DNA of 64,000 bases from Streptomyces sp. MMBL 11-1. Its GTDB lineage: Bacteria; Actinomycetota; Actinomycetes; Streptomycetales; Streptomycetaceae. Positions 1 to 64,000 of this stretch are shown in pieces. How positions within the stretch are numbered: position 1 is the first letter of the stretch; each line of letters begins with the position of its first letter. The position numbers were made by a program, and so were the translations under genes. The notes below the pieces were generated by a model, which did not search any database, was not told where the DNA came from, and saw nothing but the letters and a program-made list of their open reading frames with translations. The stretch lies in NCBI RefSeq assembly GCF_028622875.1, contig NZ_CP117709.1:2914001-2978000 (forward strand), given 5' to 3'.

Positions 1-973
1 CCAGGTGCTGGCCGGGCAGGATCAGGTCCGGGTCGGAGCCCAGGACGCTCTTGTTCGTCTCGTACAGGCCGGTCCAGCCGCCGGGAAGCTCCTGCGTGTC
101 GGCGATCGCCCAGAGGCTGTCCCCGGGCCGCACCGTGTACCCGTCGGCGGACACCGCGCCGCCGTCCCGCGCGTCGCCGTCACCGCGCGAGGCGTGCCGG
201 CCGGACTCACGGGGACCGTTCTCCTGGCCCGCGTCGGCCTCCTCGGGCGCGGGGGTGCCCCGGTGCTTGCCTCCCTTGCCCTCCCCGCCCGTCGAGGCGT
301 CGGGGGCGGTGGAGGGGTCCGAGGCGTCGGGGGCGCCGGAGGCGGGCGGGGCGGAGGGCGTCACCGAGGAGTCGGAAGCCTCGCTCTCCTTCTCCGCGTC
401 ACCCTTACCGCTCTTGTCCGCTTCATCACGCTTCTCACCCTTGGGGGATTCACCGGACTCGCCGGATTCACCGGATTCACCGGTTGTATCCGCTTCGCCG
501 GTCGGCGGGGAGGTCGGATCGGCCGAGGGGTCCGCCGAGGGGTCCGCCGACGGATCGGTGGACGGCGAGGTGCCCGGGTCGACGCCGGGCAGGCCGCCGT
601 CCACGGCGAGGCCGGAGATCACCGCACAGCTGGGCCACGCCTTCGGGCCCTGGTCGTCCAGGACCTTCTCGGCGACGGAGATCTGCTGCGAGCGGCTGGC
701 GAGGTCGGCGCGGGGCGCGAACTCCGTGCCGCCGTACGCCGACCAGGTCTCCTGCGAGAACTGGAGCCCGCCGTAGTAGCCGTTGCCGAGATCGGCGCTC
801 CACATGCCGCCGCTCTCGCACTCCGCGACCCGGTCCCAGGTGGTGGCCTCGGCCGCGTGCGCGCCGCCGGCGCCGAGCAGCGGGATGGCGATGGCCGATC
901 CCGTCACGCCCGCGGCGACGATGAGGGCGGGTGCCTGGCGAGGGCGGCGGTGTCTGCCGTTCGCGGAGCCCAT
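1..973 (-). CDS. Rpf-like transglycosylase with C-terminal LysM, secreted (3' end cut by window)
   Basis: Secreted peptidoglycan hydrolase of the resuscitation-promoting-factor type. The start at 973 opens a Sec signal peptide with an Arg-rich n-region and a cleavage site after GGAHA. Next comes the transglycosylase-like domain (about residues 42-115) with WDRVAECESGG and NGYYGGLQFSQETW; the Glu of AECESGG is the expected catalytic acid. A long Ser/Gly/Glu/Asp-rich linker leads to a LysM module (GDSLWAIADT ... PDLILPGQHL) running to the window edge, so only a few residues are probably missing. Rpf enzymes cleave glycan strands during spore germination and growth. Single gene; the 5' UTR is about 110 nt behind a good promoter. 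Rpf genes are often preceded by a c-di-AMP riboswitch, but I do not recognise one here. Confidence 0.9.
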   Translation of the reverse strand, partial: MGSANGRHRRPRQAPALIVAAGVTGSAIAIPLLGAGGAHAAEATTWDRVAECESGGMWSADLGNGYYGGLQFSQETWSAYGGTEFAPRADLASRSQQISVAEKVLDDQGPKAWPSCAVISGLAVDGGLPGVDPGTSPSTDPSADPSADPSADPTSPPTGEADTTGESGESGESGESPKGEKRDEADKSGKGDAEKESEASDSSVTPSAPPASGAPDASDPSTAPDASTGGEGKGGKHRGTPAPEEADAGQENGPRESGRHASRGDGDARDGGAVSADGYTVRPGDSLWAIADTQELPGGWTGLYETNKSVLGSDPDLILPGQHL

Positions 974-1091
974 GGGTATGCCTTCCGTGCGACTGACAAG
1001 CGAGTGGCCTGAGCGCCGCACAGCGGATTCCGTGCCTGCTTCGGCGCCCAAGTGACGCGTGAGCAAGGTGCGACCGACGCGTCGAACCGTG

Positions 1092-1121
1092 AACCTAGCG
1101 GGACTCGAACGTGTGTCACAA
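1092..1121 (-). promoter_or_regulatory. Probable HrdB-type promoter for the Rpf-like gene
   Basis: On the minus strand TTGTGA (1116-1121) and TAGGTT (1092-1097) are separated by 18 bp, a good match to a vegetative Streptomyces promoter. Transcription would start near 1085, leaving an untranslated leader of about 110 nt before the start codon at 973. Confidence 0.5.
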
Positions 1122-1148
1122 GTCGATGCAGCGCAGATCACGTGAAAG

Positions 1149-2450
1149 TCACAGAGTTGACACTGTGTCACTTTTTTCGGTCCGGGCACCCGGCTCGAAC
1201 GCGACCGGAAGGGTGCGCAGTCCACGCATGATGAGCCCGCCGCGCCAGCGCAAATCGCCAGGTTCGCCCGTAAGCCGCAGGTCAGGAAGGCGTCTGAGCA
1301 GAGTGGTCAGCGCGGTCTGTCCCTCCAGCCGGGCCAGCGGCGCCCCCAGGCAGTAGTGGATGCCGTGCCCGTAGCCGAGGTGCTGATTGTCACGCCGCGC
1401 AAGGTCCAGCGTGTCCGGATCCGTGAACCGCTCCGGGTCGCGGTCGGCCGCCGCCAGCACCACGAGTACGGGGTCCCCGGCGGCGATCTCCTCGCCGCCC
1501 AGGGTCAGCGCCTCGGTGGCGTACCGCCAGGTCGCCATCTCCACCGGCCCGTCGAAGCGGAGCAGCTCCTCGATGCCGGTGGCCAGCAGCGCCTCCTCCC
1601 CCGCCGCCAGGGAGGCCTCCAGCCGGGCGCGCTGCTCGGGGTGGCGCAGGAGCGCGTAGGTCCCGTTGCCGATGAGGTTGACCGTCGTCTCGAACCCGGC
1701 GAACAGCAGGATGAACGCCATGGCTGCCGCCTCGTTCTCCGTGAGGTGCTCGCCGTGGTCGCTGGCCCGGATCAGCCCGGAGATCAGGTCGTCGCCGGGG
1801 TTCTCCCTCTTGCGGTGGATGAGTTCGGCGAGGTAGCCGCGCATCTTCTTCACCGACCGGGCGACCCCGCCGCGCGGCCCGCCGCCGTGCCGGATCATCA
1901 TGCCCGCCCAGTCCCGGAAGTCGTCCTGGTCCTCCTCGGGGACGCCGAGCAGGTCGCAGATGGCGTAGATGGGGAGGGGGAAGGCGAAGTCGTGGATGAG
2001 GTCGGCGTTCCCCTTCTCCACGAAGTCGTCGATGAGCCGGTCCGTCAGCTCCTGCACGCGGGGCGCGAACTCCGCGACCCGGCGCGGGGTGAACGCCTTG
2101 GACACGAGCCGGCGCAGCCGGGTGTGGTCCGGGGGGTCGATGTTGAGCAGATGCGTCATCAGCTCCGCCTTGCGCTCCCCCGGGATCCCCGTCTTCCCCT
2201 TGGCGTGCGGCGACTCGGCGTGGTGGGCCGGGTTCTTGGAGAGCCGCGCGTCGGCGAGCGCCTCCTTGGCGTCCGCGTACCGGGTCACGAGCCAGGCCTC
2301 GACCCCGCTGGGCAGCGCGGTGCGGTGCACGGGGCGGTGCTCGCGGAGCCAGGCGTAGGCGGGGTAGGGGTCGGTGGCGAACTCCCAGGTGAAGAGTTCG
2401 GGGGCGGCCGGGGCGGTGGAGGTGCGGGGGCAGGCGGGGGTGTCGTTCAC
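1149..2450 (-). CDS. Cytochrome P450 (433 aa)
   Basis: Haem monooxygenase of the soluble bacterial class. Hallmarks in order: I-helix LLFAGFETTV (oxygen-activating AGxxT region), K-helix EELLRFDGP carrying ExxR, and the haem-ligand loop YGHGIHYCLGAPLARLEG with the cysteine thiolate. The length is normal for the family. The ATG at 2450 overlaps the mazG stop by 4 nt (ATGA), so the two genes are translationally coupled on the minus strand. There is no ferredoxin or reductase gene beside it, so electron donors must come from elsewhere. The substrate cannot be told from sequence. The family call is certain; the role is unknown. Confidence 0.93.
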   Translation of the reverse strand: MNDTPACPRTSTAPAAPELFTWEFATDPYPAYAWLREHRPVHRTALPSGVEAWLVTRYADAKEALADARLSKNPAHHAESPHAKGKTGIPGERKAELMTHLLNIDPPDHTRLRRLVSKAFTPRRVAEFAPRVQELTDRLIDDFVEKGNADLIHDFAFPLPIYAICDLLGVPEEDQDDFRDWAGMMIRHGGGPRGGVARSVKKMRGYLAELIHRKRENPGDDLISGLIRASDHGEHLTENEAAAMAFILLFAGFETTVNLIGNGTYALLRHPEQRARLEASLAAGEEALLATGIEELLRFDGPVEMATWRYATEALTLGGEEIAAGDPVLVVLAAADRDPERFTDPDTLDLARRDNQHLGYGHGIHYCLGAPLARLEGQTALTTLLRRLPDLRLTGEPGDLRWRGGLIMRGLRTLPVAFEPGARTEKSDTVSTL

Positions 2451-3505
2451 TCCTCGACGTTATCGGGCGGGGTGCCGGTGACCGTGCGCGGTGCGGGAGG
2501 GCCCGCGTCACCCTCCGCCGCCAGGATCGCGTCGCGGTAGGCGCGGGCCGCGGCGCGCAGGGCGGCCTCCGGGTCGGTGCCGTTCGCCTCGGCGGCGACG
2601 GCGAGGGCGAGCAGCTCGTAGCCGATGGTGTCGCCGGTGGGGAGGGGGACGTCGAGGCCCGCCGTACGGACGCGGCTCGCGAGCTTCGCGGCGAGGGCCA
2701 GGCCGGGCTGGCCGAGGGGGACGCCTTCGGTGACCGAGGTCCGCTGCTTCTCGATCGCCTTGGTGCGCAGCCAGTGCGCGTGGACGTCCTCGGGGGTCTG
2801 GGCGCTCTCGTCGCCGAAGACGTGCGGGTGGCGGTGGATCAGCTTCTCGACGAGGCCGCCCGCGACGTCGTCGATGGCGAAGGGCTCCTCCCCGTCCTCC
2901 GGGCGGCCCTCCTCGGCGATCCTGGCGTGGAAGACGACCTGGAGAAGGACGTCGCCGAGTTCCTCGCGCAGTTCGTCCCGGTCGCCGTCCTCGATCGCCT
3001 CGACCAGTTCGTACGCCTCCTCGATGGCGTACTTGGCGAGGCCCCGGTGTGTCTTCCGCGAGGTCCAGGGGCACTCCCGGCGGATGCGGTCCATGACCTG
3101 GACCAGGTCCAGGAGGCGGGCCCCGGGCAGGTCGTAGGAGCCGGGGAGCAGTTCCAGGTCCGGCATGGCCACCCGGCCGGAGCCGCCGAGCCGGGCCAGG
3201 CCGTCCGTCAGACGGCTGTCGCCCTCGCCGCCGACCAGGACGACGACGGTCCGGCCGCCCGCGCAGTCGGCGACCAGTTCGTCGGCGGAGGGTGTGGCGT
3301 GCTCGACGCTCACGCCCGCCTCGCGGAGGTAGGGGAGCTGCGGGTGGTCAGGACCGGCGACGAGGACCCGGTCGGCCGCGTGCAGCGTCTGCCAGGCCGG
3401 CCAGGACAGCAGGCCGGGCGCGACCCGGTGGCTGGCGGTGAGCAGGACGACGCGGCCGGGGTCGGCGGGGGTCTCGACGGGGGCGTCGGGGGCTTCGGCG
3501 TTCAC
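2447..3505 (-). CDS. mazG: MazG nucleoside triphosphate pyrophosphohydrolase
   Basis: Hydrolyses (d)NTPs, probably including aberrant nucleotides, to NMP and pyrophosphate. The MazG core lies in the middle: CPWTSRKTHRGLAKYAIEEA, then YELVEAIEDGD and ELREELGDVLLQVVFHA, containing the EExxE and ExxD metal-binding acids. The N-terminal 110 residues resemble the methylase-like extension of longer actinobacterial MazG proteins (VVLLTASHRVAPGLLSWPAW). 352 aa. The last 4 nt overlap the P450 start. The ORF starts at 3505, 59 bp downstream of the surA-like gene. Confidence 0.93.
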   Translation of the reverse strand: MNAEAPDAPVETPADPGRVVLLTASHRVAPGLLSWPAWQTLHAADRVLVAGPDHPQLPYLREAGVSVEHATPSADELVADCAGGRTVVVLVGGEGDSRLTDGLARLGGSGRVAMPDLELLPGSYDLPGARLLDLVQVMDRIRRECPWTSRKTHRGLAKYAIEEAYELVEAIEDGDRDELREELGDVLLQVVFHARIAEEGRPEDGEEPFAIDDVAGGLVEKLIHRHPHVFGDESAQTPEDVHAHWLRTKAIEKQRTSVTEGVPLGQPGLALAAKLASRVRTAGLDVPLPTGDTIGYELLALAVAAEANGTDPEAALRAAARAYRDAILAAEGDAGPPAPRTVTGTPPDNVEE

Positions 3506-3564
3506 CCTGCGAACCTACCTCCGGCCCCGGGGCTTCCGGCCCGCCGGTTCGGACGTCCGCCAGT

Positions 3565-4221
3565 TCAGGCGCCCGCCTGGGCGTCCTTCGGCGGGAACTC
3601 GGTGACCTGGGTGATCCAGGGCGCGCTGTAATTGCCGAGCTGCATCTTCTGGTCGTCCCAGGTGCCGAAGCGCGGGTTGACGTCGATGTCGAGGGCCTTC
3701 GACGCCTTGGTGAGGGCCTCGCCGACGACCTGCTGGCCGGCCGGTGTGCCCAGGTCCGCGCCGAGCGCCTCGGCCAGCTTCGGGAGCTGGACCTCCTGGC
3801 GCATGTCGGCGTCGATCTGTTCCGGGGCGACCCAGCGCTGCTGGAGCATCATCGCCTCGAACCGCTCCTCGCCGCCCTGCTGGGCGCGGTTGGCCTGCCG
3901 CATCTCCTGGATCTCCTTGCGGGTGACCGTGACCCCGGCGTCCGCGGCGGCGCGGTCGAGGACCCGGCCGAAGATCAGCCCGTGCAGCTTGGCGCGGTTG
4001 AGCTGGCCCGACTTGTTCACCAGCTGGGCGGCCTCCGGGGAGCTGTTCTGGGCGTTGCGGACGTCCGCGGCGCGGTCCTGGACCGTCGACACCTCGATCC
4101 GCTCTCCGCCCACGACGGCCGCGGCGCCGGGGTGGGACTGGTTGCCGCAGGCCGAAAGGAGCGGCGCGGCGACGAGTGTCGCGGCGAGGACGGCGAGCGC
4201 GGTGCGACGACGGCGGTGCAA
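3565..4221 (-). CDS. SurA N-terminal domain lipoprotein (TTG start)
   Basis: 218-aa exported lipoprotein with a lipobox (LLSAC) after a short hydrophobic signal, then a SurA-N-like helical chaperone region: VVGGERIEVSTVQDRA, then a stretch starting VTRKEIQEM. There is no parvulin (PPIase) domain, so it would act as a holdase-type chaperone outside the membrane rather than an isomerase. The only in-frame start is TTG at 4221; an in-frame stop lies 10 codons upstream and GGGAGG sits 4 nt before the TTG. It lies just upstream of mazG on the same strand. Confidence 0.85.
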   Translation of the reverse strand: MHRRRRTALAVLAATLVAAPLLSACGNQSHPGAAAVVGGERIEVSTVQDRAADVRNAQNSSPEAAQLVNKSGQLNRAKLHGLIFGRVLDRAAADAGVTVTRKEIQEMRQANRAQQGGEERFEAMMLQQRWVAPEQIDADMRQEVQLPKLAEALGADLGTPAGQQVVGEALTKASKALDIDVNPRFGTWDDQKMQLGNYSAPWITQVTEFPPKDAQAGA

Positions 4222-4240
4222 AGGAGCCTCCCGGGGAGAG

Positions 4241-4260
4241 TTTGTGCATCAGTGCACAAA
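4241..4260. promoter_or_regulatory. 8-bp inverted repeat upstream of the surA-like gene
   Basis: TTTGTGCA (4241-4248), TCAG, TGCACAAA (4253-4260) form a perfect inverted repeat starting 20 nt before the TTG start codon. It could be an operator or a 5'-UTR hairpin. Confidence 0.35.
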
Positions 4261-4383
4261 GCCTTGCGGTGATCGATGTTAGGCAGTGGAGGTGGCCGGT
4301 GCCACTGATTCGACCAACGATTCGGGAGGAGTTGGGGATGTGGTCGGGAAAGTCGTCCGGTATGGGGCCGGTACGGGGCGCTG

Positions 4384-6021
4384 TCAGACCCCGCGGACGT
4401 CCCGCTGGTGGCTGAGCAGGCGGCGCAGGTCCATCGGCAGCGGGTGGTGCGGCCCGTAGGTGCGCTCGGCGTCGTACAGCAGGGCCTGGAGCTGTGCCCG
4501 GCCCGCGGTGTGGTCGCCGACCGCCAGGAGCAGTTGCCCGATGCGGTGCCGGATGTCGAGTGCGCGGCCGGGGTCGGGGGCGGCCGTCCCGTAGGCGTTC
4601 TCGTAGTACGGAAGGACCGCGCGGTACTCGACCAGCGCGGCCCCGGCCTCGCCGAGCTGTTCGAGGCACTGGGCGGCGTCGTAGCGGAACTGGAGGGCCT
4701 GGGCGTCGGCCTGGCCCGCTTCGGCGGCGCGGTCCTCGGCGAGGCGGCGCAGCTCGGGCAGGGCGCGCCGGTACTGCCCGTCGTCCATCAGGGTCGCGGC
4801 GTACTGCTTGCGCAGGATGCGGACGACCGGTGAGTGCTCGCCGTGCTCGGCGGCGGCGGCCGGGAGCGTGGCGCCGAGGACGTCCACGGCCTGGGTGATG
4901 CGGCCCTCGCCGAGCAGCTTCTTGACCTCGTCCACGGCGCGCGCGACGTCCGGCCTGGCGGGCGGCGGGGTGCCCGGCGGCAGGTGGGCGGGGCGCGCGG
5001 GGACCGGTGCGGCGGCCGGGGGCGGGGTGAAGGACGGCGGGGCGGCGGGGGCGGGGGGCGGCGCGGCGAAGGCGGCGGGCGCGGGTACGGAGGCCGGGGT
5101 CGCCGCGCGGTCCGGCCAGGGGGCGTGCGGCCGCAGGAACGGGCGCGTCGGGTCGAGCGGCCCGGCGGGGGTCCCGTGCTTCGGCAGCAGCGGGGCGAGG
5201 TCCTCGTACACCTCCTGCGCGGAGGCGGGCCGGTCGCCCGGGTCCTTGGCGAGCAGCCGCAGCACGAGGGCTTCGAGCGGTACGGGGATCTCGGGGCGGG
5301 TGCGGCGGACCGGGACCGGGGGCTCGTACAGGTGGCGGTGGAGCACGCCGAGCGCGGTGGAACCGGCGAACGGCACGTCGCCGCTGAGGAGTTCGTGCAG
5401 GAGCACCCCGAGGGCATACAGGTCGGTGTACGGGCCGACCGCGCCGCCCATCGCCTGCTCGGGGGCCATGTAGGCCGGGGAGCCGATGGGGGAACCGGTG
5501 TGTGTGAGGCGGGTGGTGTCCGTGTCGAGGACGGAGGCGACGCCGAGGTCGAGGACGGTGAGGGTGCCGTCGGGACGGACCATCACGTTCCGGGGCTTGA
5601 GGTCGCGGTGGACGATCGGCACCGCGTGCACCGCGCAGAGGACCGCGCAGAGCTGGGCGGCGACCGCGACGGCCCACGTCCAGGGGTAGGGGTCCTGCTC
5701 GTTGAGGTGGTCGGCGAGGTCGGCGCCCTCGACGTACTGCATGACGAGGTAGAGGTCGTCGTCGTCGCTGCCCGCGTCGTGGACGGTGACCAGGCCGGGG
5801 TGGTCGACCCGCGCGGTGACCCGGCACTCGCGGACGAACCGGCGGTGCAGTTCGTCGGCCGCGTCGCTGCCGGTGGGGCCGGCGACCCGGTCGGGGCGCA
5901 GCAGCTTCACGGCGACACGACGGTCCAGGCGCCGGTCGTACGCCGTCCACACCTGGCCCATGCCGCCCTGGCCGAGGATGGTCGCCAGTTCGTACCGGTC
6001 GGCGATGATCCGCCCGCTCAC
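4384..6021 (-). CDS. Serine/threonine protein kinase, soluble, with TPR-like C-terminus
   Basis: Hanks-type kinase of 545 aa. Kinase domain at residues 1-270: glycine loop LGQGGMGQVW, ATP-binding Lys in VAVKLL, catalytic loop HRDLKPRN, metal loop DLG (instead of DFG), activation segment ending SPAYMAPEQ. A Pro/Ala-rich linker follows, then a helical region resembling TPRs (QYRRALPELRRLAED, AALVEYRAVLPYYENAYG) for protein binding. No membrane span and no PASTA repeats are seen, unlike PknB. The GTG start at 6021 overlaps the stop of the upstream membrane-protein gene (GTGA), so the pair is translationally coupled; the membrane protein may tether or sense for the kinase. Confidence 0.92.
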   Translation of the reverse strand: MSGRIIADRYELATILGQGGMGQVWTAYDRRLDRRVAVKLLRPDRVAGPTGSDAADELHRRFVRECRVTARVDHPGLVTVHDAGSDDDDLYLVMQYVEGADLADHLNEQDPYPWTWAVAVAAQLCAVLCAVHAVPIVHRDLKPRNVMVRPDGTLTVLDLGVASVLDTDTTRLTHTGSPIGSPAYMAPEQAMGGAVGPYTDLYALGVLLHELLSGDVPFAGSTALGVLHRHLYEPPVPVRRTRPEIPVPLEALVLRLLAKDPGDRPASAQEVYEDLAPLLPKHGTPAGPLDPTRPFLRPHAPWPDRAATPASVPAPAAFAAPPPAPAAPPSFTPPPAAAPVPARPAHLPPGTPPPARPDVARAVDEVKKLLGEGRITQAVDVLGATLPAAAAEHGEHSPVVRILRKQYAATLMDDGQYRRALPELRRLAEDRAAEAGQADAQALQFRYDAAQCLEQLGEAGAALVEYRAVLPYYENAYGTAAPDPGRALDIRHRIGQLLLAVGDHTAGRAQLQALLYDAERTYGPHHPLPMDLRRLLSHQRDVRGV

Positions 6022-6608
6022 CGGCCCTCGCCCTCCCTGTTCTCCTTGCGGAGGTAGTCGCTCAGCTCGTCCAGCTCGGCGCGGACCTGGTCGAGGCGCT
6101 GGGGGGCGGGGGTGGGCGTGGGCGGCGGGGTCTGCACGGTGTACGGGTTGGGCTGCGGGCGCTGCTGGTGGTGCTGGTGCTGGTGGTGCTGCGCGGGATG
6201 CCGCTGGTACGGGAGCGGCGCGGGAGGCACGGTCGCGGAGGCGCCGTGCGGGGGCGGGGGGCCGTAGTGGCGTATCTCCGCGTACAAGTAGTAGGCGATC
6301 ACCCCGACCAGCACGGCGACGAGCCAGACCATCATGAGCAGCGCCTGCGTGTCCGACATGTCGTCGGGGTCGTCCGGCGTCTCCATGACGAAGACGAACA
6401 ACCCGGTGTTGAGGACGACCACGACCGCCAGCAGCACCCAGTCGCGCGTCCTCCGGGTGACGATCGCGAGCCGCAGCATCGCCACCCAGCCCAGCAGGCC
6501 GCAGCTCAGCGCGGTCACCGCCACGAGGATCACGCGCACCGCGGCGAGCGTCGCCGGGGACGGCCGGGATGTCGTCTGCTGCTGCGGCGTCGGGCCGTAG
6601 CCGTGCAT
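6018..6608 (-). CDS. Small membrane protein coupled to the Ser/Thr kinase
   Basis: 196 aa, not recognised as a known family. About three hydrophobic spans: VRVILVAVTALSCGLLGWVA, WVLLAVVVVLNTGLFVFV and LLMMVWLVAVLVGVIAYYLY. A cytoplasmic tail rich in His/Gln/Pro (HQHQHHQQ) ends in a charged helix (LDQVRAELDELSDYLRKEN). Its stop codon overlaps the kinase start, so it is probably made in stoichiometry with the kinase and may be its membrane partner or substrate. This is inference from coupling alone. Confidence 0.7.
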   Translation of the reverse strand: MHGYGPTPQQQTTSRPSPATLAAVRVILVAVTALSCGLLGWVAMLRLAIVTRRTRDWVLLAVVVVLNTGLFVFVMETPDDPDDMSDTQALLMMVWLVAVLVGVIAYYLYAEIRHYGPPPPHGASATVPPAPLPYQRHPAQHHQHQHHQQRPQPNPYTVQTPPPTPTPAPQRLDQVRAELDELSDYLRKENREGEGR

Positions 6609-6706
6609 GTGCTGCTCCTGGGGCGCGTATGTCGGACGTGTGGGGTGAGCGTATACACCTCCGCCGATCAGCCGTCCCCGGCTGGGCCCGACCGTTGTCG
6701 TTCACC

Positions 6707-9088
6707 TCACTCGGGCGTCACCGTGCCGTCCGTCAGCCCGTCGTACATCCCCTGGACCAGCAGCCCGCCGAGCCGCTCCGCCTTCCGCAGCGCTTCCTCG
6801 AACGCGGCAAGCTCGCGGAACCGTTCCCCGTACCTCCGCTGTTCGGCGAGCGGCATCCGGGGCAGCTGAAGGCGCCGGGCGTCCAGCCGGGCCGCGGTGG
6901 AGGCGTAGCTGCTGGCCTGCCGGTTGTTGGCGGTGCCGCGCAGGAACCCGGCGAGGAACCACGGATCGAGGGCGGCCGGATCGGGCCGCAGCAGCTGGAG
7001 GTTGCGGCCGAGAGCGGCGCCCGCGTCGCCCTCGCCGACGACCCGGACGACGGTCCCGCCGCCGAGCACGGGCACCACGACGTCGCCGGGTTCGAGCACG
7101 ACCGGGTCGTCGGGGGCCGCGCCCGTGGCCTCCGGGCCGGTGAGCGGGGTTCCGGCCGGGACCGCGCCGGTGAGGACGTCGTGCTCGGTGAGGACGGGGC
7201 CGGGGCCGCCCGGGGCCGCGTTGCCGGTGTGCAGCGAGAGCGCCCCGCCGCGGGCGAGTTCGCCGACGGTGGTCCGGGGGCGGTGCGCGGGGGCGGCGGG
7301 GGCGGCGGGGGACGGAGTGAGGCGGGCGGTCAGCCGGAGGGTCTCGGCGAGCCGCTCCCGCACGTCGCCGAGCCCGGACGCGCCCGAACCGGGCGCGGGG
7401 CGGGGCAGATACCGGGCCGGGGCCAGGTCCACGTCGTCGTCGAGGAGTTCGACCACGGGCACGACGCGGCTGACGCCGGGGAGGTCGGCCCGGTCGCGCC
7501 AGGCGTCGAGCACGGCGGCGCGCACGACGGGCCAGTCGAGCCGGTCGCGTCCGCCGCCCGCCGCCTTGCCGCCCGCCGCCTTGCCGCCCGGCTCCCCGGC
7601 GGACGCCGCGAGTGAGGCGGTGTCGGCCAGGAGGAGGTCCGGGCCGGGGCGGACTCCGGGCGTCGGCCTGCGCAGGACCCAGAGGTGGAGCGGAATGCCG
7701 TACGGGGGTGCGGCGCCGGCCGGGAGGGCGATGACGGCGCGGAGGGCTCCCCTGCGCAGGAGGTCGGCGCGGATGCGGCGGCCGGAGCGCCGGGAGGCGG
7801 CGGCCGGGGGCATCAGCAGGACGGCGGTGCCGCCGTCGCGCAGCCGGGCCAGGGCGTGCTGGACCCAGGCCAGTTCGGACTCGACGCGGGCGGGGAAGCC
7901 GTACTCCCAGCGCGGGTCGTAGGCCAGCTCGTCGTGACCCCAGTTGCGGTCGTTGAAAGGCGGGTGACAGAGCACGGTGTCGGTCGCGAGCCGCGCGAAG
8001 GCGTCGGCCCGCAGGGTGTCCCCGGTCCGCACGGCCAGGGGGGAAGGGGCGCTGTGCGTTACGTCGGCGCCCAGGGCGAGGCGCAGCGCGGTGAGGGCGG
8101 CGAGCCCGGCGTCGGCCTCCTGGGCGTACAGCGCCGCGGGTCCGGCGACGGCGCGGAGCAGGGCGCCGGTCCCGGCGGCCGGGTCGAGGACGCTGCGGAG
8201 CGGCCGGCCGGGGGCCGGGCGGCCGGCGTCCTTCGGGGGTTCGGCGAGGTCCGCCATCAGCTCGGCGAGGTGCGGCGGGGTCAGCGTGTACTGGCGGGGG
8301 TTGGCGTCCAGATGCCGGCCGAGCAGGAACTCGAAGGTCTGACCGGCCCCGATCCCGGCGGCGAGTTGCGCGGCGGCGCGCAGGAGCGGCACGGAGGGCG
8401 ACAGGTCCTGCGCGGTGGGGGTGCGTACGGCTCGGCCCCTGTGAACTCCCGGAGCTTCGGGCGAGAGCGCCGGAGGGCCGGGCGGGGGCGGGGGCGCGGT
8501 GGGGGCGGGCGCGGGTGCGGGTCCGGACGCGGTGGGGGCGGGCCCCGTGGATCCCGGGGTGGCCGACCCGGGCGCGGTCGATGCGGGCGCCGTCGCGTCG
8601 GGCCCGGGCGCCGTCGCGGCGGCGGTCTCCGGTGGGCCGACGGTTCTCGGGGGTGCGACCCCGCCGGGCCACGGGGCGCCGGTAGGGGTGTCGGGGCCGA
8701 GCCGGGCGGTGAGCACGTGGTCCATGGCGTGCGGCAGCAGCTCGGCCATCCGCTCGTCGGACGTGGCGGTCAACTCCAGCCAGGCGGTGGGCCGGTCACG
8801 GACGAGCAGCAGAGCGCAGCCGGTGTGCACCAGAGCCTGCGCGGCTCCCGCGGGGTGCCCGGCCACCTCCTGCCAGACCCGCTCGCGGAGCGGTACCTCG
8901 GCGAGTTTCCCCTGGTCGCGCAGCCATTGCTCCACATCGGCCAGTGCGAAGGAGGGGCTGGCCGCGGTGCCGCCGACCGGCTGAGGGAAGTCGGCATGCC
9001 GGCGGCGCCAGTTGCTGACGGCGGCACGGCCCACTCCCGCCAGCCGCGCGATCCCGGCCGCGGTGACCTCCGTCGCGTTCTCCGGCAC
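6707..9088 (-). CDS. N-6 adenine DNA methylase fused to HTH and a specificity-like C-terminus
   Basis: About 793 aa. The N-terminus carries a small HTH (GIARLAGVGRAAVSNWRRRH) like those used to bind DNA. The central Rossmann methyltransferase has SAM motif I DPAAGTGALL and catalytic motif IV as HPPF (usual form NPPF/NPPY). The C-terminal 200 residues resemble an HsdS-type target-recognition half (EPGDVVVPVLGGG ... WFLAGFLRGTANN). The GTG at 9088 is preferred over the ATG at 9130 because GGGAGAG lies about 5 nt upstream. No restriction (HsdR) gene is nearby, so it may be an orphan regulator or epigenetic enzyme, or half of a defence system. It is divergent from the lipoprotein gene at 9302. 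Confidence 0.85.
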   Translation of the reverse strand: MPENATEVTAAGIARLAGVGRAAVSNWRRRHADFPQPVGGTAASPSFALADVEQWLRDQGKLAEVPLRERVWQEVAGHPAGAAQALVHTGCALLLVRDRPTAWLELTATSDERMAELLPHAMDHVLTARLGPDTPTGAPWPGGVAPPRTVGPPETAAATAPGPDATAPASTAPGSATPGSTGPAPTASGPAPAPAPTAPPPPPGPPALSPEAPGVHRGRAVRTPTAQDLSPSVPLLRAAAQLAAGIGAGQTFEFLLGRHLDANPRQYTLTPPHLAELMADLAEPPKDAGRPAPGRPLRSVLDPAAGTGALLRAVAGPAALYAQEADAGLAALTALRLALGADVTHSAPSPLAVRTGDTLRADAFARLATDTVLCHPPFNDRNWGHDELAYDPRWEYGFPARVESELAWVQHALARLRDGGTAVLLMPPAAASRRSGRRIRADLLRRGALRAVIALPAGAAPPYGIPLHLWVLRRPTPGVRPGPDLLLADTASLAASAGEPGGKAAGGKAAGGGRDRLDWPVVRAAVLDAWRDRADLPGVSRVVPVVELLDDDVDLAPARYLPRPAPGSGASGLGDVRERLAETLRLTARLTPSPAAPAAPAHRPRTTVGELARGGALSLHTGNAAPGGPGPVLTEHDVLTGAVPAGTPLTGPEATGAAPDDPVVLEPGDVVVPVLGGGTVVRVVGEGDAGAALGRNLQLLRPDPAALDPWFLAGFLRGTANNRQASSYASTAARLDARRLQLPRMPLAEQRRYGERFRELAAFEEALRKAERLGGLLVQGMYDGLTDGTVTPE

Positions 9089-9301
9089 TGGCTCTCCCTT
9101 GGTCTGTCCGCGCTGGCTGCCCGCGAGCATAGCTAATCACCCGCACCACACCGGAAAGCATCGTTGCTCGACCGGTCACGGATCTTTCGTGTTGACTCGG
9201 TTCACAAGCTCTGTTGTTATTGATCCGCATCCGCCCCCACCAGGGGCCGCTTTCCTCTCTGCTGACCGGCGCCGCGCGCCTCTCCTTCCGGAGCCTGACC
9301 C

Positions 9302-10030
9302 ATGCGTCTCATCACCCGTATATCCGTCAACACCGTCTGCGCGATGACCCTGTTCGGCCTCGCCGCCTGCGGCACTGACGCCCCGAAGGAGACCGGGCCG
9401 TTCGCCGGAGTGTCCGGTCCGGAGGTCGTGAACAAGGCCCTCACGAAGACGACCGGCGTCAAGTCCCTGCGGATCGGGCTCGACATGACCACGGCCGACG
9501 GCCGGGTCGAGGCCGACTTCGCCACGAGCCTGGGAGGCGACTGCACGGGAACGATGACCATGGGCGGCACGGGCACGATGGAGGTCCGCAAGACCGGCGA
9601 CACGGTCTACACGAAGCTCGACGAGGCCCTGCTGCGCGAGCAGTCGAAGGGCGAGCCGAAGGAGGACGTGGACGCGGCCGTCAAGCTGATCGCGGGCCGC
9701 TGGATGGAGTCGAAGGCCTCCGATCCGGACACCAAGGACACCATCGAGTTCTGCGATCTGAAGGGACTGCTCAAGGAGTTCGAGGCGGGCGACAACGCCG
9801 CCCGCAAGAAGGGCCCCACGACGGTCGCCGGCAAGCCCGCTCTGCGCCTCACGGAGAAGGAGGGCAAGGAGAGGTACACCATCGACGTCTCCGCCGAGGG
9901 CGCCCCGTACATCCTGCGCGTGACCTCCCGGGGCGGCGAGGAGCCGATGACGATGAACCTGTCCGAGTTCGACGTTCCCGTCGTGGCGGAGAAGCCCGCC
10001 GCGAAGGACATCGTCGACCTGGAGCAGTAG
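9302..10030 (+). CDS. Secreted lipoprotein, LppX/LprG-like (242 aa)
   Basis: Signal peptide with lipobox LAAC; the mature protein begins at the Cys. The body alternates short beta strands (SLRIGLDMTTADGRV, GTGTMEVRKTGDTVYTKLDE, GKPALRLTEKEGKERYTIDV) typical of the LppX_LprAFG-like half-barrel that carries lipids or glycolipids in actinobacteria. The molecular role is inferred from fold only. GGAG lies about 8 nt before the ATG. It stands alone between divergent and convergent neighbours. Confidence 0.8.
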   Translation: MRLITRISVNTVCAMTLFGLAACGTDAPKETGPFAGVSGPEVVNKALTKTTGVKSLRIGLDMTTADGRVEADFATSLGGDCTGTMTMGGTGTMEVRKTGDTVYTKLDEALLREQSKGEPKEDVDAAVKLIAGRWMESKASDPDTKDTIEFCDLKGLLKEFEAGDNAARKKGPTTVAGKPALRLTEKEGKERYTIDVSAEGAPYILRVTSRGGEEPMTMNLSEFDVPVVAEKPAAKDIVDLEQ

Positions 10031-10130
10031 GGCTCGGCCCGCCCGCCCGCGCGGCGGGCGCGTCGGCCGCCGTCCACGCGCCCGCCGGCCGGCCGCCCGG
10101 CCCGCCCGCGGGTTGCGTCCGGGCCCCCGG

Positions 10131-10757
10131 TCACCCCACCGGCGCCGGGGCCCCGCCCGTGAAGTCCACCTCGGCCGACGGCAGTACGCGCACCCGGCGG
10201 CCGGGGAAGCGGAGGTTGCGGTAGATCTCGTTGTGGTGCGCGACGGACGCCTCCGGCGCGGCGTACGGGCCGGGGCCGGGGCGGACGGACGTGGTGTGCC
10301 CGTCCGCGACGAGCACCACGTCGTACCCCCGGCTCAACGCCTGCCGGGCCGTGGACTCGACGCAGATCTCGGTCGCGAACCCGGTGACGACGACCTCGGT
10401 GACCCCCCGGGCGCGCAGGACCGCGTCCAGTTCCGTGTCCAGGAAGCTGTCCGGGGCGGCCTTGGGCACGACCGTCTCACCGGGGGCGGGCGCCAGTTCG
10501 GGCACGATCCGCCACCCCTCGGTCCCGGGTTCCAGCTCCTCGTCCCGCTGCTGCACCAGCACCACCGGCGCACCGGCCGCCTTGGCCCGCTCCTGGAGTC
10601 CGGCGATGGCCGCGACGGTGGCGGACGCCCGGTACGCCATCGCCACCAGGGCGTTCTGCATGTCGATGACGAGGAGAGCGGGGACGGGAGCGGGGACGAG
10701 CGCGGGGGCGGGCGTCACGGCGGGCGTCGTACCCGGGCCGTCGGGCACGGACGTCAC
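10131..10757 (-). CDS. Cysteine hydrolase, isochorismatase fold
   Basis: 208 aa. The catalytic triad of the family is visible: Asp in LLVIDMQNALV, Lys in VVPKAAPDSF, and Cys in ATEICVESTARQALSRGYDV. Members hydrolyse isochorismate, nicotinamide or N-carbamoyl compounds; the substrate cannot be decided here. The GTG start at 10757 overlaps the TGA of the upstream acetyltransferase-like gene (GTGA), so both belong to one operon. A Pro/Ala-rich N-terminal stretch of about 25 residues precedes the fold. Confidence 0.88.
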   Translation of the reverse strand: MTSVPDGPGTTPAVTPAPALVPAPVPALLVIDMQNALVAMAYRASATVAAIAGLQERAKAAGAPVVLVQQRDEELEPGTEGWRIVPELAPAPGETVVPKAAPDSFLDTELDAVLRARGVTEVVVTGFATEICVESTARQALSRGYDVVLVADGHTTSVRPGPGPYAAPEASVAHHNEIYRNLRFPGRRVRVLPSAEVDFTGGAPAPVG

Positions 10758-11500
10758 AGCCGGTGCCGTACCCAGACGTTGGGCTCGACGTAGACCGCGT
10801 AACCGTGCTCGAGCGCGCAGTGCACCGGGACGAGCGCCCCCGGCACCTCCACCGGGCCGTCCGTGTCGAACGGCAACCCGGTCCACTCGCGCCACTGGGC
10901 GAGCGAACCACGCACGGTCATCGACACGGTGGCGACCGAGTCCACCTTCCCGCCCGCCCGGGCGTGCACCCGCAGCCAGGGATCCTCGGGCAGCCCGTCC
11001 TCGGCACGGGTCAGCCGGGCGTACTCCTCCATCGGCCGGCCGGGGCGCAGGTGCTTGCCGTTCGGCCGCACCGGGGCGACGACCTGCCCGAAGCCGAGCC
11101 GTCGCGCGTTGTCGCGCATCGCGGCGAGCATCCGGCCCGATATCCCCTTGCCCAGATGGCCGGTGGCCACCGTGATGTCGATCGCGCTGACCGTGTCGGG
11201 CGTGTTCCCGCGCCGCAGGTCCGAGAAGGCCCACAGCAGCACCTGGTCCCAGCCGCCGACGGGCAGTTCGCCGCGCCCGGGGGTGTCCAGCAGGAAGGGC
11301 ACGCTGAACGCGCGGGCGACCACGACACCCTCGGGGTCGGTGGCGACCAGCACGTACTGGGGGAACTCGACCGCGATCCGCGGGAAGTTCGCCCAGCCGA
11401 CGAGGTCCTCCAGGATGAACTCCGGCCAGGTGTCCGGCATCCGGTCCAGGGCGTCGGCCAGCTCCGGGCGCTCGGCGAGGGTGGTGATGTTCAGCTCCAT
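10754..11500 (-). CDS. GNAT-like N-acetyltransferase (248 aa)
   Basis: Begins MELNITTLAERPELADAL and contains VSAIDITVATGHLGKGISGR followed by MLAAMRDNARRLGF, which fits the acetyl-CoA pyrophosphate loop and following helix of GNAT enzymes (relaxed Q/RxxGxG/A). The remainder is unlike common small-molecule acetyltransferases, so the acceptor is unknown. Coupled by a GTGA overlap to the isochorismatase-fold gene. Divergent from the GNAT gene at 11708 across a repeat-rich spacer. Confidence 0.7.
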   Translation of the reverse strand: MELNITTLAERPELADALDRMPDTWPEFILEDLVGWANFPRIAVEFPQYVLVATDPEGVVVARAFSVPFLLDTPGRGELPVGGWDQVLLWAFSDLRRGNTPDTVSAIDITVATGHLGKGISGRMLAAMRDNARRLGFGQVVAPVRPNGKHLRPGRPMEEYARLTRAEDGLPEDPWLRVHARAGGKVDSVATVSMTVRGSLAQWREWTGLPFDTDGPVEVPGALVPVHCALEHGYAVYVEPNVWVRHRL

Positions 11501-11555
11501 ACGCGCGACCCTAAACAGCCTCCACCTCTCCGACCAGCGAATATCGGGGCGGGCC

Positions 11556-11678
11556 GCCGCCGCGCACTCCGGAGCCGCTCGGCCGGCCGCCGCCCACTCC
11601 GGGACCGCTCACCCGGCCCCCGCCCACTCCCGGGCCGCTCGCCCGGCCGCTCGCCCACTCCCGGGCCGCTCGCCCGGT
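11556..11678. repeat. About four copies of a degenerate ~30-bp tandem repeat
   Basis: GC-rich units around CGCCCACTCC(C/G)GG, CCGCTC and CCCGG recur with about 30-bp spacing between the two divergent acetyltransferase genes. It reads as slipped-strand repeat expansion in intergenic DNA and codes for nothing convincing. Confidence 0.7.
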
Positions 11679-11707
11679 CCGCCGCGCTCCGGCTACCGTC
11701 ACGCCGC

Positions 11708-12265
11708 ATGACGACGACACCTCCGTCCGCCTCCGCCGGTCCCGTACTGATCCGGCCCGCCCGCGCGGCGGACCTCGACCTCCTGGAGCGGCACCTGCCC
11801 TCGCCCGGCCGGACCCGGCGGCACGCGGCCCGGTTCGACCGGCAGGAGCAGGGCCTCAGCACCTTCCTCACCGCCTGGGCCGACGACGTACCCGTCGGAA
11901 CGGCGCAGATCCTCTGGCAGGGCTGCGCGGCCCCGGAGGTCCAGGCCCGTTTCCCCGGCTGCCCCGAGTTGAACGGGCTCGGGATCTGGCCACCGGAGCT
12001 GCGCTCCCGGGGCATCGGTACGGCGCTGATCCGGGCGGCGGAGGAGCGGGTCCGGGCCGCCGGTCACGCCCTGATCGGTCTGGGCGTGGACGACGACAAC
12101 CACCGGGCGGCCGCGCTCTACTTGCGGATCGGTTACGGGGAGACCGACTGCCGCTACCTGGACCGGTACGCGTTCCTCGACGCCGACGGCGTCCGGCAGG
12201 AGGTCGCGGATCCGGCCCGCTTCCTGGTCAAGGAGCTCGGCGATGCCGCTCCCGGACCGGCGTGA
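11708..12265 (+). CDS. GNAT family N-acetyltransferase (185 aa)
   Basis: Complete GNAT fold: VLIRPARAADLDLLERHL at the N-terminus, core strand LNGLGIWPPELRSRGIGTAL giving the acetyl-CoA loop RSRGIGTA, and the C-terminal DDDNHRAAALYLRIGYGETD motif typical of the family. The substrate is unknown. The start at ATG 11708 follows the intergenic repeat; no strong Shine-Dalgarno is seen, so a leaderless mRNA is possible. Confidence 0.9.
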   Translation: MTTTPPSASAGPVLIRPARAADLDLLERHLPSPGRTRRHAARFDRQEQGLSTFLTAWADDVPVGTAQILWQGCAAPEVQARFPGCPELNGLGIWPPELRSRGIGTALIRAAEERVRAAGHALIGLGVDDDNHRAAALYLRIGYGETDCRYLDRYAFLDADGVRQEVADPARFLVKELGDAAPGPA

Positions 12266-12348
12266 TCCAGCCGGAACCGTGAGGTGTCCATGCCGCGTCC
12301 CCACCCGTGACTTCGCACCCGGTGCACCACTCGTCGAGGAGCAGAACC

Positions 12349-13023
12349 ATGACCCAGCCAGGCACGACACCGCCCCGCCCCCGGAGGGCCGCCGGGTGCT
12401 TGCAGAGCCTGGTGGTGCTCGCGGTGATCCTCGGTCTGGGCTACGGGGCGTCCAAGCTCTTCGGTGACGATTCCTCGAAGAACTCCTCGTCGTCGTCCTC
12501 GTCGTCCTCGTCGTCCTCGTCCGCCTCGGACGGCAAGGGCGGCTCGTGGGAGATCGGCGACTGCGGGGGCCCGGACCCGGAGAACAAGCCGGACGGCTAC
12601 CGGGCCTTCGACTGCGACGAGTCGGGAGCGACCTTCGAGGCGCTGGAGATCAAGAGCGCGAGCATCATGCCCAACGCGATCCAGTGCCCGGCCGGAACGG
12701 ACCTGATCATCCAGGTCTCCCGGGTCTTCGGCTCCGGCGACGGCAAGAAGGGCGGCGGCATCCCGACCAACACGGTCTGCGGCCGCAACCTGTCCGGGGA
12801 GCACCCCGGGGACGCGGGCGCCGGGGGCGGCCAGCTCGTCGAGGGCGACTGCGTCTCGGCGACCGCCAAGGAGATCGCCTGCGCCTCGGCCGGGGCGGAC
12901 GACTTCAAGGTCCTCGGACTCGTCAAGGAGAAGAAGGAGTGCCCGGCAGCGACCACCGAACCCATGCAGCTGATGATGGCGATGGGCCGCCCGTACGACG
13001 TCATCTGCGGCGGCAAGGTCTGA
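12349..13023 (+). CDS. Single-span membrane protein with poly-Ser linker, LppU/SCO3897-like
   Basis: 224 aa. One membrane span (LQSLVVLAVILGLGYGAS) is followed by a run of 13 Ser, then an extracytoplasmic domain with paired cysteines (SWEIGDCGGPDP, VEGDCVSATAKEIACASAGA) reminiscent of the LppU/SCO3897 family of actinobacterial surface proteins. GAGGAG lies about 7 nt before the chosen ATG at 12349; an upstream in-frame start lacks a ribosome site. No function can be assigned. Confidence 0.75.
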   Translation: MTQPGTTPPRPRRAAGCLQSLVVLAVILGLGYGASKLFGDDSSKNSSSSSSSSSSSSSASDGKGGSWEIGDCGGPDPENKPDGYRAFDCDESGATFEALEIKSASIMPNAIQCPAGTDLIIQVSRVFGSGDGKKGGGIPTNTVCGRNLSGEHPGDAGAGGGQLVEGDCVSATAKEIACASAGADDFKVLGLVKEKKECPAATTEPMQLMMAMGRPYDVICGGKV

Positions 13024-13035
13024 GACCCGCCCGCT

Positions 13036-13112
13036 CCCGGGTCCGGCGGCCCGGGTCCGGTCCGGCGGCCCGGCGGCCCGGGTCCGGTCCGGCGGCCCGG
13101 CGGCCAGGGTCC
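13036..13112. repeat. 27-bp tandem repeat after the poly-Ser protein gene
   Basis: Two perfect 27-bp units (13050-13076 and 13077-13103, each beginning CCCGGGTCCGGTCC) with partial copies on both sides, in the gap between two converging genes. It is self-complementary enough to act as a terminator in both directions. Confidence 0.7.
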
Positions 13113-13127
13113 ACGCGCGCGTGCCGC

Positions 13128-13928
13128 TCAGCCGCCGCACTGGGCGAGCATGGCCCGCTTGTCGGCCGTCGTGACCGGGAGTTCGTACTTCAGCGAGACC
13201 TGGGCGAACCGCACCGCGTAGGAGCAGCGGACCGGCTTGTACGGGGGCAGCCAGGAGGCGGGGCCGGAGTCCCGCTTGGCGTTGTTGGCCGGGCCGTCCA
13301 CCGGGAGGAGGTTGAGCGGGTCGTTCGCGATCTGCTCGCGTTTGGACTCGTTCCAGCGGGCGGCGCCCATCTGCCAGTCGTAGGACAGCGGCATCACATG
13401 GTCGATCTGCACCTCGGTCGCCTGCTGCTTGCGCCAGTCGATGCGCTCGCCGGTGTAGGGGTCCTGGAGCGTCATCGACATGACGACGCAGTCGGACCCC
13501 GCCTTGTGCTCGATGTCCTTGCCGTCCCGGGCGAGCAGGTCGTTGCGGGTGTCGCAGCCGTTGCGGGCGAGCGGGATGCCGTCGATCCCGTCCTTCCAGG
13601 CGTAGCCGAACTTCTTCCGCTCGTAGCCGGTCTTCGGGCCGCGGCCCTTGGTGGCCACCTTCTCGATGATCTTCCGGGCGGCTGCCCGGTCCGCTTCGGT
13701 GGTGAGGGGGGCCAGGCCCGGCTTCGTACCGTCGGGGTTGTCCAGCGGGCTGGCGCCGAAGCCCTCGGCGGACCGCGCGCCACCGCTGGTCCCGCCGCTC
13801 GCGCTGCCTCCGCCGTCGTCGGACGTGAGGTCGTCGGGGGTGCAGCCGCCCGCCAGGGCGATCGCGACGAGAGCGCCGATGGCGGGCAGGGCCGCTCGGT
13901 ACGGACCGTGCGTACGGGGAGCTATCAC
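13128..13928 (-). CDS. HNH endonuclease family lipoprotein (DUF1524-like)
   Basis: 266 aa. Signal peptide with a Cys lipobox (ALAGGC), a Gly/Ser linker, then a secreted nuclease-type domain. The metal site reads VQIDHVMPLSYDW and NDPLNLLPVDGPANNAKRDS, i.e. DH ... N ... N of the HNH/DUF1524 group; a typical following GPASWLPP is present. Streptomyces commonly export such enzymes, presumably to degrade extracellular nucleic acids. Anchored outside the membrane if lipidated. Monocistronic. Confidence 0.9.
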   Translation of the reverse strand: MIAPRTHGPYRAALPAIGALVAIALAGGCTPDDLTSDDGGGSASGGTSGGARSAEGFGASPLDNPDGTKPGLAPLTTEADRAAARKIIEKVATKGRGPKTGYERKKFGYAWKDGIDGIPLARNGCDTRNDLLARDGKDIEHKAGSDCVVMSMTLQDPYTGERIDWRKQQATEVQIDHVMPLSYDWQMGAARWNESKREQIANDPLNLLPVDGPANNAKRDSGPASWLPPYKPVRCSYAVRFAQVSLKYELPVTTADKRAMLAQCGG

Positions 13929-14039
13929 GTGGAGCCGTCCTGACGGGGAGAAAGCCGAACGCCGAGAATCCTATGGTCGTCTTCCCCGTCGGGGGCGCAT
14001 CCATGACCGCGCCTCAGCACAGCGTGCTCCCCCGCCCGG

Positions 14040-14909
14040 TCACACCTTCCCGATGCCCAGGGTGTTCGCGGCAGGCAGCAGCCCCGAGCCGATGACCGCC
14101 AGCCAGGGCTCCCCCAGCAGCTCCACCAACCGCTCCCGCCCCGGCTCCCCCAGCGCCCGCCACGGCTTTGCGGCCTCCTCGTCGGTACGCAGCTCCACCT
14201 TCGCGCGCAGCTCGCGCCCCGCGTCCGTGGCCGTGCCGTCCGCCGCCAGCAGCCCGCGGTCCTGGAGCCGCCGCCGGGCCGCGTCCCACTCCTCCGCGCC
14301 CCATCCCCGGCTGGCGAACACCTCGGCGGGCGCCGCGCCGACCGCCGCGAAGGAGACCAGCGATTCGACCGGGTCGAGGCCTGCCCCGGCCAGGGCGGCA
14401 ATGTGCCCGTCGCCCCGGTGTTCGCGCAGAACGGTCGCCGCGTGCCAGAGCACCAGGTGCGGAGCGTCCGGCCAGGGCAGCGCGGAGTTGGCGGCTCCGA
14501 GACCGCCGGGCACCCCCGGACCCACCGCCTCCGCCGCGCGGCGGGCCAGTGCGGCGGCCTCCTCGAATCCCCGCTCCTCCACCCGGTCCCCGAACAGGGC
14601 CCGGCAGGAACGGTCGACCGCCCGCAGCCGGGCCGCCAGAACCGCGTCCGGCGCGGCCGTCGACCAGACGGCCGGAACATAGCGCTCCACCATCGCCGGA
14701 GCGAAGCTGTGGAACGTCCGCACGGCCTCCGCCGCCCCCGCCGCCCCCAACGGGGCCGCCCGCCAGGCGAAGTAGCCCGACCAGCGCTCCTCGGTGTCGT
14801 ACCCCAGCGCGGCGGCCTCCTCGAACGCCTCGGGGGCGTAGTACAGAACGGCGTGCAGGGGCTCCAGGAGGTGCCACATCTGCCGCACACGGGCCGGTTC
14901 TCCGGTCAT
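14040..14909 (-). CDS. SCO6745-type helical protein (289 aa)
   Basis: Starts MTGEPARVRQMWHLLEPLHA and continues VLYYAPEAFEEAAALGY, the pattern of the SCO6745 family of streptomycete proteins (predicted all-helical; some members are described as regulators or SalA-like). ATG 14909 is preferred over GTG 14918 because AAGGTGGAG lies just before it. It is divergent from a TetR gene that may control it through the shared 114-bp promoter region. No catalytic residues are recognised. Confidence 0.8.
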   Translation of the reverse strand: MTGEPARVRQMWHLLEPLHAVLYYAPEAFEEAAALGYDTEERWSGYFAWRAAPLGAAGAAEAVRTFHSFAPAMVERYVPAVWSTAAPDAVLAARLRAVDRSCRALFGDRVEERGFEEAAALARRAAEAVGPGVPGGLGAANSALPWPDAPHLVLWHAATVLREHRGDGHIAALAGAGLDPVESLVSFAAVGAAPAEVFASRGWGAEEWDAARRRLQDRGLLAADGTATDAGRELRAKVELRTDEEAAKPWRALGEPGRERLVELLGEPWLAVIGSGLLPAANTLGIGKV

Positions 14910-14949
14910 GGTCTCCACCTTCCCGAACAGTGATCGCGCATCTTTCCAG

Positions 14950-15005
14950 TGACTAGATCAGATCTCCAGCATGCGCACACCGCCAGAACTTGTCAATGAC
15001 TAGAT
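14950..15005. promoter_or_regulatory. Direct repeats TGACTAGAT and IR AGATCAGATCT: probable TetR operator
   Basis: Two exact copies of TGACTAGAT (14950-14958 and 14997-15005) lie 47 bp apart between the divergent SCO6745-type and TetR genes; the first copy runs into AGATCAGATCT, an inverted repeat with one central base. The second copy is 19 bp before the TetR start. This is a natural site for autoregulation and control of the divergent gene. Confidence 0.55.
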
Positions 15006-15023
15006 ACCGGGTAGGGTGCTGCC

Positions 15024-15611
15024 ATGAGCAACGAGCGCGAGCGCACGTACCACCACGGCGACCTGCGGCGCGTGATCCTGGACGCCGCTCTCGACGTCAT
15101 CGCGGCGAACGGGCCCGGGGCCCTGAGCCTGCGCGACCTGGCCCGGCGGGCGGACGTGTCCCACGCCGCGCCGGCGCACCACTTCAAGGACCGCACGGGC
15201 CTGCTGACCGCCGTGGCCGCCGAGGGGTACGCCCTCTTCGCCGACGCGCTGGCCGACGCGCCGGACCTCCGCGAGCGGGGCGTCGCGTACGTACGGTTCG
15301 CGGCGACGCACCCGGCGCACTTCCAGGTGATGTTCCAGCCGGACCTGCACCGCACCGACGATCCGGGCCTGCTGACCGCCCGGGCCCGGGCGACCGAGGC
15401 CCTGCGCGCGGGCGTGGCGGACCTCCCGCAGGCCGGCCGGGGCGAGGACGACCGCCTCGCGGGCGTGGCCGCCTGGTCACTGGCGCACGGTTTCGCGACG
15501 CTGCTGCTCAGCGGCAACCTGGCAGACGCACTGGAGGGCCGGGACCCGGAGGCCGCCTTCCGGTCCCTCACCGGTCTGATCTTCACTCCGGAAAAGGGTC
15601 ACGACGGCTGA
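15024..15611 (+). CDS. TetR/AcrR family transcriptional regulator (WHG type)
   Basis: 195 aa. The N-terminal HTH (LRRVILDAALDVIAANGPGA, then SLRDLARRADVSHAAPAHHF) is typical TetR; the C-terminal ligand domain (AATHPAHFQVMF ... AWSLAHGFATLLLSGNL) fits the WHG/TetR_C_33 group. Likely represses itself and the divergent gene through the repeats at 14950-15005. The ligand is unknown. Confidence 0.92.
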   Translation: MSNERERTYHHGDLRRVILDAALDVIAANGPGALSLRDLARRADVSHAAPAHHFKDRTGLLTAVAAEGYALFADALADAPDLRERGVAYVRFAATHPAHFQVMFQPDLHRTDDPGLLTARARATEALRAGVADLPQAGRGEDDRLAGVAAWSLAHGFATLLLSGNLADALEGRDPEAAFRSLTGLIFTPEKGHDG

Positions 15612-15621
15612 CGGCCCCCTC

Positions 15622-15713
15622 TAGGCTGTCCCCATGGGCGTTTCCTGAGCGACGAACGAGGTCCCCACCAGGACCGGAAGCAGCCCGGCGTCGACCGCCG
15701 GGCCCCGTTCGTC
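15622..15713 (+). promoter_or_regulatory. Structured leader with mini-ORF before the nucleotidyltransferase
   Basis: A TAGGCT -10 (15622-15627) sits 6 bp before ATG GGC GTT TCC TGA (15634-15648), so a leaderless four-codon peptide could be the first thing translated. It is followed by an outer stem GACGAACG/CGTTCGTC (15651-15658 with 15706-15713) enclosing two hairpins, GGTCC/GGACC (15660-15664 with 15671-15675) and CCCGGCG/CGCCGGG (15684-15690 with 15696-15702). This three-helix layout suggests an attenuator or ligand-responsive leader; function is inferred. Confidence 0.5.
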
Positions 15714-15744
15714 TGCCCGCGCACCTCTCCCAGGAGACCCCGCC

Positions 15745-16614
15745 ATGCCGTACCCCCGCCCCACCCCCGCCCGCACCGCCTCCGCTCCTCTGCCCGCCGG
15801 CCCCCTGGCCCTGGACCACCGGGTCGAGCTGCTGCGCGCGACGGCCGAGGCCGATCCCCGGGTGGAGGGCGTTCTCCTCTACGGCTCGTGGACGCTCGGC
15901 GAGGCCGACGCCCACTCGGACCTGGACGCCTGCCTGTACGTACGGGAGGAGGACGCCGACACCTTCGACGGGCGGGAGTTCGTGGAGCGGCTCGCCCCGC
16001 TGAAGCTGGCGTACACCAACATGTACGGCATCCTCGCCGTGGTCTTCGACGACCTGATGCGCGGCGAGTTCCACGTCGAGCCCACCGGCCCCGGCATCGC
16101 CGAGATCGCCACCTGGCGCGGCCAGGTCCACTTCCCCCGCCCCGAGGCGGCCGTCCTCCTGGACCGCACCGGCCGCCTGACCACCGCCGCCCGGGCACTT
16201 GCCGCCTTCACCCCTCCGGAGCCTCTGGCGACCGCCCAGCAGCTCACCGACGAACTGGCCAACTGGACCCTGATGCTGGCCCACGTCCAGGCCCGGGGCG
16301 AATACGCCCGCGCCCACACCCTGCTGCACGCCGTCATCGCCCCCCTCCAGCTGAAGCTCTGCCGCCTGCTGCGCGGCTCGACCGCTCACTGGCTCACCCC
16401 GAGCCGCGCCCTGGAGGCGGACCTGCCGGCGGCGGACGTCGAGCGGTACGCCACGACGACCGGGCCCCTGACCCCGGAGGCGCTCCGCACGGCGGCGGCG
16501 AACAGCTGGGAGTGGAGCCGGGAGCTGGCGGCCGGGGCGGCAGACCGGTGGGGGACGCGGCTGCCGCTGGGGCTGCACGAGGAGATCGCGGGGGCGCTGT
16601 CCCCGGCTGCGTGA
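15745..16614 (+). CDS. Nucleotidyltransferase, lincosamide/aminoglycoside type
   Basis: 289 aa. The Pol-beta-fold signature is complete: GVLLYGSWTLGEADAHSDLD, with the paired Asp that bind metal. The following helical region (QLTDELANWTLMLAHVQARG, then LHAVIAPLQLKLCRLLRG) matches the Lnu(B/F)-like architecture, in which an NMP is transferred to an antibiotic hydroxyl. The substrate is not provable here. AGGAG lies 8 nt before the ATG. Expression is probably controlled by the structured leader immediately upstream. Confidence 0.8.
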   Translation: MPYPRPTPARTASAPLPAGPLALDHRVELLRATAEADPRVEGVLLYGSWTLGEADAHSDLDACLYVREEDADTFDGREFVERLAPLKLAYTNMYGILAVVFDDLMRGEFHVEPTGPGIAEIATWRGQVHFPRPEAAVLLDRTGRLTTAARALAAFTPPEPLATAQQLTDELANWTLMLAHVQARGEYARAHTLLHAVIAPLQLKLCRLLRGSTAHWLTPSRALEADLPAADVERYATTTGPLTPEALRTAAANSWEWSRELAAGAADRWGTRLPLGLHEEIAGALSPAA

Positions 16615-16698
16615 CCTACCGCCCTGTCGCCGGAAAGCCGGTGGGGACCGCGTTCAGGCGGCCCCCACCGGCGTAGCACCGCTCCGGCGCAACACATC

Positions 16699-16730
16699 GG
16701 CCCCGCCGGGTGAGCAAACCCGGCGGGGCC
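16699..16730. terminator. Bidirectional hairpin between nucleotidyltransferase and mfd
   Basis: Perfect 13-bp stem GGCCCCGCCGGGT/ACCCGGCGGGGCC with loop GAGCAA, between converging genes. No U-run, as is usual in Streptomyces. Confidence 0.8.
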
Positions 16731-16754
16731 CGGTCGTCAGCGGATCCCCGGTAC

Positions 16755-20288
<3,534 letters not shown>

Positions 20289-20644
20289 GAAGTTTCCGTC
20301 CGGGGATCAGATCAGGGGGTACTGGCAGCGCGGGTTCCCTGGCAGCCGGCTGCTGCCAGGGGCAACGCGAAGGGCCCGACACGTCGGGGGTGCCCGGCGG
20401 ATCAGGGACGGAAGGGGTCGCGGCGTCCGGTGCGGTGCGGTGCGCCGCGAGGCGCCGGAGCGTCCTCGTCGCGGAGCGATTCGGGCGTTCCGGCAGCGCG
20501 GCGAGGCGCCGTACCGGACATCGTGGCCCCGGCCATGATCCGCCGGGCACCCCCGGGGGCCGGGGGTTCCAGGGTACGACCCGGGGGTGACAACCGCGCT
20601 CGCAACGGGCGAGCGGGCACCGCCCGCACCCCTCGGCACGGCGG

Positions 20645-20838
20645 CCCGGGTTCCGTCCGCATCCCCCGGCACGGCGACCCGGGTTCCGCCCACATCCCCC
20701 GGCACGGCAGCGGCCCGGGTTCCGCCCACATCCCCCGGCACGGCAGCGGCCCGGGTTCCGCCCACATCCCCCGGCACGGCAGCGGCCCGGGTTCCGCCCA
20801 CATCCCCCGGCACGGCAGCGGCCCGGGTTCCGCCCACA
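20645..20838. repeat. 36-bp tandem repeat, about five copies
   Basis: Units begin (CCCGGGTT...) at 20678, 20714, 20750, 20786 and 20822, exactly 36 bp apart; the copy at 20645 is 33 bp and degenerate. Each unit contains CCGGGTTCCGCCC and CCCCCGGCACGG. The period is a multiple of 3, so it creates repetitive peptides in all frames, which is why false ORFs appear here. Confidence 0.92.
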
Positions 20839-21047
20839 CGTAGCGTCCGCCGCCCGCCCCGCCGCCGTCCATCCGCCCGTCGCGCCGGCACCGCCGCTCG
20901 TCGACGGTCGCGCGCCGTTCGTCTCCGTCCCGCACGCAGTTCCGTCGGGGATCCTCACAGGAGTGATCCCAGCGTCTAGTCTTTGCCCGACCATTGCACG
21001 GACACGCGGGCGAGTGTACGGCCGGGCGCGCCCCACATGCGGTACGG

Positions 21048-21160
21048 AGCACAGGGCACGGCGCACAGGGCACGGCGCACAGTCAACGGCACAGAGCACG
21101 GGGCACAGTCAAGGGCACGGGGCACGGGGCACGGGGCACGGGGCACGGTCAACGGCACGG
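21048..21160. repeat. GGGCACG-type short tandem repeat tract
   Basis: Irregular head-to-tail copies of GGCACG(G/C)G and GCACAGG, with CAGTCAA/GGTCAA interruptions, about 110 bp, just upstream of the LuxR-type gene. Confidence 0.8.
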
Positions 21161-21245
21161 CGGAGCGGGCGGCGGCACGGGGCGGACGGCGCGGGGCGAT
21201 CCCCCTCGGCGCGCGCCCCCACGGCATGAGGCATCGGGGGCGTAC

Positions 21246-21920
21246 GTGGACGAGAACGAGATGTCTGTCTTCGGGATCCCGGAGGCCGAGGAAGAGATCT
21301 ACCGGCACTTCCTGCGCAACCCCGGCACCCGCGCCGAGGACCTCCACCTCCTGCCGGGCTCCCGGCCCCGGGAGGAGCGCGCCCGGATCGCCCGGCTCCA
21401 GGAGCTGGGGCTGCTGCGCGCCGAGGACGCCGAGCGGCGGATCTTCCCGGCCGATCCCGAGGTGGCCCTCACCCGGCTCGTGGACGTCCGGCTGCACGCG
21501 CTCCACCAGGAGCTGCGGGGCGTCACCCGATCGCGGCACGTCATTGATGGTCTACGCGCGGAGCAGGGGGCCCGTACGCCCGCTCCCGACACCTCGCGGG
21601 GCGCGCTCCTCGCCCACCGCAGCGGCCTGCTCTCCCACATCATTTCCCTGTTCGAACGCATCTGGGACCAGGCCGACGAGCTGTACCGGGCGAGCGACGG
21701 CACGGAGAGCGGCGCGGACGGCTCGGCCGCCCGGCCCTCCGGCATCGAGCGGCGGGTCCTGGTGGCGATGTGCACGGTGGGCAAGGACGAGGCGGGCGCG
21801 CGGGAGCTGGGGGTGTCGGTGCGAACCTACCGGCGGCACGTCGCCGATCTGATGCGGACGCTCGGCGCGGCCAGCAGGGTGCAGGCCGCGCTGCTGGCCC
21901 GGGAACGCGGCTGGATCTAG
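21246..21920 (+). CDS. LuxR-type HTH transcriptional regulator (224 aa)
   Basis: The N-terminal half resembles the TrmB-like helical region of orphan streptomycete LuxR regulators (SVFGIPEAEEEIYRHFLRNP, then ARLQELGLLRAEDAERRI). The C-terminal HTH reads DEAGARELGVSVRTYRRHVA, then DLMRTLGAASRVQAALLARE, typical LuxR/GerE four-helix spacing. No receiver domain. GTG 21246 is chosen because GGGGG lies 5 nt upstream; ATG 21261 is possible. Target unknown. Confidence 0.82.
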   Translation: MDENEMSVFGIPEAEEEIYRHFLRNPGTRAEDLHLLPGSRPREERARIARLQELGLLRAEDAERRIFPADPEVALTRLVDVRLHALHQELRGVTRSRHVIDGLRAEQGARTPAPDTSRGALLAHRSGLLSHIISLFERIWDQADELYRASDGTESGADGSAARPSGIERRVLVAMCTVGKDEAGARELGVSVRTYRRHVADLMRTLGAASRVQAALLARERGWI

Positions 21921-22379
21921 CGCGGCCGGATCTGGCCGTACTGACCCGTGAGGTCGGGGACGCGGCTGGACCTGGACCCCGTCCGAGCGGGACGGCTTAG
22001 CGGGCACGGGGTGGCGCCCGGTCCGAGCGATCCACCTCATGCTCGGGCGGCCTGGGACTGGCGCGGGTCAGGGCATGGCCCCCCGCGCCTACGACGCTCT
22101 CCACCGACCGCCCCGGCTGGAACGGGAGTCGGCGCCTTCGAGCGCGGCCACGACGACGGACCGGCGGCACGGTACGCCGACGCGGTGCGTGCCGGGGCGT
22201 GGGAGATCGGGTCGAAGGAACTGGTCAGGCGCATCACGGCGGCAGGTGTGCGGGGGCGAAGGGGCGGCCGACGCCGGAGTGGCGGACCACCGTCGGGGGC
22301 CGACTCGCGCGCCGCGTGCAACCCGGGCGGCTAGTCGGCGCACTTACCGGGGCGAGACCGTCTCCCGGAAGGAACCCGT
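21921..22379. other. Intergenic stretch with no recognisable gene
   Basis: 460 bp between the LuxR-type regulator and the secreted propeller gene. A plus-strand frame around 22128-22334 reads like protein in part (YADAVRAGAWEIGSKELVRR) but has no start, no ribosome site and no family resemblance; it may be a decayed gene. Confidence 0.4.
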
Positions 22380-23645
22380 ATGCGGACCGCCCGTACCCGC
22401 CACCCGCTGCTCAAGGCCGTTGCCGCTGCCGCACTCTCCACCGCCCTGCTCACGTCACTGCCCGCGTCCGCGCAGCCGCGGAACACCGATGCCCCGGCCC
22501 GCTGGACGGCTCAGCCGCTGCCGTTCACCGACGCCAACCTCACGGACGCCGTGGGCGTGGCGCACGGGCGCACCCTGGCCGCCGGATTTGCCGTGCACAG
22601 GGAGGGCAAGGTGCACCGGTTCAGCCCGGTGGTGGCCGAACGGGTGTCGGCCGGGGGAACGTGGCGGCCCGTGGCAGCGGCGTCGGAGGCAGCGGGGAGC
22701 GTCAACAGCCGGGTCAACGCGATCGACGCGGACGGGCCGGACGACGTCTGGCTGGTGGGCGACGACGCCTCCGCGCTCGACGGGCAGATCTTCACCCAGC
22801 ACTACGACGGTAAGCGGTGGAGCGTCGTTCCCGCCGCGTTGCCGGCCAAGGGTGAGGCGGGAGCACTGCTGGACGTCGACACGAGCACGGACGGCGCCTG
22901 GGCCGTGGGCTTCGCGCAGATCGAGGTGGCACGCACCTGGGACGAGGAGAAGGGTGGCTGGATCATCGAGTCCCGGAACTCCGGAATCGCCAGGCACTAC
23001 GACGGGACCGGGTGGCGCGACGTACCGCTTCCCGAGCTCGGGGGCGACTACTGGTACCTGAATTCGGTGCGGGCGGTCTCGGCCGACGACGTCTGGGCGG
23101 CCGGATACGACGGGAACTCCGGTGGCCCGCTCCTCATGCATTACGACGGCACGTCCTGGAGCCAGGTCTCGGCCGCCGGGGTGACGGACCGGCCCGGCCA
23201 CGCCCAGGGGCTCGCGGTCACCCCGGCGGGCGAGGTGTGGCTGGTGGCCGAGGACTGGGCCCCGGCCGACGGGACGACCCGGGCTCTGGTGGCCCGTTAC
23301 GACGGGAAGCGGTGGCGCGCGGTCGAGGTGCCGGACGTCCAGGCCCGGCCCTTCGGAGTGACGGCCGTGCGCGGCGGCGGTATCGCCGTGGTCGGCCAGA
23401 CGCTCGGCGAGCGACGCGATGCGCTGGCCTGGCGGTGGACGCCGACGCGGGCCGGGCTCGCCGACGGCTCGGGGACGGGCCGCTGGACGGTGCTCGCCCT
23501 GCCGCAGCCCACGACCACGGGCCCGTCCGAGAACTCGGCGAGCACGGTCGTCAGCGACGGGGCCGGCCTGACCGTCCTCGGCACCTCCGTCGTCCCCGGC
23601 TTCGAGCCGCAGCCGTTCGCGGCACTCAGGCGAGGCGGACGCTGA
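22380..23645 (+). CDS. Secreted beta-propeller-like protein (421 aa)
   Basis: Sec signal peptide ending SLPASAQP. The mature part has at least three blades of a recurring pattern: a strand ending DDVW(L/A)xG, then xYDGxxWxxV, e.g. DGPDDVWLVGDD/HYDGKRWSVV, ADDVWAAGYDG/HYDGTSWSQV and GEVWLVAEDW/RYDGKRWRAV. Such repeats form secreted propellers; no catalytic residues were recognised. GGAAGG lies 7-8 nt before the ATG. Convergent with the I36 inhibitor gene; a shared terminator lies between. Confidence 0.8.
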   Translation: MRTARTRHPLLKAVAAAALSTALLTSLPASAQPRNTDAPARWTAQPLPFTDANLTDAVGVAHGRTLAAGFAVHREGKVHRFSPVVAERVSAGGTWRPVAAASEAAGSVNSRVNAIDADGPDDVWLVGDDASALDGQIFTQHYDGKRWSVVPAALPAKGEAGALLDVDTSTDGAWAVGFAQIEVARTWDEEKGGWIIESRNSGIARHYDGTGWRDVPLPELGGDYWYLNSVRAVSADDVWAAGYDGNSGGPLLMHYDGTSWSQVSAAGVTDRPGHAQGLAVTPAGEVWLVAEDWAPADGTTRALVARYDGKRWRAVEVPDVQARPFGVTAVRGGGIAVVGQTLGERRDALAWRWTPTRAGLADGSGTGRWTVLALPQPTTTGPSENSASTVVSDGAGLTVLGTSVVPGFEPQPFAALRRGGR

Positions 23646-23714
23646 CCCGGCCGGCCCTGAACCGCCAACCAGCCGACTGCCGTCGCGGGTTGTCGGCCTC
23701 CGCCTCTCGGCAGG

Positions 23715-23743
23715 CCCCCTGGCCGGCGTCCCGCGCCAGGGGG
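23715..23743. terminator. Bidirectional hairpin CCCCCTGGC/GCCAGGGGG
   Basis: 9-bp perfect stem with an 11-nt loop between the converging propeller and I36 genes. Confidence 0.7.
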
Positions 23744-23758
23744 TAGCTGCGGATGGTG

Positions 23759-24139
23759 TCAGCAGATGACGTGGACGGCGTCGGTCCTGTTGTCCGCCGA
23801 GGCCGGGAGGGTGAAGCCCTGGCCGGGATTCGCATGGACGAGGTGCTCCCAGGCGCTGCCGTTCCAGTTCGCGAGGTTCACACGGTGACGGGTGCGGTTG
23901 AAGACGGACGTGGCCCGGTCACCGCCGCCCGCGAGACCGATGTTGTCGAACCAGCAGCCGTCCGTCGCGGTGTAGAAGCGCCCCACACCGCCTGCCTCGT
24001 CGTACAGGCAGATGTTGCCCGCCGGGCAGTCCCAGGCGGCCTGGGCGCCCGGTGCTGTCGGTGTCGCCGCGGCCGGCACGGCGGTCATGGTCAGTCCGGC
24101 GGTGAGAGCCGCAGCCAGCGCGGCAGCCTTGAACTTCAT
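23759..24139 (-). CDS. Peptidase inhibitor family I36 protein
   Basis: 126 aa, exported: signal peptide ending VPAAATP, then an SMI-like domain with DCPAGNICLYDEAGGVGRFY, GCWFDNIGLAGG and a C-terminal Cys. Four cysteines (DCPAGNIC, GCW, VIC) are placed as in Streptomyces metalloproteinase inhibitor. Likely protects secreted proteins or controls secreted metalloproteases. GGGGAG lies 6 nt upstream of the ATG. Single gene. Confidence 0.88.
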   Translation of the reverse strand: MKFKAAALAAALTAGLTMTAVPAAATPTAPGAQAAWDCPAGNICLYDEAGGVGRFYTATDGCWFDNIGLAGGGDRATSVFNRTRHRVNLANWNGSAWEHLVHANPGQGFTLPASADNRTDAVHVIC

Positions 24140-24191
24140 TACGCACTCCCCAAGCTTTCGGACTCCCCGAAACGGGTGTCCGCCTCCAGCG

Positions 24192-24208
24192 ACCGGAACA
24201 GTTCCGGT
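24192..24208. promoter_or_regulatory. Perfect 8-bp inverted repeat upstream of the I36 gene
   Basis: ACCGGAAC-A-GTTCCGGT lies 53 bp before the I36 start codon. Candidate operator. Confidence 0.35.
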
Positions 24209-24443
24209 CTGGTCACCTCCTCATACGCCGGGCAGCAGGCCGCCAAGCCTTCCGCCACCCGCACGGCAGTCAGAACCACCCCCACAGCCGAGCGCACGCA
24301 CTCCCTGCCAGGCCGGCACGCACCGGTTGCACGCACCGGCTCGCGCACCGGCGCACACACACCCGCACCCATCACAGAATCCGCGTATCGGCTGAAGGCA
24401 CTTCGCGCGGCCCGCACCGAACGGCGGCAGTCGCGGACCGGTC

Positions 24444-24551
24444 CGGCTCGACACCTGGATCAGCAACACCCGCAGCAGGCGGGAGAAGCTGAGCGACCAG
24501 CAGCACGAGCAGCTCGCCGCGCTCGGGGTGGCGTGGGCGACAGCGATCTGA
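24444..24551 (+). pseudogene. C-terminal relic of a helicase-associated-domain protein
   Basis: The frame reads RLDTWISNTRSRREKLSDQQ followed by HEQLAALGVAWATAI and a stop. This is the signature of the helicase-associated repeat at the end of large actinobacterial DEAD-type helicases (LGxWIxNxRxRxxxLxxxxxxxLxxLGxxW). The 5' part is missing and the preceding codons do not continue the domain, so this is a decayed end of a formerly larger gene. Confidence 0.65.
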
Positions 24552-24576
24552 CCCCGACGGCGACCTGATCCGCCGC

Positions 24577-24638
24577 GGGGCCAGGGCCGCCCGGGGCCAG
24601 GCCACCCGGGGCCAGGGCCACCCGGGGCCAGGGCCGCC
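24577..24638. repeat. 16-bp GGGGCCAGG-type tandem repeat
   Basis: Four head-to-tail copies of GGGGCCAGGGCCRCCC (one with a 1-bp deletion) between the helicase relic and the nucleotidyltransferase gene. The rest of 24140-24687 holds only the inverted repeat and helicase relic listed separately. Confidence 0.85.
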
Positions 24639-24687
24639 GCGGTGCTCGCTCTCAGCGGCCCTGGCCCGGCCTGGCACGATGGCGTCC

Positions 24688-25443
24688 ATGAATCCCCAGC
24701 CCCACCCCTGCCAGGGGCTCGGTTCCGGCCAAGCAGCCGCAGACGTCCGTGCGGCTGCCCGACTCGTTGCCGCGCGCTATCCGGAAGCGACCGGCGCGGT
24801 GCTGGGCGGTTCCGCCGCCCGCGGTCAGTCCACACCGAGCAGTGACCTCGACATCACCGTCCTTCTCCCTGATCACGGCATGAGACGTCGTGAGGTGCTT
24901 CGTCACGACGACCGCTTGGCCGAGGTCTTCCTCAGCAGCCGCTCCGGCCTGCGAACCGCCTTCACGGAAAGCCGCACAACGCGCAGGGCCACCGCACTCT
25001 TCCTCTTCGCCGATTCCCTCGTTCTCCACGATGCCGACGGTCATGTCGAGGCGCTTCGTCAAGAAGCGAAAGCCCTGTTGGCAGCGGGCCCGGATCCTCT
25101 GACAGGGCCCGAGGTCGATGCCCAGCGAGCCCTGCTCACCGACCTCTTGGACGATCTCACCGACACCAGCCCCCACAGCGGCCCTCACGAACAACTGGCG
25201 GTCGCGGACCGCATCCTGCGCGAAGCGGCGCATTTGCTCACCGCGCACCACCGCACGTGGAACGGCGCCGGAAAATGGCTGCCCAGGCGTCTGAAAGCAG
25301 CTGATCCCCATCTCGGCCAGCACCTGCTCGACGGGCACCTCGCCCTGGCCAGACACGCGGACCCGACCCCGTTGACGACCTCGGTCATGCGCGTGCTGAT
25401 TCTGACAGGCGGCCCTCTCCGCGAAGGCCACGTCGACCGCTGA
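24688..25443 (+). CDS. Nucleotidyltransferase-domain protein (251 aa)
   Basis: Pol-beta-fold nucleotidyltransferase: GAVLGGSAARGQSTPSSDLD, then ITVLL, gives the GS...G...SDxD metal-binding motif. The rest is helical (AVADRILREAAHLLTAHHRT, then WNGAGKWLPRRLKA) as in stand-alone streptomycete proteins of this group. It could be a toxin-type (MNT-like) or small-molecule enzyme; no HEPN partner is adjacent. ATG 24679 and 24688 are both possible; neither has a Shine-Dalgarno. Confidence 0.75.
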   Translation: MNPQPHPCQGLGSGQAAADVRAAARLVAARYPEATGAVLGGSAARGQSTPSSDLDITVLLPDHGMRRREVLRHDDRLAEVFLSSRSGLRTAFTESRTTRRATALFLFADSLVLHDADGHVEALRQEAKALLAAGPDPLTGPEVDAQRALLTDLLDDLTDTSPHSGPHEQLAVADRILREAAHLLTAHHRTWNGAGKWLPRRLKAADPHLGQHLLDGHLALARHADPTPLTTSVMRVLILTGGPLREGHVDR

Positions 25444-25584
25444 CACCCTTGAACACCGGCGTCGGAGCCACCGATACCAGCGGTCACGTGGTCTCGGCAG
25501 ACCGAACAGAACCTATTGAGCTCTGCTGAGGCCCGAGGTTTCCCGGTGGTGTCCAGCGCGCCGGCCGGGGCGGGGAACGGGTTC

Positions 25585-25618
25585 GGCCCCGGGACGTTTG
25601 GAGGAACGTCCCGGGGCC
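25585..25618. terminator. Strong hairpin downstream of the ABC permease
   Basis: 14-bp perfect stem GGCCCCGGGACGTT/AACGTCCCGGGGCC with loop TGGAGG, serving the minus-strand ABC operon and possibly the converging nucleotidyltransferase gene. Confidence 0.8.
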
Positions 25619-25674
25619 TGCCGGTCATCCTACGGTGACGCCCGGAGGGTCACCGTCGCTGGGAAGGCACTGGC

Positions 25675-28260
25675 TCACCCGTCCGCAGCGATGGCGTTCA
25701 GGACGTTCATCCGGCCCGCCCGGAAGGCCGGGACGAGAGCGGCGAACAGTCCGACGAGGGCGGAGCAGGCGAAGACCGTGAGGATCGTCGGCCACGGGAT
25801 CTCCAGGACCTCCAGGCCCTCCAGCGCCAGCAGCTTCTGGGCCGCGGTGCCCCAGCCCATGCCGAGCCCGAGTCCGAGCAGCGCCCCGAAGAGGGCAATG
25901 ACCACGGACTCCAGCCGGATCATGCGGCGCAGCTGCCGGCGGGAGAGCCCGATGGCGCGCATCAGGCCGATCTCGCGGGTCCTTTCGACCACGGACAGGG
26001 CCAGGGTGTTCACCACACCGAGCACCGCGACGATGATCGCCAGGGCGAGCAGGCCGTACACGATGTTCAGCAACTGGCCGATCTGGTCCTTCAGGTCTTC
26101 CTTGAAGTCGGCCTGGTTCTGCACCTTGTAGACCGGGTACTCGGCCATCGCGCTCTTCAGGGCCGCGTACGCCTCCTTCTCCTTGCCCTCCTCCGCCATG
26201 CCGAACATGGCCACGTTCTGCGGCATGCTGTCGGCCGGGACGTAGGACGCCGCCGTGGTGAGGTTGGTGTACATCGCGCCGCGGTCGATGTTGGTGTCGT
26301 CGGAGGTGATGGCCGCGACCTTGAGCTTCGCCGTCTCCCCCGCCTTGAACGCGACGGTGAGGGTGTCGCCGACCTTGACCCCGTACTTCTGGGCGTAGTC
26401 CTCGCCGACGGACATGGCGTTCTTGCCGTAGGCCTTCGAGAGGTCGCCGGAGAGCACGGTGCGCCGGACGTCCTTCTGGTACGTCGGGTCGGCGGCGGTG
26501 ATCCCGTCGTCCTCGGTCTTGCCGTTCGGGGCGGTGATCTTCGCCTTGACGAAGGTGTAGTCGGTCATGTGCTCCAGGCCGGGGACGGCGCGCATGGCGT
26601 CGGCGGCCTGGGGCACGATCGGGCGGCCGGTGCTGCTGTCCTGGACGATGAAGTCCGCGCCGACCGACTTGTCGAGCTCCTCCGTGGCCGAGGCCACCAT
26701 GGAGGACCCGACGACGGACAGGCAGGCCACCAGGGCGAGCCCGATCATCAGGGCGGCTCCGGTCGCTCCCGTACGCCGGGGGTTGCGCAGGGCGTTGCGC
26801 TCGGCCAGCCGGCCGACCGGGCCGAAGAGCCGCAGGACGACGACGCTCAGGGCCCGCACCACCACACCGGCCAGGAGCGGGCCGATCACGATGAAGCCGA
26901 TCAGGGTCAGGAGCACGCCGAGGGCGAGGAACATCGAGCCTTCGGTGGCCTTGTCCGCCTGGGCCGTCGCCCACAGGGACGCACCGCCCGCTGCCGTCAG
27001 GACCAGGCCGATACCGGCCCTGATCCAGCCGGACTTGCCGTCGGCGGGGGTCCCGGCGTCACGCAGCGCGGCCATCGGGGAGACCTTGCCGGCCCGGCGG
27101 GCCGGGATGTACGCGGCGAGGACGGTGACGACGACGCCGAGCACGAGGCCGATCGTCGGGGTCGTCCAGGCGACGGTGAGGTCGTCGGTGGACAGCTCCA
27201 TGCCGACGGCGCCCATGGCCTTCATCAGCCCGACGGCGAGGCCGACGCCGGCCGCGACGCCGAGCACGGAGCCGACGATGCCGAGGAGGACCGCCTCCAC
27301 CAGCACGGACCGGTTGACCTGCTTGCGGCTGGAGCCGATGGCCCGCATCAGGCCGATCTCACGGGTCCGCTGGGCGACCAGCATCGAGAAGGTGTTGACG
27401 ATGAGGAAGATGCCGACGAGGAAGGCGATTCCGGCGAAGCCGAGCATCGCGTACTTCATGACGTCCAGGAAGGAGCCCATGGAGTCCTTGTTGGCGTCCG
27501 TGGCTTCCTGCTGGGTCTGGAGTTTGTACGCGGCCGAGCCGTCGAGGACGGCGGCCACGTTCTTCTTCAGCTGGGTGTCGCTGACGCCGCTCTCCGCGCT
27601 CACCAGGATCTGCGTGAAGACGTCGGGGGCGCCGAGCAGCTGCTTCTGGGCGGTGGCGGTGTCGAGGTAGACGACGGCCGCGCCCGGGTTGGTGACGGTG
27701 AAGGACGCGATGCCGCTGATCTTCGCCTTCATGTCACCGGTGGCGGCGATGATGCGCAGCTCGTCGCCCATCTTCAGCTTGTGCTTCTTCGCGGTGTCGG
27801 CGTCGACCATCACATCGGTGGGGCCGCGCGGTGCGTGTCCGGAGGTGATCTCCATCGAACGCAGGTCGTTCTCGGTCCAGTTGCCCGCGATGGTCGGGGC
27901 TCCGGTGTCGGAGCCCATGTTCTTGTTCTCGCTGTCGACGACGGTGACCGCCATGGAGAAGGCGGCGCCCTCCGCCTTCTTCACCCCGTCGGCCTTCGCG
28001 ACCTCCTGGACGACGGAGGCGGGCAGCGAGGCGGGCTTGCCGTTGTCGGGCTGCTCGTCGTTCTCGTCGGACGTCTTCGGGCTGACGGTGACGTCGGGCG
28101 AGGTCACCGCGAAGAGCTTGTCGAAGGTGGTGTTCATCGTGTCGGTGAAGACGAGCGTGCCGCAGACGAACGCCACGGACAGCAGCACCGCCACGGCGGA
28201 GAGGGCCATCCGGCCCTTGTGCGCGAGGAAGTTGCGCACCGAGGTCTTCCAGACAGTCAT
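25675..28260 (-). CDS. ABC transporter permease, FtsX/MacB type (861 aa)
   Basis: Membrane component of an export or mechanotransmission ABC system. N-terminal span, a large extracytoplasmic MacB-PCD-like domain (about residues 40-240), then an FtsX block with the TREIGLMRAIGSSRKQVNRS coupling motif. Further spans, a second periplasm-like domain and a second FtsX block (RTREIGLMRAIGLSRRQLRR) follow. This duplicated layout is the usual actinobacterial 'both halves in one' permease. The first codons overlap the end of the ATPase gene (4 nt). The substrate is unknown; lipoprotein or peptide-antibiotic export is typical. Confidence 0.95.
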   Translation of the reverse strand: MTVWKTSVRNFLAHKGRMALSAVAVLLSVAFVCGTLVFTDTMNTTFDKLFAVTSPDVTVSPKTSDENDEQPDNGKPASLPASVVQEVAKADGVKKAEGAAFSMAVTVVDSENKNMGSDTGAPTIAGNWTENDLRSMEITSGHAPRGPTDVMVDADTAKKHKLKMGDELRIIAATGDMKAKISGIASFTVTNPGAAVVYLDTATAQKQLLGAPDVFTQILVSAESGVSDTQLKKNVAAVLDGSAAYKLQTQQEATDANKDSMGSFLDVMKYAMLGFAGIAFLVGIFLIVNTFSMLVAQRTREIGLMRAIGSSRKQVNRSVLVEAVLLGIVGSVLGVAAGVGLAVGLMKAMGAVGMELSTDDLTVAWTTPTIGLVLGVVVTVLAAYIPARRAGKVSPMAALRDAGTPADGKSGWIRAGIGLVLTAAGGASLWATAQADKATEGSMFLALGVLLTLIGFIVIGPLLAGVVVRALSVVVLRLFGPVGRLAERNALRNPRRTGATGAALMIGLALVACLSVVGSSMVASATEELDKSVGADFIVQDSSTGRPIVPQAADAMRAVPGLEHMTDYTFVKAKITAPNGKTEDDGITAADPTYQKDVRRTVLSGDLSKAYGKNAMSVGEDYAQKYGVKVGDTLTVAFKAGETAKLKVAAITSDDTNIDRGAMYTNLTTAASYVPADSMPQNVAMFGMAEEGKEKEAYAALKSAMAEYPVYKVQNQADFKEDLKDQIGQLLNIVYGLLALAIIVAVLGVVNTLALSVVERTREIGLMRAIGLSRRQLRRMIRLESVVIALFGALLGLGLGMGWGTAAQKLLALEGLEVLEIPWPTILTVFACSALVGLFAALVPAFRAGRMNVLNAIAADG

Positions 28261-29045
28261 GACGTCCGCCCACGTGCGTCGAAGTGCTTCATGCGGTCGA
28301 GGACCTGGTCCGCGGTCGGGTTGTACATCTCGTCGACGATGGAACCGTCGGCGAGATACAGCACCCGGTCCGCGTAGGACGCGGCGACGGGGTCGTGGGT
28401 GACCATGACGATGGTCTGGCCCAGCTCGTCGACCGACTTGCGGAGGAAGGACAGGACTTCGGCCCCGGCGCGGGAGTCCAGGTTCCCGGTGGGCTCGTCA
28501 CCGAAGATGATCTCCGGCCGGGCGGCGAGCGCCCTGGCGACGGCGACGCGCTGCTGCTGACCCCCCGAGAGCTGGGTGGGGCGGTGCTTGAGGCGCTCGG
28601 CGAGCCCGACCGTCTCCACGACCTGCTGGAGCCAGGCGGCGTCGGGCTTGCGGCCCGCGATGTCCATCGGCAGCGTGATGTTCTCGATCGCGTTGAGCGT
28701 CGGGAGCAGGTTGAACGCCTGGAAGATGAACCCGATCCGGTCACGCCGGAGTTGGGTGAGCTTCTTGTCCTTGAGCTTGGTGATCTCGGTCTCGTCGAGA
28801 TAGATCTCGCCCGACGTCACCGTGTCGAGACCGGCCAGGCAGTGCATCAGGGTCGACTTGCCGGAGCCGGACGGGCCCATGATCGCCGTGAACTGCCCGC
28901 GGGCGATGTCGACGTCGACATGGTCGAGCGCGACGACCCGGGTCTCCCCGGTGCCGTACGCCTTCACGACCTGCCGCGCTCGCGCCGCGACGGCCGTACG
29001 CCCTCCAGTGCCCCCGTGCCTGGGAATGGTCACAGCCGTTGTCAC
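28257..29045 (-). CDS. ABC transporter ATP-binding protein (LolD/MacB type)
   Basis: 262 aa. Walker A GPSGSGKST, Q-loop FQAFNLL, signature LSGGQQQRVAVARAL, Walker B IIFGDEPTGNLDS and the H-loop in TIVMVTHD. Pairs with the FtsX-type permease that starts within its last codons (ATGA overlap), so the two subunits are made together. An N-terminal extension of about 30 residues (GGTGGRTAVAARARQ) precedes the fold. Its promoter must lie within 29046-29250. Confidence 0.96.
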   Translation of the reverse strand: MTTAVTIPRHGGTGGRTAVAARARQVVKAYGTGETRVVALDHVDVDIARGQFTAIMGPSGSGKSTLMHCLAGLDTVTSGEIYLDETEITKLKDKKLTQLRRDRIGFIFQAFNLLPTLNAIENITLPMDIAGRKPDAAWLQQVVETVGLAERLKHRPTQLSGGQQQRVAVARALAARPEIIFGDEPTGNLDSRAGAEVLSFLRKSVDELGQTIVMVTHDPVAASYADRVLYLADGSIVDEMYNPTADQVLDRMKHFDARGRTS

Positions 29046-29517
29046 GGTATTTCTCCTATGTCGGTCGATGACTGGACGTCATTGGGTACGGTCCGAGTCT
29101 GGGTTCTGGACGGTGTCCGGCGCGATGGTGCCCAGCGCAGTCTTCAGGTGGGGTTTTCCCCACCCGCCCCCCTGCGGTGGGCCGTAGTCGATGTCTCGCG
29201 GCGACGTAAGAACAGGTTAAGGAAACGCCCCCTGCCGCCACGTCCTCCGCCGGGAGGAACGGGCCCTGGCCACTATGAGGGGGCACCCCCTAGGGGACTC
29301 GTCCCCCAGGGGGAGGCGAGGTCAGGGACACCGTTCGGCCCGGCGGGACCACGGTCGGGGCCGCCGCCCAACCGGAACGCCAGGGTCCGTCGGGACCCCT
29401 TCCCCACCCTGCTCCTTCCCCTCTCCGACCCCTCAACCGTTCTCGTCGTCCCGCCCCGTACGGCGCTCCCGGATGAGACAGTGCCCCGGGAGATACGTGC
29501 ATAGGGAAGGAAACCCG
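29046..29517. other. Divergent promoter region, ABC ATPase / MFS transporter
   Basis: 472 bp without a gene. It contains the promoters of the leftward ABC operon and the rightward MFS gene; no clear operator palindrome was identified. A tract at 29276-29312 has repeated CCCCxAGGG motifs (GGGGGCACCCCCTAGGGG), probably a local hairpin. Confidence 0.5.
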
Positions 29518-31383
29518 GTGAGCGGCTCGGACGGCAAGAGCGACGTGGGCACGGACGGCACAGCGGCGGACTCCACCCCCGGCGCGGGCTCCGCCTTCGG
29601 CGCGGGTACGGGCCTTGGCGCGGGATCGGGCGCCGGCGCGGGCTCCACCTCCGGTGCGGGCACGGGCCCCAGCGCGGGTACGGGTCCCGGCGCGGACACG
29701 GGACCCGGCGCGGGCTCCACCTTCGGCGCGGGCACGGGTCCCAGCGCGGGCGCCAACGGGGAGGCGGTTACGGACGGGAAGGCGGATACAGGCGGGCACG
29801 CGCATACGGGCGGCGACGGCACGACCACGCCGCCCGCGCTCACCACCCCCCGGGGCCGCCGCCCCGTCGTGGCGGCGCTCATGCTCGGCATGGCGCTGGC
29901 GGCCATCGACGGCACCATCGTGTCCACCGCCGTCCCCCAGATCGTCGGCGACCTGGGCGGGTTCACCGTCTTCTCCTGGCTCTTCTCCGGCTACCTGCTG
30001 GCCGTCACCGTCACGCTCCCCCTGTACGGGAAGCTTTCCGACACCTTCGGCCGCAAGCCGGTCCTGATAGCCGGGATCGTCCTCTTCCTGATCGGCTCGG
30101 TCCTCTGCGCGGCCGCCTGGAACATGGCCGCGCTCATCGCCTTCCGCATCGTCCAGGGCCTGGGCGGCGGCGCCCTCCAGGGCACGGTCCAGACCATCGC
30201 GGCCGACCTCTACCCGCTCAAGGAACGCCCGCGCATCCAGGCGAAGCTCTCGACGGTCTGGGCCACCTCCGCGGTCGCCGGGCCCGTGGTCGGCGGACTG
30301 CTCGCCGGGTACGCGGACTGGCGGTGGATCTTCCTGATCAACCTCCCGGTCGGGGCGGTCGCCCTCTGGCTGGTCGTCCGCCACCTCCACGAACCCGCCC
30401 GCCCCCGCCCCGCCGCCCGGCCCCGCGTCGACTGGGCGGGCGCGCTCGCCGTCTTCGCGACCGGCGCCCTGCTGCTCACCGCGCTCGTGCAGGGCGGCGT
30501 CGTCTGGCCCTGGCTCTCGGCGCCCTCGCTCGGACTGTTCGGGGCGAGCGCGGTGCTGGCCGCGCTCACCGTCGTCATCGAACGGCGGGCAGCGGAGCCG
30601 ATCATCCCGGGCTGGGTGTGGCGTCGGCGCACCATCGCCTCGGTCAACCTGGCGCTCGGCGCGCTGGGCCTGCTGATGGTCGCGCCGACCGTCTTCCTCC
30701 CCACGTACGCCCAGTCGGTGCTGGGCCTCGGCCCGATAGCGGCCGGGTTCGTGCTCTCCGTGATGACGCTGAGCTGGCCCGTCACGGCGGCCCTGTCCGA
30801 CCGGGTCTACAACCGCATCGGCTTCCGCCTGACCGCGATCATCGGCATCGGCGCGGCCCTGCTGATCCTGCTGGCCTTCCCTCTTCTCCCCTACCCCGGC
30901 GAGCCCTGGCACCCGGCCCTGCTCATGCTCCTGCTCGGCGCGGCCCTCGGCTTCTTCCAGCTCCCCCTGATCGTGGGCGTCCAGTCGACGGTCGGCTGGG
31001 CGGAGCGCGGTACGACGACGGCGTCCGTCCTCTTCTGCCGCCAGGTCGGCCAGAGCATCGGCGCGGCGGTCTTCGGGGCCGTCGCCAACGGCGTCCTGGC
31101 CACCCGCCTCCTCGACGCCCCGGTGACCGGCCTCCCCGACGACCTGGACGCGGTTGCCCGCGCCCTGGAGGACCCGGGCGCCCTCTCCGCGGCGGCGACG
31201 GACTACCTGCGCCGGGCGGTCGACGCCGCGGTGGACCACGTCTACCTCGGGGCCGCCGGCGCCGCGGCCCTGGCCCTGCTCGCCCTGATCACCCTGGCCC
31301 CGCGCCGCTTCCCGGTCGTCACGGAGGCCGCCGAAACCTCCAGGACCACCGGGGCGGCCGACCGGCAGGACAGCCCCTCCTAG
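29518..31383 (+). CDS. MFS transporter, DHA2 family, with Gly-rich N-terminal tail
   Basis: 621 aa. The last 500 residues form a 14-span drug:H+ antiporter: ALMLGMALAAIDGTIVSTAV, motif A YGKLSDTFGRKP and motif C ATSAVAGPVVGGLLAG. The first ~115 residues are unusual: a hydrophilic tail of (G-A/S-G-T/S) repeats such as GAGTGPSAGTGPGADTGPGA. GTG 29518 (GGAAGG about 7 nt upstream) is the best start and includes this tail; no internal start with a ribosome site was found before the first span. Likely a multidrug exporter. Confidence 0.88.
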   Translation: MSGSDGKSDVGTDGTAADSTPGAGSAFGAGTGLGAGSGAGAGSTSGAGTGPSAGTGPGADTGPGAGSTFGAGTGPSAGANGEAVTDGKADTGGHAHTGGDGTTTPPALTTPRGRRPVVAALMLGMALAAIDGTIVSTAVPQIVGDLGGFTVFSWLFSGYLLAVTVTLPLYGKLSDTFGRKPVLIAGIVLFLIGSVLCAAAWNMAALIAFRIVQGLGGGALQGTVQTIAADLYPLKERPRIQAKLSTVWATSAVAGPVVGGLLAGYADWRWIFLINLPVGAVALWLVVRHLHEPARPRPAARPRVDWAGALAVFATGALLLTALVQGGVVWPWLSAPSLGLFGASAVLAALTVVIERRAAEPIIPGWVWRRRTIASVNLALGALGLLMVAPTVFLPTYAQSVLGLGPIAAGFVLSVMTLSWPVTAALSDRVYNRIGFRLTAIIGIGAALLILLAFPLLPYPGEPWHPALLMLLLGAALGFFQLPLIVGVQSTVGWAERGTTTASVLFCRQVGQSIGAAVFGAVANGVLATRLLDAPVTGLPDDLDAVARALEDPGALSAAATDYLRRAVDAAVDHVYLGAAGAAALALLALITLAPRRFPVVTEAAETSRTTGAADRQDSPS

Positions 31384-31404
31384 ACGCGGCCTGCCCATAC
31401 GCTT

Positions 31405-31431
31405 CCCGAAGCTCGGGCCCTGGGCTTCGGG
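31405..31431 (+). terminator. Hairpin after the MFS gene
   Basis: CCCGAAGC/GCTTCGGG 8-bp stem starting 22 bp after the stop; further GGGCTTC repeats follow. The rest of 31384-31755 holds a GC-rich stem-loop (CCCCGACCGGTG, 31687-31698, with CACCAGGCCGGGG, 31706-31718) that would sit in the leader of the next gene. Confidence 0.6.
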
Positions 31432-31755
31432 CTTCGGGCTTCGGGACGGTCGGTTCACTCTTCCGGGGGTACGTGCATGGGTCCCCGGCCCGAAGCTCGG
31501 GTGCCGGGACTCGGGCGTCGGGATGCGGGACCCGGGATTCGAGCGCCTTCTTTAACCGGTAGGCAGAAGAAGGGGTTTGGGAAAACCTCCCCTACCTCCC
31601 CACCTCCGGAACGGTCAGCAAGTATGACTAATCGTGACAGCTTGCGGCACAGCGTCACGACTGCTTACGGTGCGAGAACCAAGCGACCCCGACCGGTGTA
31701 GGAAGCACCAGGCCGGGGTCTCACCGCAAGATCGATCACCTAGAAAGCCGATCCC

Positions 31756-32853
31756 ATGGCTACCAAGCACCCTAGCCCTGCCCCGCACACCCCCGCACGC
31801 TCCGCCGCGTACCCAATGGCCAAGCCCGGCTACGGCAAACGCTCGGCACCGGACCAACAGGCCCGCACCCGGAACGACTTCGCGCTCCTGCCGACACGGG
31901 AGCGGTATGTCGCCGGGTTCGTCGACCACCTCCCCGAGGGCGCGGCGATGAGCGTCAAGACGCTGGCGAAGCAGCTTCCGCTCTACGGCCAGCAGGCCAT
32001 CTCCACCGCCCTGAACTCCCTGTCCGTCGCCGGACACTTACGCCGCGTCCGGTGCCCGGTCGTCGGAGCGGGCGACGAGACCCGCTGGGTCTTCCGCACG
32101 TTCTGGTCCCGCACGGCCCGCGACAACGAGTGGTGGAACGCCTACCTCGCCACCGAGAAGGCCGCGCTGGCCGCAGCCCCCGCACCGGAGGCGTCCGCGC
32201 TCGACACGACGCCGCAGCCACCGTGGGCCCCGGCCGAGGAACCGCCACCGCTGCCCGCCTCGGAGGGGCACAGTACGGAACAGGCCCCCGAGCCCACCGC
32301 CGTACCGCACCAGCGCACCCCGGCCCCCGACCGGCCCCCCGCCCCAACTTCACCTGCACCGCCAGCGGTTACCCCGACGCCCCAGCCCTCCGAAGCCGAC
32401 CGTTCTCCCGCCTACCTCGCCTTGGCCCGCCTCGGCCGCGACGACCACCGGCTCACCCTCTCCGCCGACGACTGCGCCACGCTGGAACCACAAGCAACGG
32501 AATGGCTCGCACGCGGCGTAAGCGTGGACTACCTGGCCCACGCCCTGACCGCAGGCCTCCCCGCCCAGGTCGACAGCCCCCTCGGCTTCCTCCGCCGCCG
32601 CCTCAACGACAAGATCCCACCCCAACTCCCCATCGACAACGCCCGACCAGCCGCCCCCGCCCCAACCCGCCGCCTCCTCATGGAATGCACGGACTGCGGC
32701 CGCCCCGGCCGGCCGGAAGCCCTCCCGGACGGCCTCTGCCGCCCCTGCCGCACCGCCCACTCACCGGCAGACGTAACCCCGCCCCACCCCGCCGAGATCG
32801 CCGACACCAAGGCCCACATGAGCAACCTCCGCGACCTGCTCAAACCCGTCTGA
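31756..32853 (+). CDS. Winged-HTH protein with C-terminal zinc ribbon (365 aa)
   Basis: A helix-turn-helix/MarR-like region (about residues 50-110: AMSVKTLAKQLPLYGQQAIS, then TALNSLSVAGHLRRV) is followed by a Pro-rich linker, a helical segment (LARLGRDDHRLTLSADDCAT) and a four-Cys ribbon CTDCGRPGRPEALPDGLCRP ending CRT. Similar proteins occur in many Streptomyces as accessory regulators of unknown target. No Shine-Dalgarno is evident before the ATG. The tail ends 110 bp before the first CRISPR-leader copy. Confidence 0.75.
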   Translation: MATKHPSPAPHTPARSAAYPMAKPGYGKRSAPDQQARTRNDFALLPTRERYVAGFVDHLPEGAAMSVKTLAKQLPLYGQQAISTALNSLSVAGHLRRVRCPVVGAGDETRWVFRTFWSRTARDNEWWNAYLATEKAALAAAPAPEASALDTTPQPPWAPAEEPPPLPASEGHSTEQAPEPTAVPHQRTPAPDRPPAPTSPAPPAVTPTPQPSEADRSPAYLALARLGRDDHRLTLSADDCATLEPQATEWLARGVSVDYLAHALTAGLPAQVDSPLGFLRRRLNDKIPPQLPIDNARPAAPAPTRRLLMECTDCGRPGRPEALPDGLCRPCRTAHSPADVTPPHPAEIADTKAHMSNLRDLLKPV

Positions 32854-32962
32854 GCCCGAGCGCCACGATCCACTCGCACCCCCGGCCGACAGAAGCCACG
32901 GGCAAAAGCGCACGACGGGACACCGAACCTCCCGCAGGGCAACTTCGCACCTCCGCGAGATC

Positions 32963-33183
32963 CCGAACACCACGACGAACGCCCTTCCCCTTACAGAGAA
33001 CGAGATACCGCACCCGCCCGGCGAAGGGCAGAATCACCCCTGCACCTGCCCAACCTCAGGCCAGAACGGTTCGCCACATCGAGGAGATATGCCCGTTTCT
33101 CAAGAAGTGGATAAAAACAGCCCCTCGGGCCCATAAACCCGCAGGTCACGAACTATGGTCCCCGCGCACGCGGGGGTGGCCCC
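32963..33183 (+). repeat. CRISPR leader copy A with one repeat
   Basis: 221 bp aligned without gaps to 36881-37101 (13 mismatches, about 94% identity). Contains the A/T-rich leader end AGTGGATAAAAACAGCCC and one 29-bp repeat at 33155-33183 with a single T-to-C change. No second repeat follows; instead the sequence runs into the XRE island. The rest of 32854-33271 holds nothing else recognisable. Confidence 0.92.
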
Positions 33184-33271
33184 GCCTAATCGCGCCCCCC
33201 TGCATCCCCTGAGGTGGGGTGTTGCGACGGCTGCTGGAAAAGGAAGTTGCTGGTGGGGGTCATGCCCGGGG

Positions 33272-34123
33272 TCAGCCGAGGGAGTCGATGGCCTTCACCA
33301 CCAGGGCCCGCGCTGCCGCGCCATACACCGCGGTCTGCCGCAGCTCCTCGAACGCTCTCGCGTACAGGGCGATCTCGCTGGGCTGGGTAATGCGGACCCG
33401 GGCCGAGACCAGCTCGACAGAGACGAGGGAGTTGTCGTAGAGGTGGAACGTCTCGCGCGGCCACTGCTCGCGGTGCGCCGTCTTCGGGATGATGCCGAGG
33501 GACACAGCGGGGAGGGCTCCGGCGGTGAGGAGGTGGCCGAGCTGGGCGGCCATCGCGTCGGCGTCGCCGATCCGGTAGTGGAGTACGGCCTCCTCGATGA
33601 GCAGGACGAAGCGGTGGCCCCGCTCGTGAATGACGCGCGAGCGGTCAACGCGGGCGCGGGCGGCTTCGGCGCTGTCATCGACCGGCAGTTCGCGGAACCG
33701 GGCGCTCATCGCGAGAACGGCAGCCGCGTACCCCTCGGTCTGGAGGAGGCCGGGGACGAGCGAGGAGGAGTAGACGCGGAACAGCTCTGTCTGTCGGAAG
33801 AAGGTGACGGAACTGTTCTGCAACTGCGCGAGTCCGTGTCGGACCTGGTGGCGCCACTCCGTGTACATCGATTCGGCGTGGAGCGACTGAGCGATGAGAT
33901 CTTCGGCCAAGGCGTCCGCGCCGGCGGTCCGGCACCAGCGGCGGATGTCGCTGGCGGAGGGGGCGGTGCGGGCGTTCTCGATGCGGGACGTTTTGGCGTG
34001 GTGCCAGCCGCACCCGGCGGCCAGCTCGGTGACCGTCAGCCCGGCTCCTTTGCGCAGGTCACGCAATCGCTTTGCGACGACTTCGCGCGCGGCCTGGGCC
34101 GAGGAGGAGGGGGATGTGGTCAT
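33272..34123 (-). CDS. XRE-family regulator with DUF5753 (Scr1 type)
   Basis: 283 aa. The N-terminal HTH (RLRDLRKGAGLTVTELAAGC, then GWHHAKTSRIENAR) is Cro/C1-type; the rest is the DUF5753 ligand or partner domain (TELFRVYSSSLVPGLLQTEG, then TFHLYDNSLVSVELVSARV). Such proteins usually pair with DUF397 peptides and control development or secondary metabolism; here the DUF397 role seems taken by the 87-aa and DUF6879 genes upstream. Last gene of the leftward three-gene operon in the island between CRISPR-leader copies. Confidence 0.9.
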   Translation of the reverse strand: MTTSPSSSAQAAREVVAKRLRDLRKGAGLTVTELAAGCGWHHAKTSRIENARTAPSASDIRRWCRTAGADALAEDLIAQSLHAESMYTEWRHQVRHGLAQLQNSSVTFFRQTELFRVYSSSLVPGLLQTEGYAAAVLAMSARFRELPVDDSAEAARARVDRSRVIHERGHRFVLLIEEAVLHYRIGDADAMAAQLGHLLTAGALPAVSLGIIPKTAHREQWPRETFHLYDNSLVSVELVSARVRITQPSEIALYARAFEELRQTAVYGAAARALVVKAIDSLG

Positions 34124-34148
34124 GTGCTGGCCTGTCCAGGTGCGGTCG

Positions 34149-34682
34149 TCAGCGGATCTCGTACTGATCGTGCGCTACGCCTCGGCCCCACACGGCTTCG
34201 AACGCCTCGCCGCACAGCTTCACTGCTGACGGGTCGGTAGTGTGCTCCGGGCCTTGCGACGAGCCGTCGCCGGCGAAGTGGTTCCACCGGACGAGGCGGT
34301 CGTCGAACAGCCAGAAGTCGTTGCCGGGCAGGGCGATGTCGGAGGCGCGGCGGCGGGGCAGCCACCGCACCTGCTCGCCGGCCTCGATGTTCGTGAAGGT
34401 GCCGGAGTGCTCGTAGCGGATGTACTCGCTGAGGGGCTCGGACACGATGCGGGCCCGGCGGATGACGACACCGCGGCCTACAGTCTCGGCGACCAAGTCG
34501 AGCCAGGGCCGCCACCAGGACGCGCGGTCTGCTGGGTCATGGCGGAAGCCGGCGCGCCATTCGGCGAACGGGCCCTTCTCCTTGTCGACGGCGTAGACGT
34601 CCCGCATCTCCAGGTGCACAGCGGACCGTTCACACTGGGCCAGGAGGTCAGCGAACGTGGTTGGCACATTCGAGGGCATCAC
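34149..34682 (-). CDS. DUF6879 family protein (177 aa)
   Basis: Recognised as the DUF6879 type that commonly accompanies Scr1/XRE regulators: TFADLLAQCERSAVHLEMRD, then VRWLPRRRASDIALPGNDFW and LFDDRLVRWNHFAGDG. The aromatic pattern suggests a compact alpha/beta fold; the biochemical role is unknown. It starts 35 bp inside the upstream 87-aa gene and ends 25 bp before the XRE gene, so the three are co-expressed. Confidence 0.82.
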   Translation of the reverse strand: MMPSNVPTTFADLLAQCERSAVHLEMRDVYAVDKEKGPFAEWRAGFRHDPADRASWWRPWLDLVAETVGRGVVIRRARIVSEPLSEYIRYEHSGTFTNIEAGEQVRWLPRRRASDIALPGNDFWLFDDRLVRWNHFAGDGSSQGPEHTTDPSAVKLCGEAFEAVWGRGVAHDQYEIR

Positions 34683-34911
34683 ACGCCTCCCTGATCATGT
34701 CCACCATCCTGGCGGGGATGCGGACCACGGCTTCGGTGTCCGGGATTCCTACGGCGTGCCCGGGGAGTTCGAGGGCGGCGCACTCGGCTTCGAGTTCGGG
34801 GCTCGGCTTCCACCCCTGAAAGACGAGCTCGCCCTTCCCCTGGTCGATCCACACGGTTGGGCTCTCGTCGTCGCCGGTCTGCGGGTCGATTCCGATGAAC
34901 TGTAACGACAT
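34648..34911 (-). CDS. Small conserved protein of the XRE-DUF6879 operon (87 aa)
   Basis: Begins MSLQFIGIDPQTGDDESPTV, contains a WKPSP motif and ends MVDMIREACDALECANHVR. Small proteins of this kind are regular partners in XRE clusters of streptomycetes and may modulate the repressor. GGAGG lies 7 nt before the ATG. First gene of the operon, divergent from the 46-codon ORF at 35107. Confidence 0.7.
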   Translation of the reverse strand: MSLQFIGIDPQTGDDESPTVWIDQGKGELVFQGWKPSPELEAECAALELPGHAVGIPDTEAVVRIPARMVDMIREACDALECANHVR

Positions 34912-35106
34912 GTGGCACCTCCGGCTGAGGGGTGTGCGGTTGTGTGCAACACCGTCAGGCACAGCCAGGGTGAGGTCAAGAGGGCGTTCCTGGGGGTGCC
35001 CCCGAAGGGGTTCGAGTGCACATATCTGCACATGGCTGGTGTGCGCGCCCAGGCGGTCCCTACGGTCTGGCGTATCTCACCGACTGCGACGGGGGTCATA
35101 CCCGTG

Positions 35107-35247
35107 ATGACGATCACGGTGTACGAGGTGGGCCGCGACGGGCTCACTCTCATCGTGCGCGAGGAGGCAGAGGTCGTGCCCCTCGAACAGCCGGAGTCCT
35201 CGCACCAGTTCCCCGCCTTCGAGTGCCCCGGGTGCCAGACGCCCTGA
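35107..35247 (+). CDS. 46-codon ORF ending in CPGC (hypothetical)
   Basis: Starts MTITVYEVGRDGLTLIVREE and ends PAFECPGCQTP. The first half is beta-like and hydrophobic/charged; the last part has two cysteines in CPGC. The frame stays open upstream to about 34912, so the start is uncertain. First rightward ORF of the island; it may be a regulatory peptide or a RiPP precursor. No family recognised. Confidence 0.4.
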   Translation: MTITVYEVGRDGLTLIVREEAEVVPLEQPESSHQFPAFECPGCQTP

Positions 35248-35374
35248 CGATGACGTGGTGCTACGCCGATGGCGGCATGCACCCCCGGTCCTGGACGACA
35301 CCGGCGCCCATTGCTCTGACCACAGCGTGACCCTGCTCCGGCACTGCCACGCTCCCACCCACGAAGGAGACAGG

Positions 35375-35509
35375 ATGACCACGCACACCGCACAGGCCGA
35401 CGATGGCAAGCACGGCGGAGAGCCGTCGGACAAGCCCTGGGTGCCGGACCCCGCCCCGGCCCCGTCGCCGGACGGAAGCCGCCCGCAGAAGCACAGCCCG
35501 CAGTCATGA
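35375..35509 (+). CDS. 44-aa peptide, candidate RiPP precursor
   Basis: Strongly supported by AAGGAGA 5 nt before the ATG and by the ATGA overlap with the methyltransferase gene. The peptide is hydrophilic and Pro-rich with two Asp-Gly pairs (ADDGKHGG near the start, SPDGSRP near the end) and VPDPAP between. Asp-Gly is the favoured site for PIMT-driven isoaspartate/aspartimide formation. It has no Cys, so it is not a lanthipeptide. The precursor call is inference from size, coupling and the adjacent PIMT-like enzyme. Confidence 0.55.
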   Translation: MTTHTAQADDGKHGGEPSDKPWVPDPAPAPSPDGSRPQKHSPQS

Positions 35510-36609
35510 GTACGGCACAGCATGGGGTGCCCACCTACGCCGCACTCGTGCAGGGCCTCGCCCACCGAGGGTTACTCAGCCCGGAGTGGCGGAAGGTCTG
35601 GGACGCCGTGCCGCGCGCCGACTACATTCCGCAGGCCGTCTGGCGGCAGCTCCCGGACCGGTGTGAACCGGTCATCGGGACGGACGACTGGGCGGCGCTG
35701 GTCCACTCCGACGAGCCGGTCGTCACGCAGCTCGACGACGGGATCGAGGGTGGGCCCGGCATCGCGACGTCGTCGAACTCCATGCCGTCGATGGTGGCCC
35801 GGATGCTCGGGCTCCTCGGCATCGAGGACGGGCACCGCGTGTTGGAGATTGGCACAGGGACCGGGCATATTGCCGCGCTGCTCTGCGAGCGGCTCGGCGA
35901 GGAGCAGGTCTATAGCGTCGAGCTGGACCCCGTGCTGGCTCAACAGGCCGCGGATCACCTTGCCAGGGCCGGATTCCGGCCGCGTCTGCACGTCGGTGAC
36001 GGCGAGCAGCAGCTCCCCGGTATCGACCCGGTCGACCGCCTGATCGCCACGTGTGCCCTCCGGTACGTCCCGCACACCCTGGTCCGGCAGGTGCGGCCCG
36101 GCGGCGTCATGGTCGCCCCGCTCGCCCGCGACTTCTGGTCCGGCGCACTGGTCCAGCTCCACGTCCAGGACGACGGAACAGCAATCGGGCCGGTCCGCGG
36201 GTCGGCGATGTACATGCCGATGCGCTCGCACCGCCCGGTCGAGCACCAGATCAGGGGCAAAGGCCGGCAGCGCGCCGCGGGCCTCGACCCCGCCCGGATC
36301 CTCGACCTCGGGTTCGCCCTGTACGCGGGGGCCCGCCTGCCCGGCGTCCGGGTCAGCGGCACGGAGACCCCGGACGGCGCCCGAGTGTGGGTGAGCCACA
36401 AAAGCGGGGCTGCCGCCGCCACGGCGACAGGCGAGGCCGTGTGGCAGTACGGGCCTGGCCTGATGTGGGAAGAGATCGAGACGGCATGGCGGGAGTACGA
36501 GCAACTCGGCAGCCCGGACCCGGGACAGTTCGGGCTGACCGTGACCGACCGCGGCCAGCAGACGTGGCTGCGTGACCCTCTTGCAGTGATCGAGGCGAGG
36601 CGCGGGTAG
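35506..36609 (+). CDS. PIMT-like SAM methyltransferase with extra C-terminal domain (367 aa)
   Basis: Resembles protein-L-isoaspartate O-methyltransferase. N-terminal VPRADYIPQAVW occupies the place of the VPRHxFVP signature; SAM motif I is VLEIGTGTGHIAALL, followed by VYSVELDPVLAQQAADHLA; a later strand is VDRLIATCALRYVPHTLVRQ. The enzyme is about 150 residues longer than housekeeping Pcm; the extra C-terminal part (from about GKGRQRAAG) is what RiPP-associated PIMTs carry. Translationally coupled to the 44-aa peptide. A strong terminator follows. Possible roles: imiditide/graspetide-type maturation, or a general isoaspartate repair paralogue. Confidence 0.78.
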   Translation: MSTAQHGVPTYAALVQGLAHRGLLSPEWRKVWDAVPRADYIPQAVWRQLPDRCEPVIGTDDWAALVHSDEPVVTQLDDGIEGGPGIATSSNSMPSMVARMLGLLGIEDGHRVLEIGTGTGHIAALLCERLGEEQVYSVELDPVLAQQAADHLARAGFRPRLHVGDGEQQLPGIDPVDRLIATCALRYVPHTLVRQVRPGGVMVAPLARDFWSGALVQLHVQDDGTAIGPVRGSAMYMPMRSHRPVEHQIRGKGRQRAAGLDPARILDLGFALYAGARLPGVRVSGTETPDGARVWVSHKSGAAAATATGEAVWQYGPGLMWEEIETAWREYEQLGSPDPGQFGLTVTDRGQQTWLRDPLAVIEARRG

Positions 36610-36624
36610 AGCCGTCCCTCAAGC

Positions 36625-36660
36625 GAGCGCCCGGCGGGATGCGTTTCCGGCCGGGCGCTC
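36625..36660 (+). terminator. Terminator of the peptide-methyltransferase operon
   Basis: Perfect 11-bp stem GAGCGCCCGGC/GCCGGGCGCTC, 14-nt loop, 15 bp after the methyltransferase stop. Confidence 0.85.
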
Positions 36661-36709
36661 TGCTGCTGCTCCGCGACGAGCTGGGAGACCAGGGAGCCGA
36701 GAGCGGGGC

Positions 36710-36880
36710 ATGGCGGACGATGTCTTCAAGGCCCTCGCCGACCCCACCCGGCGGCGCATCCTCAACGAGCTGACCGAACGGAACAGTCAGACCCTGTTCA
36801 AGATATGCGCGCGACTGACCACCAGACACGGCCTGGGCCTGTCCCGCCAGGCGGTCAGCCAGCACCTGGCCGTCCTGGAA
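36710..36880 (+). pseudogene. 5' fragment of the arsR gene (duplicated)
   Basis: 57 codons nearly identical to the start of the intact arsR at 37500 (a few substitutions, e.g. LNEL for LDEL, FKIC for FEIC), ending exactly after HLAVLE where the sequence switches to CRISPR-leader copy B. It lacks the C-terminal winged-helix part and the operator palindrome of the intact gene. If translated it would continue into the leader as a chimeric tail; this is a duplication scar, not a functional regulator. Confidence 0.85.
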
Positions 36881-37101
36881 CCGAACACGACGATGAACGC
36901 CCTTCCCCTTACAGAGAACGAGATACCGCACATGCCCGGCGAAAGGCAGAATCACCCCTGGACCTGCCCGACTCCAGGCCAGAACGGTTTGCCACATCGA
37001 GGAGATATGCCCGTTTCTCAAGAAGTGGATAAAAACAGCCCTTCGGGCGCATAAACCCGCAGGTCACGAACTATGGTCCCCGCGCACGCGGGGGTGGTCC
37101 C
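36881..37101 (+). repeat. CRISPR leader copy B with first repeat
   Basis: Second copy of the 221-bp leader-repeat block, 94% identical to 32963-33183 and of exactly equal length. The A/T-rich leader end (AGTGGATAAAAACAGCCC) directly precedes the array, so the array is read rightwards. Confidence 0.92.
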
Positions 37102-37338
37102 GGTGGAGCCATATCGAACTCGAAGAGCTCGGTATGGTCCCCGCGCACGCGGGGGTGGTCCCTTCGGCAGGGCCGTCGCCGCCTTCTTCTTCGCATGGTC
37201 CCCGCGCACGCGGGGGTGGTCCCTACCGCCCCGACAGGGCGCAGTGGAGTCGGCTATGGTCCCCGCGCACGCGGGGGTGGTCCCATGGCCGCCGCCGCCG
37301 GGAGCGCCACCAGATCATGGTCCCCGCGCACGCGGGGG
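37073..37338 (+). CRISPR. CRISPR array, type I-E repeat, 5 repeats / 4 spacers
   Basis: 29-bp repeats (beginning ATGGTCCCCGCGCACGC, ending GGGGTGGTCCC) start at 37073, 37134, 37195, 37256 and 37317; spacers are all 32 nt (37102-37133, 37163-37194, 37224-37255, 37285-37316). The last repeat keeps only 22 bp (to 37338), marking the old, leader-distal end. The palindromic CCCCGCGCACGCGGGG core is the type I-E pattern of Streptomyces. No cas genes lie in this window, so it depends on a cas locus elsewhere or is silent. Confidence 0.96.
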
Positions 37339-37465
37339 CCCATGGGAGTCACGTCGTTCTCGGCGACGAGGGCTCCCGCACGCCATGGCACCCCGCTTTC
37401 TGCGGCCCCCTCCACGGCCCGCCCTCCGCGAGCCGACCACGGATCCCGGCAACCGGACCCGCCTT

Positions 37466-37491
37466 GATAGGCAAGTCGCTACTTGCCTATC
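37466..37491. promoter_or_regulatory. ArsR operator: perfect 11-bp inverted repeat
   Basis: GATAGGCAAGT-CGCT-ACTTGCCTATC ends 8 bp before the arsR start codon, as expected for autoregulation by an ArsR-type repressor. It is absent in front of the truncated arsR copy. Confidence 0.8.
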
Positions 37492-37499
37492 GTGGGGAC

Positions 37500-37793
37500 A
37501 TGGCGGACGATGTCTTCAAGGCCCTGGCCGACCCCACCCGGCGGCGCATCCTCGACGAGCTGACCGAACGGAACGGTCAGACCCTGTTCGAGATATGCGC
37601 GCGGCTGGCCACCAGACACGGCCTGGGCCTGTCCCGCCAGGCGGTCAGCCAGCACCTGGCCGTCCTGGAAGCGGCGGGGCTGGTCGTCCCACGCCGCCAG
37701 GGTCGCTACAAGTTCCACGACCTCGACACCGAACCCCTTGAGCACATCGTCAGTCGATGGCTCGGGCCGAAAGCACCGGAGAGCACCCCATGA
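37500..37793 (+). CDS. ArsR-family transcriptional regulator (97 aa)
   Basis: Compact winged-helix repressor: DDVFKALADPTRRRILDELT, recognition helix region GLSRQAVSQHLAVLEAAGLV, wing RRQGRYKFHDLD. No metal-binding Cys pair is seen, so it belongs to the metal-independent ArsR group often coupled to glyoxalase-like genes. Its stop overlaps the ATG of the VOC gene (ATGA). Likely represses both genes via the palindrome at 37466-37491. Confidence 0.93.
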   Translation: MADDVFKALADPTRRRILDELTERNGQTLFEICARLATRHGLGLSRQAVSQHLAVLEAAGLVVPRRQGRYKFHDLDTEPLEHIVSRWLGPKAPESTP

Positions 37794-38179
37794 GGATCAA
37801 CCTGACCAGCGTCTTCGTCGAGGACCAGGAGAAGGCCCTGCGCTTCTACACCGACGTACTGGGCTTCCGGAAGAAGCACGACGTCCCCGTCGGCGGCGAG
37901 GACCGCTGGCTGACCGTGGTTTCGCCGGAGGACCCCGACGGCGTCGAACTCCTCCTGGAGCCCAACAAGCACCCCGCCGTGCGGCCGTACACGGCGGCCC
38001 TGGTCGAGGACGGCATCCCGGCCACCGCCTTCGCCGTGGACGACGTGCGGGCCGAGTTCGAGCGGCTGAGCAAGCTCGGCGTGCGGTTCACCCAGGAGCC
38101 GACGGAGATGGGCACCGTCACCACGGCGGTCCTGGACGACACCGTCGGCAACCTGATCCAGCTCATGCACACCTCCTGA
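37790..38179 (+). CDS. VOC family (glyoxalase/bleomycin-resistance fold) protein
   Basis: 129 aa of paired beta-alpha-beta-beta-beta modules: MRINLTSVFVEDQEKALRFY, then TDVLGFRKKHDV and AVDDVRAEFERLSKLGVRF, ending DDTVGNLIQLMHT. Predicted metal-dependent enzyme or binding protein of the vicinal oxygen chelate fold; the substrate is unknown. Translationally coupled to arsR, so probably induced by the compound it handles. Confidence 0.92.
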   Translation: MRINLTSVFVEDQEKALRFYTDVLGFRKKHDVPVGGEDRWLTVVSPEDPDGVELLLEPNKHPAVRPYTAALVEDGIPATAFAVDDVRAEFERLSKLGVRFTQEPTEMGTVTTAVLDDTVGNLIQLMHTS

Positions 38180-38211
38180 CACCGCGCCCAGGACCGGCGC
38201 GGACCGCCTCA

Positions 38212-39063
38212 TCAGGAGTTCGGATAGGTGAAGCAGACCAGAACCGTGCGGTTGGCCACCACCAGGGACCAGTACGTGCGCCGGTCGGACGAACCCTTCC
38301 TGCAATATTTGGAGCCGGCGTCCGACGGTGCGCGGTAGACGCCGGAGACGACCAGGACATGGTCGTACGGCTTGGGTACGCGCTTGGCCCGGCAGTCGAC
38401 GGCGGTGGTGGTGCCCAGCGACATGCCGTCACTGGTGTTGTTGCCGAGGATGCAGTAGCGCTTCACCCAGACCCGTACCAGGCAAAGCTTCGTGGCCCCT
38501 GCCGTGCGGGAGTGGTAGCTCCAGGACGTACGGCCCTTGCCCGTCTCACAGCTGACACCGCTGCCCCCGGTCCGCGTGACACGGAAGAGGCCGGCACGCT
38601 TGGAGCCGCAGGAGACGGCCTCCGGCGGTACGTCGACGTTCCAGTCGCTACCGGGCCCGGTGCGGTGGATGGGCAGACAGCTCCCCACCCGTACGCGCCG
38701 GAACGCCTCCGCCGTCGGGTCACTCACGGGCGGCTGCTTCACCGCACCACCCTCACCGGACCCAACGGACCCACTGTCACCGCCGTCACCGCCGTCACCG
38801 CCCGAGCCCTCGTCATCGGCGCCACCGCTCCCGCTCCCGCCGCCGATGGTGACATCCACGCCGAGTTCGACACCGGGGCCGCCACCCGAGTCCCGCGATT
38901 CGTCGCCACCCCTCGCCCCGGAGGAGGCGGGCGGCCGGCCGGAGCCGGCGTCCGGCCCCCCACCCCTGCGCCCGGACGCCCCGCAGCCGGCCACCGCCAG
39001 CAACACAGGCACCAGAAGCCATACCAACCACACCCGGAACGGCGCTCGCCGCGCACTCTTCAT
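38212..39063 (-). CDS. Lipoprotein with Gly/Ser linker and Cys-rich C-terminal domain
   Basis: 283 aa. Signal peptide with lipobox (LAVAGC); about 95 residues of Gly/Ser/Asp-rich linker; then a domain with at least six Cys (RVGSCLPIH, AVSCGSKR, GVSCETG, TKLCLVRV, RYCILG, SKYCRK, VLVCFTYPNS), presumably disulfide-bonded outside the cell. Resembles LppU/SCO3897-type surface proteins. ATG 39061-39063 is the start because the signal peptide begins there. Role unknown. Confidence 0.75.
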   Translation of the reverse strand: MKSARRAPFRVWLVWLLVPVLLAVAGCGASGRRGGGPDAGSGRPPASSGARGGDESRDSGGGPGVELGVDVTIGGGSGSGGADDEGSGGDGGDGGDSGSVGSGEGGAVKQPPVSDPTAEAFRRVRVGSCLPIHRTGPGSDWNVDVPPEAVSCGSKRAGLFRVTRTGGSGVSCETGKGRTSWSYHSRTAGATKLCLVRVWVKRYCILGNNTSDGMSLGTTTAVDCRAKRVPKPYDHVLVVSGVYRAPSDAGSKYCRKGSSDRRTYWSLVVANRTVLVCFTYPNS

Positions 39064-39139
39064 GGAGGACCCCCGTCTCAGAACAGTGCCACCCAATATC
39101 CCACGCACGCGCGCCGAACTGGCTTGCATCCGAGGGAAG

Positions 39140-39685
39140 TTACGCCAGGCGTGCTGCGACCCAGCCCTCGCCGTCCGGCCGGACAGCCGCCACCTCCGCC
39201 CACACCGTCTTCCCGATCGGGTTCCGGGGCTCCCACCCCCACCGCGACGCCATGCACTCCACCAGGAACAGGCCGCGCCCCGACTCCTGATCGTCCGGCG
39301 GCAGCTTCGGGTCCTCGGGCGTCCGGCCGAGCACGGCGTCCGAGACCTCGATACGGAAGCGGCTCGCGGGGCCTTCGTAGTCCACCCGCACATGGAAGTT
39401 CCGCCCCCGCAGCCGCCCGTGGCACACCGCGTTGGCGGCCAGCTCCGCCACCACCAGGGCCACCGAGCACGACGCGTCCGTCATCGGCCCGAACCCCCAG
39501 TACCCCAGCTGCCGCACCACCGTGCGACGGGCGACCTGCGCTCCCCGGGGTGTCGAGGGGAACTGCCGCGACAGGCTCCCGTAGCCGTTGGACGTCAGCC
39601 CGAAGCGGCGCGGGAGGGGCGGGGCCTCTTCCCGTCGGGCGGCCTCCGTCGCCGCAGGCGTCTTCTTGCCGGTCATGCCGACCAT
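39140..39685 (-). CDS. ATP-binding anti-sigma-factor-like protein (SpoIIAB/RsbW fold)
   Basis: 181 aa GHKL ATPase: N-box VALVVAELAANAVCHGRLRG, then G1-like DAVLGRTPED and G2 ESGRGLFLVECMASRWGW. Streptomyces carry dozens of these beside XRE/DUF397 pairs, where they may act as anti-sigma kinases. Lies immediately upstream of and divergent from the XRE gene at 39824. Confidence 0.88.
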   Translation of the reverse strand: MVGMTGKKTPAATEAARREEAPPLPRRFGLTSNGYGSLSRQFPSTPRGAQVARRTVVRQLGYWGFGPMTDASCSVALVVAELAANAVCHGRLRGRNFHVRVDYEGPASRFRIEVSDAVLGRTPEDPKLPPDDQESGRGLFLVECMASRWGWEPRNPIGKTVWAEVAAVRPDGEGWVAARLA

Positions 39686-39823
39686 CCGTTCACTCGACTC
39701 CTCTCACGTCACCCACACGTGCGGGTTCCGTGACGTTCCGTACTCAAGAGTCGGCACCGCGGCCTAGCCTCGGAAGGTGACAGCGCCTTATCCCGCAGGC
39801 CGTAAGAAATCGGAAGTAGCGCC

Positions 39824-40768
39824 ATGGCCAAAGCAATTGACCCGCAGTCCTCCATGGCCGCCCTCTTCGGGTCGCGCCTCCGCAAGCTCCGCGTCGCGGC
39901 CGGACTCACCCAGGCCGAAGTGGGCACACTCGCCCACGTGGTCAGCAGCCGGATCGCCCAACTGGAGCGCGCGACCGGCGCGAAGCCGACGCTGGAGCTG
40001 ACCCGGGTCCTGGACAAGGAACTGGTGGCGGACGACTTACTGATCGACCTCTGGCCGTACGTTTACCGGGAGGCGTATCCGGACTGGTCGCGGGCGTTCA
40101 TCGCGTACTCCGCCCGCGCGACGATGATCCGTGAGTATTCCTCGCACGCCGTGCCCGGCCTGCTGCAGACCCCTGCGTACGCGCGGGCCCTGCTGAGCAT
40201 GGGCCACTCGCTGCGCGACGCCGAACACCTGGAGGAGCGCGTCGCGGCCCGGCTCGACCGCCAGGTGCGGCTGACCGGTCCGGACCGGCCGGAGCTGTGG
40301 ATCATCCTCGACGAGGCCGTGCTCCGGCGTCCGGTCGGTGGAGCGGTGGTGATGCGCGGTCAGCTGGAGAAGCTGCTCAGGATGGCGGAGGAGCCCAACA
40401 TCACCGTTCAGGTGCTGCCGTTCGACCAGGGCGCGCACGGTGCTCTGGCCGGTTCGCTCTCCGTGCTGGTGATGCCGGGCGGCGCCAAGGTCGCCTACAC
40501 GGAAGGGGCGCACCACGGCCAGTTGACCGAGGAACCGGACGAGGTCGAACAGTTCGACCTGACTTACGATCAACTCAGGGCGATGGCACTACCGCCGCCC
40601 ATGTCGCTCGACCTGATCCGATCCGTGCTGGAGGTTGATTACCGTGCAGGAAGCATCCCGTCCCGATCTGACCGCCGCCGCGTGGCGCAGCAGCAGCTAC
40701 AGCAACGAGGAGGGCGGCAACTGCGTACAGGTGGCGGACGGATTCCCCGGCGTCGTCCCCGTCCGTGA
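39824..40768 (+). CDS. XRE-family regulator with DUF5753
   Basis: HTH at residues 18-60 (SRLRKLRVAAGLTQAEVGTL, then AHVVSSRIAQLERA); the DUF5753 body is complete (REYSSHAVPGLLQTPAYARA, then NITVQVLPFDQGAHGALAGS and EGAHHGQLTEEPDEVEQFDL). The last ~38 residues after DYRAGS are Arg/Gln-rich and read through the overlapping DUF397 gene in another frame; the protein probably ended earlier in ancestors and gained this tail by loss of a stop. Partner of the downstream DUF397 gene. Confidence 0.9.
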   Translation: MAKAIDPQSSMAALFGSRLRKLRVAAGLTQAEVGTLAHVVSSRIAQLERATGAKPTLELTRVLDKELVADDLLIDLWPYVYREAYPDWSRAFIAYSARATMIREYSSHAVPGLLQTPAYARALLSMGHSLRDAEHLEERVAARLDRQVRLTGPDRPELWIILDEAVLRRPVGGAVVMRGQLEKLLRMAEEPNITVQVLPFDQGAHGALAGSLSVLVMPGGAKVAYTEGAHHGQLTEEPDEVEQFDLTYDQLRAMALPPPMSLDLIRSVLEVDYRAGSIPSRSDRRRVAQQQLQQRGGRQLRTGGGRIPRRRPRP

Positions 40769-40850
40769 CAGCAAGAACCCCCACGGCCCCGCCCTCGTCC
40801 TCCCGGCCGCCGCCTGGACCGCCTTCGTCGAAGCGGTCGCCGCTCGCTGA
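40644..40850 (+). CDS. DUF397 small protein (68 aa)
   Basis: Typical DUF397: AAWRSSSYSNEEGGNCVQVA, then VPVRDSKNPHGPALVLPAAA and WTAFVEAV. GTG 40644 with GGAGG about 9 nt upstream. It overlaps the XRE gene by 125 bp in a different frame, an unusually long overlap. These peptides act with the adjacent Scr1-type regulator. Confidence 0.92.
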   Translation: MQEASRPDLTAAAWRSSSYSNEEGGNCVQVADGFPGVVPVRDSKNPHGPALVLPAAAWTAFVEAVAAR

Positions 40851-41619
40851 ACATGTGTCCGCAACCGGGCCCTGGCACGGTTGTGGGCGACGATGCGGAG
40901 CCGCATGCGGGAGGTGGATCATGGTCGACTGCCGCCGTGTTCTTCCACCTCGACAACCAGCAGCTCTCCAGCATTGAGATGGCCGAACGGCTGAACACTC
41001 ACCGCTCAGCTATGTATGAGGCCATCGAGAAGGGCGGCCCGTCCGCCTGTGCCGTGCGGCACGATCGCATCGAGCGAACGTGCCCGCAGGCCGGCCCCAC
41101 ACGGAGAACGTGCGGGGTTTCACCGTGGTCGGACCGGCCATCGGCAGGCGAAGCCGCCCCACTTACTGGTGTCACTGAGTATGTACCGGTGCCATCCCGG
41201 ATTTACCGGTACCACAGCCTCGGCCGATACGATCCGGTAAAGCTTTCCAGATTGGCCGAAAAGAATTTATCGGCCCCCAAGCAATCACCAGATCAGGGCC
41301 TGCACCAAGGGCGTTCGGCGGGCATAACGCATATGCTCTGGCCACCTCCCCGGGACCCTTTCCCCGCCGGCACCCCCCGTACGGTGCATCATCGCGCGAG
41401 TACCACAACACCCAAAGTCCGCTGGCCACTTCCCGACAAAATCACTCTGCCTACGGACTATGCCGCAGACCGAATCATCTGCCTCACAAGCATGTCTACG
41501 ATGTGGTCAACCCCTGACAGGAAAGGCTGCTTCCGCTTTCCTCCGATGCACCAAGGTGATCTGCACCTTCTCGGAGCGGCCGCATACCTTCTGCCCGGTA
41601 GAACTGAGGGACCGCATCC
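40851..41619. other. Gene-poor spacer before the conservon
   Basis: About 770 bp with lower GC than the surroundings, especially 41180-41330. One plus-strand frame near 40930-41040 reads FHLDNQQLSSIEMAERLNTH and resembles an HTH, and another near 41460 encodes ACLRCGQPLTGKAASAF; neither has a start/ribosome site combination I trust. Both may be relics. Upstream signals of the cvn operon must lie here. Confidence 0.5.
41183..41212. promoter_or_regulatory. Inverted repeat GTACCGGT/ACCGGTAC upstream of cvnA
   Basis: 8-bp perfect inverted repeat (41183-41190 and 41205-41212, 14-bp spacer) in the low-GC region. Each arm contains the palindrome ACCGGT. Candidate binding site. Confidence 0.3.
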
Positions 41620-43695
41620 ATGCCGAAACCCGCACCAGCCAGTCAGCACCGGCCGATGAAGACGCCGAGAGCCGCGATAGCCCCGCTCGTGGCCGTGTTG
41701 TCGGCGAGTGCCGTCGCCGGAGCCGTGGCAGTGGTTCTGGCGCCTTCGGAGGCGCGCGGCTGGGTCGTGGCGGTGGTCCTCACCGCCTGGGTGGCCCTGG
41801 CCGTCACGCTCGCCACCGCTCACGGCGTCACCCGGCGGGCACGGCGTTCGGCCGCCGCTCACCTCGCGGAGACCGAACGGCTCAAGGCCGCGCTGGCCGC
41901 GCTCGAAACGGACACGGCGCACACCGCCGACGTGGCGCTGCCCGCCCTGATCCAGCTGGTACGCGGCGGAGTGAAGGCCACCGACGCCCTCGGCCGCATC
42001 CCGCTGCCGCGCAGCCCGCGTCAGCGCAAGCTGCTGCACGTCCTCGCGACCACGGTCGAAGGGCAGGAGCAGCAGACCACCTCGCTGCGGACGGAGAGCA
42101 CGCGGGTCCACGACGAGCTGGGAACGGAGAACGCACGGCTCCGCGAGGAGCTGCACGCGCTGAACTCCGAGGTCGACCGGTTCACCCGCGACACGCTGCC
42201 GGGCGTGGTCACCAGGCTCCGTGACGGCGAGTCCGGCGCCACGGTGCAGTCCGAGGTGTACCTGCCGGAACAGCCGTTGCTGCGCGCGTCGGTCGAGGCG
42301 GTGCTCCGGGAACTCGCGCTCAGCGAGCGCCGTGCTCTCGCGGCGACGACCGCGTCGGCCAAGGCGCTCAGCCGGGTCCAGGCGAAGTCCGTCAGCATGC
42401 TCGCCGACCTGCGGAGCATGCAGGAACGTCACGGCGAAGAGGTCTTCGGCGATCTGCTGAAGCTGGACCACAGCACCTCGCAGCTCGGACTGATGACGGA
42501 CCGGCTGGCGCTGCTGATGGGCGGCCGGCCGAGCCGCGCCTGGAACAGGCCGATCGTCATGGAGAGCATCCTGCGCGGCGCGGTCGGCCGCATCGCCGCC
42601 TATCAGCGCGTACGGCTGCACTGCTCCTCCAGCGTCTCCATCTCCGGCTTCGCGGCCGAGGGCGTGATGCACCTGCTCGCCGAACTGATGGACAACGCCG
42701 CCAACTTCTCGCCGCCCATCGACGAGGTGCACGTCTACGTCGAGGAGCGCGGCACCGGCATCGTCGTGACCATCGAGGACAGCGGTCTGAAGATGGCCGA
42801 CGCGGCGATGCGACGGGCGGCGGACTCCGTCGCCGGGCGGACGACCGACCTCGCGACCCTCCAGGGCACCCGGCTCGGTCTCGCCGTGGTGGGACGGCTC
42901 GCGCTCAAGCACCGGATCAGCGTCAACTACCGGCCGTCCTCCCGTGGCGGCACCGGCGTGGTCGTCCTGCTGCCCCGGCATCTGATCGCGCAGGAGCCGC
43001 GCGAGAACCACCCGGCTCCGGTTCATCGGGGGGTCGCCGCGCCCGCGCCGACGCCGCCCGCGCCCGCCACCGCCTCCCCGGCACCGCCACCCGCGCCCGC
43101 CGCCTCCGCCCTGCCCTCACCGGCCTCCCCGGCTTCTCCGGCCTCTCCGGCGCTGCCGCCCGCGCCCGCCGCCTCCGCACCGCCCTCGCCGGCCTACGCG
43201 CCGCCGCCCGTCACGCCCGCGCCCCCTGCGCCCTCCGCGCCGGAAGCGGTCGCGCCCACCCCCGTAACACCGCGGCAGGACCCGTTCGCTCCGCCGCCGC
43301 CCGCGACGGTGGAGAACCACCTCGTGGTCCGTCCGCGCGAGTCCGGGCGGGGCACGGTCGGCCCGCCCGTGAGCTCCACCCCCGGCGGCCTGCCCGTACG
43401 CACGCCCGGCCGCACCATGGCGGAGGCGGACCGGGAGCGCGGCCGCCACCGCGGCTCGCCCGCGCCCGCCGCTCCGGCAGACCCGCGCGCCGGCGCGCCG
43501 CGGACCTCACCGCCGCGCAGCGCGGGACAGCAGTTCGGCGCCTTCCGGCGCGGCACCAAGCCCGCGGCCAGTCCCGGAGGCGCTCCCGGACAGCCCGAGC
43601 CCGGGGCCGGGCATCCCGAACGCAGGGCCGGAGGGCCCGAAGGCGGGACCGGAGGGCCCGAAGGCGGGACCGTACCGCCGACCACCGCTCCGTAG
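41620..43695 (+). CDS. cvnA: Conservon sensor-kinase-like protein CvnA
   Basis: 691 aa. Two spans near the N-terminus (IAPLVAVLSASAVAGAVAVV and GWVVAVVLTAWVALAVTLAT), a coiled-coil region, a phosphoacceptor-like H-box (LLKLDHSTSQLG) and an HATPase with N-box HLLAELMDNAANFSPP and G-box GTRLGLAVVGRLALKH. The last 230 residues are a Pro/Ala-rich tail (APAASAPPSPAYAPPPVTPA). Heads a cvnA-B-C-D-P450 operon that behaves like a membrane G-protein signalling complex. GAGGG lies about 10 nt upstream of ATG 41620. Confidence 0.93.
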   Translation: MPKPAPASQHRPMKTPRAAIAPLVAVLSASAVAGAVAVVLAPSEARGWVVAVVLTAWVALAVTLATAHGVTRRARRSAAAHLAETERLKAALAALETDTAHTADVALPALIQLVRGGVKATDALGRIPLPRSPRQRKLLHVLATTVEGQEQQTTSLRTESTRVHDELGTENARLREELHALNSEVDRFTRDTLPGVVTRLRDGESGATVQSEVYLPEQPLLRASVEAVLRELALSERRALAATTASAKALSRVQAKSVSMLADLRSMQERHGEEVFGDLLKLDHSTSQLGLMTDRLALLMGGRPSRAWNRPIVMESILRGAVGRIAAYQRVRLHCSSSVSISGFAAEGVMHLLAELMDNAANFSPPIDEVHVYVEERGTGIVVTIEDSGLKMADAAMRRAADSVAGRTTDLATLQGTRLGLAVVGRLALKHRISVNYRPSSRGGTGVVVLLPRHLIAQEPRENHPAPVHRGVAAPAPTPPAPATASPAPPPAPAASALPSPASPASPASPALPPAPAASAPPSPAYAPPPVTPAPPAPSAPEAVAPTPVTPRQDPFAPPPPATVENHLVVRPRESGRGTVGPPVSSTPGGLPVRTPGRTMAEADRERGRHRGSPAPAAPADPRAGAPRTSPPRSAGQQFGAFRRGTKPAASPGGAPGQPEPGAGHPERRAGGPEGGTGGPEGGTVPPTTAP

Positions 43696-43808
43696 CCCGG
43701 AACGCCCATCCGTACGGTGTCCGGTCCGCCGGACGCGCTCGCTCGAACACCGAGATTGGAGGTGCGGGCCCTCGCCGCTCCCCCGGCGCCACGGTCCCGT
43801 CACTCGTC

Positions 43809-44225
43809 ATGCAGACCACAGACAACAGCCTCACCTGGCTCCTGCAGAGGCTCCTTGAGCAGACCCCCGGCACCCGGCACGCCCTGGCCCTGTCACGCGA
43901 CGGGCTCAAGCTGTGCTGGACCGAGCACCTCACTCTCGACCAGGCCGATCAACTGGCGGCCATCTGCTCGGGCATGCAGGCGCTCGCGCAGGGCGCTTCC
44001 ATCGAGTTCGGCGACAGCACCGGAGGCGTCCGGCATTCGATGACCGAGTTCCACGGCGGTCTGCTCTTCATCGTCGAGGCCGGTGAGGGCGCGCATCTGG
44101 CCGTCGTCGCCACGGAGGAGGCCGACCCCAGCGTGGTGGGCCACCAGATGACGGAGATGGTCGAGCAGATCGGCGAGCACCTGCGCGCCGCCCCACGCGG
44201 CGAGGTGCCGAGGAGCGCGTCATGA
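43809..44225 (+). CDS. cvnB: Roadblock/LC7-domain protein CvnB
   Basis: 138 aa. Roadblock fold: LTWLLQRLLEQTPGTRHALA, then LSRDGLKLCWTEHL and FHGGLLFIVEAGEGAHLAVV. Partner that regulates the CvnD GTPase. No near Shine-Dalgarno (GGAGG lies ~50 nt upstream), so translation may depend on cvnA coupling. Its stop overlaps the cvnC ATG. Confidence 0.92.
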   Translation: MQTTDNSLTWLLQRLLEQTPGTRHALALSRDGLKLCWTEHLTLDQADQLAAICSGMQALAQGASIEFGDSTGGVRHSMTEFHGGLLFIVEAGEGAHLAVVATEEADPSVVGHQMTEMVEQIGEHLRAAPRGEVPRSAS

Positions 44226-44578
44226 CCCTCCGCCCCGTCGACACCGGAGCACCCGACCGGCTCTACACGGTCACCGGCGGACGCAGCCGCTCCGCGGACT
44301 CCTTCGATCTGGTGACCCTCGTGGTCAGCGAGTGCCGGCCCACGGTCGGAATGCAGTCGGAGCACGCGCGGATCCTCGACCTGTGCCGCCGCCCGACCGC
44401 CGTCGTCGAGATCGCCGCCGAACTCTCCCTTCCCGTCACCGTGGTGCGCATCCTGCTCGACGACCTCCACACCATGGGTCGTATCACCGCCCGACACCCG
44501 CAGACGCCCGCCTCACCCGGCGCGCTCCCCGACTCCGACCTGCTGAAGGAGGTGCTCCATGGGCTCCGGAGGCTATGA
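44222..44578 (+). CDS. cvnC: DUF742 protein CvnC
   Basis: 118 aa: RLYTVTGGRSRSADSFDLVT, then RILDLCRRPTAVVEIAAELS and LPVTVVRILLDDLHTMGRI, a winged-helix-like DUF742. Overlaps cvnB by 4 nt and cvnD by about 20 nt. Confidence 0.92.
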   Translation: MTLRPVDTGAPDRLYTVTGGRSRSADSFDLVTLVVSECRPTVGMQSEHARILDLCRRPTAVVEIAAELSLPVTVVRILLDDLHTMGRITARHPQTPASPGALPDSDLLKEVLHGLRRL

Positions 44579-45173
44579 GCTGCCGGCACAGCGCACCCCG
44601 CTGGCCGACGCCGCGGAAACCGGCCTGAAGATAGTCGTCGTCGGAGGATTCGGCGTCGGCAAGACCACGCTCGTCCACTCGGTGAGCGAGATCCGGCCGC
44701 TGAACACCGAAGAGGTCATGACCCAGGCGGGCGTCGGCGTCGACGAGACGGACGGCGTCGACGCCAAGACGACCACCACGGTCGCCTTCGACTTCGGGCG
44801 CATCAGCCTCACCGAGCGCATCGTGCTCTACCTGTTCGGCGCACCGGGCCAGGAGCGGTTCTGGTTCCTGTGGGACCGGCTGTTCTCCGGCACGCTCGGC
44901 GCCGTGGTCCTCGTGGACACCCGCCGGATGGACGACTCCTGGTACGCGATCGACCGGCTGGAGCACCACGGCACACCGTTCGTGGTGGCGGTCAACCGCT
45001 TCGACGACGACCTCGCCCACTCCCTCGACGAGATCCGTCAGGCCCTGGCGCTGCCCGAGCACATCCCGATGATCGACTGCGACGCCCGGGTCCGGCGGTC
45101 CAGCAAGAACGTACTGATCACGCTCGTCGACCATCTGCGCACGATGGCCATCGCCCGGGAGACGACACCATGA
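44559..45173 (+). CDS. cvnD: Conservon GTPase CvnD
   Basis: 204 aa Ras-like ATP/GTP-binding protein: Walker A VVVGGFGVGKTTLVHSV, switch/G3 FGAPGQERFWF, G4 FVVAVNRFDDD. The output of the cvn complex, cycling between GDP and GTP with CvnB as co-regulator. Overlaps cvnC at its start and the P450 at its end (ATGA), so all subunits are co-translated. Confidence 0.94.
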   Translation: MGSGGYELPAQRTPLADAAETGLKIVVVGGFGVGKTTLVHSVSEIRPLNTEEVMTQAGVGVDETDGVDAKTTTTVAFDFGRISLTERIVLYLFGAPGQERFWFLWDRLFSGTLGAVVLVDTRRMDDSWYAIDRLEHHGTPFVVAVNRFDDDLAHSLDEIRQALALPEHIPMIDCDARVRRSSKNVLITLVDHLRTMAIARETTP

Positions 45174-46459
45174 CCACCTCCAGCCCCTCCAGCCCCTCCT
45201 TCGGTCCCTCCTTCGGTCCTCCGGCCGCCTCCGGCTGCCCGGTGGGCGCCGGCGCCGACGCGGTGCGCCTGTCCGGAGCCTCCTACCAGCAGACCCCCAC
45301 GGAGCTCTACCGCTCGCTGCGGCGGGAACACGGAGCGGTGGCGCCGGTCCTGCTCGACGGCGACGTTCCGGCGTGGCTGGTCCTCGGCTACGCCGAACTG
45401 TCCTACGTGCTCACGCACGACGAGCTGTTCGCACGGGACTCGCGCCGCTGGAACCAGTGGGAGACCATTCCCCCGGACTGGCCGCTGATGCCGTTCGTCG
45501 GCTACCAGCCGTCGGTTCTCTTCACCGAGGGCGACGAGCACCGGCGCAGGGCCGGCGTCATCACCGAGGCCCTCGAAGGCATCGACCAGTTCGAGCTGGC
45601 ACGTGACTGCCGCCGCATCGCCGACGCGCTCATCGCGGAGTTCGCCGGAAGCGGCCGGACGGAGCTGATGAGCAGCTACGTCCACGCCCTGCCGATGCGG
45701 GCCGTCGTCCAGATGTGCGGCATGCCGGTGTCGGGCTCCGACACCCAGCGGTTGGTGGACGACCTGCGCATCTCGCTCGACGCCGGCGAGGGCGACGACC
45801 CGGTGGCGGCCTACGGACGCGTCGGCGACCGGCTGCGCCAACTGGTCACGGACAAGCGGGCAGCCCCCGGCACCGACGTCACCTCCCGCATGGTGACGCA
45901 CGGGGCGGGCCTCACCGACGAGGAGATCGTCCAGGACCTGATCTCGGTGATCGCCGCCGCCCAGCAGCCCACCGCGAACTGGATCTGCAACACGCTGCGG
46001 CTGCTCCTGACGGACGAACGCTTCGCGGTGAACGTCTCCGGCGGCCGGCTCAGCGTCGGCGAGGCGCTCAACGAGGTGCTGTGGCTCGACACCCCGACGC
46101 AGAACTTCATCGGCCGCTGGGCCGTACGGGACACCCAGCTCGGCGGCCGGCACATCCGGGCGGGCGACTGCCTGGTCCTCGGACTCGCCGCGGCCAACAC
46201 CGACCCGGAGATCTGGCCGGAGAGTTACGTCGGCGCCGAGAACTCCGCACACCTGTCGTTCAGCGGCGGCGAGCACCGCTGCCCCTATCCAGCACCGCTG
46301 CTGGCCGACGTGATGGCCCGTACGGCGGTGGAGACGCTGCTGGAACAGCTGCCGGACCTGATGCTGGCGGTCGAGCCGACGGAGCTCTCCTGGCGTCCTT
46401 CGATCTGGATGCGCGGGCTGTCGACGCTGCCGGTCCGGTTCAGCCCGATGTCGCAGTAG
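45170..46459 (+). CDS. cvnE: Conservon cytochrome P450, CYP157-like, ExxR missing
   Basis: 429 aa. The haem loop LSFSGGEHRCPYPAPL has the Cys ligand. The K-helix reads LNEVLWLDTP, so the Arg of ExxR is replaced by Trp; the I-helix reads VIAAAQQPTANWIC without the usual acid-Thr pair. This combination is the mark of the CYP157 family, which accompanies Streptomyces conservons. Start overlaps the cvnD stop (ATGA). Possibly a redox/ligand sensor for the cvn complex rather than a normal monooxygenase (inference). Confidence 0.9.
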   Translation: MTTSSPSSPSFGPSFGPPAASGCPVGAGADAVRLSGASYQQTPTELYRSLRREHGAVAPVLLDGDVPAWLVLGYAELSYVLTHDELFARDSRRWNQWETIPPDWPLMPFVGYQPSVLFTEGDEHRRRAGVITEALEGIDQFELARDCRRIADALIAEFAGSGRTELMSSYVHALPMRAVVQMCGMPVSGSDTQRLVDDLRISLDAGEGDDPVAAYGRVGDRLRQLVTDKRAAPGTDVTSRMVTHGAGLTDEEIVQDLISVIAAAQQPTANWICNTLRLLLTDERFAVNVSGGRLSVGEALNEVLWLDTPTQNFIGRWAVRDTQLGGRHIRAGDCLVLGLAAANTDPEIWPESYVGAENSAHLSFSGGEHRCPYPAPLLADVMARTAVETLLEQLPDLMLAVEPTELSWRPSIWMRGLSTLPVRFSPMSQ

Positions 46460-46476
46460 CGGCGCCCCGTCACGGC

Positions 46477-46581
46477 GCGAGCGGGCGGAGACCGGGGGCG
46501 AGCGGCCGGAGACCGCGGTGCGAGCGGCCGGGGACCGGGGCGCGAGCGGCCGGAATCCGGGGCGCCTCCGGCCGCTCGGGG
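46477..46581. repeat. ~22-bp tandem repeats with terminal hairpin
   Basis: Four degenerate copies of GCGAGCGGCCGGRGACCG between the two converging P450 genes. The last copy pairs CGAGCGGCCGG (46543-46553) with CCGGCCGCTCG (46568-46578), an 11-bp stem that can end transcription from both sides. Confidence 0.75.
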
Positions 46582-46598
46582 CGACGTCGACCTCCCGG

Positions 46599-47819
46599 TC
46601 AGCCGGACACCGGCGTGAAGCGGACCGGCAGGCTCTGCGGTCCTCGGGTGAAGACACCGCGCTCGACCGCGTCGAAGCCGTCGGCCAGCCGCAGATCCGG
46701 CATCGCGTCGAGCAGCTGACCCACACCGGTCTCGACTTCGGCCTTGGCCAGCAGAGCACCGACGCAGAAGTGCCGGCCGAGTGCGAAGGCGAGATGGTCG
46801 GCCGCCGCCGAGAAGGCGTTCGTGGCGGTCAGGTCCTCGCGGAAGATGTCGAAGACATCGGGGTCCCGGTAGCGGTCCTCGTCACGGTTGGCAGCGCCTA
46901 TCAGGCAGGTGACGGTGGAGCCCGCCGGTATGGTCCCGCCACTCAGCTCCACCTCCGTCGCCGACTGCCGCATGATCATGTGGACCGGCGGTGTGTAGCG
47001 CAGCGTCTCGGCGAAGGCTCGGGGTATCAGGCCGTGATCGGCGCGGACCGCCTCCAACTGCTCCGGATGCCGCAGCAGATTGGCGAAGATGCCGGCGATG
47101 GCCTTGTCGGTGGTCTCTCCTCCGGCTGCGAGCAGCAGACTGCAGAACGCCTTGATGTCCTCGTCGCCCATCCGGACGCCGTCGATCTCCGCGGTGCACA
47201 GCGTCGACAACAGGTCGTCGCCCGGCGCCTCCCGCCGCTTCCGGATGATCGGCAGCATGTACTCGGCGAACTCGACGCGCGTACGCTCACCGGCCCGCGC
47301 CACGTCCTGGTCTCCGGAGAGATTACCGAGAAACGCGATGACAGCCGTGTACCAGCCGTGAAATCGCTCGTAGTCGGACTTGTCCAGTCCGAGCATGTCT
47401 GCGATGACGTTGACGGGAAAACGGGTGGCGTAGTCGGCGACCAGATCGGCGGAACCGGAATCACGGAACCCGTCGATCAGTTCGCGCGAATTGCGCTCGA
47501 TGACCGGTAAGAACTTCTCCCGCAGATCGCTGCCCCGGAAGGCCGGGGCGACCAGGGCCCGACGCACGGCGTGCTCGCGCCCGCTGAGCTGGAGAATAGT
47601 CCGCCCGTGCACGGGCTCGATCTGCCAGTCGTAGTTCTCCGTGGTGAATTCGCCTTCTTTGTCCTTGAAGACGCGCTCGACGTCCTCGTAACGCGAGACG
47701 ATGTAACTCTTGGTCGCCTCGTGCCACAGGAGAGGCGTGTCCTGACGCATCAGGCGATACGCCCGGTACGGATCTCTCTCGAACTCGGGTGACAGAATGT
47801 CCGGCGCTGGGACCGACAT
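46599..47819 (-). CDS. Cytochrome P450, partner of the conservon (406 aa)
   Basis: Standard P450 with all motifs: I-helix LLAAGGETTDKAIAG, K-helix ExxR in FAETLRYTPP, haem loop FALGRHFCVGALLAKAE. ATG 47819 is chosen (AGGGAG about 7 nt upstream) over a more distal in-frame start. It converges on the CYP157-like gene. In S. coelicolor, CYP157 members of conservons sit beside CYP154 members, so a CYP154-type role is plausible but not proven. Substrate unknown. Confidence 0.9.
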   Translation of the reverse strand: MSVPAPDILSPEFERDPYRAYRLMRQDTPLLWHEATKSYIVSRYEDVERVFKDKEGEFTTENYDWQIEPVHGRTILQLSGREHAVRRALVAPAFRGSDLREKFLPVIERNSRELIDGFRDSGSADLVADYATRFPVNVIADMLGLDKSDYERFHGWYTAVIAFLGNLSGDQDVARAGERTRVEFAEYMLPIIRKRREAPGDDLLSTLCTAEIDGVRMGDEDIKAFCSLLLAAGGETTDKAIAGIFANLLRHPEQLEAVRADHGLIPRAFAETLRYTPPVHMIMRQSATEVELSGGTIPAGSTVTCLIGAANRDEDRYRDPDVFDIFREDLTATNAFSAAADHLAFALGRHFCVGALLAKAEVETGVGQLLDAMPDLRLADGFDAVERGVFTRGPQSLPVRFTPVSG

Positions 47820-47996
47820 GAACACTCCCTGCTGAACGGGGAACGGAAACGTGTGAACTGAACGCTCCCCATCACCTCCCGAGAACACGCGTTCGTCAAG
47901 AGTTGCCACCCGTTGCGACCGGCCAGACCCCGAACCTCAGAACCCGGACTCCATGGCCCAGAGCCCGGACTCCATGGCCCGGGGCCCGGGGCCCGC

Positions 47997-48902
47997 TCAG
48001 TCCTCCGGCCCGTCCGGCTCCGGCGCCACCCGTCCCGTCAGCGCCGCCAGCGAGCTGCGCACATGCGCCATGTGCGCCTGGGCCTCCTCGCGGCCCTCCT
48101 CGTGCTCCCGCAGGATCCGCTCCGTCTCCCGCACCACCCGCTCCTCACGGACCCGGGCCTCGGCCAGCAGCTCAGCCGCCCGCGCCTCCGCGTCCTCCTG
48201 CCGGTGCCGGGCCGCCTCCTGCGTGGCGGCGAGGTCCCGGCCGGCCTCCGCGAGCAGCGCCTCGGCCCGCTCGGTCAGCTGCGCGTACCGGGTCTCCAAC
48301 GCCGCCTCCTCGGCGGCCAGTTCGGCATCGGCCGCCTTACGGCGCTCCGCGTGCTCCTGCTCCTGGTGGGCCAGCACGCTCGCCGTACGGTCACGGGTCT
48401 GCGCCATCACGGAAGCGGCGGCCGAGCGCACCTCCTCGGCGTCCTTCCGGGCCGCGGCGAGTACGCCCTCCGCCTCCCGGGCCGCCCCGGCCAGCCGCTC
48501 CTCCGCCGCCCGGTCCGCCGCCGCACGCACCTCGCCGGCCGCCTCGCGCGCCGCGTCCGCGACCGCCCGGCCCGCCGCCTCGGCAGCGTCCCGCAGCGCC
48601 TGGCCCGCCGCCACCGCGTCGGTGTGCAGCGTCTCCGCCTCACTCTCGGCCAGCGCCAGGATCCGCTGCGCGCGCTCCCCCAGCTCCGCGTAGTCCTGCA
48701 CGGGCAGCGTCGCGACGGCCTCCGCCAGCCGGGCGGACTCGGCGAGCAGCTCCTCCACCCGGCCCGTCAGCCGCGCGATCTCGGCCAGCGCCCCATCCCG
48801 CTCGGCCGTCAGGGCGGCCGTCGCCCGGTCCACCTGCTCGGGACGGTAGCCACGCCCCCGCACCCCGACGACGTCGTACGCGGACACCGGTCCAGCACTC
48901 AT
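47997..48902 (-). CDS. Coiled-coil cytoskeletal protein, DivIVA/Scy-like (301 aa)
   Basis: Starts MSAGPVSAYDVVGVRGRGYR, then PEQVDRATAALTAERDGALA, an N-terminus like DivIVA-type tip proteins, followed by an almost unbroken Ala/Glu/Arg coiled coil (e.g. AEAAGRAVADAAREAAGEVR, AEERLAGAAREAEGVLAAAR). Such proteins assemble polar scaffolds in hyphae. ATG 48902 is preferred over a longer upstream extension lacking coiled coil. Partner proteins unknown. Confidence 0.8.
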   Translation of the reverse strand: MSAGPVSAYDVVGVRGRGYRPEQVDRATAALTAERDGALAEIARLTGRVEELLAESARLAEAVATLPVQDYAELGERAQRILALAESEAETLHTDAVAAGQALRDAAEAAGRAVADAAREAAGEVRAAADRAAEERLAGAAREAEGVLAAARKDAEEVRSAAASVMAQTRDRTASVLAHQEQEHAERRKAADAELAAEEAALETRYAQLTERAEALLAEAGRDLAATQEAARHRQEDAEARAAELLAEARVREERVVRETERILREHEEGREEAQAHMAHVRSSLAALTGRVAPEPDGPED

Positions 48903-49064
48903 CCCTGAAACCCCTCTCCGACCCGCCGACACGCTCTGCCACGCTCCGACACCCGTAACACGCCAAGGATGCGGCAATTGGTGCCGGAAGTCGGAATCGA
49001 TCAACCGCATTCAGGCCGGAAGCGACCGGCATCACAGAACCGGGCGAACCGGTGATCATCGCCC

Positions 49065-49093
49065 GGCACCCCCGCGCACGACGAGGGGGTGCC
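49065..49093. terminator. Hairpin GGCACCCCC/GGGGGTGCC
   Basis: 9-bp stem about 80 bp beyond the end of the minus-strand deaminase/SUKH-4 gene; probable terminator for it. Confidence 0.6.
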
Positions 49094-49171
49094 CGCCCGG
49101 ACACCCCCTGGCCCGGCCCCTTCCGGGTCCGGGCACCTCGCGCACGCTCGCCGCTCAGCCGCGCGTACGGC

Positions 49172-51778
49172 TCAGATCAAGCCGTCCCACATCTGCTCCA
49201 GCAGCACCGACCACCAGCTCTCCGGCGACGCCAGCGCCGCCGGGTCCAGCGCCACCAGCTGTGCCTGGAAGTCGACGGTCCAGCGGCCCGCCTGCTCCGG
49301 GTTCAGCCCGAACCGCAACCGCCACATCCGGCCCAGCAACGCCATCGAGCGCACGAACTCCGGCAGCCCGGTGTTCACGAACTGCGGCGGCACCGGCTGC
49401 CCGCCGAGGCCCGCCTCCACCGGTACGGCCACGATGTTCGCCGTCCCGTACTGCACACAGATCGCCCGGCCGAAGTCCGTGCCCATCACCAGATACGACC
49501 CCGCGTCCGGCGCGGGCGGCACCTGCCGCTGCGCCGCCAGCTCGGCCAGCGTCGGCACCACCGGCTGCCCCGGCTGCGCCCAGAAGAACGGCCCGAAATC
49601 GGCGGGCAGCCCCGCCCACACCAGCGTCTGCGCGACGACCTCGGGCACCCCCTGACGGGACACCGCCCGCTGGTCGAACCGCATGATGCCCTGCGGACCG
49701 AACGCCTGCGCCAGCTCCTCGGCCACCGCCTCCGGCGGCAGCACGGGCGCGGGCGGCATCTGCGGCAGCGGCGCCCGCACCGGTGCGGGCCGCGCCGGGC
49801 CGTCCGCGACCTGGTGCAACTCGCCCTGGTGCGTCAGCAGATGCTGCATGCCCTGCTGCCGACTGGCGTGATCCGTGCCGTACGGGGCGACGCTGGTGAT
49901 CCGCACCTGCGGCCAGGTCTCCCGGATCATCCGGGCGCAGTACCCGCCCGGCAGCTCACAGGACTCCAGCTCGGTGTGCAGCTCGATGACCTGCTGCGGC
50001 GGCACGTTCATCGCCCGCAGCTCGTGCAGCATCTGCCACTCGGGGTGCGGGGTTCCCGGCGCCGAGCGGCGGATCAGCTGCTGCTCGCTGCCGTCCGGGG
50101 CCCGGAACCGCAGCACGGCCTGGTAGCCGGGGCCCACGGTCGGCTGACCGGTGGGCTGCTGCGGATAGCCGTACGCCGGGGGCGGCGGGGTGTGCGCACC
50201 GGGCGGCGGGCCGGGAGGACCCGGCGGCTGCGGTACGGGACCGGGGGCCCCGCCCAGCGAAGCGCCGGGGGCCCCGGGCGGGCCGGGAGGACCGGGCGGC
50301 CCTACCTGCCCCGGACTCGCGAACATCGTCTCCGCGTGGTGCACCCCGCCGCCCGGAGGCGGCGTGGAACCCGGCGGCGGACCCGGCGGACCAGGAGGCT
50401 GCGGCGCACCCGGAACACCGGGCGGGCCGGGAGGCTGCGGGACTCCCGGGGCACCGGGCGGGCCCGGCGGACCCGGCGGCCTGGGCGCACCCGCGACGCC
50501 CGCACCGATGCTGCTCCCGTCGGCGAACATCGTCGCGGCATGGTGCATCCCACCGCCCGGAGGCGGCGTGGAACCCGGCGGCGGACCGGGAGGACCAGGG
50601 GGGCCGGGAGGGCCAGGAGGACCGGGAGGCGGGGTCGAACCCGGCGGCGGACCCGGCGGCGGGGTGCCGCCGGGCGGGCCGAGCTGGGAGACCAGCTGCG
50701 TCGGGAGATACCCGCCCGCCGGAGCACCGGGCGCACCCGGGCCCGAAGACGGCGGCGTCGCACCGGGCGGCATCCCGGGGACCCCCGGCGCACCGGGCGG
50801 CGGCGGGGTCGACCCACCGCCCCCGCGGGCCCCGCGTGGCGGCACGGTGGCCTTGCTGGTGGCCGCGTCCGCGATGTCGCCGGACGGTCCCGGAGGACCC
50901 TGATCCGGCCGAAGCGCCTGCGCCACCTGCGTACGCGGCAGCTGACTGCCCCCGGACATCAGGGCGGTGGGCGCCTCCGCCGGGACGACCGGCGGCGGAG
51001 TCCCCTCGTCGTCCGTGCCCGACAACGGCGGCGCGAACACCGTCGCGGGCAGCGGGACGGCCCCGTCGTCGGAGTCGGAGTTGGTGTCCGTACCCGCCCA
51101 GGGGGTCGCCCCGGCGGGCACGCCCTCGGAGGCCGTGGGCTCGTGGTCGTCGCCACCGCCAGCGGCGGGCCACGACGCGGCGGAGCCCCCGGCGGAAGCC
51201 GGAGAGGGAGCCGGCGGCATGTCCGTGCCGAGGGAGGACGCAGGGGCGGGCCCGGACCCGGGCCCCGATCCGGGTCCCGACCCGGGCGTCGGCCCGGGCG
51301 TCGGCTCCGGCTCGTGAACAGGAGCGGCAGCAGGCGCACCGGAAGCAGCCGCGGACGCCTCCTCCGACTCCCGCCGCTCCGCACGGTGATCCGGAATCCC
51401 CAGCTTGTCCGCCGCCTCCTGGAGCCACTCCGGCGGCGTCAACAGGAACGACGTCTGGTTCAGATCAACCCGCCGCGGCGGCTCGGGAGCGGCGACCGGC
51501 GCACCGGCCGGAGCCCCGTACTCCTCCTCGTACCGCCGGATCACCTCACCCACCGGCAGCCCCGGCCACAACGTCGCCTCACCACTGTCCCGCGCGATCA
51601 CCAGCCGCTGACGGCCCCCGTCCGACACGGGGCCCTCCGGCCGGTCCTCGGCCCACACCACGAACCCCAGCTCGAACTCACGGACCCGCACCTCACGGTG
51701 CTGATACGCGGGCACGTCACCGTTGACCCACTCGTCCGCCCGCTCCTGCGCCTGCGCGAAAGTCACCACCGCGCTCAC
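49172..51778 (-). CDS. Deaminase-like (XOO_2897 type) protein with SUKH-4 domain and collagen-like linker
   Basis: About 868 aa. N-terminal ~110 residues (VVTFAQAQERADEWVNGDVP) form a small alpha/beta domain. About 350 residues of Gly/Pro-rich collagen-like sequence follow (GPPGPPGPPGAPGVPQPPGP). The deaminase region has PEWQMLHELRAM and IELHTELESCELPGGYCARM, giving the HxE ... C ... C zinc/proton-shuttle pattern. The C-terminal ~190 residues (LVWAGLPADFGPFFWAQPGQ ... LASPESWWSVLLEQMWDGLI) match SUKH-4-type immunity proteins. GTG 51778 overlaps the stop of the upstream WHH/SUKH gene. No signal peptide; it probably acts inside the cell. Confidence 0.78.
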   Translation of the reverse strand: MSAVVTFAQAQERADEWVNGDVPAYQHREVRVREFELGFVVWAEDRPEGPVSDGGRQRLVIARDSGEATLWPGLPVGEVIRRYEEEYGAPAGAPVAAPEPPRRVDLNQTSFLLTPPEWLQEAADKLGIPDHRAERRESEEASAAASGAPAAAPVHEPEPTPGPTPGSGPGSGPGSGPAPASSLGTDMPPAPSPASAGGSAASWPAAGGGDDHEPTASEGVPAGATPWAGTDTNSDSDDGAVPLPATVFAPPLSGTDDEGTPPPVVPAEAPTALMSGGSQLPRTQVAQALRPDQGPPGPSGDIADAATSKATVPPRGARGGGGSTPPPPGAPGVPGMPPGATPPSSGPGAPGAPAGGYLPTQLVSQLGPPGGTPPPGPPPGSTPPPGPPGPPGPPGPPGPPPGSTPPPGGGMHHAATMFADGSSIGAGVAGAPRPPGPPGPPGAPGVPQPPGPPGVPGAPQPPGPPGPPPGSTPPPGGGVHHAETMFASPGQVGPPGPPGPPGAPGASLGGAPGPVPQPPGPPGPPPGAHTPPPPAYGYPQQPTGQPTVGPGYQAVLRFRAPDGSEQQLIRRSAPGTPHPEWQMLHELRAMNVPPQQVIELHTELESCELPGGYCARMIRETWPQVRITSVAPYGTDHASRQQGMQHLLTHQGELHQVADGPARPAPVRAPLPQMPPAPVLPPEAVAEELAQAFGPQGIMRFDQRAVSRQGVPEVVAQTLVWAGLPADFGPFFWAQPGQPVVPTLAELAAQRQVPPAPDAGSYLVMGTDFGRAICVQYGTANIVAVPVEAGLGGQPVPPQFVNTGLPEFVRSMALLGRMWRLRFGLNPEQAGRWTVDFQAQLVALDPAALASPESWWSVLLEQMWDGLI

Positions 51779-52752
51779 CCCTCCACCGGGACGGCGCGCG
51801 CGAAGCCACCGTCCACCATCAGGTTCGCCACGGTCTCCAGCTCCGGCGGATTGCCCGCCAACCGCTGGAGGAAGGCGTCGAAGTCCGCACCGCAGGGCAG
51901 CAACAGCCGCTCCACACGCTCCTGGACACTCCAGCCGTCCTGGTCCCGGGCATCGTCGTACGGGCAGAACCACACCGAACCGAGATCCTGGCCGCGCACC
52001 TTCACCGCGACGATCCCGCCCTGGACGAACGCGACGCCCAGGTAGTCCTTGGTGAAGTGGTCCCGCAGGCACTTGTTCACATACACCAGATCGTTCACCG
52101 CGGCCTCGTCACGCACCGTGAAGAACGGCTGGTCCACCAGCAGCCCCAGCTCCGCGTCCAGCGCCGCGCCCGCCGGGGCCGAACCGCCCGCCGCCTTCAG
52201 GAACGACCGGTACGCGCCGGGCAGCCGGAAGCCGAGGTCCTCCTCGACGCCCTGAACCTGCTGCTCGCTCACCGCGGCCGCCCCCTTGGGCAGCCGGAAA
52301 TGCGTCGGACGGGTCTCCTGCAACGGGCGGGTGCCACGCCGGTTCTGATCCACGTCCGTACCCGCCAGACCGCCGTGATGGCGCAGCAGCGCCTTCACCT
52401 CGACCGGCACCAGCTCCATCCGCCGGCCACCCGGCACGTGGTGCCACGTCCAGCCGTGCGGGGTCGCCACAGCGGGAATCGTGTCCCACAGGTCATGACC
52501 GCTCGCCGCCAACGCCGCGTTCGCCGACACATAGTCCGTGAGGCGCAGCTCATCGATGCCGAAGCCCGGGGGCGGATCGGCGATCTCGGCGGCGGCACGC
52601 GCGTACGGCGAAAGAACCGGGTGGCCGCTCCCGTCCATCCGCACCCCTCCGGGGTGGCGGGACGCCCGGACCGGGTCCGGGAAGTTCACGACCTGCCCGG
52701 CGTAGGCGGCGTTCGGTGGCGCGGCTTGCTGCCCGAGCCGACCTGTCGTCAT
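51775..52752 (-). CDS. WHH-type nuclease-like domain fused to SUKH-1 (SMI1/KNR4) domain
   Basis: 325 aa. The first part contains GWTWHHVPGGRRMELVPVEV and KALLRHHGGLAGT, the WHH version of the HNH/Endo VII nuclease signature. The second half is a SUKH-1 domain (VQGVEEDLGFRLPGAYRSFL, then KAAGGSAPAGA and DLGSVWFCPYDDA). Toxin-type and immunity-type domains on one chain suggest a self-controlled system or a decoy. ATG 52752 with a G-rich ribosome site. Coupled (GTGA) to the deaminase/SUKH-4 gene downstream. Confidence 0.75.
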   Translation of the reverse strand: MTTGRLGQQAAPPNAAYAGQVVNFPDPVRASRHPGGVRMDGSGHPVLSPYARAAAEIADPPPGFGIDELRLTDYVSANAALAASGHDLWDTIPAVATPHGWTWHHVPGGRRMELVPVEVKALLRHHGGLAGTDVDQNRRGTRPLQETRPTHFRLPKGAAAVSEQQVQGVEEDLGFRLPGAYRSFLKAAGGSAPAGAALDAELGLLVDQPFFTVRDEAAVNDLVYVNKCLRDHFTKDYLGVAFVQGGIVAVKVRGQDLGSVWFCPYDDARDQDGWSVQERVERLLLPCGADFDAFLQRLAGNPPELETVANLMVDGGFARAVPVEG

Positions 52753-52987
52753 GGCTGATGCCCCCTGCTGCGTCCGGTGTTCCGCACAGCCTAAGCGGTG
52801 GGGCACCAGGGGATCCCGTCCCGCCGGGACCGTCACGAACGGTCACACGCGCGTGACGGTGAGGCGACGGTCCCGCACCTTCGCGCGACACGCAGACGCG
52901 TTTCCCCGCCCCAGCTTCCCCACCACCTGGCACATTTGGCAGGCTGTCCCCGCAACTCGGGGGATTGCAGGGAGGGACGACAGCACG

Positions 52988-53512
52988 ATGCATTCCACAC
53001 AAACCGTCACATCAGGGGATCCGCGACTCAGCTGGAGCAGCACCGAGACCAGCCGTACGCCCCGACTGATCCACCGCCGCGACGGGATCCTCCCCGCCGT
53101 GGCCGCCGCACTGTCCGTCCGCGGCGAGACGCTGACCTGCACCGCGGGCAAGGGGGACCAGCCACCGGTGCTGCACCCGCTCGTCCAGGACTTCCTCGAC
53201 ACCCTCACCAGCGGCCAGCGCGAACGCTTCACCGGCCGCTGCCCCGAAGCCATACTGCTCTCCCGCCAGCTCACCGCCGCCGAGAGCGGGCGCTCCAAAC
53301 GCGCCCAGCGAAAACCCCTGACCAACGGGGAAGCGCGCCGCGCGCTCAAACACTCCCGGCTCACCGCCCGCCGCATCCGCGAGGACGGCGACCCCCTCCA
53401 CGGCAGCTACGCACCACCCTGCCGGTCCTGCTCCGCACTCCTGTCCCACTTCGGCGTACGCCCCGTCGACCTGACCTCCACCGGCGCCGCGACCACCGCC
53501 GAGAAGGGCTGA
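52988..53512 (+). CDS. YwqJ-related putative deaminase (174 aa)
   Basis: Small enzyme of the YwqJ-deaminase group: TGRCPEAILLSRQL gives the [C/H]xE active-site motif and YAPPCRSCSALLSHFG the PCxxC zinc ligands. Related domains are nucleic-acid-targeting toxins. GGAGGG lies about 11 nt before the ATG. Divergent from the WHH/SUKH-1 gene and followed after 10 bp by a SUKH-3 gene, i.e. a toxin-immunity order. No export signal. Confidence 0.83.
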   Translation: MHSTQTVTSGDPRLSWSSTETSRTPRLIHRRDGILPAVAAALSVRGETLTCTAGKGDQPPVLHPLVQDFLDTLTSGQRERFTGRCPEAILLSRQLTAAESGRSKRAQRKPLTNGEARRALKHSRLTARRIREDGDPLHGSYAPPCRSCSALLSHFGVRPVDLTSTGAATTAEKG

Positions 53513-53522
53513 CCGCCCACCG

Positions 53523-54041
53523 ATGCACGACCGCCAGCAGCACTCCACCACCCGGTTCCCCGTCGCCGTCGACGCCGCCCTGCGCGAAGCGGGCTGGCAG
53601 CCCGGGCGCTGGGACATCCGCCAGGCGGAGGAATGGGCCGACGCGCTGCGCTCCCACGCCTCCCCGGCCGGCCACCAGCACGCCGTCTTCCCGGCCGCGG
53701 TCGAGGCCTGGGCCGAGTTCGGCGGCCTCCACATCACCGCCTCCGCGCCCGGCCGCCACATCGCGCCCGCCGCCGTACGCATCGATCCGCTCAGCGGCCT
53801 CCACCTGGCCCGGACGCTCGGGGACCTCGGCCGCGCCCTGGAGACGGAGGTCAGCCCGCTCGGGGCGGAGGGCGAGGAGCAGGCGGTCCTGGCGATCGAC
53901 GCGGAGGGCCGGGTGTACAGCGTCGACCACACGGGCGACTGGTTCCTGGGCCAGGACATCGACGAGGCACTGGCGACCCTGATCACCGGCACCCAGCCGG
54001 CCCGCCTGACCTCGGCACCCTCCGACCCGCCCGGCGCGTGA
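53523..54041 (+). CDS. SUKH-3-type immunity protein (172 aa)
   Basis: TTRFPVAVDAALREAGWQPG and VEAWAEFGGLHITASAPGRH match the SUKH-3 pattern, ending with AVLAIDAEGRVYSVDHTGDW and FLGQDIDEAL. Begins 10 bp after the YwqJ-type gene and is presumably its immunity partner. Confidence 0.83.
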   Translation: MHDRQQHSTTRFPVAVDAALREAGWQPGRWDIRQAEEWADALRSHASPAGHQHAVFPAAVEAWAEFGGLHITASAPGRHIAPAAVRIDPLSGLHLARTLGDLGRALETEVSPLGAEGEEQAVLAIDAEGRVYSVDHTGDWFLGQDIDEALATLITGTQPARLTSAPSDPPGA

Positions 54042-54159
54042 GGCCGCGCCCGGAGACCCAGGACCTGCGGCCCGCCCCGGCCGGCCCGGCGCCCGAGGAC
54101 GCCCCGGTCAGCCCGTCCGCCGCTCAGACCGCAGCTTGAGGACGGGACCGGCCACCCCC

Positions 54160-54280
54160 AGCCCGTCCGGCGCTTGAGGACGGAACCGTCGCTCCGGACG
54201 AACGGCACCATCTCTTCCCGGACGCGGAGGGGTCGCCGCTCTCCACAGCCAGGGTTCCGTCCTCAATCGCCGGACGGGCT
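54160..54280. repeat. 28-bp inverted repeat of a dispersed Streptomyces element
   Basis: AGCCCGTCCGGCG(C/A)TTGAGG followed by ACGGAACC occurs at 54160-54187 and, inverted, at 54253-54280 (27 of 28 match). A third degenerate copy lies near 54115-54150. The AGCCCGTCCGGCGxTTGAGG motif is a very common intergenic repeat in Streptomyces. Nothing else is seen between 54042 and 54412. Confidence 0.85.
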
Positions 54281-54412
54281 ACAAAGGCTGCCGGCCGCAC
54301 GTGCCGGACGGCAGAAAGGGCCGGGCCTCACCCCCAGGGCGGCCGGCCACGCACGCCGGACGGGCCGCAAGCGCGCCCTGCGGACAGGCAGGCGGGCCGA
54401 GGAGCACCGGCT

Positions 54413-55759
54413 TCAGGCGTCGTCGCCCGAACCGTCGGGAAGCACCGCCGAAACCCGGAAGCCCCCCGCGTCCGTCGGACCGGACACGAACACGCCCCCC
54501 AGCCCCTGCACCCGCTCCCGCATCCCCACCAGCCCGTTCCCCCCGCTCGGCAGCCCCGCATCCGCCGCCGCCGAGTCCGAAAGACCGTTCTCCACCTGCA
54601 TCGCGACCTCGGCCTCCCGATGCGCGAGCCGTACCCACGTCTTCGCGCCCGCCGCGTGCTTGTGCACGTTCGTCAACGCCTCCTGCACCACCCGGAACGC
54701 CGTCTGCTCGACCTCCGGCGGATACGGCCGCGGCTCACCGTCAACCGACAGCTCCACCGTCATCCCCGCCTGCCGCGACTGCGCCACCAACGCCTCCAGC
54801 TCATCCAGCCGGGGCCCGTCCTCGGACGCGGCGGCGGCAGCGGCCGCGACGGCCGCCTGCCGCACCGACGCCAGCGGAACCGCGCGCCCGCCCCCGCCCG
54901 CCCCCGCGGCCGCGGGCGCGGTCAGCGCGTCCCCGCTGCGCAGCACCCCGAGCATCTCGCGCAACTCCGTCAGCGCCTGCCGGCCCATGTCCCCGACCAG
55001 CGCCGCGTTGCGCACCGCCTTCGCCGGGTCCTTCGGCGCGACGGCCTGCAGGGCGGCGGCGTGGACCACCATCAGGCTCACCCGGTGGGCGACCACGTCG
55101 TGCATCTCCCGGGCGATCCGGGTCCGCTCCTCCGTACGCGCCCACTCGGCCCGCTCCTCCGCCCGGTCCGCGAGCAGCGACAGCTCCCGCTCCAGCGAAT
55201 CGGCCCGCTCCCGCAAGCTCTCCATCAGACGGCGTCTGGCGCCTATGTAGAGGCCGAGCAGCACGGACGGGGCGGTGAGCCCCACCGCCATGAAGACGGA
55301 CATCAGCGGGACGTACCAGTCCCCCGGCCCGAAGTCCGTCTGCTCCGCCACGCTCTGCCGCAGCCGTACCCAGGTGACGACGAACGTCCCCACCAGCGCC
55401 ATCCCCGCCAGCACGACGGTGATCCGGCGCGGCACCTCGGACGCGGCCAGCGTGTAGAGGCCCACGAGGGCCATCAGGAAGCCCATCTCGGCGGGCGTCA
55501 TCGCGATCGTCACGAGCACCACGGCGATCGGCCACCGCCGACGCACCAGCAGCACCGAACCCGCCAGCAGTCCGAACACCACGCCCACCGGCACCGGTAT
55601 CCCGGTGTTCCGGGCGAACTCCACCCCCTCCAGGCCACACTCCAGCGCCGATACCAGCGCCAGTCCCACGTCCAGGGCGACACCGCGTCGCCGCTCCCAC
55701 CACCAGTAGCCGCGGGTGGTCGATCCCGCCGCCTCCCGGTCTGCCCCCGTTGCGGTCAT
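54413..55759 (-). CDS. NarL-type sensor histidine kinase (orphan)
   Basis: 448 aa. About five membrane spans (e.g. VVFGLLAGSVLLV, ITVVLAGMALVGTFVV), then HisKA_3 dimerisation box RIAREMHDVVAHRVSLM with the phosphoacceptor His, and an HATPase with N-box VVQEALTNVHKHA and G-box GGNGLVGMRERVQGLGG. No LuxR-type response regulator lies next to it, which is unusual for this family. The signal is unknown. Confidence 0.93.
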   Translation of the reverse strand: MTATGADREAAGSTTRGYWWWERRRGVALDVGLALVSALECGLEGVEFARNTGIPVPVGVVFGLLAGSVLLVRRRWPIAVVLVTIAMTPAEMGFLMALVGLYTLAASEVPRRITVVLAGMALVGTFVVTWVRLRQSVAEQTDFGPGDWYVPLMSVFMAVGLTAPSVLLGLYIGARRRLMESLRERADSLERELSLLADRAEERAEWARTEERTRIAREMHDVVAHRVSLMVVHAAALQAVAPKDPAKAVRNAALVGDMGRQALTELREMLGVLRSGDALTAPAAAGAGGGGRAVPLASVRQAAVAAAAAAASEDGPRLDELEALVAQSRQAGMTVELSVDGEPRPYPPEVEQTAFRVVQEALTNVHKHAAGAKTWVRLAHREAEVAMQVENGLSDSAAADAGLPSGGNGLVGMRERVQGLGGVFVSGPTDAGGFRVSAVLPDGSGDDA

Positions 55760-55915
55760 GGCATCCAGCCTACGGGCGGACGCATCTCATTTTCGGGTGA
55801 CCGGCGACAGCATGTTCCGCGCTCGAACAAGCACGAAACACATACCGATCGCCTGAAATGGCGAATCGACCGCGCTTTCGACCCGGACGTTCGCATTCCG
55901 GACGACGATCTCCGT

Positions 55916-56788
55916 ATGACGAAAACCACAAACAAGTACGCCGACTTCGAGGGCCTGCGCGAGCGGGCGGTGGCGCTGCGCCGGGAGGGGCTCAGCCGCC
56001 GCCAGATCCGCGACCGGCTCCACGTCGACAACAACGACATCCTCAACCGGCTCCTGGAGGGTGAGCCGGCTCCGGAATGGACGAAGCGGCCCCCCGCCAA
56101 GGACGACGTACGGGCGAAGGCCCGGGAATTGCGGCTCCAGGGGATGACGTACGACCAGATCCAGGTGGAGCTGGGGTGCTCCAAAGGGTCCATCTCGCTG
56201 TGGGTGCGGGATCTGCCGAAGCCGGAGCGCAAGCGGACCCGGGAGGAGGCCTCCGCCATCGCACGGCGTGGCTGGGAAGCCACTCTCCAGCAGCGGGACG
56301 CGGAGCGCCGGGAGGCAAAACGCAACGCTTCGAAGGAGGTTGGCGCGATGAGCGAGCGTGAGCTGTTCCTGGTGGGCGTCGCCCTCTACTGGGCAGAGGG
56401 CTCAAAGTCCAAGCCGTACCGCCCTCAGGAGCGGGTCACCTTCGTCAACAGTGACCCCGGCATGATCGAGGTCTTCCTCTCCTGGCTCCGCCTTCTGGGC
56501 GTACCCCTGGAACACCTGCGCTTCCATGTCCACATCCATGAGACCGCAGACATCACAGCAGCCGAGCAGTACTGGATCGCCCTTACGGGCGCCGCCCCTT
56601 CAGCGTTCGGCAAGACGTCTCTCAAGACGCACTCCCCGAAGACGAACCGCAAGAACATCGGCGACAACTACCGAGGCTGCCTTTCTGTGCGTGTCCTAAA
56701 AGGTGCCGACCTGTACCGTCGCATCGAAGGCTCTTGGTACGGCATAGTAGGGGCTGCAAAACGAGCCGATCAAGAGAATCGGACATAA
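55916..56788 (+). CDS. HTH protein with LAGLIDADG-like C-terminus, adjacent to tRNA
   Basis: 290 aa. Two HTH-like repeats (ALRREGLSRRQIRDRLHV, then ELRLQGMTYDQIQVELGCSK) precede an alpha/beta part with LFLVGVALYWAEGSKSK, FVNSDPGMIEVFLSWLRLLG and GCLSVRVLKGADLYRRIEGS. The latter resembles the LAGLIDADG homing-endonuclease fold, although the acidic catalytic residues are not clear. Codons are less GC-rich (3' half) than neighbours. Ends 12 bp before tRNA-Gln, a classic integration point. No function is proven. Confidence 0.65.
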   Translation: MTKTTNKYADFEGLRERAVALRREGLSRRQIRDRLHVDNNDILNRLLEGEPAPEWTKRPPAKDDVRAKARELRLQGMTYDQIQVELGCSKGSISLWVRDLPKPERKRTREEASAIARRGWEATLQQRDAERREAKRNASKEVGAMSERELFLVGVALYWAEGSKSKPYRPQERVTFVNSDPGMIEVFLSWLRLLGVPLEHLRFHVHIHETADITAAEQYWIALTGAAPSAFGKTSLKTHSPKTNRKNIGDNYRGCLSVRVLKGADLYRRIEGSWYGIVGAAKRADQENRT

Positions 56789-56800
56789 GTGGCGATACTA

Positions 56801-56871
56801 TCCCGGGTCGTCTAATGGCAGGACAAATGGTTTTGGTCCATTGAATGAGGGTTCGATTCCTTCCCCGGGAG
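56801..56871 (+). tRNA. tRNA-Gln (anticodon TTG)
   Basis: Acceptor stem TCCCGGG/CCCGGGA (56801-56807 with 56864-56870), anticodon stem AATGG/CCATT, loop TTTTGGT with anticodon TTG at 56833-56835, and a normal T-loop (GGTTCGATTCC). CCA is not fully encoded (GCA follows). It sits directly before glmU. Confidence 0.95.
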
Positions 56872-56978
56872 CACGCCTGCGGGCCCCGACCACACCGGTC
56901 GGGGCCCGCCCCCGTTTCACCCGGAAACACCCCCGGTATCCTGCGGATGACCACCACCCGAAGCCGAAGGGCACATCC

Positions 56979-58427
56979 GTGAGCGCAACCAGCCCGGCAG
57001 CCGTCGTCGTCCTCGCAGCGGGTGAGGGCACCCGCATGAAGTCGAAGACACCCAAGGTCCTGCACGAGATCTCCGGGCGCTCGCTCGTCGGACATGTCGT
57101 CGCCGCCGCCCGTGAGCTGGACCCCCAGCACCTCGTCGTGGTCGTCGGCCATGCCAGCGAGCAGGTCACCGCGCACCTCAACGCCGGCGACGCCCCCGTG
57201 CGCACCGCCTTCCAGGCCGAGCAGAACGGGACCGGGCACGCCGTCCGCATGGGTCTCGAAGAACTGGGCGGCGCCGTCGAGGGCACCGTGATCGTCGTCT
57301 GCGGCGACACCCCCCTGCTGTCCGGCGGGACGCTCGGCGCGCTCGCCGCCACCCACGCCGCCGACGCCAACGCGGTCACCGTCCTGAGCGCCGAGGTCCC
57401 CGACTCCACCGGCTACGGGCGCATCGTGCGCGACCCCGCCATCGGCGCGGTCACCGAGATCGTCGAGCACAAGGACGCCACCGAGGAGCAGCGGGCGATC
57501 CGGGAGATCAACTCCGGGGTGTTCGCGTTCGACGGGCGGCTGTTGGCCGAGGCTCTGGGCAAGGTGCGCACCGACAACAGCCAGGGCGAGGAGTACCTCA
57601 CCGACGTGCTGTCCATCCTGCGCGAGGCCGGGCACCGGGTCGGGGCGTCGGTGGCGGGTGACCACCGGGAGATCCTCGGCATCAACAACCGGCTCCAGCT
57701 GGCCGAGGCGCGCCGGCTGCTGAACGAGCGGCTGCTGGAGCGGGCGATGCTCGCGGGCGTGACCGTGGTGGACCCGTCGTCCACGCTGATCGACGCGACG
57801 GTGACGTACGAGCGGGACGCGGTCGTGCACCCGGGGACGCAGCTGCTGGGGACCACGCACCTCGCGGAGGACAGCGAGGTGGGGCCGAACTCGCGGATCG
57901 AGGACACCGTCGTCGGTGCCGGGGCCCGGGTGGACAACTCCGTGACGCTGTCGGCCGAGGTCGGGGCGGGGGCGCTGGTCGGCCCGTACGCCTATCTGCG
58001 GCCGGGCACGCGGCTGGGGACGAAGGCCAAGGCCGGTACGTACGTGGAGATGAAGAACGCGACGATCGGGGAGGAGACGAAGGTCCCGCATCTGAGTTAC
58101 GTCGGTGACGCGACGATCGGCGACCACACCAACATCGGTGCGGCGAGCGTCTTCGTGAACTACGACGGCGTCGCCAAGCACCACACGACGATCGGCTCCC
58201 ACTGCCGTACCGGTTCGGACAATATGTTTGTGGCGCCCGTCACGGTCGGGGACGGCGTCTACACCGCCGCCGGGTCGGTCATCACCAAGGACGTGCCTGC
58301 CGGTTCGCTGGCCGTGGCGCGGGGCCAGCAGCGGAATATCGAGGGTTGGGTGGCCCGGAAGCGGCCGGGCAGCGCGGCCGCGCAGGCCGCTCAGGCGTCG
58401 TCGCGGGAGACCGACGGGCAAAGCTGA
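56979..58427 (+). CDS. glmU: Bifunctional UDP-N-acetylglucosamine pyrophosphorylase / GlcN-1-P acetyltransferase
   Basis: 482 aa. N-terminal uridylyltransferase domain with VVVLAAGEGTRMKSKTPKVL and FQAEQNGTGHAVRMGLEELG; C-terminal left-handed beta-helix acetyltransferase (VGPNSRIEDTVVGAGARVDN; YVEMKNATIGEETKVPHLSY). Makes UDP-GlcNAc for peptidoglycan. GTG start 56979. First gene of the conserved glmU-prs-rplY-pth block; prs follows 119 bp later. Confidence 0.98.
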   Translation: MSATSPAAVVVLAAGEGTRMKSKTPKVLHEISGRSLVGHVVAAARELDPQHLVVVVGHASEQVTAHLNAGDAPVRTAFQAEQNGTGHAVRMGLEELGGAVEGTVIVVCGDTPLLSGGTLGALAATHAADANAVTVLSAEVPDSTGYGRIVRDPAIGAVTEIVEHKDATEEQRAIREINSGVFAFDGRLLAEALGKVRTDNSQGEEYLTDVLSILREAGHRVGASVAGDHREILGINNRLQLAEARRLLNERLLERAMLAGVTVVDPSSTLIDATVTYERDAVVHPGTQLLGTTHLAEDSEVGPNSRIEDTVVGAGARVDNSVTLSAEVGAGALVGPYAYLRPGTRLGTKAKAGTYVEMKNATIGEETKVPHLSYVGDATIGDHTNIGAASVFVNYDGVAKHHTTIGSHCRTGSDNMFVAPVTVGDGVYTAAGSVITKDVPAGSLAVARGQQRNIEGWVARKRPGSAAAQAAQASSRETDGQS

Positions 58428-58546
58428 CCGGAAACAGGTGCGCCGGTGACGGCGTACCGTGATAGATGCTCACCCATTTCGGCTGGCTCGTTGCACATCG
58501 GGACCTATGCGTGCGGCGCCAGATACACGTCTGAGGAGACTGTGCT

Positions 58547-59524
58547 GTGACCGGGATCAAGACGACCGGCGAGAAGAAACTGATGCTCTTCTCCGGCCGC
58601 GCCCACCCCGAGCTTGCCGAGGAGGTCGCCCATCAGCTGGGAGTCGGTCTCGTGCCGACGAAGGCCTTCGATTTCGCCAACGGTGAGATCTACGTGCGCT
58701 TCCAGGAGTCGGCACGTGGCGCGGACTGCTTCCTGATCCAGAGCCACACGGCTCCGATCAACAAGTGGATCATGGAGCAGTTGATCATGCTGGACGCGCT
58801 GAAGCGCGCTTCGGCCCGCTCCATCACGGTGATCGTGCCGTTCTACGGCTACGCCCGGCAGGACAAGAAGCACCGCGGCCGTGAGCCGATCTCGGCGCGC
58901 ATGGTGGCGGACCTGATGAAGACGGCGGGTGCGGACCGGATCCTCACGGTCGATCTGCACACGGACCAGATCCAGGGCTTCTTCGACGGCCCGGTGGACC
59001 ACCTGTTCGCGCTGCCGATCCTGGCGGACTACGTGGGCGCGAAGGTCGACCGTTCCAAGCTGACGATCGTGTCGCCGGACGCGGGCCGGGTGCGGGTCGC
59101 CGACCGCTGGTGCGACCGGCTGGACGCGCCCCTGGCGATCGTGCACAAGCGCCGCGACAAGGACGTGCCGAACCAGGTCTCGGTCCACGAGGTCGTGGGC
59201 AACGTCGAGGGCCGGGTCTGTGTGCTGGTCGACGACATGATCGACACCGGTGGCACGATCTGCGCCGCGGCGGACGCGCTGTTCGCGCACGGTGCGGAGG
59301 ACGTCATCGTGACGGCGACGCACGGGGTGCTGTCGGGTCCGGCGGCGGACCGGCTGAAGAACTCGAAGGTGAGCGAGTTCGTGTTCACGGACACGCTGCC
59401 GACGCCGGGTGAGCTGGAGCTGGACAAGATCACGGTGCTCTCGATCGCGCCGACGATCGCGCGTGCGGTGCGTGAGGTGTTCGAGGACGGTTCGGTGACG
59501 AGCCTCTTCGAGGAGCAGGGCTGA
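58547..59524 (+). CDS. prs: Ribose-phosphate diphosphokinase (PRPP synthetase)
   Basis: 325 aa. Makes PRPP from ribose-5-P and ATP. Features: KKLMLFSGRAHPELAEEVAH, flexible loop YGYARQDKKHRGREPISARM, catalytic RVADRW region, and PRPP loop VCVLVDDMIDTGGTI. GTG 58547 with GAGGAG 8 nt upstream. Same strand and order as in other streptomycetes. Confidence 0.98.
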   Translation: MTGIKTTGEKKLMLFSGRAHPELAEEVAHQLGVGLVPTKAFDFANGEIYVRFQESARGADCFLIQSHTAPINKWIMEQLIMLDALKRASARSITVIVPFYGYARQDKKHRGREPISARMVADLMKTAGADRILTVDLHTDQIQGFFDGPVDHLFALPILADYVGAKVDRSKLTIVSPDAGRVRVADRWCDRLDAPLAIVHKRRDKDVPNQVSVHEVVGNVEGRVCVLVDDMIDTGGTICAAADALFAHGAEDVIVTATHGVLSGPAADRLKNSKVSEFVFTDTLPTPGELELDKITVLSIAPTIARAVREVFEDGSVTSLFEEQG

Positions 59525-59560
59525 CAGCAGTGACGATCACCCTGGGGTGATCCACTTTGG

Positions 59561-59617
59561 GGTACGGCCTCCCCGCCGGGTAGACTCAGCGAGTTGCTCG
59601 GCGAGGGAGGCCGTACC
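59561..59617. promoter_or_regulatory. rplY promoter flanked by a 13-bp inverted repeat
   Basis: GGTACGGCCTCCC (59561-59573) and GGGAGGCCGTACC (59605-59617) are perfect reverse complements enclosing a TAGACT -10 (59581-59586). Transcription would start inside the palindrome, leaving about 140 nt of leader before rplY. Candidate regulator site or RNA switch. Confidence 0.45.
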
Positions 59618-59733
59618 TGTGTGTACGGCGGTCCGTTATCGACGCGCTCTTCGTAGCAGGCCTGTCGTGGGCCGGGTGACCGTTCGAGATCCGTCACCCC
59701 CGGCGGCTCTCCGTACCTGACGAGGAGTGCAAC

Positions 59734-60318
59734 ATGGCCGAGATCAAGCTCGCCAGCGAGGTCCGTACCGAGTTCGGCAAGGGCGCCGCCCGCCGTGTCC
59801 GTCGTGCCGACCGCGTTCCCGGTGTCGTCTACGGCCACGGTGCCGAGCCCGTCCACGTCACCCTGCCGGGCCACGAGCTGCTGCTCGCGCTGCGCACGGC
59901 CAACGTGCTGATCGGTCTGGAGATCGACGGCAAGGACGCGCTGGTCATCCCGAAGGCCGTCCAGCGTCACCCCCTCAAGGGCACCATCGAGCACGTCGAC
60001 CTGCTGACCGTGAAGCGCGGCGAGAAGGTCGAGGTCGAGATCGCGGTGCACACCGAGGGCGACCTGGCGCCGGGTGCCAACCTGCTGGAGTTCGTCCAGA
60101 ACACGCTGCTCGTCGAGGCCGAGGCCACCCACATCCCCGAGTCCGTGACGGTCTCCGTCGCGGGTCTGGACGCCGGTGACTCGATCCAGGCGAAGGACAT
60201 CGCGCTGCCCAAGGGCTCCGTGCTCGCCGGTGACGAGGACGCCATCGTGATCCAGGTCGTCGCCGCGCAGGCCGAGGAGCCGTCCGCGGACGCGGCCGGC
60301 GAGGCCTCCGAGGCCTGA
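59734..60318 (+). CDS. rplY: 50S ribosomal protein L25 / general stress protein Ctc
   Basis: 194 aa, two-domain L25 (CTC type): KLASEVRTEFGKGAARRVRR, then ADRVPGVVYGHGAEP and LLEFVQNTLLVEAEATHIPE. Binds 5S rRNA. The acidic C-terminal tail (AQAEEPSADAAGEASEA) is common in actinobacteria. Preceded by a long leader and an inverted repeat around the promoter. The ATG is preceded by GAGGAG. Confidence 0.97.
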   Translation: MAEIKLASEVRTEFGKGAARRVRRADRVPGVVYGHGAEPVHVTLPGHELLLALRTANVLIGLEIDGKDALVIPKAVQRHPLKGTIEHVDLLTVKRGEKVEVEIAVHTEGDLAPGANLLEFVQNTLLVEAEATHIPESVTVSVAGLDAGDSIQAKDIALPKGSVLAGDEDAIVIQVVAAQAEEPSADAAGEASEA

Positions 60319-60333
60319 GCCTCGTCGCTCACC

Positions 60334-60423
60334 GTTCCACCCGCATCACCTGTTCCACCCGCATCACCTGTTCTACCCGCATCATCTGTTCCACCTGCAT
60401 CACTTGTTCCACCTGCTTGACTG
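60334..60423. repeat. 18-bp tandem repeat, five copies
   Basis: Consecutive copies of GTTCCACCYGCATCACYT, 18 bp each, start 16 bp after the rplY stop. The period is a multiple of 3 and would encode a six-residue repeat on the minus strand, but no gene is evident. Confidence 0.9.
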
Positions 60424-60425
60424 AC

Positions 60426-60460
60426 GGGGTGGTGGTTCCCTTTCCGGGAGCCACCGCCCC
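60426..60460 (+). terminator. rplY terminator hairpin
   Basis: GGGGTGGTGGTTCCC/GGGAGCCACCGCCCC, 15-bp stem with two G-U pairs and loop TTTCC, followed by GTTTG. Confidence 0.8.
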
Positions 60461-60502
60461 GTTTGCCTGCCATCCCCCTGCGTGCGAGGAGACCGAGCGC
60501 TG

Positions 60503-61096
60503 ATGTCCGACGCCACCGACCCCTGGCTCATCGTGGGCCTGGGCAATCCCGGTCCCGACTACGCGGCGAACCGGCACAACGTCGGGTTCATGGTCGCCGA
60601 TCTGCTGGCGGAGCGGATCGGCGGGAAGTTCAAGCGGGCGCAGAAGGCGCAGGCGCAGGTCGTGGAGGGGCGGGTGGGTCCGCCGGGTCCGGCGAGCCGT
60701 CGGGTGATCCTGGTGAAGCCGATGTCGTACATGAATCTGTCGGGCGGGCCGGTGACGGCGCTGCGGGACTTCTACAAGGTGCCGACGGATCACGTCGTGG
60801 CGGTCCATGACGAGCTGGACGTCGATTACGGGATGCTGCGGCTGAAGCTGGGCGGCGGTGACAACGGGCACAACGGGCTGAAGTCGATGACGAAGGCGAT
60901 GGGCCCGGACTATCACCGGGTGCGGTTCGGGATCGGGCGGCCGCCGGGTCGGATGCAGGTCGCGGATTTCGTGCTGAAGGACTTCTCGTCGGCCGAGCGC
61001 AAGGAGCTGGCGTTCCTGGTGGACAGGTCGGCGGACGCGGTGGAGTGTCTGCTGGCGGAGGGTCTGGAGCGGGCGCAGAGCGCGTACAACTCCTGA
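60503..61096 (+). CDS. pth: Peptidyl-tRNA hydrolase
   Basis: 197 aa. Frees tRNA from prematurely released peptidyl-tRNA. Conserved [20 protein letters not shown] and GFMV (catalytic His in RHNVGF), [11 protein letters not shown], and [20 protein letters not shown] followed by HNGLKS. ATG 60503 starts [12 protein letters not shown]; a GTG at 60482 is an alternative. The 3' end (AYNS-stop) lies in a 45-bp repeat. Confidence 0.97.
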
Positions 61097-61186
61097 GTCC
61101 CGGCCTCGGTCGCCGTGTCTTCCGCCGCGTACAACTCCTGGGCCCCGGCCATGGTCGCCGTGTCGTCCGCCGCGTACAACTCCTGA
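61082..61186. repeat. 45-bp tandem repeat covering the end of pth
   Basis: Units beginning GCGTACAACTCCTG at 61082, 61127 and 61172 (the third only partial). The first unit contains the last codons and the TGA of pth; later units carry copies of the same terminal sequence. Confidence 0.9.
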
Positions 61187-61261
61187 CATTCCTGGTGCTG
61201 GTGGGGCGTTTTTCGGCCACAGGTTGACCGCGGGTGGGGGTCTGGCCAAGGATCGGCCCCC

Positions 61262-61732
61262 ATGAAGCGGAGCTCTTCCCAGCGTGCGGCGCTCGCGGGC
61301 CGTCGGGCGGCCATGGGGCTGGTGGTCCTGGTGCTGCTGGTCGCGGGTGCGTGGTCGTCGTGGAACACGGCGCACCACATCGTTCTGGCCAAGGGCCGTG
61401 ACCACGGCACCGTGACGGTGACGGGGTGCGGCGAGGAGAAGTGCACCGGTTCGTTCGAGCCGGACGCGGTGTCGCGGGAGCGTTCGCGGGTGAGCGTGGA
61501 CCGGTCCGTCGCGGCGCGGGAGGGGGATCGTTTCCCCGTGGTGGTGAAGCCCGGCTCCGATGCGGTGGTCCGCACGGGGGTGCCGGGCTTTCTGCATGCG
61601 TGGATGCCGTTGGGCGGGGCGATGGTGCTGGCCGCGTTCGTGATCGGCGGCGGGCTGCGGATGTCGCGGACGGCGTGGGGTGCCGGTACGGCGGGGGCGG
61701 CCCTGCTGGTGGCGACGTTCGTCGCGCTGTAG
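61262..61732 (+). CDS. Small membrane protein (156 aa), hypothetical
   Basis: One span near the start (LVVLVLLVAGAWSSW), an extracytoplasmic part with a Cys pair (VTGCGEEKCTGSF) and C-terminal spans (MPLGGAMVLAAFVIGGGL; AGTAGAALLVATFVAL). No family is recognised. Conserved-looking but of unknown role; lies between pth and ppc. Confidence 0.7.
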   Translation: MKRSSSQRAALAGRRAAMGLVVLVLLVAGAWSSWNTAHHIVLAKGRDHGTVTVTGCGEEKCTGSFEPDAVSRERSRVSVDRSVAAREGDRFPVVVKPGSDAVVRTGVPGFLHAWMPLGGAMVLAAFVIGGGLRMSRTAWGAGTAGAALLVATFVAL

Positions 61733-61762
61733 CAGGGCCGCCCCGTTCCGGCGTGGGTCCGG

Positions 61763-64000
<2,238 letters not shown>

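Follow-up and report, generated by a model that had tools for sequence, protein, structure and literature searches.

The gene of a 44-aa peptide and the methyltransferase gene that follows it probably encode a precursor and its protein-L-isoaspartate methyltransferase (PIMT)-like enzyme (PAMT) of the type I pamtide/imiditide class, and would form the output of a mobile module under the control of an XRE regulator. The window, i.e. the whole 64,000-nucleotide stretch of DNA that was analysed, corresponds to C1:2914001-2978000 of an 8.5-Mb genome, whose relatives point to the genus Streptomyces. The elements that can be read from its sequence and from those of its relatives are the pair with its overlap, a conserved Asp33 in the peptide, the C-terminal domain of the enzyme, the association with regulators and their exchange, and the carriage of related pairs by phages, phage-like contigs and plasmids.

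The precursor peptide and its methyltransferase

The precursor gene (35375..35509, + strand) encodes a peptide of the form GKHGG...SDKPW...SPDGSRP, and its stop codon TGA overlaps the ATG of the methyltransferase gene at 35506 (common ATGA). In agreement with the first-pass annotation in coordinates, frames and composition, the peptide is Cys-free and Pro-rich (by eye, Pro 9, Asp 5, and Gly 4 of 44 residues), ends inside the methyltransferase ATG and contains two Asp-Gly sites (residues 10-11 and 33-34, by eye); its net charge, also estimated by eye, is about -2, i.e. it is not basic. A codon model trained on related loci calls the peptide, the enzyme, the small upstream ORF orf46 and the divergent ORFs, with a low score for the peptide (7.8), and sets the start of the enzyme at a later ATG, 35527, which is the next in-frame start. 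No match was obtained for the peptide in NCBIfam and Pfam, its homologues in the protein collection are few (9), and a literature search on its motifs returned unrelated work only.

One scan with the window enzyme yielded 38 Streptomyces loci, several of them from one strain, and a GKH-type peptide ORF is located directly upstream of the enzyme in 34; the remaining loci are L010, in which a frame with SDKPW and SPDG is retained without KH, L023, which has part of the frame only, L038 and L046. The window-type peptide is present in 31 loci, in 29 of which the start codon of the enzyme overlaps the peptide stop. In a codon test on 24 loci and the window, comprising 25 distinct DNA sequences of the 28-codon core after duplicates and length variants were left out, the peptide core has a dN/dS of 0.19; reading this DNA in its other two frames gives 1.34 and 2.50. 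The precursor gene is thus supported by conservation and by the coding test, and the peptide frame, whose lack of conservation with the methyltransferase in related genomes the first-pass annotation had set as evidence against its own reading, is retained. Among 37 distinct peptides, derived from 40 sequences and selected for KH and PW, these letters are no evidence because the set was chosen for them; SPD is found in all 37 and SPDG in 36, Asp precedes PW in 35, and DGKH and Cys occur in 13 and 10, respectively. Both Asp-Gly dipeptides had been proposed as sites and both are present, but only Asp33-Gly34 is conserved; therefore, Asp33 is the predicted site of modification and the first Asp-Gly is incidental.

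The methyltransferase (35506..36609, + strand; 367 aa) is best matched, among curated models, by that of the methyltransferases of ATP-grasp peptide systems, TIGR04188, which aligns full-length with 292 bits, under the cut-off of 380, and it contains a PCMT domain (Pfam, E 1.8e-25). In its AlphaFold model (mean pLDDT 90.1, built from 20 sequences) a C-terminal domain follows the PIMT fold, with a strand-helix-strand after residue 250, and the best PDB match of the model is the Thermotoga PIMT 1DL5 (360 columns, rmsd 8.1 over both domains), the only solved structure, to the knowledge of Lee et al., in the clade with this C-terminal domain (PMC10787088). The earlier description of a PIMT-like enzyme with an added C-terminal domain is borne out by these matches. 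A WXXXGXP motif near the C-terminus has been reported for most, not all, type I enzymes (PMC13001092); the window enzyme has YEQLGSP at this position, and among 42 enzymes YxxxGxP is found in 33, W forms in 7, an F form in 1 and none in 1. Counted as [YWF]xxxGxP, the motif is present in 36 of the 42, W with S or D replacing G in 5, and none was found in 1. One protein of this genome exceeds the TIGR04188 cut-off, and its neighbour at C1:2173691 is an ATP-grasp gene; the genome also has a series of other TIGR04188-like matches. The absence of an ATP-grasp enzyme, already remarked upon at first pass, was confirmed by a whole-genome profile search for the TIGR04187 kind, whose two matches are at C1:2173691 and C1:7472223; none is near the pair, the nearest being about 0.77 Mb away.

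The pair shares with the published type I pamtides/imiditides (PMC10787088; Cao et al. JACS 2023) the two-gene arrangement and a Pro/Gly/Asp-rich precursor of ~45 aa, together with a PIMT homologue carrying the C-terminal domain (PMC10787088), a conserved Asp near Pro/Gly and, as tested here for the TIGR04187 family, no ATP-grasp gene. The length of the precursor, its Pro and Asp content and its adjacency to a PAMT gene fit the description given in the main text of PMC10787088; in contrast, its Gly content is lower than the published type I mean of 17.3%, and the positive charge of imiditides stressed by a review (PMC13001092) is not found in the window peptide. The class is known, with 1,414 type I clusters, and is commonest in Streptomyces and Actinomadura (PMC13001092); therefore, the pair itself is taken, by family, as a member of it. 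The imiditide-type RiPP assignment proposed at first pass is likewise favoured by the match of the enzyme model, the C-terminal domain, and the length and Pro/Asp content of the precursor. Two other members of type I have been published with methylation and aspartimide formation; in one case, according to the authors, isoaspartate itself was not directly confirmed (PMC10787088).

Two neighbouring classes are related to the pair. Type II pamtides/cysimiditides use the same kind of enzyme and the same two-gene logic, but their precursors need a CxxCxGxG tetracysteine motif, whereas the window peptide has no Cys. Group 13 graspetides (graspimiditides) have TIGR04188 as the closest curated enzyme model and XRE/DUF5753 neighbours, both in common with the window; in contrast, here the TIGR04188 score stays under the cut-off and the nearest TIGR04187 ATP-grasp lies at the distance given above. 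The window side differs from published type I clusters in the GKHGG...SDKPW...SPDGSRP subfamily, the larger small-ORF operon of its relatives, the exchangeable XRE regulators, and the relatives on phages, phage-like contigs and plasmids. In the main texts of both class papers (PMC10787088, PMC13001092), the terms searched on regulators, phages, plasmids and CRISPR gave no match; GKHGG precursors may already be in the published lists. The new part is the context, i.e. exchangeable XRE regulators and phage/plasmid carriage, and not the pair.

Exchangeable regulators and the surroundings of the pair

A 195-nt divergent promoter region (34912..35106) with three TGTGCA/TGCACA boxes at 34943, 35017 and 35027 separates orf46 (35107..35247, + strand) from three genes on the opposite strand, which encode an 87-aa ORF without Pfam match (34648..34911, -), a 177-aa DUF6879 protein (34149..34682, -; PF21806, E 8.1e-59) and a 283-aa XRE regulator with a DUF5753 domain (33272..34123, -; PF19054, E 1.9e-32; HTH_31, E 5.2e-13). 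The second tiny ORF and the divergent XRE/DUF6879 genes had been correctly recognised by the first-pass annotation; the 87-aa ORF beside the DUF6879 gene, the exchangeable regulator, the phage and plasmid relatives and the single conserved Asp-Gly had been missed. The module is bounded by a 222-nt direct repeat, whose left copy (32963..33184) consists of CRISPR leader-like DNA and one repeat and whose right copy (36881..37102), 94% identical, runs into a CRISPR array of five repeats with 61-nt spacing (37072..37338). Neither transporter nor protease genes were noticed within the stretch delimited by the two repeat copies. Outside them are upMarR (31756..32853, + strand), a MarR-like protein with a Pfam match below the cut-off, which adjoins the module in 17 of the 38 related loci, and, by eye, an MFS-like efflux gene at 29275-31383.

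A search of this genome with the repeat of the window array and one variant of it found three array sites, all of them adjoining modules. A second Cse1 match is located at C2:246250. A CRISPR link as a general rule was rejected: arrays lie within the fetched flanks of 5 of the 38 loci only, in the genomes of L023 and L041 they are, among the matches listed, on other contig numbers or >30 kb off, and in three of ten genomes the array repeat had no match at all.

Regulators were searched with a profile built from XRE helix-turn-helix regions, which regained the HTH_31 places in the own-genome stretches examined and found one new in L064. Of the 35 loci (out of 38) with at least 2.5 kb of DNA before the enzyme, 26 have an XRE domain in the 3 kb preceding it; these loci are not independent because several come from one strain. 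Among 80 random 3-kb segments, drawn from 40 stretches, 5 have such a domain (Fisher p 1.6e-13). XRE domains within the same distance were also found in 13 of 21 PAMT graspetide loci (Fisher p 1.4e-7 vs random) and for 11 of the 33 enzymes counted, out of 40, that score under the TIGR04188 cut-off, a mixed set to which the own-genome pairs belong (Fisher p 4.7e-4 vs random), and each of the five GKH-type pairs found in this genome has an XRE within 2 kb. Since XRE regulators also occur beside PAMT graspetides, imiditides are not alone in having this association, which may reflect ordinary regulation of the pathway. In 9 of the 35 loci an XRE domain within 3 kb was not detected; three of these, L011, L013 and L030, have a 421-aa regulator-like protein, which gave no Pfam match in the one member scanned.

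The regulators are of different kinds, including XRE-DUF5753 proteins, XRE proteins with helical or TPR-like C-termini, and others scored weakly or not at all by Pfam. In particular, the same downstream family, F12, is accompanied by XRE-DUF5753 in L014, by a 443-aa kind in L019, by a kind that is 394 aa in L009 in the case of L028, and by the TPR kind in L023. L025 and L026, from one strain, have an identical peptide and different regulators and were dropped as evidence, because, to judge from the contig names, one collapsed assembly repeat probably underlies L020, L022, L025 and L026; these four are still included in the 38 loci and, if they have enough upstream DNA, in the 35. The TGTGCA/TGCACA boxes of the divergent promoters, overlapping ones counted, number 3 in the window, 4 in L177, 5 in L034 and 3 in L174, against 0.06 to 0.18 expected from the density of each sequence; L031, with the same regulator trio as the window, has zero. 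The paired box form GTGCACAnnnnTGCACA is present in 4 of 187 loci, which are L034, L177 and two copies of the window region itself. PADLOC, run on 10 proteins, called no defence system and gave HTH-type matches for two regulators, with the methyltransferase domain matching mad2.

In relatives the operon upstream of the peptide is composed of orf46, a ~45-aa ORF (F218), a ~99-aa Cys-rich ORF (F219) and a ~58-aa Cys-rich fourth ORF, none of which has a meaningful Pfam match. By tblastn over 79 sequences (38 loci, 40 genome stretches and the window), the orf46 family was found in 12, F218 in 26, F219 in 26, where L025, L032 and the window have fragments, and the fourth ORF in 23, some of them partial. 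With dN/dS values of 0.32 for orf46 (11 sequences), 0.35 for F219 (17) and 0.19 for the fourth ORF (10), these three evolve as proteins. The window retains orf46, the first gene of the operon, with the C-terminal end CPGCQTP, and a 22-residue remnant of F219 (35276..35341, + strand), which is regarded as a relic; F218 and the fourth ORF gave no tblastn match in it. The window copy, without the small Cys-rich ORFs of its relatives, could be decaying.

Carriage of related pairs by phages, phage-like contigs and plasmids

The window enzyme, searched by tblastn against 50,697 phage records, matched 10 records, of which the 8 with a coverage of at least 80% represent five Austintatiousvirus Streptomyces phages, PapayaSalad, Austintatious, Ididsumtinwong, Bioscum and Alderaan. 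In all five, a GKHGG peptide of the form MSGKHGGG...SSDGSGP, annotated as hypothetical, is encoded by the ORF just upstream of the enzyme, and a peptide like this MSGKHGGG kind is also found before another enzyme in the window's own genome (L063). The phage pairs are considered relatives, and not the same gene, because their enzymes are 36-37% identical to the window enzyme and their peptides are Gly-rich.

The phage module occupies a slot flanked by the endolysin side on the one hand and by the integrase or Cro side on the other, a position in which genes useful to lysogens are often found in phages. A serine integrase is annotated beside the module in PapayaSalad, Ididsumtinwong and Bioscum, and no integrase annotation is present in the fetched stretches of Austintatious and Alderaan. 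The divergent regulator is an XRE-DUF5753 protein in three phages (two were scanned, that of Bioscum being identical to that of Ididsumtinwong), an XRE protein with a long C-terminus in PapayaSalad and an HTH protein with a weak DUF5919 match in Alderaan. The phages SV1 and Picard, which have the lysis region in common (90% over the whole 2.3-kb query; 76% over 55%), carry other genes in the slot, including those of an HTH or DNA-binding protein and a histidine kinase, and are absent from the phage records matching the enzyme. A literature search on the phage names, on the genus and on phages with RiPPs found nothing on the module by title or abstract, the phage-RiPP search covering the best 12 of 180.

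Four contigs were obtained from IMG/VR. On L171 to L173 the window-type peptide and enzyme lie next to an endolysin gene and an XRE regulator of the phage family, assigned for L171 via blast to that of L172, and an integrase is present on L171 and L172; L174 has an integrase and neighbours resembling, by likeness, the DUF6879 pair of the window, and no peptide was found on it. In the window's own genome, a pair at about C1:4032800-4034053 comes after tail, endolysin and holin genes. Among 72,556 plasmid records, 423 match the enzyme at all, most of them under 60%, and three, all from S. anulatus, have it at about 80%; the one S. anulatus plasmid opened (L177, a linear record) contains the entire window-like module, with the 44-aa peptide annotated as a hypothetical protein. 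Most of the copies found are chromosomal. A search with the phage enzyme brought L181, which was left uncounted as an imiditide owing to an ATP-grasp-like sequence seen upstream by eye.

Proposed working and alternative readings

In the proposed working of the module, the XRE-DUF5753 protein, with its DUF6879 and 87-aa neighbours, would sense a cue and bind the TGCACA boxes; the orf46-peptide-enzyme operon would then be expressed, the overlapping peptide and enzyme genes being presumably coupled in translation. The enzyme, as expected from its family and from the work of Lee et al. and of Zhu and Link on related members, would methylate Asp33, and the ester would close on Gly34 with the generation of an aspartimide and successively of mainly isoaspartate. 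The product would most likely work inside the cell, because no signal peptide was seen by eye and no transporter gene is found inside the repeat-bounded module, and it may serve the carrier element and the host of that element as an effector, e.g. in protection against other phages. The MFS-like gene outside the repeats could export the product. An intracellular effector of mobile elements is the reading preferred here, with low certainty on its role; anti-phage lanthipeptides of Actinomycetota, RiPP clusters near anti-phage systems that are described as intracellular (PMC12360287), are similar in this respect, whereas their modification differs from that predicted for the window pair. That an interchangeable XRE sensor governs an aspartimide/isoaspartate peptide on phages, plasmids and CRISPR-side islands for protection against rival phages or for prophage fate is put forward tentatively, as a rather doubtful proposal.

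It is quite possible, at somewhat less than even chances, that the pair belongs to an ordinary imiditide natural-product locus whose peptide leaves the cell and targets other organisms; the XRE protein would then be a plain pathway regulator, and the presence on phages and plasmids would reflect no more than the frequency of horizontal transfer in Streptomyces. Neighbouring XRE regulators with DUF397/DUF5753 are in fact reported for groups 11 and 13 graspetides (PMC13097080), in line with the XRE domains at 13 of 21 graspetide loci, and the mostly chromosomal copies and the MFS-like efflux gene are also in keeping with such a locus; however, the repeat-bounded module has no visible transporter or protease gene, and the phage module holds one slot, from the lysis genes to the integrase/Cro side, with a regulator of its own.

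This arrangement in phages also recalls the prophage TF-smORF modules, in which the expression of a divergently encoded small protein, an inactivator of cI, depends on a factor, in some modules together with an XRE-family protein, the genes being variable at a conserved locus (PMC10432266). The pair could by comparison be a prophage fate switch, in which an exchangeable factor drives a small protein inactivating the phage repressor, with Asp modification added and the chromosomal copies as relics, and Austintatiousvirus, with a divergent regulator and a small protein in a variable phage locus and three regulator kinds in five phages, is alike in layout only. This reading is unlikely, since the published small proteins differ, each acting on its own repressor, and no modifying enzyme is mentioned in the parts of PMC10432266 on these modules, whereas here the window-type peptide core is near-constant across chromosomal, plasmid and phage-like copies, and no phage that could be induced is evident for the plasmid and CRISPR-side copies.

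The peptide was initially favoured as the cognate ligand of the regulator, several regulators being XRE-TPR-like, and this candidate was set back because the peptide core does not vary with the regulator kind. For the same reason peptide signalling of the arbitrium/RRNPP type, with an XRE-TPR protein as the receptor of the modified peptide, is very improbable: some regulators do pair an XRE helix-turn-helix with weak TPR matches, and a profile of the phage-type regulator recovers the helix-turn-helix of ComR and of many other XRE proteins as well as TPR-like PDB chains, but by inspection the peptide core stays constant while the regulator switches to unrelated kinds, the opposite of receptor-signal co-variation, and no export signal was seen by eye. 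Least probable of all is a general isoaspartate repair enzyme lying by chance downstream of a small ORF, which would agree with the PCMT domain and is opposed by the many other PCMT-like matches in the genome (the best at C1:3156647), by the conserved pairing and overlap, and by the purifying selection on a peptide with one invariant Asp.

The swapping of unrelated XRE regulators above a near-constant peptide suggests that it is the output that counts, with a variable cue, and this reduces the range of hypotheses. Linking aspartimide RiPPs to biological function is described as the bigger challenge in a 2026 review (PMC13001092). If true, the proposed role would be the first biological role for imiditides and the phage pairs the first phage-borne imiditide; these pairs, from phages whose host is S. 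venezuelae ATCC 10712 and three of which have an annotated serine integrase, would offer a genetically simple setting for tests of function.

CRISPR arrays and the MarR-like gene beside the modules

CRISPR arrays adjoin the modules, in which a small peptide gene is paired with a gene for a PIMT-like methyltransferase (PAMT), in the window (31756-37338) and elsewhere in the same genome (C1:4069581-4070861 and C1:4581062-4583677). In the window, CRISPR leader-like DNA is present in two 222-nt copies that flank the module on both sides; the space between the module and the right leader copy contains a truncated duplicate (36705-36883), 96% identical, of the beginning of the ArsR-like gene found at 37500 (37495-37673). 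Allowing up to 2 mismatches, 23 copies of the window CRISPR repeat are present in the strain's genome: six in the window, 16 in C1:4581062-4583677, and one stray copy. The genome also holds a variant array that adjoins a Cse1 gene, with further cas genes recognized there by eye. A predicted imiditide pair, together with the MarR-like gene named upMarR (31756-32853 on the forward strand in the window, with a Pfam match below cut-off), is found within about 9 kb of each of the window array, the C1:4581062-4583677 array, and the variant array beside Cse1.

Among the 38 Streptomyces loci with a relative of the window enzyme, five carry CRISPR arrays versus none of 60 controls, consisting of 20 graspetide and 40 random loci (p 0.007), and upMarR is present in 17 of the 38 versus 0/60 controls. 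Arrays were also detected in one of eight stretches of the own genome; a single array call was made among the 32 other stretches matching TIGR04188, the model of RiPP-associated PIMTs, and is probably no true array.

Further PCMT-family genes and a decayed copy

The genome of the strain yields twelve PCMT-family matches with E < 1e-20, which is more than one repair enzyme's worth. The locus at C1:4615289-4617998 (L166) is a decayed copy of the module, with upMarR and a HAD-like gene alongside the remnant of a regulator gene and 56 codons of the methyltransferase. Around graspetide methyltransferases (L103-L122 and L070), an XRE domain lies within 3 kb upstream in 13 of the 21 loci.

Phages and viral contigs

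Saccharomonospora phage PIS 136 (L185, 2216-4081) carries genes for an XRE-DUF5753 protein and a DUF397 protein, with two pieces of PIMT-like genes downstream; the GKH peptide was looked for in this phage and was not found, and the locus may be an independent case of a window-like layout in a phage of a different host genus. In a 63-kb IMG/VR contig classed as viral (L181, 6048-8107), ATP-grasp-like sequence, recognized by eye, lies immediately 5' of the PAMT gene; this may be a phage-borne graspetide cluster. In phages SV1 (L186, 3531-5929) and Picard (L187, 3592-5837), the accessory slot that the module occupies in the Austintatiousvirus phages is taken by a histidine-kinase gene and, facing away from it, an HTH or DNA-binding gene; the two may form a further exchangeable regulator module. 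L073 (G004:C3), a contig of 37.8 kb, a phage-like length, in a Streptomyces genome, encodes a GKHGG peptide with its enzyme, an endolysin 86% like that of phage PapayaSalad, and both small ORFs that go with the latter (85-89%); from these likenesses, it is probably a phage genome or prophage resembling Austintatiousvirus.
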